Shown in pieces: positions 1 to 64,000 of a stretch of 64,000 nucleotides of DNA. The stretch spans positions 372,001 to 436,000 of the forward strand of contig VCJN01003259.1 of assembly GCA_006384855.1 (NCBI GenBank), read 5' to 3'. This DNA is from Tetraselmis striata. Taxonomy: Eukaryota; Chlorophyta; Chlorodendrophyceae; Chlorodendrales; Chlorodendraceae. The first letter of the stretch is position 1. Each line of letters opens with the position of its first letter. The notes below the pieces were generated by a model. It saw only the letters and a program-made list of their open reading frames with translations, searched no databases and was not told the DNA's origin. The translations under genes were made by a program, and so were the position numbers.

Positions 1-979
1 GAAATCCCGCGTACATTACTGCTTTACATCCCGCGGCATTGTTTCTCAGATAAACAATAACGCCCGCGAAGGCGGCGCGCGTCCTTGTGGCGAGATGGTC
101 GGCTCGAATGTTGGTGGTGGTGAAAATTGATACTTATTTTTTCGAGTAGGTGGTCTGCGCTGCGGTATATACTCAGCAGTCGGCGGGATGCCACGCCGGC
201 GCTATCAAGCGTGTATGGTAATCTAGTCAGCAGTGCCAATGAGATTACGTAGGAGGGCATTTAGTGAGGTCGAGATCTAGGGTTGTGACCCTAACATACA
301 TGATCTCCTCACATTCCTCCCCGCAGTCAATTGGCGGTGATATATGTGGAAACGTGTATGGCAGCGCAGTAAGTGTTGTGGCAGCAAATGCAGGCAACAA
401 CACATGTCATTGTCAGGTGACAGTCACACGCTGAAAAATCAGCATGGCAGATTTTCAGAGTTGAAACTCCGAAGTGAATGTTAGTCAACGACAGGGAATT
501 TGGTGTGTCACAGGTATAATATAATAATGACACAAAAGGTGGTTGAGGTTTTTGTATGTGTTTTGGAGGCGATATATGTATGTGTGAATGACAATGTATG
601 TTACGCCATTGATGGCCCGAACATGGAAGACCCAAAGACCACATCATGTTGTGGCCCCGATGCAAAATAGAGCGGACATGTTGGTAAAGGGCAATGATCA
701 TTGTGCATTGTTGAGAGGAACTCTCAAAGCCGGACTACCGTGTGAACCAGTACCCCTCCGAAGACATGGCACCCACGGCGGTATGTTGTCACGTGGTTCA
801 TCATGACGGGTTCTACCTTGCCAGAATTAAATGGATCTTGCCTCCGGGTTGGAACCGATTATTGAGACAAGTGGCAGTCATGACCATGACCCGCACTTAG
901 GGCGTTCCCCTGGGGATACGATCGGTTGAGCACAATCCACGCCATTGATTGATTCCTAAAGGTGCCACCACATCGGAAC
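1..979. other. Left flank, no gene recognised
   Basis: No open frame here resembles a known protein. The stretch ends in the CCAG that forms the left target-site duplication of the gypsy element. A plus-strand frame around 742-890 stays open, but I recognise no domain in it. Confidence 0.4.
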
Positions 980-983
980 CCAG
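980..983. repeat. Target-site duplication of the gypsy element (left)
   Basis: CCAG lies directly before the left LTR, and CCAG recurs at 15242-15245 directly after the last bases of the right LTR. Four to five bases is the usual Ty3/gypsy duplication size. A solo LTR of the same family at 17127-17354 also has a 4-bp duplication (CGGC). Confidence 0.7.
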
Positions 984-1469
984 TGCGGCAGTCTCAGCCG
1001 GATAGAGACTGCAGGGACAAACAAAGGTGGTGTGCAGTGGTGGTGCAGAGGCGAGAGGCTACAGTGTTTTTCAGCATAGAACAATTGTTACAAGTTGTCA
1101 CCACCCGCTGCTACAAATAATCTAGCTATCGTCGGCATTGGCCATCAGGCCATGCCGACCACTAGCAGCACGCCCACTGCAAAGGGCGTCACCATGGAGA
1201 GTCAGACTGAAGGCAGAACGTCAGCCCCGTCATTGTACGGCAATACATAACATATGCCCTGCACTGTCAAGAATAGAATATATCTGACAGACAGGCAGAC
1301 ATAATTATATATAATACAGCAGGCCGATATACGAGTACTCGTGCGCGTGACATGCGCGCACTCGTACTCTAGTACCCGTAGAATGTACATCATTCAGTGG
1401 TACCGGCTCTCGTACTGTATTATGCCAAAGATAGCGCATGACAGGTTACAATACAGTATAACTGTCACA
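984..1469 (-). repeat. Gypsy 3' LTR
   Basis: A near-identical copy lies at 7221-7703, continuing at 15238-15241. In plus orientation it begins TGCGGCAGTCTC and ends CTGTCACA, so it has TG..CA termini. The element's polypurine tract abuts it. Confidence 0.88.
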
Positions 1470-1487
1470 CTACATCTCTCCCCCCTT
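1470..1487 (-). promoter_or_regulatory. Polypurine tract
   Basis: The minus strand reads AAGGGGGGAGAGATGTAG immediately before the LTR start TGTGACAG. This is the expected position and composition for the plus-strand primer of a reverse-transcribing LTR element. Confidence 0.7.
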
Positions 1488-1506
1488 GGACAACATAAAG
1501 CAGTAT

Positions 1507-3228
1507 TCAATTTGCAGTTGGAATTCTAGCCGGATATTTAGCCGCATGCTGCAGAAACTCATCTGACTCAGCAAATTGCAGCCACATCGGCGTATCCAGA
1601 AAACTTTGCAAAGCAACAGTTCGTTTTACATCAAACAAACGATGCCAAACATGTGCAATAGTTTTATCTACAAAGTGCACCAGAAATTGCAATTGAGATC
1701 CTTTGCGGCCAGGCATCAAGCCAACTTTGACTGCGGATATCTTTTCAATTTCAAACTCCTGGCTGTCAGGATCTTCCTCAGAACCCGTGACCATTGGCAC
1801 AACCGGACGAATAGATGCAGTCGGACAAGGCCGCAAACTATTCACATGGAAAACCGGATGCAACTTCATCCCCGGAGGCAACTGCAACCGGAAACTATAA
1901 TTGCCAATCTTCTCAATAATCGGAAAAGGACCCAACTGCCTATCCATTAACTTCTGGTTAGGTTGGCCTTTGATTTTCAGAAAGCGAGTTACAATACTCA
2001 CTTTATCTCCAACATTGAAAACGGGAACATCCCTCTGTTGCCTTTCCGTAGGACGAACAGTCAACTCATCCTTATGAATTGCCAAAATCGATTTGACTAA
2101 GTCATGGATGTCTTTTATATTCTGGATTTTCTGTTGAGCACTGACTGACACAGGTATTGTGGGCCTCATGGCAAACAATAAGTCAGGAGGTGTTTCAGGA
2201 TTAAATCCGTAATTAACCTCAAACGGTGTATGCTCAATACCAAGTGCACGATTAGAATTATACGAAAATTCCATCAACGGCAATTGATCAACCCAATTGG
2301 TGCCATCAAAGCAACAAAACGCTCGAGCCAGTTCACAGACAATGGCATTGATCCTTTCAGTCAGACCATCCGTTTCAGGATGTTGGCCACTAGACATGTT
2401 TAACTTAGTGCCTAGGCGACGCCACAAAGTCTGCCAAAAAGACGACATAAATCTCGGATCACGGTCCGAAATTATAACCCTTGGTAAACCATGCAGCCTG
2501 TATACTTCCTTCAGAAATAATTCAGCTGAATATTCACCAGTCACAGTTTTAATCGTCGGAATAAAATGTGCTTGACGGGTTAGATGGCATACAACAACCA
2601 ACATTGCATCAAAACCATTACTCACAGGTAAATCGGTAATGAAATCCAAACCAACCGAGTGCCATGGACGTGGCGGCACTGGAAGCGGCTGCGTCGGTGC
2701 TGCCGGCTGCGGACGAGAACGTACCCGCCTACAGGTTGGACAATTATCACAATAGGCTTTCACGTCATGACGTATACGCGTCCACCAAAAACGATCCAAG
2801 GCACGTGCCAAGGTACTCTGAACAGCCCGGTGCCCAGTAGTATCATGTAGCTCATACAATACTTTGTTAATGAGCTGACGGTTATTAGGGATGCATAGGC
2901 ATTTATGTCTCCAAAACAATCCGTCGCGTTTGGACACATGTCCCGACTTCATCCATCCCCCCCATTCGGAATAGAAGTCGTCTGCCACATACCCCGTTTT
3001 TATCATGTCGAGTATGTCATCACTAAGCTTTAGAGCACTCACACTCATAGAAGCTATGGCAGAAAACAGTGGGGTGTGTACACCTTCAAGTGTCTCAACC
3101 GCGTCCGGCACATCCCCGGTCCAATAAAGGCCACCGAAACTTAACGGTTTAAAAATCCGGTCTACGAGACAACGGATCTGCCTTATTCCACTTGCCTTTT
3201 CTGTACGCAAGGGACATCGAACCAACAT
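1507..3228 (-). CDS. Gypsy integrase (C-terminal part of pol)
   Basis: Integrase splices reverse-transcribed element DNA into the host genome. The 573-residue frame shows an HHCC zinc-binding domain (H128, H133, C160, C163), then the catalytic core with D195 (LDFITDLP), D256 (IISDRDPRF) and E292 (TDGLTERIN). These are the three metal-binding residues of the DDE family. After the core come a beta-rich segment and a C-terminal stretch with aromatic and basic residues (EFEIEKI.., LQFLVHFVDKT..W) that resembles a chromodomain, as in chromoviruses; that last point is inference. In an intact element it would be the end of a pol polyprotein. Here it is separated from the RT by broken sequence, so the listed start is only the first ATG of an open frame. 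The integrase core itself looks undamaged. Confidence 0.9.
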   Translation of the reverse strand: MLVRCPLRTEKASGIRQIRCLVDRIFKPLSFGGLYWTGDVPDAVETLEGVHTPLFSAIASMSVSALKLSDDILDMIKTGYVADDFYSEWGGWMKSGHVSKRDGLFWRHKCLCIPNNRQLINKVLYELHDTTGHRAVQSTLARALDRFWWTRIRHDVKAYCDNCPTCRRVRSRPQPAAPTQPLPVPPRPWHSVGLDFITDLPVSNGFDAMLVVVCHLTRQAHFIPTIKTVTGEYSAELFLKEVYRLHGLPRVIISDRDPRFMSSFWQTLWRRLGTKLNMSSGQHPETDGLTERINAIVCELARAFCCFDGTNWVDQLPLMEFSYNSNRALGIEHTPFEVNYGFNPETPPDLLFAMRPTIPVSVSAQQKIQNIKDIHDLVKSILAIHKDELTVRPTERQQRDVPVFNVGDKVSIVTRFLKIKGQPNQKLMDRQLGPFPIIEKIGNYSFRLQLPPGMKLHPVFHVNSLRPCPTASIRPVVPMVTGSEEDPDSQEFEIEKISAVKVGLMPGRKGSQLQFLVHFVDKTIAHVWHRLFDVKRTVALQSFLDTPMWLQFAESDEFLQHAAKYPARIPTAN

Positions 3229-3239
3229 AAGGCTTAAGT

Positions 3240-3538
3240 CGCGAACATAGCGAGCTTAGCGCTTATTCATCCGTTCTGTAGGTTGCCTGAGCAAATGCCG
3301 TAGGGTGTCATTGTCTGAAACAAAGGAATCGACGGCAACCTTCAAGGTAACACATCCAATGCTTAATAGACCCACAGATGGCTAATGCCTCTAGGTCATA
3401 AGCAGAGTAAGTATTCCCACGCTCAGCTGTATTCAGCTTCCGCGCCCAGAATGCCACTGGTTGAGAGCCTCCTCCCTAGTCCTGCAATACTACTGCAGCT
3501 AGCCCTACGTTGGACGCATCTGTCGCTGCGGTAGAACG
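3240..3538 (-). pseudogene. Gypsy RNase H remnant
   Basis: Minus-strand translation across this interval gives a recognisable RNase H block: TDASNVGLAAVVLQD, then GGGSQPVAFWARKLN, then AERGNTYSAYDLEALAI. These match the TDAS start, the FASRKL-like strand and the E-L-A helix of gypsy RNase H. Stop codons and frame changes interrupt it, so it cannot be made as one piece with its neighbours. Confidence 0.7.
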
Positions 3539-4003
3539 TCACATCAATGCCCACTTCCACAGTATGGTCAGACAAGGTGCGGAAATCAACGGCAGACGAA
3601 GAGTCTCGAAAGCTTCCTGACAGTAAGGACTCCAGTCTACAACGGCTGGTTTTGTTTTACGTAACAAATCTGTCAAAGGAGTGGTTAGATCACTGAAATG
3701 GTGAATAAACCTAGAGTAAAAATTGCAAAATTGTACAAAACTTCGCACTTCGCTCTGAGTTTTTGGCACATGCCAACTTTTACCACCGATACAGTATATC
3801 CCCATAGTTAATACTCCATAGATGTCATACCAAAGAAACATTTCTTTAGTTGCAAACATAGGTTATGTTCAGATAATTTCGCCACTACCATACGAATATA
3901 TGTTCAAAGTGGTCAACATAATTCTCTGAATATATACAAATATCATCAAGATATACAACAACAAATTTACGCAAAAGGGACATAAGATAGCATTCATCAT
4001 ACG
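3539..4003 (-). pseudogene. Gypsy reverse transcriptase, YLDD palm and thumb, broken
   Basis: Around 3940-3960 the minus strand reads VVYLDDICIYS, the catalytic YxDD box of reverse transcriptase followed by the usual hydrophobic strand. After a frame change, the open frame at 3539-3859 continues with the thumb/connection region (SEVRSFVQFCNFYSRFI, then TTPLTDLLRK and W..YCQEAFE), which is typical of Ty3 elements. It is out of frame with the RT N-terminal half at 4004-4789. Confidence 0.75.
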
Positions 4004-4789
4004 TTAGAAAATTGCAGGGGCATTGCATAACCCAAATGGCATAACAGTCCATTTTAATAATCCATCAGATGTATCCTCCTCAGCTATAGCAACCTGCCAA
4101 TAACCGGAGGCTAAATCTAAATGGGTATAGCATCGAGCTTTTCTCAACTCATCAAGAGTTTCATCAATACGCGGTAAGGGATACGCATCCTTCCGAGTAA
4201 CATCATTGAGACCACGAAAGTCTACACATAACCGGAGAGATCCATCCGCCTTCCTAACAAAAAGAATAGGCGAGCCAAACTCAGATTGACTAGGACGTAC
4301 AAGTCCGGCTTCAATAGCTGATTTTAATTGGCGATCTAACTCGGCACGCTCAGCCGGGGACAACCGATTGAGACGTTGTTTCTTCATAGTACCAGTAAGA
4401 TCAATCTTATGGTCCCATGGTCGATGCTGCGGAGCACTATCAACCGGTCGCAACACATCCGGAAATTCATCACAAAGAATTTTACGAACAGCCTCCTCAT
4501 GCTCAGGTAGCATTGCATCATCCAAATGCAGATTAGGGTCATCCTTAATCACACTTATTTGGACAGAATAGAACTCAGCCACACGGGGCTTTGCTTTCCC
4601 TCCCCTCGCCGTTTTCCGCATTAATGTCATCAATTTAATTGCAGAAACCGAACTACATGCGGGTCGGCGTTCTATTGTTTCAAACTGGATTTCTGTACCA
4701 TCAATTAGGGTTAAGATACGATTCTCCCCATATTGTACAGATACTTGCGCTTCATCAAGCCAAGTTAATCCTAATACAACATCAGCCAC
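4004..4789 (-). CDS. Gypsy protease end plus reverse transcriptase N-terminal half (fragment)
   Basis: The frame begins with ADVVLGLTWLDEA, the conserved C-terminal flap-to-RT linker of retropepsins (normally D-V-I-L-G-M-x-W-L). It then runs into RT fingers and palm: SPILFVRKADGSLRLCVDFR, NDVTRKDAYPLPRIDETLDE, YTHLDLASGYWQVAI (the first catalytic Asp lies in LDLASGY) and VMPFGLCNAPAIF. Between the Asp motif and VMPFGL the usual K-T-A-F block is shortened (DTSDGLLKWTVMPFGL), which suggests a small deletion. The frame stops right after NAPAIF and the YLDD box continues in another frame. The upstream protease half overlaps this ORF in a different frame. Confidence 0.85.
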   Translation of the reverse strand: MADVVLGLTWLDEAQVSVQYGENRILTLIDGTEIQFETIERRPACSSVSAIKLMTLMRKTARGGKAKPRVAEFYSVQISVIKDDPNLHLDDAMLPEHEEAVRKILCDEFPDVLRPVDSAPQHRPWDHKIDLTGTMKKQRLNRLSPAERAELDRQLKSAIEAGLVRPSQSEFGSPILFVRKADGSLRLCVDFRGLNDVTRKDAYPLPRIDETLDELRKARCYTHLDLASGYWQVAIAEEDTSDGLLKWTVMPFGLCNAPAIF

Positions 4790-5295
4790 ATTGAGTTCTC
4801 GAAGAACATAAATACTCGGTTCTCAAAAGAGTGTCCTGCTATATCAAATGTAATGGTAACGATCTGTGTACAACTCACACGTTGACCATTAGCAAGACGA
4901 ACCGGAATTTTCTTCTGAAGTTTCTCAATCTGAATATTATTTTTACGGACAAAGTCCTCAGAAACAAAATTCAGTGATGCTGCATTATCTACCAATGCAT
5001 CTACATGAGCACAGGTATTTAAGCTGATTTCAACCTTTAATAGTGGCCTGGGATCGTCCCATTTACTTAATGAAGCCACAGTAGCTGGTTGTGATACATT
5101 ATCAACATTATCAGCCGACACATTAACGGTTTCTGAGTCAAAAATATTTTGGTTGACATTTTCTGACTCCACGTTAAAATCCTGAGTGTCCGCAGACACC
5201 TCCCCATCAACATTAGGTGAGCAGGATTCATCCATAATATCATCAGGTATACTACATTCATTGTCCACCAGCCATATACGAATGGGCCACGGCAC
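4771..5295 (-). CDS. Gypsy aspartic protease region (fragment)
   Basis: An acidic N-terminal stretch precedes a retropepsin-like core: VDALVDNAASLNFVSEDFV, then RLANGQRV and a hydrophobic strand. The position equivalent to the catalytic D-S/T-G triad reads D-N-A. The Asp is kept, but the usual S/T and Gly are not. The frame runs out in ENSMWLMLY while the protease C-terminal strand continues in the overlapping frame (ADVVLGLTWL). A frame change near 4805-4812 therefore separates them. Whether D-N-A is a family variant or decay cannot be told from one copy. Confidence 0.7.
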   Translation of the reverse strand: MPWPIRIWLVDNECSIPDDIMDESCSPNVDGEVSADTQDFNVESENVNQNIFDSETVNVSADNVDNVSQPATVASLSKWDDPRPLLKVEISLNTCAHVDALVDNAASLNFVSEDFVRKNNIQIEKLQKKIPVRLANGQRVSCTQIVTITFDIAGHSFENRVFMFFENSMWLMLY

Positions 5296-5349
5296 AGGGC
5301 GAACATCATATGGACAGTAGCATTATCTGGTGATAAACGGGTAAACATA

Positions 5350-6248
5350 GGCGTTCTAGCCGGGAACTCTTGGATTAGTTTCTAATGCTTTGTCATAGCA
5401 TTAAACTTCTCCCAAGCTGGTAGTATAAAAACACCCAGAGTATCATTACGATTAGCTTTACGACACTGTTCAAAGTGTGCAGCAGCAATTTGTTCTACTC
5501 TGTTCCATGGTGGATGTATATATACTCGTTCACCAGCTAAGTCCCGTTCTAAAACTGATTCGTTGACCAGAACAAAATGGCAGATCCTTATGGGTATTCA
5601 ATCCCTCATAATCTGCACATCCCTCTAAAGTAAACTTATACTTATCATAGAGGGGGTCAAAGATACGATCCACCAGTCTCCAGGTAACACCAGTATGTGT
5701 ACTAGAAGTCTGGACATATTTACGACGGATATAGCTTTTACTCGACGACGACCCGACAATTTTCGAGCTGCTGTAACGAGTATGCTTTTCGTATCTATAT
5801 CTGATGCGTTACTACCAGTACGTATCAGTAGGTGCATCTACAGGGGCACGAGTAGAATCTGACGGTACATCATCATCATCATCTAAAGTGCGTAAAGTGC
5901 GTACTGACCTTGGATGTGCCGAGGCAACTTGCCGAGGGAGCGGTCGCCACTGAAAAGACCATAGCAAAGGTCGTCGATCAGCGCGTCGACACGTCGACTC
6001 CTCCGCGCTTCTCCTCGGTTAGCAAACATGCGATGCGCCGAGCTCCGCTGCTCCGGATGACAAAGGCCCGCCGTACACTCGACGGTCGTCGGCTCGTTGC
6101 TCAGCTCCTGCCGAATTATCGCCAGTATGTCGTAATATTCTTGGCGCGTACTCGGCGGAAGTCGCGGGCGCTCCAGCACGTCCTGCGATCACCACCTGCA
6201 GGCTATAGATGCAGATGCAGATGCATATGAGCCTATAGATGCATCGAT
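5350..6248 (-). pseudogene. Gypsy gag-pol linker region, degenerate
   Basis: Several minus-strand frames carry protein-like pieces broken by stops. Around 5355-5460 they give FILPAWEKFNAMTK and EFPARTPMFTRLSPDN, a tryptophan-rich block I associate with gag-pol polyproteins of algal gypsy elements. At 5883-6179 there is a 98-residue basic open frame without a recognisable domain. No CCHC zinc knuckle was found. Confidence 0.45.
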
Positions 6249-7148
6249 TCATATGCATATGAAGCTATAGATGCAGTCTTCTCGTTGAAGGTCATGTACT
6301 TGAGCCGATATACGAACGGCTATGACGAACTCGGTCGCAGTAGCAGGTAGTCGTTCTTTCAGCTCCATACAGTAGAACTCGGTCGCTATGTCGACAGCCA
6401 TGTAGTCGTCGACGACCTCCCACAAAGGTGACTCGTCGAAGCCAAAACGGAACGGTACAGTAACAGGTACGCCAGGGTAGCTCTTGTTGGTCCATATACC
6501 AGAAGTCGTAACGGCCTTATACACGTTCGACCACTTGTCGACGACTGCCGAGTGTATGGCTTGCGATGCGACATAGGGAACGGCACGACACCATTTACCC
6601 CGCAGGTGCGCAGCTATCTCGGTAGTATATGACGGGCGACCATTGCCAGGTTCGACAGTGATTCGATCAGGGAAACGAGGACCATTATCAGCAGGCGGGT
6701 CGACCGCTACTTGAGGTCCAACAAACGGTATCAGATTATCGTTCACCAGCTGCTCAGCACGGTATGGCCAACGAGTATCATTCTTCAGCTCATAATAATT
6801 CACTCGAGCCTCGTACAGAAAGCAGTCGGTTCCATCGATAGTCACACAGTCGAAGAGATTCAGGTCAGCCGGATTCATCGTGATCCCGGTTTCAGTTTGC
6901 AGCATACGCACTGCGAGTTCGCGAACTGACAGGTCGATAAGTGTCGAGGTCCCACAGGGCAGAAAAGCAGTGTTATTATGATTCGGTTCAACAGTCATCA
7001 TAATGTCACGCTCAGCACCAGCTCCAGTGCCTGAAGTAACAATCACAGATGCTGTGACACCGCAGTCGAAGGGTAGCTTAGTGTCTGCGTCCCGCTCTCG
7101 AGCCGCCAGTTGTGCGCGCGAAAACTTGCGCCTCATCACGTCACTCAT
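6249..7148 (-). CDS. First ORF of the gypsy element, unrecognised (gag position)
   Basis: An open frame of about 299 codons begins just inside the 5' LTR and primer site, where gag normally sits. I chose the ATG at 7146-7148 (MSDVMRRKFSRAQLAARERD) because the frame upstream of it runs through LTR sequence. The protein starts basic and is then mixed, with many aromatic residues and no zinc knuckle, membrane segment or coiled coil visible. It is intact while the pol frames behind it are broken. By position it is probably gag or a capsid-like protein; I do not recognise the fold. Confidence 0.5.
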   Translation of the reverse strand: MSDVMRRKFSRAQLAARERDADTKLPFDCGVTASVIVTSGTGAGAERDIMMTVEPNHNNTAFLPCGTSTLIDLSVRELAVRMLQTETGITMNPADLNLFDCVTIDGTDCFLYEARVNYYELKNDTRWPYRAEQLVNDNLIPFVGPQVAVDPPADNGPRFPDRITVEPGNGRPSYTTEIAAHLRGKWCRAVPYVASQAIHSAVVDKWSNVYKAVTTSGIWTNKSYPGVPVTVPFRFGFDESPLWEVVDDYMAVDIATEFYCMELKERLPATATEFVIAVRISAQVHDLQREDCIYSFICI

Positions 7149-7206
7149 TATACAACAAACGAGGAGTACTTGCAGTGGAAGACTTGAAGAATCTGGAGCT
7201 AACACT

Positions 7207-7219
7207 CGCTCCGAAACCA
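7207..7219 (-). promoter_or_regulatory. Primer-binding site, initiator-Met tRNA type
   Basis: One base inside the 5' LTR the minus strand reads TGGTTTCGGAGCG. The canonical plant initiator-Met primer site starts TGGTATCAGAGC, so ten of twelve positions agree. Position directly after the LTR end GTCGCA supports the call. Confidence 0.65.
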
Positions 7220-7220
7220 G

Positions 7221-7703
7221 TGCGACAGTCTCAGCCGGATAGAGACTGCAAGGACAAACAAAGGTGGGTGTGCAGTGGTGGTGCAGAGGCGAGAGGCTAC
7301 AGTGTTTTTCAGCATAGAACAATTGTTACAAGTTGTCACCACCCGCTGCTACAAATAATCTAGCTATCGTCGGCATTGGCCATCAGGCCATGCCGACCAC
7401 TAGCAGCACGCCCACTGCAAAGGGCGTCACCATGGAGAGTCAGACAGAAGGCAGAACGTCAGCCCCGTCATTGTACGGCAATACATAACATATGCCCTGC
7501 ACTGTCAAGAATAGAATATATCTGACAGACAGGCAGACATAATTATATATAATACAGCAGGCCGATATACGAGTACTCGTGCGCGTGACATGCGCGCACT
7601 CGTACTCTAGTACCCGTAGAATGTACATCATTCAGTGGTACCGGCTCTCGTACTGTATTATGCCAAAGATAGCGCATGACAAGTTACAATACATTATAAC
7701 TGT
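7221..7703 (-). repeat. Gypsy 5' LTR (main part, cut by transposon insertion)
   Basis: It matches the left LTR from its TG start to ..ATAACTGT, where homology stops exactly at the TIR of the CACTA element. The missing last bases (CACA) resume at 15238-15241 after the transposon. Confidence 0.88.
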
Positions 7704-7725
7704 CACTGTGAGATTCAGATGTGAC
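7704..7725 (+). repeat. Left TIR of CACTA element
   Basis: Reverse complement of 15213-15234, perfect over 22 bases, starting CACTG. Confidence 0.9.
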
Positions 7726-8296
7726 ATACAGGTGACGAAGCACTACTCCTAGCGACTATTATTTATCCGTGAAGGCTGCTGCTGGTGGCGGCACGTCCAT
7801 CCAGTTACGTGCGAGTACATCCGGCGTTATTGCCGGCGGGCGATAAATCCTTTTTGTCATCATTCTGGCAGTCGTACCAGCCCGGTGAAGCGTACATGGC
7901 ACTGACGTACAAGGTACAAGGTTGTCCGTGTAGTACCGGGTAGTACGCGATATATTTATTACGCCGGTACCGGGGATGTAGTACCCGGTACCCGGTACCC
8001 GGGCACGAACCCTAGTCGTCCTGTGGATAACTACGACTATTAGTACATGGGAGCGCAAATCGCAGCCGTACGTACTTGGTAACACTGGGGAATTTGCAGT
8101 ACTAGTACTGCTGATCGGGCCTGCCAGCCGTCCGATCAAAGGTCATCAGATGGGCGGTTTGGCTGCCATGTTTTGCCAAAGAGTGCTCACGTTACATAAA
8201 TATTCGCGAGGGGGAGGGCGGGGGCAGGCAGCGGTTTGCCGAAGAATGATTGAATTACAATATTCGCGACAGCTGCCATCGGGGGATGTGGCCCGG

Positions 8297-8393
8297 GGGG
8301 GGGGGGGGGGGGGGGGGACCACGCCCGCCCCGCCCCCCCCCCGCCCCCCCTCGCCGCCAGCCGCTCCCGCCTGGGGGGGGGGGGGGGGGGGGT
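8297..8393. repeat. G and C homopolymer cluster
   Basis: An uninterrupted G run of about 21, then C-rich sequence with runs of about 10, then a second G run of about 20. Similar G or C runs recur in the element near 9017, 10661-10695, 10783-10810, 11769-11790, 12106-12131 and 13542-13558. Confidence 0.9.
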
Positions 8394-8407
8394 AAAGGGG
8401 GCGGGGG

Positions 8408-8968
8408 CTACTGCTTGTTCTTGTTCTTGCGTGCCCGGGGGACCCTCCGCTTCGACGATCTCGCTGCCTCCGCCTCCGCCTCCGCCTCCGCCTCCGCCTG
8501 CGCCTCCGACTCCGCCTCCGACTCCGCGACCGTCAGTTTCTTACCTCGGCGTTTCTTCACTGGCCTCTCCCGCTTCTTGTCATCCGTCAGTGTCTTCACC
8601 ACCCCGGGAGGCTGTGCCGTCGACGACGCCGCCATGAGCTTCCTTACCTTGGCGTCGGGACGCCCCCTGTGCCCAGACACCCACAACAAGCCACAATCGT
8701 TTCGCCTTTAAGCGGCTGAGGATGCGGCCTCCTCGGCCACCACGAGTTGCGCCGCTGGCACTGTGGAAGCCTTGGCGTTGAGGTGGGCCTTACGGCGCTC
8801 CCGGACGAACCTGCGCGCGGCACAAGTTAGCCACGAGTGGGTGCGTGCTAATGCGGAGGATGGAGTGTTTTGTTGCGCGCCCACCTTGTCACGGGTTTCC
8901 TCATGTCTTTCTCGTCCTCCTCGATGCCGGCGGCGCGGACACGCGAGACAACAAGGCTCGCCGCCCAC
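8408..8968 (-). CDS. Possible exons of a CACTA-borne protein, unrecognised
   Basis: Two adjacent minus-strand open frames lie here: 8708-8968 and 8408-8689. The second holds a basic cluster (KKRERPVKKRRGKKLT) followed by an alternating Ala/Glu run and ends in KNKNKQ. The Ala/Glu run is encoded by a CCTCCG-type hexanucleotide microsatellite at about 8463-8520. They may be exons or chance frames in GC-rich DNA; no domain is recognised. Confidence 0.2.
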
Positions 8969-9254
8969 TTTTGCCCGGGGGGGCGAGGTCGGCCATGGCG
9001 CTGTGAGCGGTGAAGGGGGGGGGGGGGGGGGGGGGCGGCCGAGGTGGAGAAACTAACACCCAGTCGACGACCGCCTTCCGCAGCAGTCAACGACACATCG
9101 GAGGCGAGGAGCAGCGCGCCACTACTATTTATATGCACGTATTGTCAAGAGCTAGTCGGTGCGGCATTGTGTCGGTGTAATTTCGCAATGTTTATTGTTG
9201 AAGTAGCACGGCGTAATGGATACGGCGAGTGAATCCGGGATAATGTGTGCGACG

Positions 9255-9306
9255 AATGTGCGCGCGCAGCGGTGTGCGGCGGTGTGCGGCGGTGTGCGGC
9301 GGTGTG
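9255..9306. repeat. Short tandem repeat, GGTGTGCGGC-like unit
   Basis: Four near-perfect copies of an 11-bp unit containing GGTGTGCGGC are visible in a row. Confidence 0.85.
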
Positions 9307-9430
9307 CACCGATGTTAATATAGTGTGAATATTATATCGGCCGTAGACGATCAGGTCTGGCAGCACCGCCCGTGCTTGTAAATAAGCGACAATGGGTCTA
9401 GTCTCCCGCTAGTATGTGCACCGCAAGTGC

Positions 9431-10560
9431 ACTCCGCAAGCCTCGCCTCCATCCGCGTCGGAACCGGTAGTAAGTGTTGTTGTGTGCGCACATCGTGACA
9501 ACATTAAACGGTGGCAATTGCAATTATTAGCGGTGGATAATGTGAAGGCGTTTTCGAAATCGACAGAGAATGAGGCGGTGCTGGCGGAGTGCATTGGCGG
9601 TGCACAGAATAGCGTGTTGCTGGGGTTTTGGCTGCATCGGACGCCGTATTCCCACCCATCCGGCACGGAATGTCCGGTTTTCACACATTTGTGTGTTAAT
9701 AAAGCAGTGTGAATATTACGCGTCTTTTACGCCGGGTGGATGGGCATCCGGCGTCCGATGCACCCCAATTATTTGCAGCACGCTACTCTACGCACCCCCA
9801 ACGCACTCCGCAAGCCTCGCCTCCATCCGCGTCGGAACCGGTAGTAAGTGTTGTTGTGTGCGCACATCGTGACAACATTACACGGCAATTGCAATTAGCG
9901 GTGGACAATGTGAAGGCGTTTTCGAAATCGACAGAGAATGTGGCGGTGCTGGCGGAGTGCATTGGCGGTGCACAGAATAGCGTGTTGCTGGGGTTTTGGC
10001 TGCATCGGACGCCGTATTCCCACCCATCCGGCACGGAATGTCCGGTTTTCACACATTTGTGTGTTAATAAAGTGTGAATATTACGCGTCTTTTACGCCGG
10101 GTGGGTGGGCATCCGGCGTCCGATGCACCCCAATTATTTGCAGCACGCTACTCTACGCACCCCCAACGCACTCCGCAAGCCTCGCCTCCATCCGCGTCGG
10201 AACCGGTAGTAAGTGTTGTTGTGTGCGCACATCGTGACAACATTACACGGTGGCAATTGCAATTACCGGTGGGTAATGTGAAGGCGTTTTCGAAATCGAC
10301 AGAGAATGAGGCGGTGCTGGCGGAGTGCATTGGCGGTGCACAGAATAGCGTGTTGCTGGGGTTTTGGCTGCATCGGACGCCGTATTCCCACCCATCCGGC
10401 ACGGAATGTCCGGTTTTCACACATTTGCGTGTGAATATATATAGTGTGAATATTACGTAGGCGTCTTTTACGCTGGGTGGATGGGCATCCGGCGTCCGAT
10501 GCACCCCGAATCTCACCAACACGCTACTCTACGCACCCCCAACGCATTCCGCCAGCCCCC
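9431..10560. repeat. Triplicated 365-376-bp tandem repeat
   Basis: The string ACTCCGCAAGCCTCGCCTCC recurs at 9431, 9805 and 10170, and a fourth, diverged and truncated unit starts near 10546. Units differ by small indels (for example ATTAGC near 9530). Each unit contains an inverted pair, GCATCGGACGCCG against CGGCGTCCGATGC, about 110 bases apart, so each can fold. Open frames cross the units on both strands but shift between units, so I do not call a protein. Confidence 0.9.
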
Positions 10561-12383
10561 CCTCTTTCCGCGCAGGTCCTACGTTCCATTGTATGTATAT
10601 ACATACGTACATGTATTGCTCCGAAACCAGCCCAAACTTTATGAGTGCACAAGTGTAAATGGGGGGGGGGGGGGGGGGGGGTGGGGGGGGGGGGGATGTG
10701 GCGGCGGGGCATCCACTCACACATACCCCAGCGATGCATGACAAATATTACATGCCGTGGCGGGTCGGCGGGCCGACCCGGCGGGGGGGGGGGGGGGGGG
10801 GGGGGGGGGGCGTCTATTCAACTACACGTGCGACAGTGTCGTTTCGTGGAGCAGTATATGTGCCCGGCCTCATTTATACCGCCCCCTACCTGCGCTGCAT
10901 GGTCTACCCCTAAGAATTACTTAGCACAAACCGTCATTACTTAATAGGAACCTAGCACAGCCAGGCTTATATGCCCGCTTTCCCGATCAACTTCTACGCA
11001 CTTTCCGTCCCTCAACCGCCGGACATGGGGGTTAAGCCGCCAGCCTCGGCAGTTGCTTAGCCAGACTTGGCATCCCGTACCGTGTCCATGGCTTCGCAGC
11101 TCTGCCGCTGGCACACGCCGAGTCCGGCGCTTGCTGCCGCGGGGTTGCGCACGCATGCACGCACGGTAATACGCCGCCGACGCCGCCACGCTTACTTCCA
11201 CCACCTTCGCCAGCCGCAGCTTCGCACGCCTTTCCGCCGACATACGAAACGCACGAATCCCCCCCCGTCCCCGCGTCATGTATATTATATTCGAGGCGAC
11301 TATGCGGGGCGCAGCACACGCCGCGGCGTGGGTCGGCGGAGCGACAGGCGGCGGGAGCCCTAATGGCCGGGCAGTATCCACACCCACACAGGCACCGGCG
11401 GGCAGTCCCCTGCCCGACCACGGCCACGAAGAGGGCGGAGTTCCGCCATGTCAGGGACGCGTTCCACGACGCGACTCGCGCCGCCGTGTGTGAGGCTTCC
11501 GAGAAGGCACGCGCGGCTGGTAGGGTGCGCAGGGTGAGGCGGCGGACGGCCCAGGAGCTGAAGGAGAGCGAGACATGCCGTCAGTGAGGTCGGGCGCAAT
11601 GTCATTGGGTGGGGCACACGGACGTGTAACACTTGCACTTTGCGCGTACTGTTGGGTTACATCCAGGCTGCGTCACACTATGCAACCGGAAAGGCTGCGT
11701 TGCTACTGCAAACAATGCGACGCCTCACTCTGTAGCAACCGCTGCCGCGCCTATCCCACAGCCGCTGCCCCCCCCCCCCCCCCCCCCCCCGCGCGGGATC
11801 CCCGCCATCAGCAGCTTGCACTTGCACTTTGCGCGTACTGCTGGGTTACATCCAGGCGGCGTCACACCGGAAAGGCTGCGTTGCCACTGCAAACGATGCT
11901 ACGCCTCACTCGGTAGCAACCGCTGCCCCGCCCATCCCACTCGGGATGCTGAGAGCAGCTAAAGGGCACCGGGGGCGGGGCAAGAGGGAGCAGGGCCAAT
12001 GATTGTGGAAGAGCGGGGACCCGCTTGCATGCCATCGTATTATATCTTGCACAATATCTGTTGCTGCACTCATATCTCACATCACTAGCTTAGCTATAGT
12101 GATTCCCCCCCCCCCCCCCCCCCCCCCCCCCGCACCGCGTACGCACAAGCCTGGGTATACGCATCAACTGCCCGCCGGGATGAGAAACTGGTATTGGTAG
12201 TGTGTCTGTGGGGTGGAGGGGGGGGGGGGCAAAAGAGCTGCCAATTGCTGCCAAGCTGGTGCGTTACATTGGGGCAGGCGCTGGGCAGACAATTGGGGCT
12301 CGCTTCAGAGCATTGTCTAGTGCCTATGCGGCTGCGCCGCCTCCGCCGCATGCAGACTCTGCGGGCTCACCAGCACCGCCACC

Positions 12384-13334
12384 TCAGTCATGCGGCCCTG
12401 CATCCCGCAGCCCGCCGCCGTCAGCCAGATCAGAGGTATCCAGAAGCCAGTGCTGGGGTTGTTGCGGCATGACCGCATAGTTTTCAGCGGCTGCCGTCCA
12501 CAGCTTGTAATGCATCCCTTTCCGCCGATTCCGCTGTATGCGCTGCCCCGGCCGCCGCGCCTTGGCGCCGCGCTGCCCCGGCCGCCGCTGTCTTGGCGCC
12601 GCGCTGCCCCGGCCGCCGCGCCTTGGCGCCGCGCTGCCCCGGCCGCCGCGCCTTGGCGCCGCGCTGCCCCGGCCGCCGCTGTCTTGGCGCCGCGCTGCCC
12701 CGGCCGCCGCGCCTTGGCGCCGCGCTGCCCCGGCCGCCGCGCCTTGGCGCCGCGCTGCCCCGGCCGCCGCGCCTTGGCGCCGCGCTGCCCCGGCCGCCGC
12801 TGTCTTGGCGCCGCGCTGCCCCGGCCGCCGCTGTCTTGGCGCCGCGCTGCCCCGGCCGCCGCTGTCTTGGCGCCGCGCTGCCCCGGCCGCCGCTGTCTTG
12901 GCGCCGCGCTGCCCCGGCCGCCGCTGTCTTGGCGCCGCGCTGCCCCGGCCGCCGCTGTCTTGGCGCCGCGCTGCCCCGGCCGCCGCTGTCTTGGCGCCGC
13001 GCTGCCCCGGCCGCCGCGCCTTGGCGCCGCGCTGCCCCGGCCGCCGCGCCTTGGCGCCGCGCTGCCCCGGCCGCCGCGCCTTGGCGCCGCGCCGCGCTGC
13101 CCCGGCCGCCGCGCCTTGGCGCCGCGCTGCCCCGGCCGCCGCGCCTTGGCGCCGCGCTGCCCCGGCCGCCGCGCCTTGGCGCCGCGCGGGGTATCGAGTC
13201 CTCCCCTCCCTAGTGAGCGCGTCCACCTGCGCCTTGCGCTCGGGGCCGTCCTCCTCCGTCACCACATTCTGCAACCCCCACCGCGTGACGAACCACGCAG
13301 CTCCTTGCATGCGCTTGTACATTTGCCCAAGCAC
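12384..13334 (-). CDS. CACTA-borne coding fragment interrupted by a minisatellite
   Basis: The frame opens with a non-repetitive, protein-like stretch (VLGQMYKRMQGAAWFVTRWG, then NVVTEEDGPERKAQVDALTR). It passes through the whole 30/31-bp minisatellite and ends in KGMHYKLWTAAAENYAV and QQPQHWLLDTSDLADGG. Both ends look like real protein, and the minisatellite appears to have grown inside the coding sequence. The 31-bp units shift the frame every time they occur, so the repeat peptide is read in all three frames in turn. Upstream, the coding continues in another frame at about 13340-13490, so this copy is broken. Confidence 0.35.
   Translation of the reverse strand: MLGQMYKRMQGAAWFVTRWGLQNVVTEEDGPERKAQVDALTREGRTRYPARRQGAAAGAARRQGAAAGAARRQGAAAGAARRGAKARRPGQRGAKARRPGQRGAKARRPGQRGAKTAAAGAARRQDSGGRGSAAPRQRRPGQRGAKTAAAGAARRQDSGGRGSAAPRQRRPGQRGAKTAAAGAARRQGAAAGAARRQGAAAGAARRQGAAAGAARRQDSGGRGSAAPRRGGRGSAAPRRGGRGSAAPRQRRPGQRGAKARRPGQRIQRNRRKGMHYKLWTAAAENYAVMPQQPQHWLLDTSDLADGGGLRDAGPHD
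12540..13183. repeat. 21-unit GC-rich minisatellite with 30-bp and 31-bp unit types
   Basis: All units share GCGCTGCCCCGGCCGCCGC. Twelve units continue GCCTTGGCGCC (30 bp) and nine continue TGTCTTGGCGCC (31 bp). In order they read A B A A B A A A, then seven B in a row, then six A, with a 5-bp CGCGC insertion before unit 19. The total is 644 bp. Because 31 is not a multiple of three, all plus frames and at least one minus frame stay open through it, so long frames here are not evidence of a gene. Related units occur in opposite orientation at 53468-53545. Confidence 0.95.
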
Positions 13335-13890
13335 CGCCTAGGGACGCGAAGCTCCTTCTCGGTCATGATCGCCTTCACCCGGGCCTCCTCGAGCAGCGGA
13401 CCGGCGTTAAGAATGGAAAACGTTTCCATGTGGTGCAAGCAGTCCTCCATGACCCACCCGGACTGCACCGTCACCTTGCCTGACCCTGCAGTCATGGAGG
13501 GGAATGCCGTCACGCCCACGCCCACGCCCACGCCCACGCCCGGGGGGGGGGGGGGGGGGTTACCTTTCGATTCTTGGACACTGCAAACGAAGGGCGCAAC
13601 CCGCGTTCAAAGTTGCTGGGTATCGGGACTAAAGCCTGGCGCCGGTCTTCCTGCTTCATAGCTCGGAATCCAATGTGGCCCTGCACGGTGACAAATTTCC
13701 TCCATAAGTCCCTTCCCAAGCCAAAAAAAAACAGGTGGAACGGCGCGAGGGGGAAGAGGTTGATCATGCTGACATAGCCCAGGACCACATGCACATGGCA
13801 CACGCCATGGCAGCCAGTGTTCTGCTTGGCCTCCGCCAGCCGGGTTGTGTTGAACGCACGCCGGGCAAGGTGCGTGATTCACTGGACAAG
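13335..13890 (-). pseudogene. CACTA-borne protein fragments, minus strand
   Basis: Minus-strand frames give protein-like stretches: GVCHVHVVLGYVSMINLFPL and FFFGLGRDLWRKFVTVQGHI (about 13690-13800). After the hexanucleotide tract at 13506-13541 come SGWVMEDCLHHMETFSILNA and GPLLEEARVKAIMTEKELRV (about 13340-13490). They run in the same direction as the zinc-finger exon upstream and are probably parts of one element protein. The H..L..GL.R.LW pattern resembles transposase helices, but I cannot name a family. Confidence 0.35.
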
Positions 13891-14286
13891 TCATCGCCTT
13901 GATGGACGGTTACCAAGCGAGCATCCCCGTCCGCATCCACAGGGGGGTGCTCCTGGGCAGCCGCCATAGCCTCCACAACCTGCCACGCCGACCGGGCGGG
14001 TGCGTGTGATTCCATACAACCGCAGTTGAGTGGTGCCACCAGCACGCAGGCCGGGCCCACTCACCTCTGAACGCAGAAGGTCCACAATGTCACCGTCCTC
14101 GAAAACAGCGCGCCACTGGGTCGCCCCGCCGTAGTCCTCCAACACCCACTCGGTAACGACGCCGGTTATCACGCCGTAGTGCCATACTCCCCGGAACTTC
14201 TTGGCGATGACCTTCATGTAGAAGTCGCCGGGATCGCCTTTCCATATCACGCCCTCATCGCGGGTTCGACGCCCGCCGGCGGCCAC
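13891..14286 (-). CDS. CACTA-borne Tudor-like segment
   Basis: A 131-codon frame contains GDFYMKVIAKKFRGVWHYGV, then ITGVVTEW and GATQWRAVFEDGDIVDLLRS. The pattern (basic strand, W-Y-G-V-I turn, then W-x-V-x-F-x-D-G-D) resembles small beta-barrel Tudor/Agenet-type modules; this is inference from pattern only. A possible splice donor follows RSE (GTGAGTGGGCCC at about 14058-14068), so the useful coding part probably ends there. Confidence 0.4.
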   Translation of the reverse strand: MAAGGRRTRDEGVIWKGDPGDFYMKVIAKKFRGVWHYGVITGVVTEWVLEDYGGATQWRAVFEDGDIVDLLRSEVSGPGLRAGGTTQLRLYGITRTRPVGVAGCGGYGGCPGAPPCGCGRGCSLGNRPSRR

Positions 14287-14813
14287 GCAGGCGCGTCGAT
14301 GTCCATACCGTCTACGCCAACGGGGTCCTCCCCCACGCCCATCACATCGTCCACCTTCGAGCCGCCGTCGTCCGAGACCGGCGCCGGCGGGCCGTTTCCG
14401 ACGGCTGCAACTACTCCTGCTGCCGCGCTTGTTGCTGCTGTTGCTGCTGCTGCTGCTGCCGCCCCTGCTGCTGCTGCTTGTGATAAGGCGGCCTTGTGGC
14501 GCAACTTAGCCGCACGCTTCAACGAGTGGCTACAGTTCGGGTATTTCCGGAAGTGCCGCTCTCGCGCCGTCCTTTCACTACTACCCGTCACGATGCCGTG
14601 GCAGTGCTTGCATGTGTACACGCCATCCTTCGACACACTCGCTATCCATCCCTTTGCCGGCATGCCTGCTGCCGCGCGCGGGGGGCGGGGGGGGGTTGAG
14701 AGTTGGGGTGGATGTAACCCACCACCGGCAGGCAACACAGATGCGAGTGCGCGGCTGTCCGCGCTTGATTCAACGGTGAGCGGCGGTGACCGTGAGGCGA
14801 CCCCGTACTTCAT
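14247..14813 (-). CDS. CACTA-borne BED-like zinc-finger protein, N-terminal part
   Basis: Around the middle of the frame sits YTCKHCHGIV followed by ERTARERHFRKYPNC. The order C-x2-C, His, Cys with basic residues between resembles BED-type fingers, which transposases use to bind element ends. It is followed by a long Ala run encoded by CTG/CTGCTG repeats (about 14420-14480) and an acidic Gly/Asp-rich tail. It overlaps the next frame (13891-14286), which suggests a frame change or an intron between them. It is the most 5' recognisable piece of the element's minus-strand coding. Confidence 0.45.
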   Translation of the reverse strand: MKYGVASRSPPLTVESSADSRALASVLPAGGGLHPPQLSTPPRPPRAAAGMPAKGWIASVSKDGVYTCKHCHGIVTGSSERTARERHFRKYPNCSHSLKRAAKLRHKAALSQAAAAGAAAAAAATAATSAAAGVVAAVGNGPPAPVSDDGGSKVDDVMGVGEDPVGVDGMDIDAPAWPPAGVEPAMRA

Positions 14814-15212
14814 GCGCGTGCTGGGGCGTTACACAATCATCAGCAGTTAGGGCGGCTGCATTAAAACGCGCACCTACGAACACCACCTACCGCCTACCAC
14901 CTACCGTACCACCTACATCCGCCCACACCTCCGCCCGTCGTGCCGCACATCGCGGCACACCGCGGCGATGTGCAGCGATGTGCAGCGAGTACTTGCAGCC
15001 GCCTGTACTTAGCCCGGGTACTCCGCGTCGGCGGGCGACACGCGAGCCCGCGTGCGCATATCAATTTGATGAAATTATGGAAACGAGAAATTCATATAGT
15101 ACTTTACAGGTCGCGCGCGATAGTCGTCGCTACTGGGTATGAAATCCACGTCCCTCGTCCGTCCCGTATCGTCCCCGTATGTCGTCGTTCGTCACCAGTA
15201 GGGCACATTTAC

Positions 15213-15234
15213 GTCACATCTGAATCTCACAGTG
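15213..15234 (-). repeat. Right TIR of CACTA element
   Basis: Perfect inverted match to 7704-7725. It is followed by TGT (15235-15237), the duplicated target, then CACA, the displaced end of the gypsy LTR. Confidence 0.9.
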
Positions 15235-15455
15235 TGTCACACCAGTATGGCAGGTGTACATCACCACAAAGGAATTCATATGGTGATACAGCATCGCAAG
15301 AGCATATGCTCGATTGCCAAAGTGTTGATAGCAAGCTGCCCCAACTCATGAGCATGGATGTGATACCTGCCGACAACTCGTCTCCAGGTCGTAATAAACG
15401 TTTCTCGGTCAACCAGGTCATTGTGATGTTTAGGTCGTAAACAAAAAAAGCAAAG

Positions 15456-16130
15456 AGCGGAGGATACGTGGATGAGACTCTGCGAGAGTGTATCTATATA
15501 TATTGAGAATATCAGAAAGAAATATTCTCACGATGCACGATATATGCGATATACGGTATATACGATACACTCTCGCAGTGTGTCATCCACGGATCCTCCG
15601 CGCTTTTGATAGAGTGCGGCTATCAAAAGCTACCTCTTGACAGTAAATAAGCGCGGAGTCAACGGATCGATTCCCGGTATGGGTCGGCTTTCGGATGTTA
15701 TATGACCAACTAACCGTAGTGTCATATCACGAAAACCATGATACGACCAACTTACTGTCACGAGGTAGGTTTTGCGTGGAGGACCCGTGGATGACACTAT
15801 GCCAAAGTGTATCTATATATCGTGCGATTATCTCCTCACATTCCATTCCCCGGAAAGGTAGGTGTAGCGATTGGCACTGCTAGCTGGCCACGGTATGATA
15901 TGATATGGTTAGTTGGTCATATCATTATGGTGTTTCGTGATATGACACTGTTAGTCATATTATATCGTATGTAATGCGTGACATCCGCAAACCGACCCGC
16001 ACCGGGAATCGATCCGTGGACTCCGCGCTTTACTAGCTTTTGATAGCCGCGCTCATTTATCACAACCGCGGAGGATCCGTGGATGACACGCTGCGAGAGT
16101 ACATCTATATATTGTGAGAATAATATCTAA
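15456..16130. repeat. Nested foldback arms (MITE-like cluster)
   Basis: 15456-15493 and 15569-15606 are near-perfect inverted copies (block starting GCGGAGGATACGTGGATGAG). The same arm recurs at 15778-15815 and 16070-16107. A second inverted pair joins 15650-15695 and 15987-16032 (GCGCGGAGTC.ACGGATCGAT..). A third inverted pair, TTTTGATAG against CTATCAAAA, lies just inside 15607-15635. The inner arm includes GGATCGATTCC, close to a tRNA B-box. The segment has no open frame. Confidence 0.75.
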
Positions 16131-16599
16131 TTTTTACATCAGGGCTTTAACAAATGCGCACTACAAACAGAACTATCGGCAACTAGAATATCCCCTCACA
16201 GTCCTCGATTTGAGTACACGTGTGGTGGATTTGTACCTTTCAAAGTTGAGTCTGATTTTGCCAAAATAATCACGCAGGCTGTTTTACACGGATAAGAGCC
16301 GAAAGTGGCAGGAAGGTTAAGTGAAAGCGTAGAGGGAAAATAGAGTCGGGGGGGCGCTGCTTGTAACGCATCGAAACTAAAACATGGCTGGCTCAGCTGT
16401 CATGGCTGCTTTTATGTCTACTCGTGTTGTACCCAAAAAGGGCGCAACGACAGGTGCCTAGTAACCCGTACCACTGCAGCACGGTAGCCGGAAAAGCGGT
16501 CAGGAATAAAGGAGGAAACCCCATGAACAAGTTTAGAACATTTCAAAGTTGAGTCTGGTTTTGCCAGTGATGAGCGAACGGAGAAAGCGGTAGATTGAC

Positions 16600-18060
16600 G
16601 GAGAAGGGGTAGCGCTAGGTCATGAAGGGGGCACCGGTAAGGCCACCGTTGCGGAGCCTTGTTGGACTTGGAAGTGGCGGAGGGGCGCGATGTGACAAAG
16701 AAGAACCACGCGCCAGGCGAAGGAATGACGTTGGGGTCGATGTAGTCCAGAACGACGTTTGAGTTAGTGGCCCAGCCGCCTTGGTAGCAAATGTGGGACA
16801 GTTGGAGTTCCGATGGCGTTAGCGGGATATGCTGTCCCCTTGCGAAGGATGTGTGCGCTCCGTGAAGTGCCGGCGCGGAGGGGCGGGGGGCACCGACAAG
16901 ACGAACGGCCGTAGAGAGCCAGTCCGACATGGCGGCGGCAGTCCAAGACTTGGAATGCTCGCTCGGGGTGACCGCGCCCAGAAGTTGTTTCGGCCAAGGC
17001 AACAGGGGCCAGGGGCAGACTGTGAGTGGTCGATGAAGTGGAGCAGTAGACGTGCACTGCGGGGGTGCTCGGACACCGGAAGGAGCAGTACACGCAGGTC
17101 GTCGGGGCCGCGTCGACCGGCGCGGCTGCGACAGTCTCAATAGGAGAGAGACTAAAAACAAAGGTGGTATGCAGCGGTGGTGCAAAGGCGAGATGCTACA
17201 GTGTTTTGACGATACAAAGATATTGGTTATCACAACGCTTACCACATTAAATTGGCGGCATTATACAGTTCATATAACCGTAGTCACAGGTACACATTGT
17301 GCGAGTACTCGCAGGTACTAACTCGTAGTATATCGTACTCGTAAAATTGTCACACGGCCCATTCTCGCGGCCCTTCTTGCAGGGTAATGTTGTAGTCGTC
17401 GACATGCACGTTCCACACTCGGCAAGACACGCTAGTAAGTCCCATGGCAAAGAACATGAAGTTGACAACCGAAGCCATGAGGGCTCGGAAGTCGTACTGG
17501 TACTGGGGAAAGGGAGCAGACACAAATCAACTCGCCACGCTCGACGAAGTTGAAAGCGACATAAGCAGGCAGAGGGACTCGCAAAGGGGTAGCCTCTAGA
17601 CGGTGTTGCCTTAGCATTAGGCGACGACGACCCGCGGTAAGGTGCTGGTTGTCCTTGGCGATCGGGTCGAGGTTGTGTATCTCAAAGAACGTGTAGATTG
17701 CTGACATGCACGGCTGCAACGACTTAGCCCCAATGTGTGCCCGCTCACCAATCCAAACAACGTCACGGATGATAGTAGCAATGGTCGCCTCCTGCGGGCT
17801 GATGTTCTCGGAGTCGTGGCAGAACTCCGCGAACTGAGACAGTCGGCCGGCATAGGACTTGAGCGTCTAAGCGGTGAGGGAGCTGGAGAGTAGGTCGAGG
17901 GTCCGCTGTCCTAGCTCGTCCGACCCGAACGCCTCATGTAAACGACACTGGAGTGAAGCATAACGGGAGGCGGATTGTTAAGCCGCCATGTGTAGGTGTG
18001 CAGATGGTTGAGCCGCACTCGGCTGTAGTTGTAAGAAGCGCCGCACCGAGGAAGGTCTAA
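16600..18060 (-). pseudogene. Tyrosine recombinase pseudogene (copy 1)
   Basis: Homologous to the intact recombinase at 33292-34917 but split over several frames and by a solo LTR. The C-terminal region is still readable in pieces (YQGGWATNSNVVLDYIDPN, carrying the catalytic Tyr, and GAWFFFVTS). The region of the Arg box lies on the other side of the LTR insertion. Confidence 0.7.
17127..17354 (-). repeat. Solo LTR of the gypsy family, internally shortened
   Basis: It starts TGCGACAGTCTC and ends AATTGTCACA like the gypsy LTRs, but is 228 bp because a central part is missing or diverged. It is flanked by CGGC on both sides (17123-17126 and 17355-17358), a 4-bp target duplication. It interrupts the recombinase gene of copy 1. 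This confirms the LTR termini used for the 984-15241 element. Confidence 0.8.
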
Positions 18061-18462
18061 GTGAAGCCTTTACAGCGGGAGGGTCCGGTCCGGACAAATA
18101 GCGCTCATCCCGTCCTTGAGCTGCCAGGGTGCGCTTTGCGGCGGTCAACGAAAGGTGGCCTCGCAATGCGCCAGCAGCTCCGACGAAAGGCGCCCTACAC
18201 CGTCACTCGTGCTCACCTTCGCAGCCACGCCCGCGACCGCCGCCACGCCCACGTCCACGCCCGCGCCTTGCAACCGTTGCGGCCACCCGAGCAGAAGCGG
18301 TAGCTTTTGCGCTGCTGGCAACCGTCGCTCTTAGTCCTTCGTTAGGTGTCCGAAAATCGCAGAGCCCAAATGTTCGGCGGCAGGCCGAAAATGTTGGGCT
18401 CGCAGTATGTCCGGCACACCTTGGTCACCGTGCACACGTCTACACATGTTAAGCCACGGAGG

Positions 18463-19068
18463 CTAGACGTAAGCAACCGCTTTGTTGATGCCCTCGGCGT
18501 GATTCCGAGTGCGCGCGAGGTAGGGGCTGAAGTCTTGATTGGCAGCATGGACATAGGGTAGCAGCTCGTCGAGAGCTACGAAGAGTGCAGCCATGTGGGC
18601 TCCGAAACACGACATCCAAAGATACTCCTCCTGGGCCGGTAGACGCCGGTCAGCATTCTGCTTGACGTACGCGTTCGCCAGGTCGGTGCTCATGGGAAAG
18701 AGTCCAGGCACTCGGTTGACCGGTCGAACGGCCTCGTAACCAGACTCTGCTCGATGCAGTAGCTCTGGCAATGCGAGGTAGTCGTCCTCGTCACTCACGG
18801 ATTTTGCTCCCACACGGCCGCTTTGGGCTAGCTCTAGCAAGTCAGGGCGCTCTGCGGCTCCCCCGCTGCCTGTCGGTGTCCCGTACGTGACGCGCTGCCC
18901 GGAACCAGAGCCGTGTACTCCGTCTCCATCCACAACACGGCGGTCACGAGCCGCAATTGAGCTAACGATGTTGCAAGCTCGCGCAGCCATGTACACTGGG
19001 CCTTCATGTCCGCTTGTTGTAGCGATTCGAGCGTCGGCTCAACGACGGGTTCTTCTTAATTTGACATG
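18463..19068 (-). pseudogene. Gag-like ORF of tyrosine-recombinase element (copy 1)
   Basis: The frame at 18463-18996 aligns with the gag-like ORFs of copies 2 and 3 (LLELAQSGRVGAKSVSDEDD, GYEAVRPVNRVPGLFPMSTD, EEYLWMSCFGAHMAALFVAL). It stops after EGINKAVAYV, while copy 2 reads on through the same point. The normal start region lies at about 19060 in another frame. Confidence 0.65.
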
Positions 19069-19727
19069 ATGACGCACGGACGTAAGGATGAAAATTTCAC
19101 ACATGGGTGGTAAGCCGGGGTGTGGTCTTGAACAACTTGGGGTGACCTTGCTCGCAACAGGTTGCGAGACACATAAGCTGGAGGATGTCAGGCTCAACTG
19201 TTATGGCTGCTTTTATGTCTACTCATGCTGTACCCAAAAAGGGCGCAACGACAGGTGCCTAGTAACCCGTACCACTGAGCAATACGGTAGCTGGAAAAGA
19301 GTTAGGGATAGGAGGAAACCCAATGAACAAGTTTAGACCACTTCAAAGTTGAGTCTGATTTTGCCAAATTAATCACGCAGGCTGTTTTACGAAACTGGCA
19401 GGAAGGTTTAGCGAAATCGAAGAGGGAAAACGGAGTGGGGAGGGGGGGGGGGGCGTTGTGTGTAACAACGTGAAAACGGAAGATGGCATGCTCAGCTACT
19501 GTTAATGCAACTTTTATGTCTACTCGTGTTGTACCTAAAAGGGGGCGCAGCAGCGGATGAACTAGCAACCCATACCACATAGCAGCAACGGTAGCCGGAA
19601 AAGCGGTCAGGAAAGGAGGAAACCCCAAAAAGTAGTACGTTTAAATCATTTCAAAGCTGAGTTTGGTTTTGTCACTGATGAGCGAACGGAGAGAGCGGTA
19701 GATTGACGAAGACGGGGTAGGGCCATG

Positions 19728-21422
19728 TCACGAAGGGGGCACCGGGAAGGCCACCGCTGCGGAATTTTGCTGCACTTGAAAGTGGCGAAGGGGCGCGATG
19801 TGACCGAAGAAGAACCACGCGCCATGTGATGAGGGGATTACGTTAGGGTCGATGTAGTCTAGAATGACGTCGGAGATCGTGGCCCATCCGCCTTGGTGGT
19901 GAATGTGGGACAGAGGAACTCCGATGGCGTTAGCAGCAAAGATTGCACCCTTGCAAAGGCTGTGTGAGCTCCAAGAAGTGCTGGCGGGGGAGGGGCAGCA
20001 CCGACGAGACGAACGGCCGTAGAGAGCCAATCCGACATTGTAGTGGCAGTCCAAGATTTGGACCGCTCGCCCGGGGCCACCGCCTAGAAGTTTGTCTTGC
20101 CCAAGGCAACAGAAACCAGGGGGGCAGACTGTACGTTGTCGATGAAGTGGTGTGGGAGACGCGCGATGCGGGGGTCGTGCTCCGACACTATACGGAGGAT
20201 GAGCATACGTAGGTCGTCGGGGCCGCGCCGTCCGGCACGCCCTTCATGATCTCTCGGCACACTTGCATAGTGATGTTGTAGGCGTCGACATACACGTCCC
20301 ACACTTCGCAGGACACGCCAATGAGTCCCGTGGCAAAGAACATGAAGTTTATAACCGAAGCCACGACGAGGCTTGGAAGTCGTACCGGTGCTCGAGGTAG
20401 GGGATGAGAGCGGACATAATCAAGTAACCAACTCGGCCCGCTCGACGAAGCGGAAATCGCATGCAACGGGACTCGGAAAGAGGCAACTTCCATGAGGCGT
20501 TGCCTGAGCCGCAGGCCACGAAGCGCGGCGGTGAGGTGCGGGTTGTCCAAAGCGGTGGGGTCGATATTGTGCAGCTCGACGAAGGTGTTGATTGCTGACA
20601 TGGCTGCAACGACTTAGCCCCAATGTGTCCCCGTTCATCAATCCAAGCGACATATCGGACGACAGTGGGAGTGGTCGCCTATAGCGGGATGATGTTCTCG
20701 GAGTCGTTGCAAATCTCTGCGAACTGAGACAACTTGCCGGCGTAGCTCCAAAGTGTCCGGGCGGTGAGGGGGCTGGAGAGTCGGTCGATGGGTCGAGGGC
20801 CCGATATCCCATCTCGTATGAACCGAACGCTTCTAGCAGACGGGACCGGAGTAAAATAGCCCATGGGGCGACAACTTCGGGCTCGTCAAGCACGTTAGTA
20901 CGACGCTTGGCCGACGGAGTATCAAGGGGCCGGTTCATTTCAGCAAAGTACTCGGCCGCGGCGGTTAGGTTGCCGGCGGTTGGCCGGTAATTGCTGGACG
21001 GGTTAGTCAGGGAACCATTACGGGTTTGTGGAACCAGATTTAGGTAGGAGGGCCGCCCCGCGCGCCGGTTGCGCTCGTTGCCTCTGTCCCGCGGGTAACG
21101 TACACGCGCGAAAGATGGTCGTTGCTAACCACGTGTATCACGTAGTGTAACAACCGACGGACGCAATGATGATATGGTGCGGATGCTGGCGGATTGTTCA
21201 GCCGCCATGTGTAGGTTTGCGGATGGTTGAGCCGCACTTGGTTGTAGCTGGAAGAAGCGCCGCGCCGAAGAAGGTCTGAATGAAGTCTGTTGAGTGGGGG
21301 TCCGGTCCGGACACAGGGCGCTCATCCCGTCCTTGAGCTGCCAGGGTTTGTTGTGCAGCGGTCGCCAAAACGTGGCCTCGCAATGCGCTAGCAGCTCCGA
21401 CGAAAGGCGCCCACGCCGTCAC
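19728..21422 (-). pseudogene. Tyrosine recombinase pseudogene (copy 2)
   Basis: Pieces match the intact recombinase at 33292-34917: SHIHHQGGWATISDVILDYI with the catalytic Tyr, HGAWFFFGHIAPLRHFQVQQ at the C terminus, MFFATGLIGVSCEVWDVYVD around box I, and the N-terminal MRLNHPQTYTWRLNNP region. Box I reads A-T-G-L where the intact copy has A-R-G-L, so the first catalytic Arg is lost. Many stops and frame changes. Confidence 0.75.
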
Positions 21423-21484
21423 TCGTGCTCACTTTCGCGGCCACGCACGCCACAAACGCCGCCAGGTCCATGTCCTCGTCTGCG

Positions 21485-22222
21485 TCATGCGAGCGTCGCC
21501 GCCACCCGAGCAGTAGCGGTAGCTTTCGCGTTTTTGGCGATCGTCGCATCGAAGACACGACGCTCGCAGTCCTCCATCGGGTCCCCGAAAATCGCAGTGC
21601 CTAAATGCTCGGGTGCACGTTGAAAATGTTGAGCTCGCAGTACGTCCGGCACACCTTGGTCACCGTGCACACGCATGATCTCTTTAAGCCTCCGCATGAA
21701 GACTAGACGAAAACGAAACTCTTTGTCGATGCCCTCGGCGTGATTCCGGGTGCGCGCGAGGTATGGGGTGATTAGCAGCAGAGACGTAGGGTAGCAGCTC
21801 GTCGAGGGCCACCCGGCCACGAGAAGAGCAACTATGTGGGCCCCAAAGCACGTCATCCAAATAAGGTACTCCTCCGGGGTTGGCCGGTCAACCTGCTTGA
21901 GGAAGTCGTTCGTCATGTCGGTACTCAAAGGGAAAAGCCCGTGGACTCGTCTGACCGGTCGAACGGCCTCATGACAAGACTCTGCTCGATGCAGTAGCTC
22001 TCGCACCGCGAGATAGTCGTCCTCGTCACTCACGGATTTTGCTCCGACGCGGCCGCTCTGGGCTAACTCTAGCAAGTTGGGGCGCACTGCGGCTCCCCCG
22101 CCGCTACATGTCGGCTGTCCCGCAACGCACTGCCGGCGGGAACCAGCGCCATGTGCTCCATCTCCATCAGCAACACGTCCACGAGCCGTCAATTGGGCCA
22201 ACGCCGATGTGAGCTCGCGCAC
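21485..22222 (-). CDS. Gag-like ORF of tyrosine-recombinase element (copy 2)
   Basis: A 245-codon frame aligns with the split frames of copies 1 and 3 and is the only copy open across the middle (NHAEGIDKEFRFRLVFMRRL, then KEIMRVHGDQGVPDVLRAQH). It continues into an Ala/Lys-rich tail (ERRVFDATIAKNAKATATAR). In copy 3 the corresponding tail ends in an Arg-Gly repeat, which suggests nucleic-acid binding. Its place before the recombinase is that of ORF1 (gag) in DIRS-like elements; the gag identity is inferred. The true start may lie slightly upstream of the first Met because the N-terminus differs between copies. Confidence 0.6.
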   Translation of the reverse strand: MRELTSALAQLTARGRVADGDGAHGAGSRRQCVAGQPTCSGGGAAVRPNLLELAQSGRVGAKSVSDEDDYLAVRELLHRAESCHEAVRPVRRVHGLFPLSTDMTNDFLKQVDRPTPEEYLIWMTCFGAHIVALLVAGWPSTSCYPTSLLLITPYLARTRNHAEGIDKEFRFRLVFMRRLKEIMRVHGDQGVPDVLRAQHFQRAPEHLGTAIFGDPMEDCERRVFDATIAKNAKATATARVAATLA

Positions 22223-22668
22223 CCATGTAGACTAGGCAATTGGGCATGCACGTCTACTTGTAGCGATCGGAGCGTCGGCTCGGCGACGAGTTATTCTTCT
22301 CCATTTGGAATGGTGACGCACGGACGTACGGATGAGAATTTCACACACGGATGGTGAGCAACATGTGACCTTCCTCGCAACATGTTACGAGACAGTTAAT
22401 TGCTGCGTGTAACACAGCGAAACTAGAAGATGGCAGGCTCAGCTTTTACTGTTGCTTTTATGTCTACTCGTGCCGCACCAAAAGGGGGCGCAACGGCGGG
22501 TGAACTAGTAACCCGTACCACCTAGCAGCAACGGTATCCGGAAAAGCAGTTAGGATAGGAAACCCCATAAATTAGTTTAGATCGGCTTGCTCACGAGTAT
22601 CGTCGGCACGGCATTTTTTAGTTCCAGCCCGTCGCGAGCATGATACAATCCTTCTCGTATTTTTTACA

Positions 22669-23049
22669 TCAAGGCTTTGACATATACGCACTACAAGCAT
22701 AACTAACAACAACTAGATAGGTCATAGCAACACATGCCAACGAGCGACGCGACGCAGGCGCAGGATGGAGCACCATCACGTGCCGCGACCCCGCCAAGAA
22801 CGTTGTCTGCATGTGCCATGATGATGAGCAAGCAAGGAGAAACGGCGGCGCCATGCAAACAAGAGCTGGCCGATTTTTTTGCCTGTGTGTGTGTGTGTGG
22901 CTAACTTTCGTGAGCTCCACCAAGAAGGCCTCAGCGTGCGGGGCCAGCGAGCCGAACTCGGAAACGGCGAAAGGAAGCATGCCGGCGGCGTTTCGGACAC
23001 CCTCGTCATACTTCTGGATTTTGTGGCGCTCTGCAGATAATACAATCAT
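22669..23049 (-). pseudogene. Reverse transcriptase C-terminal tail fragment
   Basis: The minus-strand frame opens with SAERHKIQKYDEGVRNAAGM, then LPFAVSEFGSLAPHAEAFLV. This K-Y-x(5)-A/G..PF..E.FG.L...A pattern is the helical tail following the RT domain in many non-LTR and related elements. The remainder (ASRRSLACVAMTYL) fits as well. No palm motifs are present, so only the 3' end of an element remains. Family is inferred from the pattern. Confidence 0.4.
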
Positions 23050-24498
23050 GTTATATGTATATGATTGTCACACAATCCTTGTAATTCCCTATTGTAAGAC
23101 CGGAGCCCAAGATTTTTTATCGAAACTCCAAATTCTGTCTCCATGGTTCCATGACCCAGGTCGCTAATCCTTAAATGCGTTCAGGGCGCCCATCAAGTTT
23201 CGGCCAGCCTATTGCTTGTTTCAATCCGGAGCTATAACGCCCCGCATTTAATTTTGAAGTTCGGCCTAACAAACTATAAGGATTACCTGCCATGAAATCA
23301 TCACTGCAAATGCGCATGAGTGAAATAAAGTGAAAGGATCCGCCCACGCTGTAGTGCTACAGTAATAGTAGTACGGGAGTTCAACCTACTAAATACCCAG
23401 TATACGCTTTTCCGTGTGATTTCCTGATCGCCTTATCCAGGTATGTCATGTAAATATAATTCCATAATACTGCGCTTTTTAACTTGAGAATAACTACAAC
23501 ACGAAGAGTAGCATCTTAAAACCCTACAATAATACGGTCGCTAGGTCTTACCCCGCTGGTCGCTACAAGTATAATATCTGCCAATCCCTGTCGATATCCG
23601 GTCGAGCCAGGTCAATCAATACCCGGTCGCTGCTTGTAATCCTTAATATCTGTCATCATATCTGGCGTAAGATTATTTCTACGAGCGAGTATATGTATGT
23701 GAGGGAATGTGCGCTGGTGGTGGCTATTCCGCTATGGTGGTGGTCGAGTATAATCTGATTACAGGCCGACAGGCGCCGTGCCTGATATATCAGGCGGCGC
23801 GATGTGGCCGACAGGGCGCGGGCGCAGCCCGTCATCTGACGGGCGCGCGCTACGCGCCTAATGTGCTATGATGATTAGGGCTAGTGAGGGTATAGGATAT
23901 ATCCTCACAATGTATCAGTACCTGTACGGTATGGGTACCGTTAGCGTTATCTGGCGCGTGTTGTTTTACTGCTGACGATGGCCAGTGAGTATGATGTTGA
24001 TGTCCTGTTTTATAGGACCCAAATCTGCTGGCTAAAATGGGAGGGGGCGGGCCGGGAATGGCTGCGGTAATGCCAACATGTTGTAGCTACAGCAGCCCAC
24101 AAAAGTCTGCATGTTTTTATGGGTAAGATTTGGGTTTGGTCGCTTCTAGTCTGTAAACCCACGCATAGTCTACGCCGTTGCAGCCATTGCGAGGATAACC
24201 ATAAAAGAGCGTGCACATGGTGTGCTAGGGCCAATGCGACGTCTCGCGTGGACATAAACATTTGGACATAAAACAAAGACATTTGGACATTTGGACATTT
24301 CCGACATTTGGACATATATATGGAACCGTGTTTTTCTCCCATGGTCGCCGAGATACATGTGCTGGCCACCTACCCCATGCCGCGCGGCACATGGTTTGGA
24401 GTCTATATGGTCAGCTAGCGGGCTGCATGCAACATTCGCAAACGGGTTGATCGCCCTACAAGAAGCAGTAAGATTGCAATCACGTTTTAATCCATAGA
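23050..24498. other. No gene recognised
   Basis: Mixed AT-rich DNA. A GC hairpin (CCCGTCATCTGACGGG) lies near 23827-23842. An ACATTTGG-like short tandem repeat (about five copies) lies at about 24257-24312. No protein-like frame was identified. Confidence 0.5.
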
Positions 24499-24605
24499 AT
24501 TTCGGCCTTTAATCAGATTGGGCTGAAAATTAGTGCGATGGAAAGCCCAAGACCTGCGCTTTCCAATGCGCAGATTTTCAGCCCGATCTGATAAAACGCC
24601 GAAAT
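24499..24605. repeat. Foldback MITE, about 107 bp
   Basis: The two halves are inverted copies: ATTTCGGCCTTTAATCAG.. at the left pairs with ..CTGATAAAACGCCGAAAT at the right, roughly 50-base arms with few mismatches. No coding. Confidence 0.85.
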
Positions 24606-26179
24606 GTTATGGCCTTTCAAAGTTACCCCCATGTTCTGCTATCCCAACCAGCCCACTCACTGTGGGTGGGGGCGCATGATCGGGGCATGTAATGTAACCT
24701 TCCACGAAAGCTCCCAGGCGCGAGGACCCCTTGGATAGGTCTCCACGTCGCGCGGACCCCGTCATCATTTTGGCTTTTCTCCTTGGATGATGGGTGACAT
24801 GTGTGACAATATGCGCGCATACTTGTGCAGCAGTGGCGACATTGTTGTCGAGGGGGGCAGCCCGCGTTTAGCCTACGGTGCGGGCGGTATAAGTATGCAC
24901 TTATGGAATCGAAGGCACTTTATGTGTGCTATTTTCACCCAGCGAGGCGCGGCCAATAACGGGGCTTATCTTGCAGCTTGAAATTTGTGGGATGATTGGC
25001 CCCATCACGACGACGGGATTACTGGCACACTCTCATGGAAATGCCATGCATTGCATCGGTAGCGTGCATGGATTGGGCTCAATCTCGGTCGTCTTACAGC
25101 GCACGAATACGTCCACCCACCACCGGCAGCGCGCGGGCATGTGCGAAGGATGGTAGCTACGCCGCCAACAAGTTGCCCCCTATTCATCGCCCGTTTTTTT
25201 CTGTGGTTTTAGCCATGTGCCAAGCAATGCCATTGCCGAAGAACAACTCTAAAAGTGCGATAACCGGGAGAAACCGCTGCCTCCTTGGCGCAGGAGGCTT
25301 GCATACACTGGTTTGCAAGGCTCCGTGGTCCCGTGGCCCCATGGCTTGGGCACCGAGGCGAGGGTACGAGGGGATTTCTACGTGCAAAGACTTATGTGGA
25401 CTGGTGTAGTATATCATCAGTACTACTTCCCGGCCGTAACCGTCTCACGCACAGTCGCAGTGCTGCACGCGTCAACGGTTGCGGCGGCGCTATTACGGGG
25501 CGTATGTTGTTGCACTGTCACTTCAATACCGCCACCCACACACCCGGTGCCTTGCGCTAGCCCGGTCACCGACCTGCCTCGGCTAGACAGCTGGCGAACG
25601 CCGGCAAGATGGCGGATATGTCGATGGAATCCATGACATGGTGGGCGTGACCCGGGCCGGCAAGCCGATGGGCGCGGCAAGCCCCGGCTATGTCCACGAG
25701 GTGAGGAGTGGCTGTGGGGCTACACGTGTTACGAGCTGCTATAGGGTATGAGGCGGATGAGCTAGACCCGCTAGTTTTGTTCGAACTAGTAGACTCCGGG
25801 ACGATAGATGGTGAGAGTTGAGCTCAAGGACTATCGGACGGGGTCTTGGCGTAATAGATAGGCGGTGGTGTATGGGCAGCCTAAGAGCGAACCGCATGTT
25901 CGAGCCAGTCGTCCACCAGCCAAACGATCAGCGCCCATCCAACAACCACCTGCCAGCAAACATATGTGATTGGTTGTGAAATGCCATTTTTATGATGTGG
26001 TATGTGCTCTATAATGTTGCTCCCAATTGTAGTGTACATGCCCACCCTCATGATGCACAGGTCCATGATGCTGCACATTATGGGAGCCATTGTGCCCCCC
26101 CCCCCCCCCCCCCCCCTTGATAGTGCTAAGAGCTGTACTTAACACATACTATATTCGGCATCTACAAAACTCTTCACGT
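24606..26179. other. No gene recognised
   Basis: Several overlapping open frames on both strands lie at 24900-25680 without recognisable domains. A C run of about 21 lies at 26096-26116. Confidence 0.4.
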
Positions 26180-26395
26180 TACGACGGTGATACCCCGACC
26201 GCGGGCACTCCACCAAGATATGTTCTCTTGTCTCAGATTAAATTCCGCCACATGCAGGACAGTGTTAAAGGAACCGCTCATGCAGGGCATGAATCCGGGC
26301 CAATCGCCGCGGCGGGCAGTGGGAAACTCTCTGGTGCGGAATTGTACCATAATTCGTAGCCCGGCCTTCGCGACGACTACTCGTATGTAAGGATT
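26180..26395 (+). repeat. Dispersed repeat, copy 1 of 2
   Basis: Aligns with 56702-56920 in the same orientation over about 215 bases (shared blocks such as GCGGGCACTCCACCAA and GGCATGAATCCGGGC). No coding capacity is conserved between copies. Confidence 0.8.
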
Positions 26396-26863
26396 ACACC
26401 TTCGCTGGCAATAGTACCTGGCCAATACCTGGCGACCTTATTCTGATGTAATTCACAAGCACCAATAGTCGCTACCGCGCCCGCTCCCCTCGCTCACCTG
26501 TAAATAAGGATTGCTACTGCCTACTTCTGCCAAAAAACGCCTTCTGATGAAAAATGAGGCGCGCTAAACCGTGGGTAAGCCGCCGCCATATCGTCAGGTG
26601 CTTTTCCCTCTACTACGGTCAAAAGTAATGAACGAGTGTTTAACTACAACAGCCGAACTTGAAATCAGTCCCCCACGCGGTACGACGAGCCGTTCGGTAC
26701 CGGGTATGTAAAAAACAAAGCAAAGCATGAGTGTCACTTTCGGGCTGCGGCCTGGGCGAAGTAAGCGACGCTCTTAGTACGCGCCCACGGCCTTGCGCAG
26801 GTTTCGATTCATCGTCGGCACATTTCATCGGAGTGAGGGGGGCCGCCGCGCGCGAACCACTTA

Positions 26864-27709
26864 GGTCACTTACGCAATTTTGGTATTTGAGGCCAGAAAA
26901 TACCAAAATACTCATACCCCTTGACGGAATTGGCGGCACAGTATTTTAGTATTTCTTGCTGGCAGATTTGAATAACCCGCTCGCCCGCCCGACCCGATGC
27001 CCACCCCACACGATGTTCCGTTGGTCGGCTCCCGGCCAGTCCACCTCGTGTGGCCGCGGCCGCCTTCGGGCTATCATAGCGATTGGTCTCTCGAGTCGAT
27101 TGCCACGATGTATGCTCTCTTCGCCCCCCCCCCCTCTTCTCTAAGACGAGCACGCCGTTTCTCGCCGCAGTCGTTCGTATGAAGCAGGGGCGCCGTATCC
27201 GGGACACACAGTCGGACGCCAGCCTTTCCTTTCGGCTGCTCGAACAGGCCGCACGCCAGCGTCGCTCAGCCTCGGCAAAAAAGCAAGCGAGGTATTATGA
27301 AACGGATGGAAGAGGGGGAGGCTTAGCGCAGTGGGAAGGTGTCACTCACGGGGTGGCAGGCGTTATGCTGACGTTTGAGGAGGAGATATGTAGCAGCCGC
27401 AGCCCGCCGGGTGGTGATTCGGCCGACCCGCGCCCCGGATGCTGCCCGTCAGGTGGGGGTCCATCCGAACCGGCAGTCAAGCAATTATGTACAGTGGGCC
27501 AAACAAACTAAAATACTTCCTCGGGTGGCGGAGAGGAAGTATTTTGATGAAGATAGCCCCCCCCCCCCCCCCCCCCCCCCGTGCCGCCGAGCGAGGCAAG
27601 GGCGTACCTTGAAATACTAAAATACTCGTAACAATGTAATCGCGTCAGGGTCGACGGGAAAATGCCAAAATACTAAACTACTCGATCGGTCGTTATTGCG
27701 TAAGTGGCC
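26864..27709. mobile_element. PIF/Harbinger-like non-autonomous element
   Basis: The termini are GGTCACTTACGCAAT (26864-26878) and its inverse of GGCCACTTACGCAAT (27695-27709), 14 of 15 matching. They are flanked by TTA on both sides (26861-26863 and 27710-27712), the 3-bp T-W-A duplication of Harbinger elements. The related copy at 30540-31160 lacks this segment and so shows the empty site. AGTATTTTAGTATTT-like motifs recur near both ends and internally. A plus-strand frame (27178-27511) and a C run of 21 lie inside; 846 bp is too short for a full transposase. Confidence 0.8.
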
Positions 27710-27999
27710 TTAGCGCGGACTGGGCGGGCGCGGGCGCCGGTGCGACAAAGTACTGCGCACGCAGTCTACAGCCACACAATGATAGCGACATTACATACTG
27801 CGCACGTATACTGCGATTTTTGCGCATTTTCCGGCTAACCGGCAATTTCCGTTTTTTCCGGGGCGCACTAGCCGGCGGGTGTCGCTGATTTTTGAAGCGC
27901 TACGCCAAGCGCGGCCATGGGCTCGCGATGCGAGATAGCCGCAACATGTCTCCGCATGATTTCAGAGTAGGGCATAGAAATACCCTATCTAACCCTAGA

Positions 28000-28650
28000 T
28001 CTAAAAATTGAAATTGAAATTCAAGTACAACATGCTAAGCCGCTGCTCTCCGCTGCCCGGACCGGGTTGTTCTCAGGGCATGCCATCTTTAACCATAGTA
28101 GGCGGGACACAAATGTGTATTATAGCTCCGGCTACCGGCCTTCCTCTTAGGTAACATTCCCGCCTCCTTCCGTTGCAGCCCTGGGCTGCCCCACATGTCT
28201 ACTATCACCGGCTTCGCGGCTTCTCCGTCTTCCGCTTCCCGTTCGGCATAGAGCCCTAGACAGCCCGCTGGTTGTTGGTCCGCGCTAGCAAGTCGTAGTA
28301 TCAACCCGCTGCACAGGTAAGCGTCGGGCTAGGACGGTGCCATGTTACCGTCCATCCGAATAAGGCACAGGTGTCCCGCAGAGGAGACCTAGTTGGACTA
28401 AGGCAGCTAGAGCGTCCCGCCCGCTCTAGGTATCGTGTGGAGGTTCCCATCCCGAAGCGGGCGCCATCGCGGCCGTTGTTAGATGGGGGAGTTGTTAGTT
28501 GGGGGTGTGGTGCTTGTGTCGGTGTCAGCGAGCAGAGAGCACGGATTGCTCGACGAGTGGTGGTTGCAAGTGGGGGTAGGCGGGCATGTTCTCGCGGGTG
28601 CAAGAGGCCCGAGAGGGCGGTTCTGTCGGCGTTGGGGGTTGGTAGTAGCT
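28000..28650 (-). mobile_element. 651-bp insertion with 8-bp target duplication, possible truncated retrocopy
   Basis: The segment is missing from the sister copy, where ACCCTAGA continues directly into TGTACACCGC. Here ACCCTAGA (27992-27999) and ACCCTAAA (28651-28658) flank it, an imperfect 8-bp duplication. It has no inverted termini. Minus-strand frames (28301-28603, 28089-28304) look protein-like, and that strand ends in TTTCAATTTCAATTTTT. This would suit a 5'-truncated non-LTR copy, but no RT motif is present. Confidence 0.5.
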
Positions 28651-29039
28651 ACCCTAAATGTACACCGCAGCATACATGCGATGTAACGCATTTGCATCTG
28701 GCAAGACGTAGCATTTCAGGACCAATGCTAGATGTAAATGAGTATATATATGTCAACCATACGCCATCGCATTAATTGTACGACTACTAGGGGCGGCTAG
28801 CTCGAGGGAAGATGAGGATATATGCCCACACGGCGGCAATTTGTTTGGCGACATGTGGCGTGCAGCCTGCGCACGGATTCAGACCCACCCGTTCATTACT
28901 TTTGACACTTGTAGTGGGATGGAAAAAATAGTACGCATATTTGGTATTACTGTCGATTTTGTAGGCGAGCGTTTTTTAGTTTACAACCTTAATTTTGGGG
29001 TGTATATGTTTCGCTCTATGTGTCCTCCTCCCGCGCTCA

Positions 29040-30277
29040 AAGCCTTTCCTAGCCGGTTAGGCATTGAGGCGCACAGTTGTTTATTGCATTGTTTTATTGA
29101 TATATTGCCCCATTACTTGCGATGAGGTGTATTTAAAGCTGGGGAAGCTTTTGAATATCATTCCCCGCAGCCGGTCCTCAACTATTTTCCACTTGTTTTT
29201 TGATTCAAATCTGGGGAGCACGGAGTAGGTGCACGCACCACTGTGATGTGCGGGGATTTTTGCCGTGTCAACTGTGTTATTTTTGCCCTATATGCGGAGA
29301 GGCGCTGTCTTCATAGAGCGTGAGCGGCTGCCCGCCAAAGACCTTCGGGAACGAATAGACTAGCAATCACCTTGCAGTATTTTTTCGCACCCACACCTTT
29401 TGTCTTGTATTCCTTGCGCCATGTGGTTCCCGTGACCTCATACAAGCTAGACACGCCAGTTGATGCCAAGGCGTTGTACATGTGTGCTTGGTTTGGATGC
29501 CTGACTACCTCTCGCTTCATTGGTTTGCCGCGGCGTTGTCATCTCTGTCCCCCCGAGAGCTTTTGCTGCCGAAATATCTTATTTTTAGGGTTTAATGCTG
29601 GATAGAATATGTGAACACCCAATTTTGTATGTCTGACTTTTTGTTCCCTTTTACCCATACCACTCGTTGATGCTAGTGACTATCAGTGAGTCGTTGCCTC
29701 TTATCCATTGGCGTGAACTGCAACCCCTTCGGCCGCCCTCGCTTCGAAGCGCGGCAAACAATGCTCGTGATGACCGTCTTTGAAATATGGTCACGCGCCC
29801 TCAGTCGGCAAGCGATAGTGGTGGCTCCTACGGCCTCCTTTCCCTCGGCCATTCGCCTCCCCGCCGCATGCTCTTGTTGCTGAGGACGTGCAGCCTCCCT
29901 TGCCGCGCACGGCTACCGAAGCATTCTCCCGTTTCAGCGCGCCGAGCCCACCGGCGGACGAAGTTATCGCTGCGGCCCATCGCCCGCTTCGTTGGTATTT
30001 CAGAAACATTTCCGCCATGCTTCCGCAACTTGATTGGCGCAGCCTCTCTATCCTGAAGCAACGTGCTTGTTGCCATGATCGCGAGAGTTGCGTCGACAAT
30101 TCTAGACGAGCGTGTCGGCTGGGTTTTTGCTGAGCGGTAGAGAGGCCTAAAGAGAGAAATGCCGGCTTGTGGCGCTGCGGGAGCCTTGTGATCTAGGAAG
30201 TCCGATGGGAATGCATATGCATCGGAATTTCCGAGGGTAGTGTCGGCAGAAAATTCGGCGTGTGTAGTGGCATACAT
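29040..30277 (-). pseudogene. Tc1/mariner-type transposase pseudogene
   Basis: Three successive minus-strand pieces fit a Tc1/mariner transposase. (1) At 29828-30277 a helix-turn-helix domain reads REAAPIKLRKHGGNVSEIPT, then DNFVRRWARRAETGECFGSR, like the paired-type DNA-binding domain. (2) At 29311-29520 the catalytic-domain stretch reads VVRHPNQAHMYNALASTGVS, then LYEVTGTTW, matching the usual K-H-P..V-x-G/A-x-I-S..G block. (3) Near 29200-29240 there is VVRAPTPCSPDLNQ, corresponding to the W-P..S-P-D-L-N-P motif around the second Asp. Stops and frameshifts separate the pieces. The first catalytic Asp is not recognisable and no terminal inverted repeats were found. Confidence 0.6.
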
Positions 30278-31164
30278 ACCTTCATGGATAAGTATGTATT
30301 ACGTCATACACTCGGCCCCGCGGATGCAGTGACAAATAGGCACTGCATAGTATGATTGTATTTACCACGGAATTCTAGGATTTCCGGCGCGCCCCTTTTA
30401 ATGTATAATAGAAATTCTGATAGCGCAATTCTATGGGGCGCCATCGATCGGCTCTATAACCCGCACTGAAGGAAATCAATGAACAACTACGCGGCCACTA
30501 GCGGGCGATCACGTAAGAGGTGAACATACCAAATACAACGGTTGTCAACAGTAGTGAACGGGCTTTTAACAACCGAACTCCAAATCGGTACCCCACGCGG
30601 TATGGCGAGCCGTTCGGTACCGGGCACATAGAACAACACAAAGCGCGACTGTCGCTTTCGGGCTGTGGCATGAGCGTTGAAGCGGCGCTCTTTGTACGCG
30701 CGCGCACGGCCGTGCGCGGGCCCGATTCGCCGTCGGCACATTTCCTCGTAGTGAGGCAGGCCGGCGAGCACGAACCACGGTGCGTGGTCTTAGCGCGGAC
30801 TAAGCGGGCGCGGGCGCGGGTGCGACTAAGTACCGCGCACACAGTTTACAGCCAAAATATCACTTTATGTACTGCACGCATATACTGCGATTTTTGCGCT
30901 TTTTCTGGCTAACCGGCAATGTCCGTTTTTTTCGGGGAGCACTAGCGCGGGCGGTTATCGCTGATTTTCGAAGCGCATACGCCAAGCGCGGCCATGGGCT
31001 CGCGACGCAAGATAGCCGCAACCTGACTTCGCATGTTGTCAGAGTATGGCATGAAAATACCCTATCCAACCCTAGATGTACACCGCATACATGCGATGTT
31101 ACGCATTTGCAGCTGGCAAGACGTAGCATTTCCACATCCCTAGAGGCATATATGTAAATGCGTA

Positions 31165-31925
31165 GTATCTATATGTGTGATTACATGTGCTAGATGCAAC
31201 ATTCAAGAATTCCACACAGAAATCCAGAAGGAAGTCCAAAAGGAAAGCAAGCTATGGGCCACCAAAGGCGGGAACCGCCATGGCAGCCACCGACCAAGCA
31301 TCGCCAACCGCAAGCCTCCGCTCCATGCAGTAGGGACGCTCTCCCCATCACACAATCCCGGGCCACTAGAATAGGGGCACTAGGCCGAATGTGAGGTGGA
31401 GGCACCGCCAGGAAATGGGCTTCGAAGAGGTCTCGCAGCAAGGAGCGGGAGTGGGGGGGTTCAACCCAGAACGGGGCGCCACGGGCGGGTAACCGATGCG
31501 GGCCTCCCATCGCCAGATATATCCGCCGCCAGCTCGATCGCGTCCCCTTCCGCCGAACGTAGAACTCCCTCCCCAGCACAACATCCCGGGCCACGCACTC
31601 CAATAGTGGCATTAGGCCGAATGTGAGGTGGAGGCGCCGACAAGACACGAAGGGAGAGGGTGCTCAACGAACAGCGAACGAGAAGTTGACCGGACCAGCA
31701 AAGGACGACATAGGACGCCGGTGTCCATCTCGCAGTGCTCCTCTGCGGCAGTGACATCACGGGCGGGTCCAAGGCTACCAAGGTGCCACCCGTGCACAAG
31801 CCCCGCCCCCATCCCCATCCGGGGGTGGAGGCGGACGGAGGGCTCGCGATTCACAGGGCCGAGGACGGTCGTCAGGTCAACCAAGGCAGCGGATGGGTGG
31901 GGGGTGGGGGGAGTATCTCCGAAGG
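31165..31925. repeat. Copy-specific insertion with an internal duplication
   Basis: Not present in copy 1 of the family. It contains two versions of a block of about 50 bp around TTAGGCCGAATGTGAGGTGG / CTAGGCCGAATGTGAGGTGG (about 31361-31413 and 31591-31643). Open frames on both strands, for example 31190-31648 minus, carry no recognisable domain. Confidence 0.5.
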
Positions 31926-32086
31926 AGATATATCTCCACCATATGCCATCGCATTAATTGTACGACTACTGGAGGGGCGCCCAACTCGAGGGAACGAAGA
32001 TGCGTATTTTACCGACCCACAGGGCGGTATCAATATGGCGACATGTGGCGTGCAGCCTGGGCACAGATAAAGACCCACCCGTTATC

Positions 32087-32527
32087 CAGCGAAGCGTCGA
32101 TTTTTCGGCGGTGAGCTTTATTGCCGTACGGGTACCCGTACAGTGCAGCGGATCGGGCCTAATATAGGTTCATGACCAAAGCGCTTATCTACTGTAATGT
32201 ACTACTAAGTACTATAATCCACCCGCCCGCCCGCCCACCCACGGTCCTTAATTACACAGCCGTCCGATTACGATCTCACGGTTGGGAGGTACTGGTGTGA
32301 ATTACAAAAAGGGCAGTTCCCCAGAACTGCTGGTACTGGTACAGTACTCGCTACTCGCTGCTACTGGTAATGGAAAAAAAAACTCTGGTACCCGTACTTC
32401 AAAGCGCTGGCAATGCCAACGCTCGCTGTTGGTACTTCAAAGCGCTGGCAATGCAATTCCTGGAACTGTAGGCCAGTGATATAGAACCCGTTGTTCTAAA
32501 ATTTTCTGAAAAATCGACGCATCGCTG
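32087..32527. mobile_element. MITE, about 440 bp
   Basis: The ends are inverted copies: CAGCGAAGCGTCGATTTTTC at 32087-32106 and the inverse of CAGCGATGCGTCGATTTTTC at 32508-32527. One mismatch over these 20 bases. Inside, GGTACTTCAAAGCGCTGGCA or a near copy occurs twice (about 32392 and 32430). It splits the right end of the CACTA-like copy 2. Confidence 0.75.
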
Positions 32528-32779
32528 ATTCAACTGTCAAGTTACTTCATTCATTAGTTTTGACGCCTGTAGTCCTGCCTGTCCCTGCACCTGCTGTGTA
32601 CGAGTAGTAATCCTAATCGCCAATTTATCGTATGTATCCATATATAAATATAGTCGCTATTAAAAGTTCATAGTTTATAGTCGCTAATAGATAGTAAAAG
32701 TTCGCCCCGGGACATCGGGACTTGACCTCTTGCTCCGACTGTAGACGTATATAATATAGTATAGATCTAGTATCTCTGT

Positions 32780-32893
32780 CAGGATATGTACCACACAAAT
32801 CCCCATGTGCCCAGTGCCTGGTGCGTTTTGCGCGATATCCTTACAGTTTGTGCTTCTACGCACGCATGGATCCGGGTTCGATCCCGCGGAGAA
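32780..32893. repeat. Small dispersed repeat and a B-box-like site
   Basis: 32780-32850 matches 38118-38190 (block CACACAAATCCCCATGTG, then CAGTGCCTGG). Its ends are partly inverted (AAGGATAT / ATATCCTT), so it may be a very short MITE. Just after it, GGGTTCGATCCC (about 32874-32885) has the form of a tRNA T-arm/B box. I could not fold a full tRNA around it. Confidence 0.5.
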
Positions 32894-33026
32894 ACATATA
32901 CTATGATATTTCAAAGTTGAGTCTGGTTTTGCGAAAAGGTCGCACAGGCTGTTTTACACGGTCAAGAGCCGAAATTGGCTGGATGGTTTAGCGAAAGCGT
33001 GGAGGGAAAACGGAGTCAGGGGGGGC

Positions 33027-33212
33027 GCTGCGTGGAACGCAACGAAAACTGGAAGATGGCAGGCTCGGCTGTTCTGGCTGCTTTTATGTCTACTCGTGCT
33101 GCACCCAAAAAGGGCGCAACAACAGATGCCTAGTTCCCGTACCACTGAGCAGCACTTGTAGCTAAAAAGCGGTTAGGTCAAGGAGGGAAACCCCATAAAC
33201 TAGTTTAGATCA
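33027..33212 (-). repeat. A2 direct repeat of copy 3
   Basis: Nearly identical to 35970-36160 in the same orientation, running from CGCTGCGTGGAACGCA to AACTAGTTTAGATCAT. Related copies occur at about 16345-16540, 19175-19340, 19455-19645 and 22405-22583. Confidence 0.88.
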
Positions 33213-33291
33213 TTTCAAAGTTGAGTCTAGTTTTGCCAGTCTTGAGCGAACGGAGAGAGCGGTGGATTGACGGAGAAGAGGTAGCGCCAAG

Positions 33292-34917
33292 TCATGAAGG
33301 AGGCACTGGGAAGGCCACCGCTGCGGAGTCCTGTTGGACTTGGAAGTGGCGGAGGGGGGCGATGTGTCCAAAGAAGAACCACGCGCCATGTGAAGGAAGA
33401 ACGTTGGGGTCGATGTAGTCCAGAACGACGTCAGAGTTAGTGGCCCAACCGCCTTGGTAGCGAATGTGGGACAATGGCACTCCGATGGCGTTTGCTGCAG
33501 AGGCTGCGCCCTTGCGAAGACTGTGTGAAGTCCAGGAAGTGCCAGCAGGGGGGGCAGCGTTGACTAGACTGATGGCTGCAGACAGCCAGTCTGACATTGT
33601 AGCCGCAGTCCAAGGTTTTGACTGCTCGGCCGCAGTGACAGCCCAGAAGTTTGATGTAGCCAAGCCAACAGTAACCAAGGGGACATATTGGACGTTGTCG
33701 ATGAAGTGGTGCAAGAGGCGTGCCACTCGAGGGTGCTCGGACACCGGAAGGAGAAGTACGCGTAGGTCGTCGGGTCCCCGTCGGCTAACGCGACCCTTCT
33801 CGCGGTACACTTGCAAGGTGATGTTGTAGGTGTCGACATGCACATCTCGCACTCGACAGGAGACGCCAGTAAGGCCCCTGGCGAAGAACATGAAGTTGAC
33901 AATCGAGGCCAAGAGGGCTCGGAAGTCGGGGTGGTACTCTGGGTAAGGAGCAGACACAATTAGCTCGGCCTTTGTGACGAAGCGGTAGGCTACATCCGCA
34001 GGCAGAGGGACACGCAAAGGGGCAGCGTCTAGCCGGCGCTGACGCAGCATCAGCCCACGCCTTGCTGAAGTTAGGTGTAGACTGTCCTTGGCGATTGGGA
34101 CGAGGTTGTGCAGTTCGAAGAACGTGTTGATTGCGGACAGGTAGGGTTGCAGCGACTTAGCTGCGATGTGCCCTCGCTCTCCGATCCAGGCAACATACCG
34201 AACGACAGTAGCAGTAGTCGCCTCCAGCGGGCTGATGTTTTCGGAGTCGTGGCAGAACTCCGCGGGCTGAGACAGCCGGCCGGCATAGCTCTTGAGTGTC
34301 TGAGCGCTGAGGGAGCTGGAGAGTAGGTCGAGCGTGCGCTGCCCCAGCTCGTCCGAGCCGAACGCCTCCTGCAGCCGGGATCGCAGTGCCGCAGCCCACG
34401 GGGCGACATCTGCGGGCTCGTCAATTACGTACGTGCGTCGTTTTACCGACAGAGTTCCACCAGTACGACTACTGTTCGCAAAGTACTCGGCAGCAGCGGT
34501 TAGGTTTCCAGCGGTTGGCCGGTAGCTGCTGGACGGGTTTGCAGTAGCTTCAGTACGGGTTTGCGGGGCTAGGTTCAGGTAAGAGGGCCGCCCCGCGCGC
34601 CCTTCGCGCTCGTAGCGCCTGTCTCGTGCATAACGTACACGCGCGAAACTTGGTCGTTGCGAACCAGTTGTGACACGTAGTGTAACAACCATCGGACGCA
34701 GAGATGGGGTGGTAAGGAAGGCGGTTGGTTGAGCCGCCATGTGCAGGTGTGCGGATGGTTGAGCCGCACTCGGCTGTAGCTGTAAGAAGCGCCGCACCGA
34801 GGAAGGTCTAAATGAAGTCTGTAAGGTGGGGGGGTCAGGTCCTGACACAGGGCGCTCATCTCGCCGTTGCGCTGCAAGGGTGCGTCTTGCGGCGGTCACC
34901 GAAAGGTGGCCTCGCAA
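33292..34917 (-). CDS. Tyrosine recombinase (integrase), apparently intact
   Basis: The 541-residue protein has a basic, low-complexity N-terminal third, a SAM-like core-binding helical region (about 200-300, LSAQTLKSYAGRL.. and SLQPYLSAINTFFELH) and a C-terminal catalytic domain. The tyrosine-recombinase residues are all present: R347 in MFFARGLTGVSC, H465-x-x-R468 in SHSLRKG, W491 in YQGGWATN and the nucleophile Y501 in VLDYIDPN. Such enzymes cut and join DNA through a phosphotyrosine, usually acting on a circular intermediate. Two related pseudogenes lie at 16600-18060 and 19728-21422. The start is the first ATG, 36 bases after the end of the gag-like reading frame on the same strand, so the two may be expressed from one transcript. 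Confidence 0.88.
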   Translation of the reverse strand: MRGHLSVTAARRTLAAQRRDERPVSGPDPPTLQTSFRPSSVRRFLQLQPSAAQPSAHLHMAAQPTAFLTTPSLRPMVVTLRVTTGSQRPSFARVRYARDRRYEREGRAGRPSYLNLAPQTRTEATANPSSSYRPTAGNLTAAAEYFANSSRTGGTLSVKRRTYVIDEPADVAPWAAALRSRLQEAFGSDELGQRTLDLLSSSLSAQTLKSYAGRLSQPAEFCHDSENISPLEATTATVVRYVAWIGERGHIAAKSLQPYLSAINTFFELHNLVPIAKDSLHLTSARRGLMLRQRRLDAAPLRVPLPADVAYRFVTKAELIVSAPYPEYHPDFRALLASIVNFMFFARGLTGVSCRVRDVHVDTYNITLQVYREKGRVSRRGPDDLRVLLLPVSEHPRVARLLHHFIDNVQYVPLVTVGLATSNFWAVTAAEQSKPWTAATMSDWLSAAISLVNAAPPAGTSWTSHSLRKGAASAANAIGVPLSHIRYQGGWATNSDVVLDYIDPNVLPSHGAWFFFGHIAPLRHFQVQQDSAAVAFPVPPS

Positions 34918-34953
34918 AGCTCCAGCAGCTCCGGCGAAAGGCGCCCTACACCG

Positions 34954-35202
34954 TCACTCGTGCTCACCTTCGCGGCCACGTCCACGCCCCCCGCCACGTC
35001 CTCGCCCACGCCCGCGACCTGCAGCTGCAGCTGCTACTCGGGCAGTAGCGGTTGCCTTTGCGCTGCTGGCAACGGTCGCCTGGAAGACACGACGCTCGTA
35101 GTCCTTCATGAGGTCCCCAAAAATCGCGGAACCCAGATGCTCCGAAGCAGGCTGAAAATGCTGGGCTCGCAGCACGTCCAGAACACCTTGGTCACCGTGC
35201 AC
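34954..35202 (-). CDS. Gag-like ORF, C-terminal part (copy 3)
   Basis: Continues the homology of the copy-2 gag-like ORF (HGDQGVLDVLRAQHFQ, GDLMKDYERRVFQATVASSA) and ends in an Arg-Gly run (GRGRGRGGGRGRGRE). That tail suggests RNA or DNA binding. It is separated from 35255-35833 by a net 4-base difference near 35245-35255 that brings a stop in frame. Confidence 0.6.
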   Translation of the reverse strand: MHGDQGVLDVLRAQHFQPASEHLGSAIFGDLMKDYERRVFQATVASSAKATATARVAAAAAGRGRGRGRGGGRGRGREGEHE

Positions 35203-35254
35203 ACGCTTGATCTCATTTAGCCTCCGCAGGAAAGCCAGACGAAAACGAAACGCC

Positions 35255-35833
35255 TTACTTGTCGATGGCCTCGGCGTGATTCCGAGCTCTCGCGAGGTAG
35301 GGGGTGAAGTCCTGGTTAGCGGCAGGGACGTAAGGTAGCAGCTCGTCGAGAGCTACGAAAAGTGCGGCCATGTGGGCCCCGAAACACGACATCCACAAAT
35401 ACTCCTCCTGGGCCGGCAGACGCCGGTCGTCCTGCTTGAGGTACTCGTTCGTTAGGTCGGTGCTCAGGGGGAAGAGTCCAGGCACTCGGCTGACCGGTCG
35501 AACGGCCTCGTAACCAGACTCTGCTCTCTGCAGTAGCTCTGGCACCGCGAGGTAGTCGTCCTCGGCACTGGCGGATTTTGCTCCGACACGGCCGCTCTGG
35601 GCTAGCTCTAGCAAGTCGGGGCGCTCTGCGGCTCCCCCGCTGCATGTCGGCTGTCCCGCGAAGCGCTGCCCGGAGCCGGAGCCATGTGCCCCTTCCCCAT
35701 CAACAACGCGATCACGAGCCGTCAGTTGTGCCACAGCTGTAGCCAACTCTCGCATTAATGAAGACTGGGCCCTCATATCTGCGTTCAGCGACTCCAACGT
35801 CGGCTCGGCGACGGGTTCTTCTCCACCTGGCAT
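35255..35833 (-). CDS. Gag-like ORF, N-terminal part (copy 3)
   Basis: I start it at MPGGEEPVAEP, the Met shared by position with the other copies. The protein is helical and acidic at first (ESLNADMRAQSSLMRELATA). It then holds the block conserved in all copies: LLELAQSGRVGAKSASAEDD, GYEAVRPVSRVPGLFPLSTD, EEYLWMSCFGAHMAALFVAL. It stops at HAEAIDK, where copy 2 reads on. The stop lies in CAAGTAAGG, which also looks like a splice donor, so splicing into 34954-35202 is conceivable but unproven. There is no zinc knuckle, and gag identity is by position only. Upstream, CACACTCGGGTGG is repeated three times (35863-35913); the older copies have one. Confidence 0.6.
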   Translation of the reverse strand: MPGGEEPVAEPTLESLNADMRAQSSLMRELATAVAQLTARDRVVDGEGAHGSGSGQRFAGQPTCSGGAAERPDLLELAQSGRVGAKSASAEDDYLAVPELLQRAESGYEAVRPVSRVPGLFPLSTDLTNEYLKQDDRRLPAQEEYLWMSCFGAHMAALFVALDELLPYVPAANQDFTPYLARARNHAEAIDK

Positions 35834-35969
35834 GGTAACGCACGGACGTACGGACGAGAATATCACACTCGGGTGGTGAGCACACTCGGGTGGAATAGCA
35901 CACTCGGGTGGTGTGGTCTTGAACAACCTGGGGTGACCTTGCTCGCAACGGGTTACGAGACAGTTTTTA

Positions 35970-36160
35970 CATCGCTGCGTGGAACGCAGCGAAAACTGGA
36001 AGATGGCAGGCTCATCTGTTCTGGCTGCTTTTATGTCTACTCGTGCTGCACCCAAAAAGGGCGCAACAACAGATGCCTAGTTCCCGTACCACTGAGCAGC
36101 ACTTGTAGCTAAAAAGCGGTTAGGTCAAGGAGGGAAACCCCATAAACTAGTTTAGATCAT
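35970..36160 (-). repeat. A1 direct repeat of copy 3
   Basis: Partner of 33027-33212 with only a few differences (for example GGCTCATCTG here and GGCTCGGCTG there). Confidence 0.88.
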
Positions 36161-36164
36161 GATA

Positions 36165-36340
36165 TGGTCAGATGTAGTCATATAGAGGTTTACAGTACTT
36201 AGGAATGTTGTACTGCGCACGATCCCCGCGGTCGGCGCACGGACTGGGGCCTGCCGGCCCGCACCAGCACCACGACCTGAGGGATCCGCCCTCGGGCACC
36301 GGCACTCTCTGCTTTGCGCTCGCCTCAACCGGCTCGCGCA
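36165..36340 (+). repeat. Left LTR of gag-only element
   Basis: Direct repeat of 37725-37901 with TG..CA ends. Confidence 0.8.
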
Positions 36341-36384
36341 AGCAGTCTCGACTCTAGCAGTCGAGCAGAGTGTCAGCTTACTCT

Positions 36385-37071
36385 ATGCCGACTCGGACCC
36401 GAGCCTCAGCCTCCCGAGACGCTACACCTTCCCCACCCCGCGACAGCATGATGCCCCCTCGCCATGTCCCGGAAGACGCCCTAGTCGACGACGCCCCGGG
36501 CGGCGCCACAGCGGCATCCATCGCGGAATTGGAAAAACGCCTGACGGCCCAAGCGGAAGCCCTGGAGAAGCGGCTGGCCGAGCAGTTCGAGGCGGCTACG
36601 GCCGCCCTACTCGCTCGACTGGCCCCTCCCGTGCATTCGCCTCCTCCCAAAGGCACCCAGCCAGCCATTCCCGCAGGCGCGCCTGCGCCCGAGGGTGGTG
36701 AGCAAGGAGCGCAAGAGCCCCTTCCTGCTGAGCTGGACGCACTCGACACCGGGCTCGAGTACGTCGACTTCGCCTACTTCGGCCAAGTCCCCCCTTCCGG
36801 TCTGGACCCACCCCCACGCGACGGCGACGAGCCTCGCTTGTGGATTCTGACCGACGACACCGAATTGGAGAAACGCCTGACGGCCCAAGCGGAAGCCCTG
36901 GAGAAGCGGCTGGCCGAGCAGTTCGAGGCGGCTACGGCCGCCCTACTCGCTCGACTGGCCCCTCCCGTGCAACCGCCTCCTCCCAAAGGCACCCAGCCAG
37001 CCATTCCCGCGGGCGCGCCTGCGCCCGAGGGTGGTGAGCAAGGAGCGCAAGAGCCCCTTGCTTCCTGCTGA
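36385..37071 (+). CDS. Gag-like coiled-coil protein, internally duplicated
   Basis: Starts at the ATG in MPTRTRASASRD just inside the left LTR. The protein contains two copies of a unit of about 112 residues: a coiled coil (ELEKRLTAQAEALEKRLAEQ, FEAATAALLARLAPPV), a Pro-rich linker, then LEYVDFAYFGQVPPSGL and RLWILTDDT. The second copy has a 4-base insertion (CTTG doubled near 37060) that ends this frame at LASC. The remainder continues in the frame at 37066-37330 with AARGLAEQQGLTAYDKYMYL and RCYAKACGQSM. The single-unit ancestor was probably an intact gag; I do not recognise a capsid fold. Confidence 0.6.
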   Translation: MPTRTRASASRDATPSPPRDSMMPPRHVPEDALVDDAPGGATAASIAELEKRLTAQAEALEKRLAEQFEAATAALLARLAPPVHSPPPKGTQPAIPAGAPAPEGGEQGAQEPLPAELDALDTGLEYVDFAYFGQVPPSGLDPPPRDGDEPRLWILTDDTELEKRLTAQAEALEKRLAEQFEAATAALLARLAPPVQPPPPKGTQPAIPAGAPAPEGGEQGAQEPLASC

Positions 37072-37335
37072 GCTGGACGCACTCGACACCGAGCTCGAGT
37101 ACGTCGACTTCGCCTACTTCGGTCAAGTCCCCCCTTCCGGTCTGGAGCCACCCCCGCCACGCGACGGCGACGAGCCTCGCTTGTGGATTCTGACCGACGA
37201 CACCGCCGCCCGCGGCCTCGCGGAGCAGCAGGGTCTGACAGCGTACGACAAGTACATGTATCTTCGCTGTTATGCTAAGGCCTGCGGCCAATCCATGGCG
37301 GTACGGCCGTCACTGCAGTACAGTGTACAGTACCT
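37066..37335 (+). pseudogene. Frameshifted continuation of the gag-like protein
   Basis: Picks up the second unit after the 4-base insertion (LPAELDALDTELEYVDFAYF, then GLEPPPPRDGDEPRLWILTD) and adds a unique end, TAARGLAEQQGLTAYDKYMY. The open frame runs on to 37738 into the right LTR, but beyond about 37335 it is Pro/Arg-rich and probably not coding. Confidence 0.5.
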
Positions 37336-37724
37336 GGGCCGCCCGTCCCGCGCACGGCGCCCGCGCCCGGGCTCTGGAGCGCCCTGGACGGTGTCGATGG
37401 CGGCCGAGCCCCACCTTCTTGCCGCCCTCTCTCCGGCGCCGGCCTGCCGACCAAGTTTTGGAGCGTCTCCCCGCTGGAGCCTTCCGCCGCTTGGTCCTTT
37501 TCAGCCACTCCCACTGACTGGCTGCGGGACGCCTGCCTGGCGGCGGGCGCCCAGCCGCCCCCAGTGTCACGTGGGCATCGCACAGGTTGCGCAAAGGCGC
37601 GGCCTCGGCAGCGTGCTGCTATGCTGCGGTTCTGCTGCTAGCTCGTCCCCGTCCGGCCGCTACACTTCGCTACCTGTGCAAGCCTTTGGCTTTCTTCTCT
37701 GGCAAATCGTGCCTCCTTGGGTAA

Positions 37725-37901
37725 ATGGTCAGATGTAGTCATATAGAGGTTTACAGTACTTAGCAATGTTGTACTGCGCACGATCCCCGCGGTCGGCGCA
37801 CGGACTGGGGCCTGCCGGCCCGCACCGGCACCACGACCTGAGGGATCCGCCCTCGGGCACCGGCACTCTCTGCTTTGCGCTCGCCTCAACCGGCTCGCGC
37901 A
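37725..37901 (+). repeat. Right LTR of gag-only element
   Basis: Direct repeat of 36165-36340. Confidence 0.8.
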
Positions 37902-38526
37902 CCCACCCACCCACAGCCATCTTTCTGCGCTAGGAGACACCCCAGGCCAAGCCTGTGGTTCTCGTCTTAGCCTCCAATGTAAGCGAGCTGACATTCTTTG
38001 GCAAATCGTGCCTCCTTGGGTAAATCCCGCAATGTTGGACGACCCGGCCAATGCGGATTGCCACCGAATCCAAGCCGTTGCTGGAGGAGGTCATCCATCC
38101 TATGGGGGGGGGGTGGAGTGTAAGGATATATACCACACAAATCCCCATGTGGGTACCCAGTGCCTGGCGGTGCGTTTTGCGCGGTACCCTTACAATCTCG
38201 GTGTACAAAGTGAGATTATTACACTAGATGACTACGCCGGCGATTTCCCGATCGCCTTTTCCAGATACTATAGCCCATGATAAACTAGCAGTACACCGGT
38301 ATGTGTTTATGATGACGAAAGGATAAGTTGCTCAACAAATTAACGAGTGAAACTACCTGTACCCGTACAGGGTACGTGTACCGACCCTTACCGCCTGTGC
38401 GGCTATATATAGGTACAGGGTACCAGTACGGCAGGGTACAGGTAGCGACAAGCGACTACCGGTTCCCGTACTGGTGGCGCTACAATAGGTGGTGCCAGGT
38501 AGCCGCTACTAAACGGTAGCGACTAC
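37902..38526. other. Repeat-rich spacer, no gene
   Basis: Holds a second copy of the internal end of the gag-only element (38000-38026), the small repeat shared with 32780-32850 (38118-38205), and a stretch rich in GTACC/GGTAC palindromes (about 38350-38520). Confidence 0.6.
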
Positions 38527-38885
38527 TTGCTGATCCCCTTCAGTCCACATTTCCGCCGACAAGAAATTCTTGCTCCCACTGGCTCACTGATACTGGCGCC
38601 ATCTATCTATGAACCTTCTGCAATAAACAGACCTGCTGGTGCATCTTCTACGACTGTAGCACCGCCCTCGCACGCGAAGAACTATACACTGCTCAGGAAG
38701 GAATACTCGCCGTCTTCACGCGGCAAACTGGACCTGTCCACCTTGTCGCACCCCTGTCCACCCCTATTGCACGGCGGCGTGGCTCCTCTCCGGCGCTCCA
38801 AGTCCGCAAAGGCACACAAGATGTCGGACCTGTTATCAGACAAATGCAACACCCAAGGTACTGTAGTCGTATAAGAATACGCAAG

Positions 38886-39419
38886 CTACACATGCTGTGA
38901 CCCCTGCCCATCTGCTCTGCTAAGTACCTTCAGTTCGTCATGGCCGCTGTGAGCGTCTCCAGCCTTTGGTGTTGTCGGCAACCGGACTCGATCGTCACAT
39001 ATAGCAATGACCTCGGCAACCGGACTCGATCGTCCTGGAGCCTGCTCAGCGGTGCCACGATGTTGAGGTGTTTGTTCAGTGAGGCGAATCCCGTCTAAAG
39101 TGTAGACGATCCTGCTGGACCCGGCCGACGGTGCTATCTTGAGGCGCATGCGGTATGTATCGTCGGTGCTAACGTGTACTCGCCGAAAAAGTCCAACGCG
39201 CAGTATCGACGATTGGGCCCACCTGCGATAGATAGGCGGGGTAATCGCCGCGTGTGACGAACTTGCATTGTTAAATCGATGATGCATAGACGCGCGCAGT
39301 CGCGCAGCATATAGCCAGCTCGCCGTGTACCAGGTACCTTTAAGTAGAACAGGATCATCTAGAGGGTCTCTGAGACCCCCATACCGTTCTTCTGGCTCGC
39401 CAGCAAGCTTTGAGTGCAA
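38886..39419 (-). pseudogene. Possible Ty1/copia integrase remnant
   Basis: A 177-codon minus-strand frame contains TWYTASWLYAARLRASMHHR, ITPPIYRRWAQSSILRVGLF and RRVHV, then RMRLKIAPSAGSSRIVYTLD. This order resembles the region after the catalytic Glu in copia integrases (A-x-Y-L-x-N-R, T-P-x-E, L-R-V-F-G, then a K-L-x-P strand). Key letters are missing, no DDE core or RT was found nearby, and LTRs were not seen. Weak call. Confidence 0.3.
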
Positions 39420-40976
39420 TATTTTAGACCGTTTACGTGTGAGGGTGATCGAGCTGAAGCACTACCGATCGAGTCTGGGAATTTCCGCGGACGGAATCAG
39501 TCGCAGCTTCCTCGGCCTCGGCCAGTTCGAAGAACCTTGCAGCCAACGCTGTCGTTGGATCCCAGGATAGTCGTAGGTACGGGTACAGCAGTGTGACGGC
39601 GGTGTTTCTGTGTGATGATTGCGCACGTGCTGTCACTAACTCACTAACGACTGCTTGCTTGGCGGCACCTTGATTTCCCAGAGTCCGTAGCTTGCAAGAG
39701 TCCGCGTGACCATTTCGCTTCCCGAGCGGATTTGGAGCAGTCCCCGCCTCGACCTGCATCAGGACTCCGGACCGCACGAGCCCGGTCGGCCCGCACTCCC
39801 AACAAGTCCGCGAAGGGACAATTTGCGATTTCATGGGATAAGATCGAGAATGTTGCCACTTCAGAGTCCGACTACGAGTCCCGCCGGGGCGCCAGTGCTC
39901 ACAGTCGTGGCCCGCCAGGTACCACCAGTCGTCTACCGTGCCCAGGCCTGCCCCAGATCGCACGACGCGGCGCCACCACCGCACTTACTATGCCGATGCA
40001 CGGCCTCGCGTTGTCGGCATGGCGATAAATGGTGCAAGTTCAAGGCATCCAATCGACAATACCAGACTGTGCACTTGTGCAGCGAGCTCTGCCCCCGAGT
40101 ACACGTCGAAGAATAAATGTTTGTCGATTTAGCTTCTCATGAATTGCGCGCCCGCCCGGTCCAAGCATGCATCATTTCTAGATCGTGATTAGGTGTCAGC
40201 ATGCTGCGACGCTTCGTTTTCGGGATATGTATTGAGTCTCGCCGATTCCGCTATTCAAACTATCCGCATCTAGCATCACTGGTATGATCCTTGTGATAAC
40301 ATATCAGGTTCCTCTCTATGTTACTCTGGAAAGTCTACTCCAATACAGCAATACTGTGGCGTACCTACTCAGTGCTGCCAGCCGCCCAGCCCTGGCACTG
40401 CATACATATTCCAGTGTGTGATGTGTCGGTGCAGATGGTCTCATCCATTGTCATTGTAATGCTGATGTTGAAACGCTTCTCTATATCACAGTTGATACGT
40501 GATTATGGTAGCCCTCAACCGGCGAGATATAGTAGCGCGCCACCCGAGAAACACACTGGTTTTAGTCTTGTAGTAACATGACAGTTTGATTTCTTGGATA
40601 TTTCAGACTTGCCAATATGCTGCCTCGTGTTTTTGCGCTAAAAAGCAGAAACCAGCTAGGCCTCCGGACGTATCCCTTGCTCATTATCTTTATAGCCCAC
40701 CCTACATTTGCTAGCTTGCTACCTGGAGCTGTGAGTGGTGCTAGGGCCTAAATCGTTCCCCATCTTCTATGCTCCTGAATACACAGATCCAAAATGTGAA
40801 CAATGATTCAGCCTGAGAAGGTATAGACTGAACTATACTAAAAACGCCTACACGCCTAAAACCTCATATACCAAAAAAATGATACAGCTAAGAGCAGACT
40901 GAGCTATGACTAAAAACGCCTCCTCAGGTCAGGTCGTTGGCATATAGATGTCAAGACGCGTGGAGACTCTATCCCA
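39420..40976. other. No gene recognised; upstream region of the kinesin gene
   Basis: Open frames on both strands at 39433-40130 have no recognised domain. 40130-40930 is AT-richer and without protein-like frames, and may hold the kinesin promoter. No clear TATA or other element can be assigned. Confidence 0.4.
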
Positions 40977-43900
40977 ATGCGGCCCCGCTTCCCTCACGTG
41001 CTCCCCTGGCTGGTGCTCCGACACGCAGGCAGGAGCCGCTCCTGCGGCAGCAGTCTCAGCAGCGCCTGCAGCACGCCCCGTTCCGCCCGTTGCAGCCCGC
41101 TGTCGGCCGCCCACAGCAGTGGCAACCTGAGCGCCGCCGCGTCCAGCGCTGGAGGTGACACGCCTATCACGGTGGTAGTGCACGTCCGGCCACTGGTTGA
41201 GCGTGAACACAGCTCCGGCAGTTGCATTGACGGCAATGACAGGCAAGGCAGAGACGCTCTGTCTCCAGAGGTGCGCGCATCTATAGCCTACGCCGCCTAT
41301 CCACTCTGTCTACACATCAACCTGCATGCCGCATCCATCCACTGTCTACACTGTACCGCAGACTTAGTATCGGTTCGCAGGTCTAGAAAGTAAGCAATTG
41401 CTCTGAAGCTTCGTGTCGGGTATTTCATGTGGTATTCTTGGTAAATTCTTGATTATGTCACGAGTTCAATGGTTTTCCCTGTTCAGGGGGCGGGTCAAGA
41501 ATGTTTTCTATCCGCAGACCGTTTATATGTGTACGGTGTGCGCCAGTCATAGTACATGTATAGCGCCAACCCTGATGATGTTATTTCGAATGTGATCCAT
41601 GGCATGACTGCCACTGAGATGAGCATGTTTCTGCTCTCCCCGCAGGTGATGGTGCAGGGCAACACCCCGCGCACCTTTCCGTTTGACAAGGTCTACGGCT
41701 CAGGCGGCGCCCCGAGCGCAGAGCTGTTTGGCGAGTGCGTGGCGCCGCTGGTGGAGGGCCTGTTCGAGGGCTACAATGGCACCGTGCTAGCGTACGGACA
41801 GACCGGCGCCGGCAAGACATACATCCTCGGCACAAATGCGGTCAGACTCCACGCTCCTTCCTCCCGCTGACTCTTGAATTCCCCTTCCTCCCCGCTTACC
41901 CTCTTCCCTCTCCCCCCCCCCCCCCCCCCCGCCCCCCCCCAATTGCCTCACAATTGCCGGCGCCCTCAATATCCCTCGATAGAACGTACCTCCATCTGTC
42001 TTGAGGCATGTCTGCCATGCCTGGTTGAGCCTCTCACTGACTGGAACCAATGTGATGCCAATGTTCACAGGCTGTAGACAACCGCCGGTCCTGGCAGGCG
42101 CTCATTCCAAGCGTGTCATCGCTGCTCTTCTCAAAGGTGAGACACCTTTCATGGGCACCCCGATGGATGATATACAGCTGGCAAATAGCCCGCTGTCACC
42201 CACACACCACCACACTCCCTGGGGGGGGGGGGGGGGGGGGAAGTAAGCGACTGTTCTTAGTCTGTGGCTATACATGCGCCTTGGTTGCCCCCCCCCCCCC
42301 CCCCCCCCCCCCCGGCCATCTGTTGGAGACCGGATCAGGCCTATATAATCCTACCCTTCCTATCAGGGCATTGGCCAGCACTGACATCCTCAGCCTTTGA
42401 CCCCCGGCCGCTCAGGTGGCAGAGGAGAGCTCTAATGAGCACACAGAAGTGGCAGTCAAGGTGTCGTTCTTCGAGGTGTACCAGAACAGTCTCCGTGACC
42501 TGCTGGGGCCAAAGGCAGCAAGAACGGAGCAGACCATCACCATAAAGTGCGCTGAGCGTGCCGCAATACCAGACGCCTCGCTCAACTTGCCGCTGCCCCT
42601 GACGCTGATCGGGTCATTTGTGAAGCGCACTTCCGGCGTCAGGCACCTGATAGCCATTTCGGCAATCAGATTATTACACTGCGCCTGCGTTACTTGTGAA
42701 GTAATATGTCTTTCTGCCAGTCAGCTCGTTGCGCGTGTATCATGTGAAACGAGGCCCATGCCAGAAGTCGTGAACGTAGAGTTGCAAGGACGTAATGGCA
42801 AGTGGGGGAATAAATTGAGCTGTGCTTTAAAGTTACGTCGGGCCGGTTGCATGTGCCATTTGTCGGGAATGAATATTTTTGTTGTTGATGACATGGAAAA
42901 TGTTATGGTGTTCACGTACAGTGGTACAGAATTGCACTGGAATGGCGCTCGTGATAGATATGGTTTAAAGATATGTGTCGACACACGTATGAGAAACCTT
43001 AGTATACGCCTCCAATTGGCCTTGCATGCAACCTATGAGAACATTCGCTATAATTCTGCCATAATTTCGTCCAGATTAGACCTCTGGCAGGCAGGGCGGG
43101 CTCTTATTCGCAGCGCAGGCACCCGTACACAATGGCCGTCTCTCAATGCGTGGGGTCCCGCTGAGCGCGTGTCACCAGGAATGTGTTTGTTGCACATGCT
43201 GAATACAACGTCCTGACGCCCTCTTACCTCGCACAGGGAGGGAGGCGCCTCCGGAGCGATCTGTGTGGAGGGCCACACGGAGGAGGCGGTGCACACCCCG
43301 GCAGAGCTGGAGGCCTGCCTGCACCGCGGCGCACGGAGCCGTGCCACCCATGCTACCGACATGAACGCGCACTCCTCCCGCTCGCACGCCATCTTCACCA
43401 TCACCGTCTCCCTCAAGCGCCGCGTGCAGACCGGGCAGGATGGCGCCGAGACGGAGGAGCGCCTCACCGCCAAGATGCACCTTGTGGACTTGGCGGGCAG
43501 CGAGCGGTTGAAGAAGTCCGGAGTCCAGGTGGGTGGGTGTGCCCAGCAGGATGACCTGGCCGGCAGCGTGGGCACCCTGCTGCATGTTGACCGAGCGAAC
43601 CCGTGGGGCGATGCCATGTTGGTGTGGTTACGGACAGCTGGCCTCGCCGTAACTACTCTTGAGATAACAGTAGCTCTAGTGAGGGTGGGTGGTTAGCGCC
43701 TGGTCAAGCACCTGCCGCCCAGGACCGTGAGGTAGGTGTGAGGTAGGTGTGAGGTAGGTGCGAGTGTGGTTGCCGGATGGCTTCCTGCTGTCGATAGAGC
43801 CCCAAGCAGGGACGGGCGCCCGCGGCTGACTGGTGGCGCTTCCCGCCCGCAGGGGGAGCAGCAGAAGGAGACGGCGAGCATCAACCTCGGCCTGCTGGCG

Positions 43901-46900
43901 CTGCGGAACTGCATCGAGGCGCTGTGCGAGCCGGGCCGCTCCCACGTGCCGTACCGCGCCAACAAGTTGACCCGTGTGCTGCAGGTCCCCCCCCCCCCCC
44001 CCCCCCCCGCTTACCTCTCCCCCTCTCTTCCTTAACGGCAACCACGCTGAAACAAAACCCACCCCAGGTCTGCCTGACCCGGTCCTCGCTGCCGGAGGCA
44101 TGCGCGCGATCCGATTGCCGCTGACTGCAATGCTCGCGGCTGTGTGCCCACAGGACAGCCTGGGCGGCAACGCAAGGACGGTGATGGTCGCGTGTGTCAG
44201 CCCGGCGCTCTCCTGCATGGTCCCCCCCCCCCCCCCCCCTTTCTCTCTTTCTTCTTGCCCTCGAGTGCCTCGGGGATATTTGTCGTATAAGTACAACATT
44301 CGTATGACAAATCATACAATGTTCAGCGTCTCGAAAGGGGTCATGGTCGCACTCCTATACCAAAAGCCAACCCTCAGCGGGGTTTAGAAGGTCCTTCAAA
44401 CCCTATTTGCCCTGAACTAAGTGTATTAATGCATTACGCCTCGGTGCCCTTTTACTCTGCGGCATGCATCCCGTGTTGACATTTCTCACACAACAAATAT
44501 CCCGGAGGCACTAGGGGTGTCCCGCGCAATAACGAACCATCAAACGTACATCTGTACAAGCGTGCGGGTGGTTTGGGGGCTTCTGGCTTTTAGGGTATAA
44601 ACTAAGACACAGTCGCTTGCCTTTGAATTTGAAATTCACAGACAAGCTCTCCTACAACTGAATCCTGGGCTTGCCGCAGGCGGGCTGTCGTCTCCCGACC
44701 CGGCTTCCTGAACCCTAAAACCTAAAACCATGCACAGCGTCGGCTGGGCTCGTTGAGCGCCAATAGCTGATCTAAATGCATTGATGTGGTCTTATCTTTA
44801 GAAATGTCTAAACATAACTTCTGTGCAGATAATGCCAGATATGAAAACGGGGTCGCGATGTCAGAGTTGCTGATCTGTTCACTTAAACCTTCTTTCCGTC
44901 ATGGGAAACCCCACAGGAGGAGACGCTGAGCACGCTCAAGTACGCGTCCATCTCGCGGGGCATCAAGAACCGTGTGGTGGCCAACCGCGCGGAGGACAAG
45001 GTGAAGGCCATGGCGGCGGAGATCGCGCGCCTGCGTGCGCAGCTGGCGGCGGCGGAGGTGGCGGAGGCGCCCGCCGGCGCAGGCCTGCTGGAGCGCAACC
45101 TGGAGGACGGCGCCGCGCAGCGCCTTGCCGCTCTGGAAGGGGAGCGCGAAGGGTGAGCGCCTGCCCGCCCGCCCGCCCTCCTCAGGTTTGGTTCGGCTGC
45201 AAACTAGTTGTGATACTTCGGAACCTCAGTATGTAACTCGCCAAGGACACACGCATCCTCATCGATGAAAATACCCTCGCAACAAGCAAACTTCGGATTC
45301 AGAACAGGTAGACGTGGATGTCGAAGAGATATGCCAACAGAGGCATGCGGAGGTTTAGCTGTCAGTCTCCCCATAAATTCGAAATTTATTGGGAATTGTT
45401 TACAATTATGTTCATGACTGTCTTCCAGCTACGCAGGCCAGCTGTCTTATTGCCCGGGTGCATGAACCCGCGTAGGGTTGGCCGTAGCCCGTAGCATACG
45501 GCCCTCTCAAGGTCAGGTCTCCCCATAGAAGACACAGCCGCAGCGGTCCGCTCGCTTGTGTGGGTATGACGGCGACACACCAACGCCGCCATCCGCACAA
45601 GCGACCGCAAGTGCCGCAGGTTGTGGATTGCTTGATGAGGGAGTGGTGACGGTTCTATCAACAGAGTGGTAAAATGGGGCGTTTGATTGTCGGGCGGCTT
45701 CTCAAATGCTCCGAGACGGCAACCCCCACACCGCCAGCAATAATGGAAGGGCAGTGGCAGGCCTGTGTACGGAAAGCCTAGTCGCAGGGGGACAGGGTAC
45801 GGGTAGGGTTGGGAGGGTACTTCACAAAAGAAAAAGGAGACGGGTACCCGTACTACGCCCAGTAGATTAGGGACCTGGCCTTCAGAGGAGTACGGTTTAC
45901 GGCGCCGACCCTATGCAAATTCATGCAGCCGGGCTGTAGCTGAATTCATGACAGCTGGCCATTATAGCTTTGAAAACAGAACTAGCAGGAATAAAGTTGA
46001 AACAAATTTCAAATTTATACTAGAGATACTAGTAGAGAGAGAAACCTTACGTGGAGGCATGGAGCTGTAGGTGGTTTGAGGGCATCACGGCATCCCAGTT
46101 GGGTAAACAACTCACCCCTTCTGGAAGGTGAGACATTATTGGTCTCACGGGTGAGTGACGACATGTCGGCGCTTGTAACAGTAGGGATAGTAGTCTGATT
46201 ATAATAATAGAGATGTACGCAGTACACTAGACACCCGTACACGCAGAGCAGCTGCCTAGATAGGTAACAAAGCTATGGGTATAAGCATTCTGATACGCGA
46301 GCACCGGCATGCGTAGGTGTGTTACGCGTAGGACACGCAGTACTCAGGAATTCAAGCTGGGTACATACCACTACGAGTTGTTATGGCTCAGTGTTGTCTC
46401 GTGCCTGAACTATTGCTGTGAGGGCGGAAGGGGGTGATTGCCGCTCCCACCAGCTGCGCAAACTTACGGATTGTGTGTCGGCGGCTGCGTTGCTGCTCGC
46501 AGGTGGCTGAGCAGGGCGGAGCTGGCGGAGCGGCGCTGCGCGGAGCTCGCCGTGTTGCTGGAGGGGCTGCAGCAGCGCGACACCTCGAGCAGCAGCGAGG
46601 GGGGGGCGGACGGCGAGGAGGAGATTGACCTGGCCGAGCTTCCCCAGCACCTTGTCGAGGAGGGTGACCCCATGCCGCACGCCTCTGCGGAGCTGCCCGA
46701 GTCGATTGAGGATGGAGAGGCGGTGGCGCCGAGGAGACAGCTCCGGCGGGCGCCGAGCTGGCGGAAGCCACGAAGGCTCTGGCGGCTGAGCGCGAGCGGC
46801 GCGCCGCCATTGAGGGCGAGGCCCGGGCCCTGGCGGAGCAGCTGGCCGCTATGAAGGCGGCGCTGGAGGAGCGCGAGAAGCAATCCGCCGCGGCCCCGCT

Positions 46901-47039
46901 GGAGGGCGGCGTCGCTGGGGGGCAGCCTGCCTGCGCCCGCCCGCGGGCCGATGCGCCCCCCAAGCGCGCCTGCACCCTGACCATCGTCGACGGGAAGTAC
47001 CGCGTCCGCAAGTACCACCTCGCCCCGTCCGACGAGTGA
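40977..47039 (+). CDS. Kinesin-4-like motor protein gene, nine exons
   Basis: A microtubule motor with an N-terminal head. Exons by GT..AG borders and frame: 40977?-41270, 41646-41840, 42071-42136, 42416-42546, 43237-43528, 43853-43984, 44154-44219, 44917-45152, 46503-47039. Motifs in order: [10 protein letters not shown] (first beta strand), [20 protein letters not shown] (P-loop), [30 protein letters not shown] (switch I), [15 protein letters not shown] (switch II), [31 protein letters not shown], then [19 protein letters not shown]. That last block matches the kinesin-4 head-neck junction. Alanine/Glu-rich coiled coil follows, ending in [14 protein letters not shown]. All motor exons join in phase. 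The last exon needs a one-base frame change near 46710-46745 (error or mutation). The start is uncertain; 40977 is the in-frame ATG. At about 650 residues the tail is short for the family. Confidence 0.82.
42137..42415 (+). other. Kinesin intron 3 with facing G and C tracts
   Basis: Begins GTGAGA and ends CGCTCAG. A G run of about 20 (42221-42240) is followed some 50 bases later by a C run of about 25 (42289-42313), which could pair in the transcript. Confidence 0.75.
43055..43135 (+). repeat. Dispersed 80-bp repeat in kinesin intron 4
   Basis: Aligns with 62705-62790, 63655-63735 and, inverted, 63392-63450 (shared core GGCAGGCAGGGCGGGC, then GCAGYGC). It sits in the 690-bp intron 42547-43236. 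Confidence 0.7.
43985..44153 (+). other. Kinesin intron 6, C tract at the 5' splice site
   Basis: The donor GT is followed at once by 22 C residues (43987-44008); the acceptor is CCCACAG. Intron 7 (44220-44916) has the same design with 18 C residues directly after GT. Confidence 0.8.
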
Positions 47040-49049
47040 ACCAGCCAACCATCCACCACACGCCAGCATGCTCCCACCGGCACCCAACAACAGGCGGCAA
47101 GGCAGCTCGGAGGATGACTTCTCAATGGAGTTGGGAGATGCCCAGTCAAGCACCCAGATCCAACTTATTAAGCTACCTCGCAGTGAGACTCACGGCAATG
47201 TGATCTCGAACCTTGCTATAATGTATTAGGAAATGGTAGACAGTTTGGCGTTAGACTCAACACCAATGTGGGTGAGTAGCTTAGTGTACCAATGCGCAGC
47301 GTACCAGATGAGTGCGATGAGGACCAGGAGGGGGGTGGAGGAGTGGCAGCACTGAAGAGCGCCCAAATGCCGCTATTGTTTGCGTTCGATGCCCTTCCTG
47401 AGGCCATGTGCTGTGACATCCGCCACCGTGCTGGACAACACCAGAGGCCTGGCGGCGCTGCAAGAATGCGCTGTTGTGCCACGCACCATCCGTGTCAATG
47501 TAACAAACATGTATTATTGCTCGGGTGGCCCTCCGGGTGTTGTGTTTGCCACATATGTGCAAATTATGTCGTTGAGCTTGACAGTCTCGGCAAGCGCGGG
47601 GGCGTATGGCATCAAGAGCCTAAAGCGCAGTGACCATCGCGATAGTGCGTCGCGGTGGCAAGATAGTGCCATCCGTGCGATGTGTTGGGATAAATGATTC
47701 TGGCAGCTGTGGATCCTGCAAATGCAGACCGGCGACTACCGGCTTGCTGCCTTGCTCTCGCCGCGGTAACAAGGCAGTAGGGCGATTATGCCGTATGCTA
47801 CGCTGGACTGCAGCATACATAGTTTGCCGCGGGGGCTTCCGTTAATAGTTTGCCTGTGTATTCATATTTAACCAGTTCACATTATGATGGAGGTTCGGCA
47901 AGTAGAAACAGACGACGTGTTGATAGTTTGGATTATTTTGAAAGAAACTGACATCAAAATACATCTAATTGGCTTATTGCGAATCGAAAGCAATGAGTAT
48001 ATTGTTTTAGTTGGTATTGTCCATGGAATGTGGATTACTTCACGTACATTATTTACGTTAGTTCATCCTTAAGATCGATACCCGTGTAGACGATTGAATA
48101 ACGAATTGCCGACTACCGATTTATATCATACTGGTACGCGGTACTATTCATCACTTTTACGCGTTTTTCCTACGTGTTGTACCGCCGGTGATACGGAATG
48201 CGCTCGAAGAGTGGCAAAACACTACGGCTCGTCGCAGGCACCGCCGGGGGAAAAAAAGGATTACCACCTACACGCTAGTTTTACTATATTCATCTAGCTT
48301 TACCCTAATTTAATGATTGAATCCGTTGCTTGCTCGTCCATGAAAGTGCCACGCACCATTTCACTACTGCCGAACTATCTACCACAGCAAGAATTCACCG
48401 ACCACAAACTTGAAGTGTCACCAGGAAGACCAGAAGAGGATATAAATTGCAGCAACGTGTGAGATGCCGCCCTAGGTGACTTACACCATATTTCCGCGGG
48501 GACTAGGGCATGGTGGGGGGGGGGGGGGGGGGGGGGGGCACAAAACCTTACGCCTGCTTGTAAAAACGTGTCCGTCTTGAAAGGAAGTAGTCCGACGCTT
48601 GTGCAGAAGGCAGTGATGACATGATGGGGGTTGGAGCTCCTGCTGCGCTGCTGCGCTTAACCGTGAGGTACAACAGCAACACCTCTAAAGGGCAAGGGGG
48701 GCTAGGGCTGAAAAGACCTTTGTGAGCGCTGCTGCCAATCTCACTGATGGCCAGTCCTTTACCTGCAGCTATTTAGCATTAACTAAGGGTGGGTAGCTCA
48801 CAGCATTGAGACCACCTAACAAGGTAAGGCCCTAGTGGCAAACTGGCAATCTGCGGTTGCAATTTGACACCCGACTCCTCTGCCACCATCTCAGCCAACG
48901 GCATAGGTGGGTTCTATGGAACTCCCCCTCCACCCCATCGTACTAGCCGTTGGTGAGCATGTTGGTCCACTAACACGCCTCTCTCATCAGCCTCACGTCA
49001 CCACACAAATGAGGCTTTGTGCATGTTGGGGTGACCTTAAGCACATGGT
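47040..49049. other. No gene recognised
   Basis: Plus-strand frames at 47292-47700 and the AT-richer frame 47884-48072 have no recognised domain. A G run of about 24 lies at 48515-48538. Confidence 0.45.
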
Positions 49050-49436
49050 TTAAATTGTCGAATGCTTGGTCCAGCTCGGGCTGGATCGTCCGTCCGATGG
49101 CTTTTTTACGTTCTCGATAAAATAGCCAAACCGTGCCGGAGCGTTAGCCCAATCAACGTACCCACGCCATTTGGCCATCAAGTAGTGAATGTCATTTAGG
49201 GCAGCTCGCAGTGGCACGACCGTGCCCGTGCGTTCGCCCTGCACTCCCAATTGCATGCCTAGCGGCGACAGATCTGACACGTACGGTGGCTCCATTGTCA
49301 CCACGTCCAGATGCCCTATGTGGTTTAACACCACCTCAGCTGTAAGATGTGTGACATCATGCCATGTTGCCTCACCGTGGTCAAACGCGTGCAGCGCAAT
49401 GTGCTCCGGCATGCGGCCGGACCACAGCTCATGCAC
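49050..49436 (-). pseudogene. Cytosine-C5 DNA methyltransferase-like fragment
   Basis: The frame reads HELWSGRMPEHIALHAFDHG, then ATWHDVTHLTAEVVLNHIGH and LDVVTMEPPYVSDLSPLGMQ, and later ARFGYFIENVKKPS. This follows the order of C5-methyltransferases: end of the SAM-binding motif with an acidic residue, D-V/T loop, motif IV and the E-N-V of motif VI. Motif IV reads P-P-Y where the catalytic P-C-Q is expected, so it would be inactive. Motif I (F-x-G-x-G) is missing because the frame breaks at about 49440; LLASSRSR lies there in another frame. Such genes occur inside some retroelements, so it may be element-derived. Confidence 0.4.
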
Positions 49437-49460
49437 CTACTGCGACTGCTTGCGAGTAGC

Positions 49461-50930
49461 TTGACGATTCGTAATAATGCGCCCGCACCGATGACTCTTT
49501 TATTTAAGCGGCAGCGCGCGCGGCTAGTGACCTCCACTCAAGCGGAAGGTGCCCCCACCCCACCCCCCCTGAGCTAGCCCTAATATGGTACGTTCGCCCT
49601 ATCTAGTCGATGCACAACACAGTCCCCGACGTCCACGTGTTAGGGCTCGCCCAACTTGCCCCGACTTATCTTTGGTCGGTCGAGACTCAAAGACAAACAA
49701 AGGTGGGTGTGCAGTGGCGGTGCAGAGGCGAGAGGCCTCAGTGTTTTTCATGATACAAGAATTGTTATCACAACGCTTACCATATGGCAGCATTATACAT
49801 TACATATACCCGCAGTCAAAGGTACACATGCACTCGTAATCACAGGTACTAGCTCGTAGTACAAGTATATTGTACTCGTATAATTGTCACACTACATTCG
49901 TATAATTGTCATTTAGGGCTTGTGCAATACCCTTTGTGACCTAATTTCGGCGCCCCACACACCTGGTACGTGCACCTCACACTAAACATGGCAGCATGTG
50001 ATGAGCACGGCGTGGATTTGCGCTTTGGATGTACACATATGAAGGGATGGCGCAACTTGTGATTTTCCAGTGCAGGTTTTATAGCATTGATTTGTCATTT
50101 TTCGACGGGGGCAGAACGACGCATGTCTTGTCTCACGGTTGGGCCTAGATTGCGCCTCCTTTTCTTCTCGAGTCGACCTCGCCCTTAGTCACTTGCATGC
50201 AAACGCCCACGCCGTAAATTTTGCATTACATGCGCATGTCGATCAAAACAGCAAAACCCAAACTTATCTGGAGGGGTGTAGTACTCATAGGTGCTCATCA
50301 CATATACTAACTCGTAGTATACATCGTACTCGTACAATTGTAGTCGCAAACTTGGCTGACCTACTAAATGGGTTATACATGTATTCAACCAACATAACCT
50401 GCTCCGAATGAGCCAGTAGCAGACTTTTGTAGCAGACATGTTGTAGCAGACATGCTGTAGCAGACATCCTCGCTAATATATAATAATGAATATATGACGG
50501 CGATCGTATCACCGCTACTTTATTGATAGTCGGTACCAGATCGCGAACCTGCCTGGTAGGGTAGAAGGGTGGGACGAAAACACGGCCAAGCACCGCCGTT
50601 TCAAGTTTTTCCACCTTGAAGCATGTAGTCGCTACGCGGAACGAATTATGTTACAAATATATGACTACCATTGTTGTTAATACTTATGGTCCAAGCACAT
50701 TATTTCTATTATTATTATACATTGCTGCGACTGGTGGTTCCGTCATCCCGTAGTACTTTACCTCCACCCGACTCTGCCCCGTGGTGTAATACACGATGAC
50801 GTCATTCCACAGGAGAGATAAAGAGATACAAGTAGTCGCTATGCTACCCTCTAATCCGCCTCATCCTGTTGTCGGCGCCTGGTGCTTGTGGTGCACTTTC
50901 TTGTCGGCATCAAAATCCGTTAAGGCATAA
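49461..50930 (+). repeat. 0.75-kb dispersed repeat, copy 1 (split by an LTR-like insertion)
   Basis: Blocks 49461-49656 and 50340-50930 align with the continuous copy at 56984-57740. The 680 bases between them are an insertion. Both copies keep TGACGTCA (50797-50804 here). No coding. Confidence 0.8.
49657..50338 (-). mobile_element. Remnant of a gypsy-family LTR insertion
   Basis: 49657-49891 matches the gypsy LTR (ACAAACAAAGGTGGGTGTGC near its left end and ATAATTGTCACA at its end). About 50285-50338 repeats the LTR end (ACTCGTAGTATACATCGTAC, then AATTGT). About 390 bases without coding lie between. It interrupts the dispersed repeat described at 49461-50930. Confidence 0.65.
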
Positions 50931-52272
50931 TCATGAAGACCGAGGTGGCTAATCCTCCTTGCCTACCTCCCTTTGAAAAGTTTAGAGCTGTGTTCTTGGG
51001 GTTTCTTTTCCCCTCCCTGCACCTTAGGGTATGTGCAGGTGTCGACACTGGCAGCCCGCGATCTCTGCGCCACGCCAGTAATCGACCGAGGGCAATCCTG
51101 CTGGTGCTTCATCAACATTGAGACGCAGATGTACGGCACTTTACGTGCCGTCCGCAGCGAAAGCATCGATCACCTTAGTACCCATCAAATCTTGTAAAAC
51201 CATCATCGTCCGCTAGACTGGACCACTCTCTTGGTTTTGTGCTGGCCTCATGCCCGCACAACCCGCCCTCCCTCGTCCCTCTTGTGGCTATGCCCCAAGT
51301 ACCCCGCCCTTATTTCCGCCGTGTATAACCAACTGCGCACTTTCGGGTTGATCTCCCTTGCCTAGGAAAAAGGGCGATTATTGAGTCAAAATGGGCACAT
51401 TTCTGGACTCAAAATTGCACCCCCCTTAACTCAATATTGTACCCCTTTTGGGGGGTGCAAATTTGAGTCCAGCCTAACACTGTACGAATGTACTGTGAAA
51501 CTGGCTTCCTTTTCTTACCAACCCTGTACGAGGTACTGTTCAGTGAAATGAACCTTCACTATGTACTACACGCCTGTCCACCGCCCTTTGACGAGATGCG
51601 TCGCTACCCTTCCACGCCAACCGTTTTTTCTGGCCTCGAATGCTACGCCGCCACTGTGCTTCCCACTCATCTACCCCTCGCAAGCTCCCTCACGCTTGTA
51701 TTCTTTGAGGCATCTTAACGCTTCTCGGTGCACAAAAGCATGGCAGACCGTCCTCGCAGAGCAAAACGCATATCTGCCCGCTTGCACAGTTCTGTGCGTG
51801 GCTGGGACATCTGCGGCTGCACTTGGCTTTGACCCAACGAGCAGGGCTCTCGACACACTGCTAGTGACCCCCATGGCGCAACATTCTCCGCAGATGCACT
51901 TGCGTTCCGGCAGGAGGGCGTCTCAGGCGCCAATACCCACGACTCAGCCCATGAGGCCCATGCAGCCGGGCGGTGGGCAACATGGAAGCGGACCGCTATG
52001 GCACGGGGCCGGAGATTCGCAGCCTTCTTCGCCTCACGGCGAGCCTCAGCCTGACCCCCCAAGCCTCAAGGTGTGCCACCTTTGGTCCCTCTCCCAGGAG
52101 CGACTCCAACGGTACGCGGACTCGCATCTTCGCTTGCATCTCTTATCAGGGCGCCGTGGGCTGCGTTAAGCGCACCTCGCCGTCGCGCATCTCGACATGA
52201 GTGGTGACACCCGCCCCGTTTCCCACCCGCTTCGTGTTTTCGTCCTTGTCTGCCAACGACCTCTAACACATC

Positions 52273-52878
52273 ATGCACGATCCGCGATACCCGATGACCT
52301 CAGACTGCAAGAGAGGGGCAGGGGCGAGAGGCAGCACGGTGAACATGCGGGCCTTCTTGGCCTCTGAGGACCACCGGCTTGTGTACAACGAGTTGCGGGG
52401 GATTTGCAACGAGTATGTCCAAGAAGCTCACCGGCAGATGCGAATCTCGTCCCCTGGTAAAATGGCCTGGCAAAAGCCCTCGTCATGGCAGACCCGGACG
52501 ACGGCTCGGGTCCTGCCAATGTCGACAGCGTGGCAGGGGAGGGGGGGGCTGCTCCTCATCATCTTTCTCAATTGCTGCGCGCCACTCACTGCCGTCAAGA
52601 GGGGGCGAGATGTGACAATTGTCGACGCCTTGAAGTTGGTCGTCGGACGAGATTCGGCGACTCTAAGGGCGCATCTCTCGGAGCACCTCGGCAACCAACG
52701 TGGGTTCGTGTATGCGAGACAGCGAGAACCATGGCGGCGGCGAGAGATGCGGCACTGGAACCCGGAGGCCCACATTGGGGACGACGGGTACGTCCTCCTG
52801 GACGTCAAAGCAACGGTGGCTGAAGCCACCGCTGGCACGACTGACGAGCAAGAGATGCGGAGGGTGGAGAGAATTTAA
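52273..52878 (+). CDS. Possible element protein, unrecognised
   Basis: Part of this frame looks like real protein (FLASEDHRLVYNELRGICNE, then YVQEAHRQMRISS), after which the character changes and a second frame (52485-52823) reads better for a while. A block of about 78 bases (52633-52710) recurs at 53227-53304. No domain recognised; probably decayed coding of the 51365-55882 element. Confidence 0.25.
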   Translation: MHDPRYPMTSDCKRGAGARGSTVNMRAFLASEDHRLVYNELRGICNEYVQEAHRQMRISSPGKMAWQKPSSWQTRTTARVLPMSTAWQGRGGLLLIIFLNCCAPLTAVKRGRDVTIVDALKLVVGRDSATLRAHLSEHLGNQRGFVYARQREPWRRREMRHWNPEAHIGDDGYVLLDVKATVAEATAGTTDEQEMRRVERI

Positions 52879-53304
52879 AGGTAGAGGGTGGGGTTACCCG
52901 CCGCATCTCCGCAGTGGGGGCATATGAGCGCTCGCATCTCTCGCGTACAAACCCGTGAACTATCGCTCCTAGCTCTTGTAACGCTGCCCTGTGCAAGGAT
53001 CCCTTTGTCGTTGTCACGTCGCCTTGGTTCACTCACCTGAATTTGCTCCTACCGCTGCTGCCGGCCTACAAGGCGGAAATCTGTTGCGTGCAGATTCCGA
53101 GCACCTACTTGACGCAAGGGCCCCGCCCGCAAATGAACTACCTCCACAGTTTGTTGAAAGCGGGTCGTGCACTTCTCATCGCGTCAAAGCACCCAAGAAA
53201 CCCCGACACCAACGGACGCGCCTTGTGGTTGGTCGTCGGAAGAGATTCGGCGACTTTAAGGGCGCATCTCTCGGAGCACCTCGGCAAGCAACGTGGGTTC
53301 GTGT
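52633..53304 (+). repeat. Direct repeat pair, 78 bp, 594 bases apart
   Basis: 52633-52710 and 53227-53304 share TTGGTCGTCGGAMGAGATTC through CAACGTGGGTTCGTGT with about three differences. Confidence 0.85.
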
Positions 53305-53467
53305 CTGGTCCGTGACAAAGGATTCATGCAGCTTAAAATTCGCTGCCATAGCTCCCTGGACAATACCTCATTAATCATAATCAACTATCACAACAAATCA
53401 TTCTCAACCGCAGATAAGAGTTTAATCGACTCCTGTCCGTCGATTTCACAAACCGCACTTCCTTTGC

Positions 53468-53545
53468 TAGCGCGGCCGGGGCAGCGGGGCGCCAACCCGC
53501 CGCGGCCGGGGCAGCGGGGCGCCAACGCGCCGCGGCCGGGGCAGC
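53468..53545 (-). repeat. Second, inverted locus of the 30-bp minisatellite
   Basis: About two and a half units of GCGGCCGGGGCAGCGGGGCG-CCAA. On the minus strand the unit reads GCCCCGGCCGCGGCGCGTTG.., which matches the 12540-13183 unit at most positions, with the same 30-bp period. Confidence 0.85.
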
Positions 53546-53546
53546 A

Positions 53547-54360
53547 TCTTGCGGTGCAGCGCTGCAGCAATCTGCGGCGTGCCGCCAGCAAATATAACGT
53601 ATTATCCCTACTGCCCTGCAATCTGTATGGTATCGACAAGCAGGTGCGTGTTCATATCCCTTCTATGCCATGCAGCCCCGCATACTAATAAATGGTTTGC
53701 AGCCATCCAGGCAATTTAAACATGCCTTAAGGCAGCATCTGCGGTGCAGCGCTTCAGCAATCTGCGGCGTGCCGCCAGCAAATATCAGGCATTAGCCCTA
53801 CTGCCTTGCAGTCCGTATAGTATCGTCAAGCCGGTGCGTGTTCACATCCCTTTCATGCCATGCAGCCCCGCATACGAAATGGTTTGCAGCCATGTAGGCA
53901 AATGGCTGCAGCAATCTGCGGCGTGCCGCCAGCAAATATGAGGTATTATTAGCCCTACTGCCTTGCAGTCCGTATAGTATCGTCAAGCCGGTGCGTGTTC
54001 ACATTCCTTCTATGCCATGCAGCCCCGCATACTAAATGGTTTGCAGCCATCTAGACAATTAAAGCATGCCTTAAGGCAGCATCTGCGCTGCAGCGCTGCA
54101 GCAATCAGCGGCGTGCCGCCAGCAAATATCAGGCATTAGTCCTACTGCCTTGCAATCTGTATAGTATCGTCAAGCAGGTGCGTGTTCACATCCCTTCTAT
54201 GCCATGCCGCCCCGCATACGAAATGGTTTGCAGCCATCTAGGCAATAGAAGCATGCCTAAAGGCAGCATCTGCGGTGCAGCGCTGCAGCAATCTGCGGCG
54301 TGCCGCGAGGAAATATCAGGCATTAGTGGTACTGCCTTGCAATCTGTATAGTATTGTAAA
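53547..54360 (+). repeat. Five-copy tandem repeat, period about 185 bp
   Basis: Units begin near 53541, 53732, 53890, 54077 and 54262 with GCAGCATCTGCGGTGCAGCG or a variant. They continue through GTGCCGCCAGCAAATAT, a CTGCCTTGCARTC block and GTGCGTGTTCACATCCCTT. The third unit lacks its first 30-40 bases. Confidence 0.9.
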
Positions 54361-54429
54361 GCATATGGGCAATTAAATCCCCTTTTTGTCATAAAAATTC
54401 TCATACTGGAAGGTTGCCGAGCCGGCTCT

Positions 54430-55580
54430 TTACCCCCCACCGTCTTGGTCGACGACCGCTACTACCAGGTCGTAGCGGCGCCGCGTCAGGCTGGCGGGTC
54501 CTCTAAGCCCGCATCTCAACCACCGCCACCGGGGTCCGGCGGAGATGGCTCCCAAAACGGCGCTGCAGCAGGTCTCTTGATAGAGCTTCGAGCAGCTCCG
54601 CCCCTCCCCCGAGCAAGCTTGGTCCCTCGGAGACTGCCAAGCCGCCGAGTGAGCCTCAGCCTTCGAGTGCGACGAAGCGCCCGCACGGTGCGTTGAGCAC
54701 GGGAGGCAAGACCAGCTTGTCGCCCATAAAGCTGCGCAAAAAGCATTCCAAGAAGCGCGGGCCGAGTCCTCCTTCAAGATGGCGATAGAGTTGGAGGACG
54801 ACGACCCCTTCCAGACGCCTAAGCCGAAACGCGAAGCCACGTCAAGCCGTCAGGCGCCTTCGGGTGCCGTTGGTGGGAGTCGCAGGGCCACATCTTCCCG
54901 TGGCGGTGCCGCATCTCCGCCTCCCCGACCCGCATTTCCACCTATGGAGGCAAGAGCAGCAGCTTGTAGCCCAATAAGCTGCGCAAAAAGCATTCCAAGA
55001 AGCGTGGGCCGACTCCTCCTTTAAGATGGCGAAAGAGTTGGAGGACGACGACCCCTTCCAGACGCCTAAGCCGAAACGCGAAGCCCCGTCAAGCCGTCAG
55101 GCGCCTTCGGGTGCCGCCGGTGGGAGTCGCAGGGCCACATCTTCCCGTGGCGGTGCCGCATCTCCGCCTCATCCCCGACCCGCATCTCCGCCTATGGAGG
55201 CAAGAGCAGCAGCTTGTCGCCCATTAAGCTGCGCAAGAAGCATTCCAAGAAGCGTGGGCCGACTCCTCCTTTAAGATGGCGAAAGAGTTGGAGGACGACG
55301 ACCCCTTCCAACGCCTAAGCCGAAACGCGAAGCCCCGTCAAGCCGTCAGGCGCCTTCGGGTGCCGCTAATGGGAGTCGCAGGGCCACATCTTCACGTGGC
55401 GGTGCCGCATCTCCGCCTCCCCGACCCGCATCTCCGCCTAAGGAGCCCTCATCTCGGGACGCGAAGCCCGCACCGCCGCCTGCGCCGACATCTCGCCCCA
55501 ACGCCGCGTCGCTGTCAGCAGGGTTCAGGGGTAGCATCTCGTTGCGACGAACACAATCTCTGAGGTCGGCGATAGACTCG
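54430..55580 (+). pseudogene. Ser/Pro-rich protein gene disrupted by a triplication
   Basis: A block of about 247 bp occurs three times (about 54690-54935, 54936-55185, 55186-55430). It encodes, in one frame, AAQKAFQEARAESSFKMAIE and LEDDDPFQTPKPKRE, then a Ser/Arg/Pro stretch. After the third unit the frame runs into a unique end, TSRPNAASLSAGFRGSISLR, then RTQSLRSAIDS and stop. Unit lengths are not multiples of three and the third unit lacks one base, so the frame changes at each junction. In another frame the block reads SLSPIKLRKKHSKKRGPSPP. I cannot tell which was the ancestral product. Confidence 0.35.
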
Positions 55581-55882
55581 TAGGCCCGGGGCGTCTTCTC
55601 TGCGCGAGTGAGGCTCGATTTCCAGGCTTGAAACGCTTGAAACGCAGTCGCCATGCCCTCGCGTCCGCAATCTTCCAAGGTGAGGCGGATAGTACTTTAC
55701 GCGACTGAGGGCGCGAAGAGGACACGCCGATGTGCCATTTCTAGTACTCTCGTATAGTATTGCATTGCACCTGAAATGTGACCGAAAAATGGGTACATAT
55801 CCCAGCCTAAGCGATCACGTGGGGGGCACATTTTTGAGTCCAGGAATTGGACCGTTTTGACTCAAAAATGTGCCCTGTACCC

Positions 55883-56983
55883 CCTTGCCTACCTCCATTT
55901 GAAATAGGGGTTTTCGTACCGAAATTTTACAACCTACGGTCATAACAGGTTTTTATTGTAAAATACGGTCGTTTATTTATTCACACCCCCCCCCCCCCCC
56001 CTGAGATTCGCGCGTACCTGTACCTGTAAGGCTGTAATTTCTTCGTTATTCATCTATATCCGGCCTGCCAGCAATCGAAATCAACACACCAGCGAAAAGA
56101 ACACCGACATAATAACTTTTTTTATTTTTCGCATCCACGACAGGACTGGCAACAGCGAAACCCTTGCAGCGTCTCTACGACGGCCGTTAATTAAAGCAGG
56201 GATACAGCTAGGGAAAGCCCCCCCGGGTAGGCGACGTGCCGTTGTAGCCGACAAGCAAATTGCCGGAAAAACAAATTGCCGAAGCATTATGCAAGACTAA
56301 TTGAACTCCAGTGACGGAATTTCCAACACTGTTGGATCGCCGTCTAACACACTGTCATCAAAATACCCGGCACTGACCACGAAAGGTCCACCTTGCCTGT
56401 TTGGGCGTCGGCCCATTTACAGTTGTGCAAATTTGGGCAAGCCCCATCCCGCGGAGCAAAGCGATTTTAGGAGAGCGATAATGTTTACGTGTGCAACAAA
56501 AAAGGCAATGTGAGGGATGGGAGGGTCCGACGCTATAACTGGAAAATTTCCCATTCCTAGGGAAATCCAGGGCGCCATGAAGGGAGGGAGGGACCCCGCC
56601 CAAAATAAAGGCAGTTAAGTCCTTGGGTAGTGTAGACGACGCAATAATAACCTGACTACTAAGAGTAAAATCCCTAAACTCCGGAACTAACACCCCCAAA
56701 TTATGACGGTGATACCCCCGCCGCGGGCACTCCACCAACATATGTCATAGTCTAAGATTCACTTCCGCCACATGCAAGGCGTAGTGTTCCAAGAAATCGC
56801 TCAGGCATGGCATGAATCCGGGCGAATCGGCGGGCAGTGGGAAATACTTGGGTGCGTAATTGTATCATATTGTGCAGCCCGGCCACAGCCCTGCGGGACA
56901 CCCGTACCGTATTGTGGCAACGGGTTTGACGCATAACACGCCTAGACATATATACCTCATGTGTTAATACGGACTAACTTTAC
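55883..56983. other. Spacer with dispersed repeat copy
   Basis: No gene seen. A C run of about 17 lies at 55986-56002. 56702-56920 is the second copy of the repeat at 26180-26395. Confidence 0.6.
56702..56920 (+). repeat. Dispersed repeat, copy 2 of 2
   Basis: Aligns with 26180-26395 in the same orientation, with scattered substitutions and short indels. Confidence 0.8.
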
Positions 56984-57740
56984 CGACGATTCGTAATAAT
57001 GCGCCCACATCAATGTCTCAACTGTTTAAGCGACATTGCGCGCGGCTAGTGACCTCAAGTGGAAGGTGCCCCCCCCCCCCCCCCTGCCCCCCCCCCACAA
57101 ATAGCCCTTTTGGTATGTTCGTCCTATCTAGTCGATGCACCGCACAGTCCCCGACGTCCACGTGTTAGGGTTCGCCCGACTTCGCTAACCTGCGAAATGG
57201 GCTATACATGTATTCAACCAACATAGCCTTCTGAACGAGCCAGTAGCAGACTTTTGTCTTCACGTCCTCGCTAATATATTGTGACATAATAAATATATGA
57301 TTGCGATCTTATCACCGCTAGTTTACCGATAGTCGGTACTAACCTGCCTAGTAGGATACAGGGGTGGGATGAAAACACGGCCGAGCACCGCCGTTTCAAG
57401 TTCTTCCCACCCACGCGGAATGAATCGAGTTACAGCAGTATATGACTAGCTACCATTGTTATAACTAATTATTGTCCAAGCAGCAAGCAAATTATTTATA
57501 TCATTAATAAATAAAAATAACTGAGACTGTGGTTCCGTCATCACGTAGTACTTTACCTTCACCCGACTCTACCCCGTGGTGTACACTACAATGACGTCAT
57601 TCCACAGGGGAGATAAGGAGATACCAGCAGCGACTAGTCGTTCGGCTACCCTCTGATCCGCCTAATCCTGACCTGCTGTCGGCGCCTGGTGCTTGCGGTG
57701 CACTTTCTTGTCGGCATCAGAATCCGTTTACGCACAAGTA
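56984..57740 (+). repeat. 0.75-kb dispersed repeat, copy 2, upstream of the Hv1 gene
   Basis: Uninterrupted copy of the repeat at 49461-50930. It ends about 105 bases before the Hv1 candidate ATG at 57845 and includes a perfect CRE/ATF palindrome TGACGTCA (57592-57599). It probably supplies part of the gene's promoter region; this is inference from position. Confidence 0.75.
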
Positions 57741-57844
57741 TTTGGTAGTCGCGTCGACGAAGCAGATAGGAGTGCTGCGTTCAACCCGTCCGGCTACTGC
57801 GTACTAAGGAGGCCACTACGATACCTCAGCAGCACGCGAGCGAG

Positions 57845-58997
57845 ATGGAGCGTAGCGGCTCATCCGCCAAGGCGATTAAGCCGGTCCGGCTGGATCGGAA
57901 GAGCATGACGGTGGGTGCCAGGCCGCGGTCTGCGGCGGGCCAACGGGGACCTACACCGCGACGTCTCGCTGAACGTCGGCGGCGGCTCGTGTTGCACTGC
58001 GCAGGTGCTGGACCGCCAGCTCAGCATTGCTTTGAAGCGTGAGCAGAGCGCCAAGCGCCTGCAGCAGCAGCAGAGCGGCGGCCGACCGGCCAAGGAGCAG
58101 CCGGAAGGGAAGGGGGCAGTGGAGGGGGCGGAGGAGGAGGAGGTGAAGCACCACTGGCGCCGCCGCCTGTTGCACTTCCTGCACATCCGATGGGTGCACA
58201 CCACCATGACGGCGCTGCTCATCCTGGATCTCATCACCGTGGTGGTGCGCTGCCCCTTCCCCCTGACCCACGCGCAACATACGCGCCGAGATCACTCGCA
58301 AGGATACTATTTACAAGACGACGATGGTGGTGGCGACAGCGACTGCGTTAAGTATCACCAGGAGGCTGGTCCTCCGAAAACTCGCATCATTAAACAGGCA
58401 GAGAGGATGGTATGCGACGTCTGAGATGATGCTGGTCTGCGTCTCCAGGCCTCGCTGGAGCTGCAGATACAGAGCTCCGAAAAGGAGGGCCAGGCAAAAT
58501 CGATTTGCCTACATGCGTATGAGTCGGGCTACGCTATGCCGCCCTACCTGGAGAACAACACGACGTGCAACCCGGACGGCCAGCACGCCTGCGACTACAC
58601 GGAGCAGGAGCCGTATCACATGGCGCACACGCTACACTCCGCGGAGCTGGGCCTCGCGTACACCAGCATAGCCATCCTGAGCACCTTTCTCCTGGAGAAT
58701 CTGGCTATGGTGGCAGCACTCGGCTGGAACTTCTTTCGGCACTTTTTCTTTGTGCTTGACATCGTGGTGGTCGCCGTGTCGCTGGCTTTGGAGATAGTTG
58801 CTGTTGCAAGTGCGCACCTAGAGCTGACCGTCGGCAACATTCTCATCGTCGCCCGCATGTGGCGCTTCTTCCGCGTGGCGCACGGCATATACTTTCTGGA
58901 GCACAGCGAGGAGGCAGCGCACGAGGTCGATGATAAAGATGCGGGTGACTCCATGGGCAAGAAGCAAAGCCAAGTTGAGAACGGCACAACAGTATGA
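57845..58997 (+). CDS. Voltage-gated proton channel, Hv1 type
   Basis: A four-helix voltage-sensor protein that conducts protons across the plasma or organelle membrane. Exon 1 ends near 58244 and exon 2 runs from 58449 to 58997 (acceptor CTCCAG, both phase 0). S1 contains TALLILDLITVV, whose Asp fits the Hv1 selectivity-filter Asp. S2 contains ILSTFLLENLAMV with the conserved Glu. S3 is FFFVLDIVVVAVSLALEIV with the gating Asp. S4 is ARMWRFFRVAHGIYF with three Arg in the R-x-W-R-x-x-R pattern. The S1-S2 loop is long (about 60 residues, two Cys, NNTT glycosylation site), as reported for coccolithophore Hv1. No pore helices S5-S6 follow. A Gln/Glu-rich cytosolic N-terminus precedes S1. The extreme 5' end is unsolved: the ATG at 57845 is in another frame from 57915 on, so a further splice or frame change is needed. 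Confidence 0.8.
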
Positions 58998-61962
58998 GTC
59001 CATGTCTGCCAAATTGAACTCTGAGCTCCAGGCTGCTTTACGGTACATGCAATACGAGGCTTGCGGTGTGTATACAGACGTAGGTAGGCGGAACGTATGG
59101 CCAGACAACCAGCCGTATTGTTCCAATCATGTGCAGTGCGTCGCAGTTGTCAAATTTGTCAAATTCAGACCACTGTGGGCAAGCTAGCTAGTACATGTAC
59201 TAGTATGTTAAGAACATTATTATTCACAAGTTTCATAAATCTGTGACAGGTTCACTGCGCCAGGAGTGCAAAAAGCGGCTACTGCGTTGCAATCTTGAGC
59301 GATTTTGAGTTGCGCCGCCTGGGCTAGTAATATTATTCTACAAACATCGGTCCGCTCAATGTATGCAGTATGCCCACTGAAGAGTGGCCCACTGCAAAAC
59401 ATGCTATAGAACTCGCACCTTGTCCAGTTTCGAGTCACTCTCCATCGAGGCATGGAAGTGTCACTTTTTCCCACAGCTCCCATTAACGCTGCTCAAACCA
59501 AAGGCCTTCGGACAGCCAAGAGAACTCGGCTTGGCGAATTACGCGTTTGCCACTGCGTATCAACACTGAATTCCCTGCTACCAGACCGACTGACATGATG
59601 AGATTGAAATGTGATTCTCCAGATGACATATTAGATCCTTTCATCCAGCGCGCATTGTCATGCTGTGGCACATCAGGAATTACAAACTGGTGCGATTCTA
59701 TTGTACTACTGCATCACCGTAACAATGGTGGATGCTGCGATGCTGCCAAATTGCGATATATAGCAACACGGCAGCCTCAGTCCGTGCTCTTGTGTGTACA
59801 CTCCCTAGGTGCTAGTGTGCTACTCATTCATGATGAGTGCAGTCATCGAATTACAAACATGTAGATATTATGATAAAATCAAGTAATCCGAACTACTTGT
59901 AGGGACTACAGGTAGTCGCGTTATCCCCAACAACTGTGGCCGGGATACTGCCGTCAACACATCATACCACGACGACGCCATGTCATCGCGGCGGCTGAGG
60001 GTCTTCGCGGTCCCCAGTCTGCGAAACTCCTCAGCTAAGTCTGCTGCTTAGTTCCGTGCGCAAGTGCCTTTGGTCCTTCTGCAGCGCGTCTCCAACGCTG
60101 TCCACGGCTGGGTGAACTTACAGCCGATCCGGATCCGGTTCTCCTTGGCCTCCATTTGCTTTGTGAGACCACTGTCTCCTGGATGAACGAGCTGGACTGA
60201 TTGCTTGCTGGGTTCCTGCTTTGGTTGCCCCGGTTTTTGTCTGGTTCTTTTTGGACTACTGTATGAGTAGGCGATTCTTACCGCCAGTAACATATTATTA
60301 ATTATTGAATTTGATTTTCAATAATAAGCAGTAAAAAATGTGTGTCTACCGTTGTATTGTCGTTTAAACCGGTTGATAGGCTACTATGACGGTGGCGATA
60401 TCTGAAAATAGCCGCTTTGACGCTATATACTGCTACTACTTTGTTATGAGATAGTCGCCATGGTTGCTCAATCTGGGAGACTCGAATTAATATTCAGCAG
60501 CCGCCCGGAGCAACAATCATTCATGCTGCAGCATTCACCAGCATCGGGACGATATGCTGGTGACGAATCCAGATACAGGGTAGTCGCTATTTGATGTTAC
60601 AGTACACCTAGTCGCTGTACGAGTGCACGGGGACGCAGCACGCGCGGCGGCAGGCAGCGCAACAAAAAGCGTGTAAATAATAAAGCGCACCCCGCATCGT
60701 ACCTGGAGCGAATCTGCCGTTGTGGGCAACCAGCAAGCAGCGCAGCAGCCGGCAGCCCCACCCCCTGCACCGCAGAGTCGGCTCGCAGCTGAGGCGTTTC
60801 CCGGGGACCACACACCTGCTCGTCATGTCCAGCTCGCTTGGCTCTGGCGTGCTGGCATCACAGCTGACTGTGCGCCACAGCGGCTTCGTAGTGCTCGCGG
60901 GCTTCAATTGGCGCCGCCCCGCGGCAAAGAGGCAAGTTGTCCCATCAGTGCCGCAACAGCGCAGCGCTGCTCGACCGTCGACCACCATCGCCCCGGCACC
61001 CCCGGGATTCATCCTCAGCGCCCTGGTGTATACCAGCTGTGGCTGTGCAGCTTGACTTCGCGCCTGGCATGGCCGCTACCGGACCGGTCGCTTGTCCCGT
61101 GGGCAGGTTTGCTGTGGCGACAGCTGCGCGCTGCGATGGCAATGCGGCGGCGGACAGCAGCCGGCGTGCCGCGCTGCGGAGCGGAGCGGTAGCGGCGGCC
61201 TTGCTCAGTATGGCTCCCCCTCAATTACCCCCCTTCCCCCCTCCCTCATGCATGCCGAGTGTCCGTAGCTTGCATTCTGGGCAGCTGCCGCCGGCCCCCG
61301 CCGGTACCCGTCGGCATGAGGTGGTTGGTGTCTGCCTGCTTGTGCTGCATCGGCCACGCGCCAGCAGCCCCCGTCGATGCCTCTGCAAGTGCCCTACTAT
61401 CCTTCGCCCCATCAGAGGTACAGATCATCTGCCCGACTTACGCACTAGGCCGGGCTTGTAGGAATACTGTGATGACGTCAGGGCCACATGCCCATATGCC
61501 AGACGCTTATTTATGCCCAGTGCCAAGAACCAACAACCAGACAGTGAAAAACCTGGGTAGTCCTCTTCTTACAGGGCCACTCCTGAATGTGGTGTCCTGT
61601 GCTTTGCATTCTGTGCTGCCGTTGTCATTCGGTGCCACCCATCCGGGCAAACACCCCAGGCCATGTTCTCACACTACACTCGTGTGGTCTCATTGCGGGC
61701 CAGTAGGGGATTAGTCCGCCGACACTTCGCCAGGACACATCCATCCAACGCCAGGATTACGGGCCCTTGACATGCGCACGCATAGCCTGCTCCCGCATGA
61801 CTCCCCGCCATCTTCCTCCACTGCAGACTTAGTCCTGGCACAGACCCATGCATAGAAACTCTGATGGTGGTTGGGGGGGGGGGGGGGGGGGGAAGGGACG
61901 GGACGGGGGTTTGCTCAGGGCATCACTTGCTGTGGTCCGTCTCCCCACCGCGCTGCGTGCAG
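58998..61962. other. No gene assigned; may contain 5' exons of the next gene
   Basis: 59000-60600 has only short frames. From about 60720 to 61460 the DNA is GC-rich with plus-strand frames (60722-61192, 60937-61461) rich in Ala, Pro and Arg. One of these could be a first exon or transit-peptide region of the gene at 61963, but no join can be shown. A G run of about 20 lies at 61874-61893. Confidence 0.35.
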
Positions 61963-62838
61963 TGAGCCGCGCCGCGGAGGCCGCCAGCAACACCGCCATC
62001 TTGCGGGACATCCAGAAGTACCAGGACAAGGACAGCGCGTTCAGCCTGGAGGAGCAGGAGGTGGCGGGGCGGGACCGGCTGCTGGTGAGCGCGCCCATTG
62101 GCCTGCCCTGGTAATGGAAGGGGACGGGGGGTCTCCATGAGAAAGGAGGGGGGGGGGGGGGGGGGGGGGAAGGCGGGGTTGCACAGGAGAGGCTGTTGTA
62201 CATGAGAGAGTGAGAGGAGCGCGCGGAGGGGGGTAGATTGCCCGGGGGTATGTCAAGGCAAGGGTGAAAGCGGTCGAAGATGACAGGAGGGGGCTCGCTA
62301 AGGGTGATGCGTAGGCACTGCCGACGCGCTGATCGAGGGGAGCGTATGGTGGGTTGCAGGGCGCGCAGGCGCAGCTGGCGCAGGTGGGCCGCCTCGCTGC
62401 CTCGGGCAGGTACAACGACGCACGGCTACAGCTCCGGGAGGGGCCGATGCGGCGCGTGCGGGCGGACCTGCGCGCGGTGAATCCCCCCGCCAGGCACCCC
62501 GAGCCTTTGATCCTGCCCGCACGCCCAGGATCCCTCGGCGCGCTGCCCCCCCCCCCCCCCCATCCCCACTCCCTCCCCCACAACACACACCGTGCTTGAC
62601 CTTGTCCGCCCTCTTGCGGTTGTCAACACGCCCATAAAAGCCCTTTATAGATGCCCCCAATTGCAGCTGCGTGCTATTACTAGGAGCATTCGCGCTGGGT
62701 CCGCTGTAGCTCCATTATTTATTCAACCTCTGGCAGGTTGGGCGGGCTCGTATCCGCAGTGTTCTCATCACTGTGTTGGTGCCCATGCAGGCAGAGCAGG
62801 AGTTTGACGGACTGCGCAAGGACACGGGCGACTCGCTG
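61963..62838 (+). CDS. Alpha-helical protein of unknown function, three consecutive exons
   Basis: Exons 61963-62084, 62360-62476 and 62791-62838 have clean GT..AG borders and join in phase. The product reads SRAAEAASNTAILRDIQKYQ, KDSAFSLEEQEVAGRDRLL, then AQAQLAQVGRLAASGRYNDA, RLQLREGPMRRVRADLRA, then AEQEFDGLRKDTGDSL. It is strongly helical, with Ala/Gln/Arg heptad character. The G-x-Y-x-x-A-R-x-x-L-R-x-G-P-x-x-x-V-R-x-D-L-R stretch reminds me of PsbQ-like thylakoid lumen proteins, but this is a weak resemblance and not a call. The first exon starts mid-codon, so 5' exons exist upstream. After 62838 a donor (GTATCC) leads into a C-rich intron; the 3' end was not found. Confidence 0.55.
62705..62790 (+). 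repeat. Dispersed 80-bp repeat supplying a 3' splice site
   Basis: Aligns with 63655-63735 and 43055-43135 (CTCTGGCAGGTTGGGCGGGC, then TGCCCATGCAG). Its last bases ATGCAG are the acceptor of the exon at 62791-62838. Confidence 0.65.
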
Positions 62839-62908
62839 GTATCCCCCCCCCTCCAAAAAAATTACCGCCTTTGGCTGGGTCCGGTTGTCTGTTATGTTTG
62901 TTACCGCC

Positions 62909-62939
<31 letters not shown>

Positions 62940-63391
62940 TTTTCAAAAAGGTTTTCCGAAATTTCAGGAAAAGCGCCGTTCTCACATAAGCCATGACGTG
63001 AACCATGCCCAATGTCTTTGGGAAGTGGCCCGCGCCTCGTCCAGGAAATGCCTCTAGAGGCGGTCGGAGTACCCGCTCGTGGCGACTAACGCTGCGGCCG
63101 CACCCGCTCCCGGCATGAGGAGCGCTGAACACATGACTGCCCTCCTCGAGGCCGTGGCGCCACTGACCAGCATTGGCATTAACCATCCGCGCCGGCCCAA
63201 TGTCTCACGCTGCGACGGATGCCTGGACTCGATACCCTTACCATTTGATTTTATTCGTGGGTTCCATAAGCAAAGAGTAGCTTTGCAGCATCAACTCGGA
63301 GTGCCCGAGATACCTTAGTGGTCTTTTATATGAACACACATATATGTATGTATGCTTGTACGTTTGTATATACATATACGTATATATACAG

Positions 63392-63735
63392 GCGCCGGCG
63401 CGGCAATAAGAGCACTGCAAATGAGGGCCCGCCCTGCCTGTCATAAGTCAAATATAAACATATATAAGGAGGAACTGTATCGAATGTTCTTCTGGGTTGT
63501 ACGCAAGGCCAGTCTGAGGCTAATTATCAGGGTTCCATATATGGGACGGCACCTCTAAGGGTGCCGACGTATATCTATAAGCCCTTTCATTATGGTCAGC
63601 CTCGAATTCAGATTGTTTGCAGCCCATGTGAACATTCGCTGTAGTTCCGCCACAGTTTCGTCTACATTTGACCTATGACAGGCAGGGCGGGGCCCTCATG
63701 CGCAGTGCTCTTATTACCGCGTCGGCACCCATGCA
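63392..63735. repeat. Inverted pair of the 80-bp repeat (foldback)
   Basis: 63392-63450, read on the minus strand, matches 63655-63735 (TGACAGGCAGGGCGGGCCCT, GCAGTGCTCTTATT, CCGCGYCGGC). Both arms are bordered by TATATA-rich DNA. About 200 bases lie between the arms. The other two copies are single and lie in introns. Confidence 0.75.
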
Positions 63736-64000
63736 TATATATGACATATATGATATATACGACCCTATGTACGGTGTGTAGCTGTATAAAAGAAGGCAAG
63801 GTTAAACTCGCCCAGCACAAGGCCTAAGGGGTGACTCAGGGGCATCACCCAGCAGGCATCACCCGGCCTCGATTCGGTACCTGGCTATGGCCCCGTTTAG
63901 GGTGGAGTGTGTACACAACTTGGGCACCACAGACAGTGTCATGTGGTAGGTGCCTAGAGAGAGAGAGCAAGCGAGCTTACATGGAGCTGTAGGTAGCTAG
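63736..64000. other. No gene recognised at the right edge
   Basis: AT-rich start with ATATATGAC repeats, then mixed sequence. A short AGAGAG tract lies near 63957-63967. Confidence 0.5.

Follow-up and report, generated by a model that had tools for sequence, protein, structure and literature searches.

Copies of a split-repeat tyrosine-recombinase family read in Tetraselmis striata carry a gag-like frame and no reverse transcriptase: a probable non-autonomous PAT-like retroelement

The genome of Tetraselmis striata harbors a high-copy family of elements that combine a gag-like frame, a tyrosine recombinase (YR) and split direct repeats, and no reverse transcriptase (RT) was found in the copies read. 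The family is probably a non-autonomous PAT-like retroelement, which would supply its own Gag-like protein and YR and obtain RT in trans. In YR elements, split direct repeats are taken to signal copying through RNA by an RT of their own; a family of high copy number with repeats, gag and YR but without RT uncouples copying from integration and shows which parts are required in cis. The family also allows the DIRS/PAT replication model to be tested in nature, since across a full set of copies the coupling between the repeats A1 and A2 would be expected to stop where transcription begins. It may also be an intermediate between DNA elements of the Crypton kind and YR retroelements.

Anatomy, copies and insertion sites

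The window, a stretch of 64,000 nucleotides (C2631:372001-436000) in an assembly of 224,097,584 bases and 2903 contigs, contains one 3.25-kb copy lacking RT, along with two decayed ones. The features are as follows.

32908..36158, minus strand, whole element of the window copy, A1-gag-like-YR-B1-A2-B2, delimited by copy comparison and empty sites
35973..36158, minus strand, A1, 5' terminal repeat with a TATA-like box, 98.4% identical to A2
36028..36037, minus strand, TATA-like GACATAAAAG in A1, putative promoter element
34954..35833, minus strand, gag-like ORF from first ATG to TGA, no Pfam match above cut-off
34951..34956, minus strand, TGA-CGG at the gag/YR boundary
33292..34953, minus strand, YR frame of 553 codons, first Met at 34740, with a SAM-like domain and catalytic residues
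33212..33236, minus strand, B1, internal 25-nt repeat adjoining A2
33026..33211, minus strand, A2, internal copy of A
33081-33090, minus strand, second TATA-like box, in A2
32954..32958, minus strand, TGTAA just before B2, putative green-algal poly(A)-type signal
32908..32932, minus strand, B2, 3' terminal repeat, final base T or C depending on the copy
19343..22583, minus strand, second copy, decayed, same plan
16240..19340, minus strand, third copy, decayed, same plan, 2 bases from the second copy

The order A1-gag-like-recombinase-B1-A2-B2, which an earlier note on this DNA had claimed, was borne out on the minus strand. In the window copy, A1 and A2 (188 nt) are 98.4% identical and spaced by 2947 nt, B1 and B2 (25 nt) are 96% identical, and 93 bases lie between A2 and B2. 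The split direct repeats are arranged A1-B1-A2-B2, as in PAT (DIRS order). The plan is not that of DIRS1-like elements, which have inverted terminal repeats and an internal complementary region: the four inverted pairs listed for the window are located elsewhere than at the two ends of the element. The limits proposed earlier were approximately right and needed a correction of 2-3 bases, the true ends being 36158 (GATCTAAAC) and 32908 (GAAAT). The two other copies that had been said to share the plan do so, at about 75-80% identity.

The genome searches with the gag-like protein (best 150 of 3770 candidates scored) and with the YR (best 80 of 7711) detected matches of 95-100% and 93-100% identity, respectively, and an internal stop was present in 8 of the 80 best-scoring YR matches. 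With up to 2 mismatches allowed, the genome search counted 1137 occurrences of the 24-mer spanning the B1|A2 junction and none of its reversed control. Thirty YR loci were retrieved with their flanks (L038-L067, L038 being the window copy). As 24 of them aligned in a single piece over the full length of the window element, there is no room for RT in these copies. Both ends were present in 25 of the 30 (all except L039, L043, L046, L048 and L049), and both frames were long in 15 (gag of at least 315 codons, YR of at least 542). The median pairwise identity was 93.9% (435 pairs), and the closest pair, at 99.91%, indicates that some movement was recent. The suggestion that the window element is not a lone product of internal deletion thus holds, as it belongs to a high-copy family whose copies, where read, lack RT.

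The base immediately left of the element was T in 25 of 25 copies; position -2 was occupied by A or C in 22 of them and position -3 by T in 20. The right ends read GAAAT in 15 copies and GAAAC in 10, one of the latter being GCAAC. When the joined flanks of L064 were searched against the genome, 40 of the 43 reported places matched straight over the junction, and the three matches that were read were identical over it. These uninterrupted empty sites indicate insertion without target duplication. On C1388, tandem A-gag-YR-B units lie 2917 or 2918 bases apart, joined at B|A.

A genome search with the recombinase and the gag-like protein for RT beside the ORFs, as the earlier note had advised, revealed none in the copies read. 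The tblastn search with the RT-RNase H of two DIRS/PAT-type elements of T. striata and with a gypsy RT piece from the window detected nothing in the 64 loci L005-L068, of which five show a copy for the second time, L068 continues L037, and L008-L037 extend just 1.5 kb beyond the gag query. Accordingly, RT-RNase H placed between gag and YR, as in PAT or Ngaro/VIPER, was not found in these 64 element loci, and a Pfam scan of the frames of the element gave no methyltransferase domain. Precomputed Pfam assignments placed RT in none of the 120 listed gag proteins and in one of the 120 listed YR proteins; this protein, P0076, was rejected, since its RT is a gypsy-looking fragment attached to a gag that is itself truncated. 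L023, where the element ends early, was likewise dismissed, with no DIRS/PAT or gypsy RT match there; its flank carries a LINE-looking frame on the opposite strand, outside the element. The RT motif DLKDAYF had no exact match. The pattern PFGL[SA]xAP gave 60 matches against 3 in the control; the two of these places that were fetched (L069 and L070) had no DIRS/PAT-type RT match. PF00078 matches in the genome (best 150 of 3001 candidates scored) fell mostly within long gypsy-looking frames, and none of six peptide patterns matched viral contigs.

The gag-like and recombinase frames

The catalytic residues R347, H465, R468, W491 and Y501, named earlier for this protein, are all present in the 541-aa frame numbered from 34917. 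The SAM-like domain PF02899 exceeded the Pfam cut-off (E 1.5e-6), while PF00589 remained below it (E 0.0035). The best matches among solved structures were to Cre, limited to the catalytic stretch 460-503 (E 0.0055). Among the 120 protein relatives of the YR that were listed, from 358 that passed, 119 were gene models of Tetraselmis striata, the remaining one being a metagenome protein of 91% identity. The PF00589 matches L001-L004 were discarded; judged by eye from their neighbors, they look bacterial.

The gag-like ORF stood in part. The frame is present and is open in many copies (322 codons from stop to stop), but in the window copy it is broken near 35255. A mini-intron at this break was rejected, as other copies are open there. 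No Pfam family matched the protein above the cut-off, and the label 'gag-like' rests on its position and its RG-rich tail.

Gag and YR share one frame, split by TGA-CGG. In 19 of the 30 copies L038-L067 the long gag frame passes into the long YR frame at one single stop, and in the other 11 the gag or the YR frame is broken or shortened. The stop context TGACGG was found in 30 of 32 copies examined, including both decayed window copies, a count that by itself carries little weight because the family is so young. In the decayed copies, the frame beyond TGACGG is not kept.

The distribution of variable sites gave further information on the frames. Sites at codon position 3 accounted for 82 of 115 in the YR core and 51 of 78 in gag, where 21 indel columns were also seen. 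The linker, 71 codons from the stop to the first YR Met, had 10 of its 13 variable sites at the third position (p 0.0016) and no indel columns. This differs from A1/5'UTR, where the proportion was 11 of 26. Both the gag and the YR frames are under selection, and coding constraint extends beyond the gag stop into the linker (13 sites). UGA followed by 3' CGG is described as a leaky context, the Type II readthrough of tobacco rattle virus, in PMC2754532. A Gag-YR fusion would be produced by readthrough of UGA-CGG, and splicing, as in many of the gene models, may be an alternative route from gag to YR.

Coupling of A1 and A2 and the route of movement

Should every round of copying rebuild A1 from A2, both repeats of a copy would be expected to carry the new variants that lie upstream of the transcription start. 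The comparison covered the 26 copies having both repeats (L039, L043, L048 and L049 have no A1). Over columns 4-140, A1 and A2 differed by 2.38 within copies and by 6.74 between copies, a contrast reached in 0 of 5000 permutations. Fourteen variants in these columns were common to at least two copies, and 77 of their 85 occurrences were in A1 and A2 alike. The coupling held when the young subfamily was set aside (16 copies, 0 of 5000; 8 of 5000 without L065 and L046), and was not significant for the 10 young-subfamily copies alone (519 of 5000), where little varies. Among 17 chosen, overlapping close pairs, concerted change was seen in 6 and not in 11; three separate concerted contrasts in columns 4-140 were L052/L065 (8 sites), L058/L064 (4) and L045/L060 (7). 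A1 and A2 were exactly equal in 8 of the 26 copies, and older copies had many changes in A1 alone or A2 alone. A1 and A2 thus co-vary over about the first 140 columns, and judged from the sequences the sharing of variants looks as if A1 were rebuilt from A2.

Columns 141-190 showed no coupling (0.58 versus 0.57). Just two shared variants fall there, with 0 of 5 occurrences in both repeats, so that a boundary is no more than hinted at; each of the two is in one repeat only, and one of them, at column 148, is in the A1 of three copies. The TATA-like box lies near position 126 of the 186 positions of A, and a TGTAA 27 nt before B2; TGTAA occurs twice in the element (the other at 189) against 1.5 in shuffled sequences, and both TGTAA and TATA are short motifs. 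In Chlamydomonas, TGTAA averages 14 nt upstream of the poly(A) site, as given in PMC3439250. In a transcript that begins downstream of the box and ends past the second TGTAA, B2 would be missing entirely and A1 for the most part, and the B1-A2 segment holds the missing sequence.

The life cycle that we propose joins these features. RNA polymerase II would start in the last part of A1 and stop before B2, and the mRNA would yield Gag, plus a Gag-YR fusion through occasional UGA-CGG readthrough. The RNA would be copied by RT from another element, with the internal B1-A2 serving as the template that restores the A1 promoter and the B2 end and closes a circle. YR would then recombine the B|A site of the circle with a short target (RTMT in most cases), and no target duplication would arise. 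The more general proposition, a stable class of YR retroelements without reverse transcription of its own, expressing Gag-YR by UGA-CGG readthrough and borrowing RT from unrelated PAT or gypsy elements, is put forward tentatively.

The earlier note had offered two routes, movement as DNA or with RT in trans, and the A1/A2 co-variation and the anatomy narrow these in favor of an RNA intermediate with RT in trans. A DNA-only YR transposon, Crypton-like, would be excised as a circle at its ends and reinserted, with some other role for the gag-like protein and the repeats as a relic. The intact catalytic residues and third-position bias of YR, the copies read without RT, the absence of target duplication and the C1388 array joined at B|A, which fits circle recombination at the YR site, all suit it. 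We nevertheless regard it as unlikely, since the co-variation demands a step that rebuilds one repeat from the other, gag is maintained under selection, and B1-A2, unneeded for DNA excision, is retained in 1137 places. Alternatively, A1 and A2 might be homogenized by gene conversion or by an exchange that the YR mediates, while the element moves by another route. They are direct repeats 2.9 kb apart, and the shared variants in columns 141-190 are too few to separate a sharp boundary from none; on the other hand, both of those variants are confined to one repeat, including that at column 148 in A1 of three copies, and we consider this explanation improbable.

To the same low degree we credit an internal deletion of a parent that has this gag and YR together with RT, is still present but missed, and would give RT in trans. 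Rarer relatives with RT could hide from searches in which near-identical top matches were scored (best 150 of 3770 for gag, 80 of 7711 for YR). Against such an origin, the gag and YR frames join precisely at one stop in 19 of 30 copies, the TGACGG context is found in both decayed copies as well, and the listed gag and YR proteins carried RT in 0 of 120 and 1 of 120, the single case being the gypsy-looking fragment on a truncated gag.

An RT-bearing PAT-type element and other YR systems

The notion of an RT-less class holds for the copies read and does not extend to the genome, where a PAT-type element with RT is present. Matches to the methyltransferase family PF05869 (Dam; 122 matches, best 150 of 777 candidates scored) led to RT-bearing elements. 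One of them, L071 (C103), combines RT and methyltransferase within a single long frame, which a YR frame overlaps. Another, C2142:138-5994, is a complete PAT-type element with A1 of 201 nt, gag with a zinc knuckle, an RT-RNase H-methyltransferase frame of 696 codons between gag and YR, YR and B1 of 68 nt; its A2 and B2 are 99.5% and 100% identical to their counterparts. Its A contains TATAAA, and a TGTAA lies 83 bases ahead of B2, along with other TGTAA in the element. Relatives with RT-RNase H between gag and recombinase, which the earlier note had named as evidence against its reading, therefore exist in part: the element is complete and has split repeats, and its DNA is unrelated to the RT-less family.

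DNA comparison of the two revealed no similarity beyond 16 bases, and the PAT gag and the gag-like protein showed no significant similarity. The 38 proteins listed in the PAT YR search and the 227 listed with the YR and gag of the RT-less family had no member in common. The YR profile aligned with that of the T. striata PAT YR by hhalign over 283 columns (E 3.5e-6, probability 87.6), the profiles being of low diversity (Neff 1.4); the controls, bacterial XerC (E 0.12) and a second RT-bearing element (E 0.3), were single sequences and so not fully fair. With no DNA similarity and a YR likeness at the profile level alone, the PAT element is a possible helper and not a parent. The gags and the DNA of the two share nothing detectable, a point against its RT accepting the RNA of the RT-less family.

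PAT-type elements (Pat1, Toc3, Kangaroo and C2142:138-5994) have split repeats, gag in first position and YR in common with the RT-less family, whose insertion without target duplication is also PAT-like. In the T. striata PAT element, too, A contains a TATA-like box and a TGTAA follows A2 ahead of B2. The RT, RNase H and methyltransferase of PAT elements have no counterpart in the copies read of the RT-less family, and its YR is similar by profile comparison only. As RT and methyltransferase are absent from these copies, the family was not filed as PAT, although it appears to work like PAT. TOC1 of Chlamydomonas is a split-repeat element that is not known to carry RT and is helped by TOC3; unlike the RT-less family, it is not known to have coding capacity for gag and YR.

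Ngaro and VIPER/TATE likewise have split direct repeats with the internal ones downstream of YR (PMC4157794), and they encode RT-RNase H, unlike the RT-less family; Ngaro and VIPER are marked out by RT-RNase H without a methyltransferase. Crypton shares with the family a YR without RT. In the account given in PMC3212892, Cryptons lack terminal repeats of both the inverted and the long direct type, while the RT-less family has 188-nt direct repeats and a third-position-biased gag-like frame; the Pfam families reported for its YR do not include DUF3504 and GCR1_C, which that paper links to Cryptons. PMC4157794 distinguishes YR elements of DNA type, with YR only, from those of RNA type, which have Gag, RT and YR, and by this division the RT-less family falls between the two. 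The literature search, with subscription journals and Repbase outside its scope, returned no RT-less element having gag, YR and split repeats.

The PAT RT had at least 78 matches in the genome; 29 were full-length at 95% identity or above, and 23 of these were free of stops. With 1137 junctions against these at least 78 RT matches of one PAT family, the RT-less family seemingly far outnumbers PAT.

Insertion sites of the RT-less element

Among the 25 copies of the RT-less element with both ends, four (L045, L052, L057 and L064) had look-alike flanks around GATATC..GAAATCACC, which belonged to a dispersed repeat, present in reverse at L064. These shared flanks suggest that the repeat is a favoured target of the element. 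Two copies lay head to tail at window 16240-22583, 2 bases apart.

Other tyrosine recombinase (YR) loci in the assembly

The locus L071 (C103:25500-30500) was a second, different DIRS/PAT-type element, in which reverse transcriptase (RT) and methyltransferase were encoded within a single 1331-codon frame overlapped by the YR frame.

L071, 4464-4584/4868-4988: 121-nt repeat

The four genomic YR matches L001-L004 had bacterial-looking neighbours (XerC-like, prophage-like), and some contigs of the T. striata assembly therefore look like bacterial contamination.

Other repeats and frames in the window

1507-4822: gypsy-like element remains (Pfam: integrase zinc-binding and core, Tf2-1-like SH3)

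An RT fragment was located upstream of these integrase/SH3 domains. The frames at 36358-37738, adjoining the RT-less element, contained an internal 336/340-bp duplication (98% and 91%) and matched no Pfam family above cut-off. The segment 12317-13661 was a long GC-rich repeat with several frames open on both strands.
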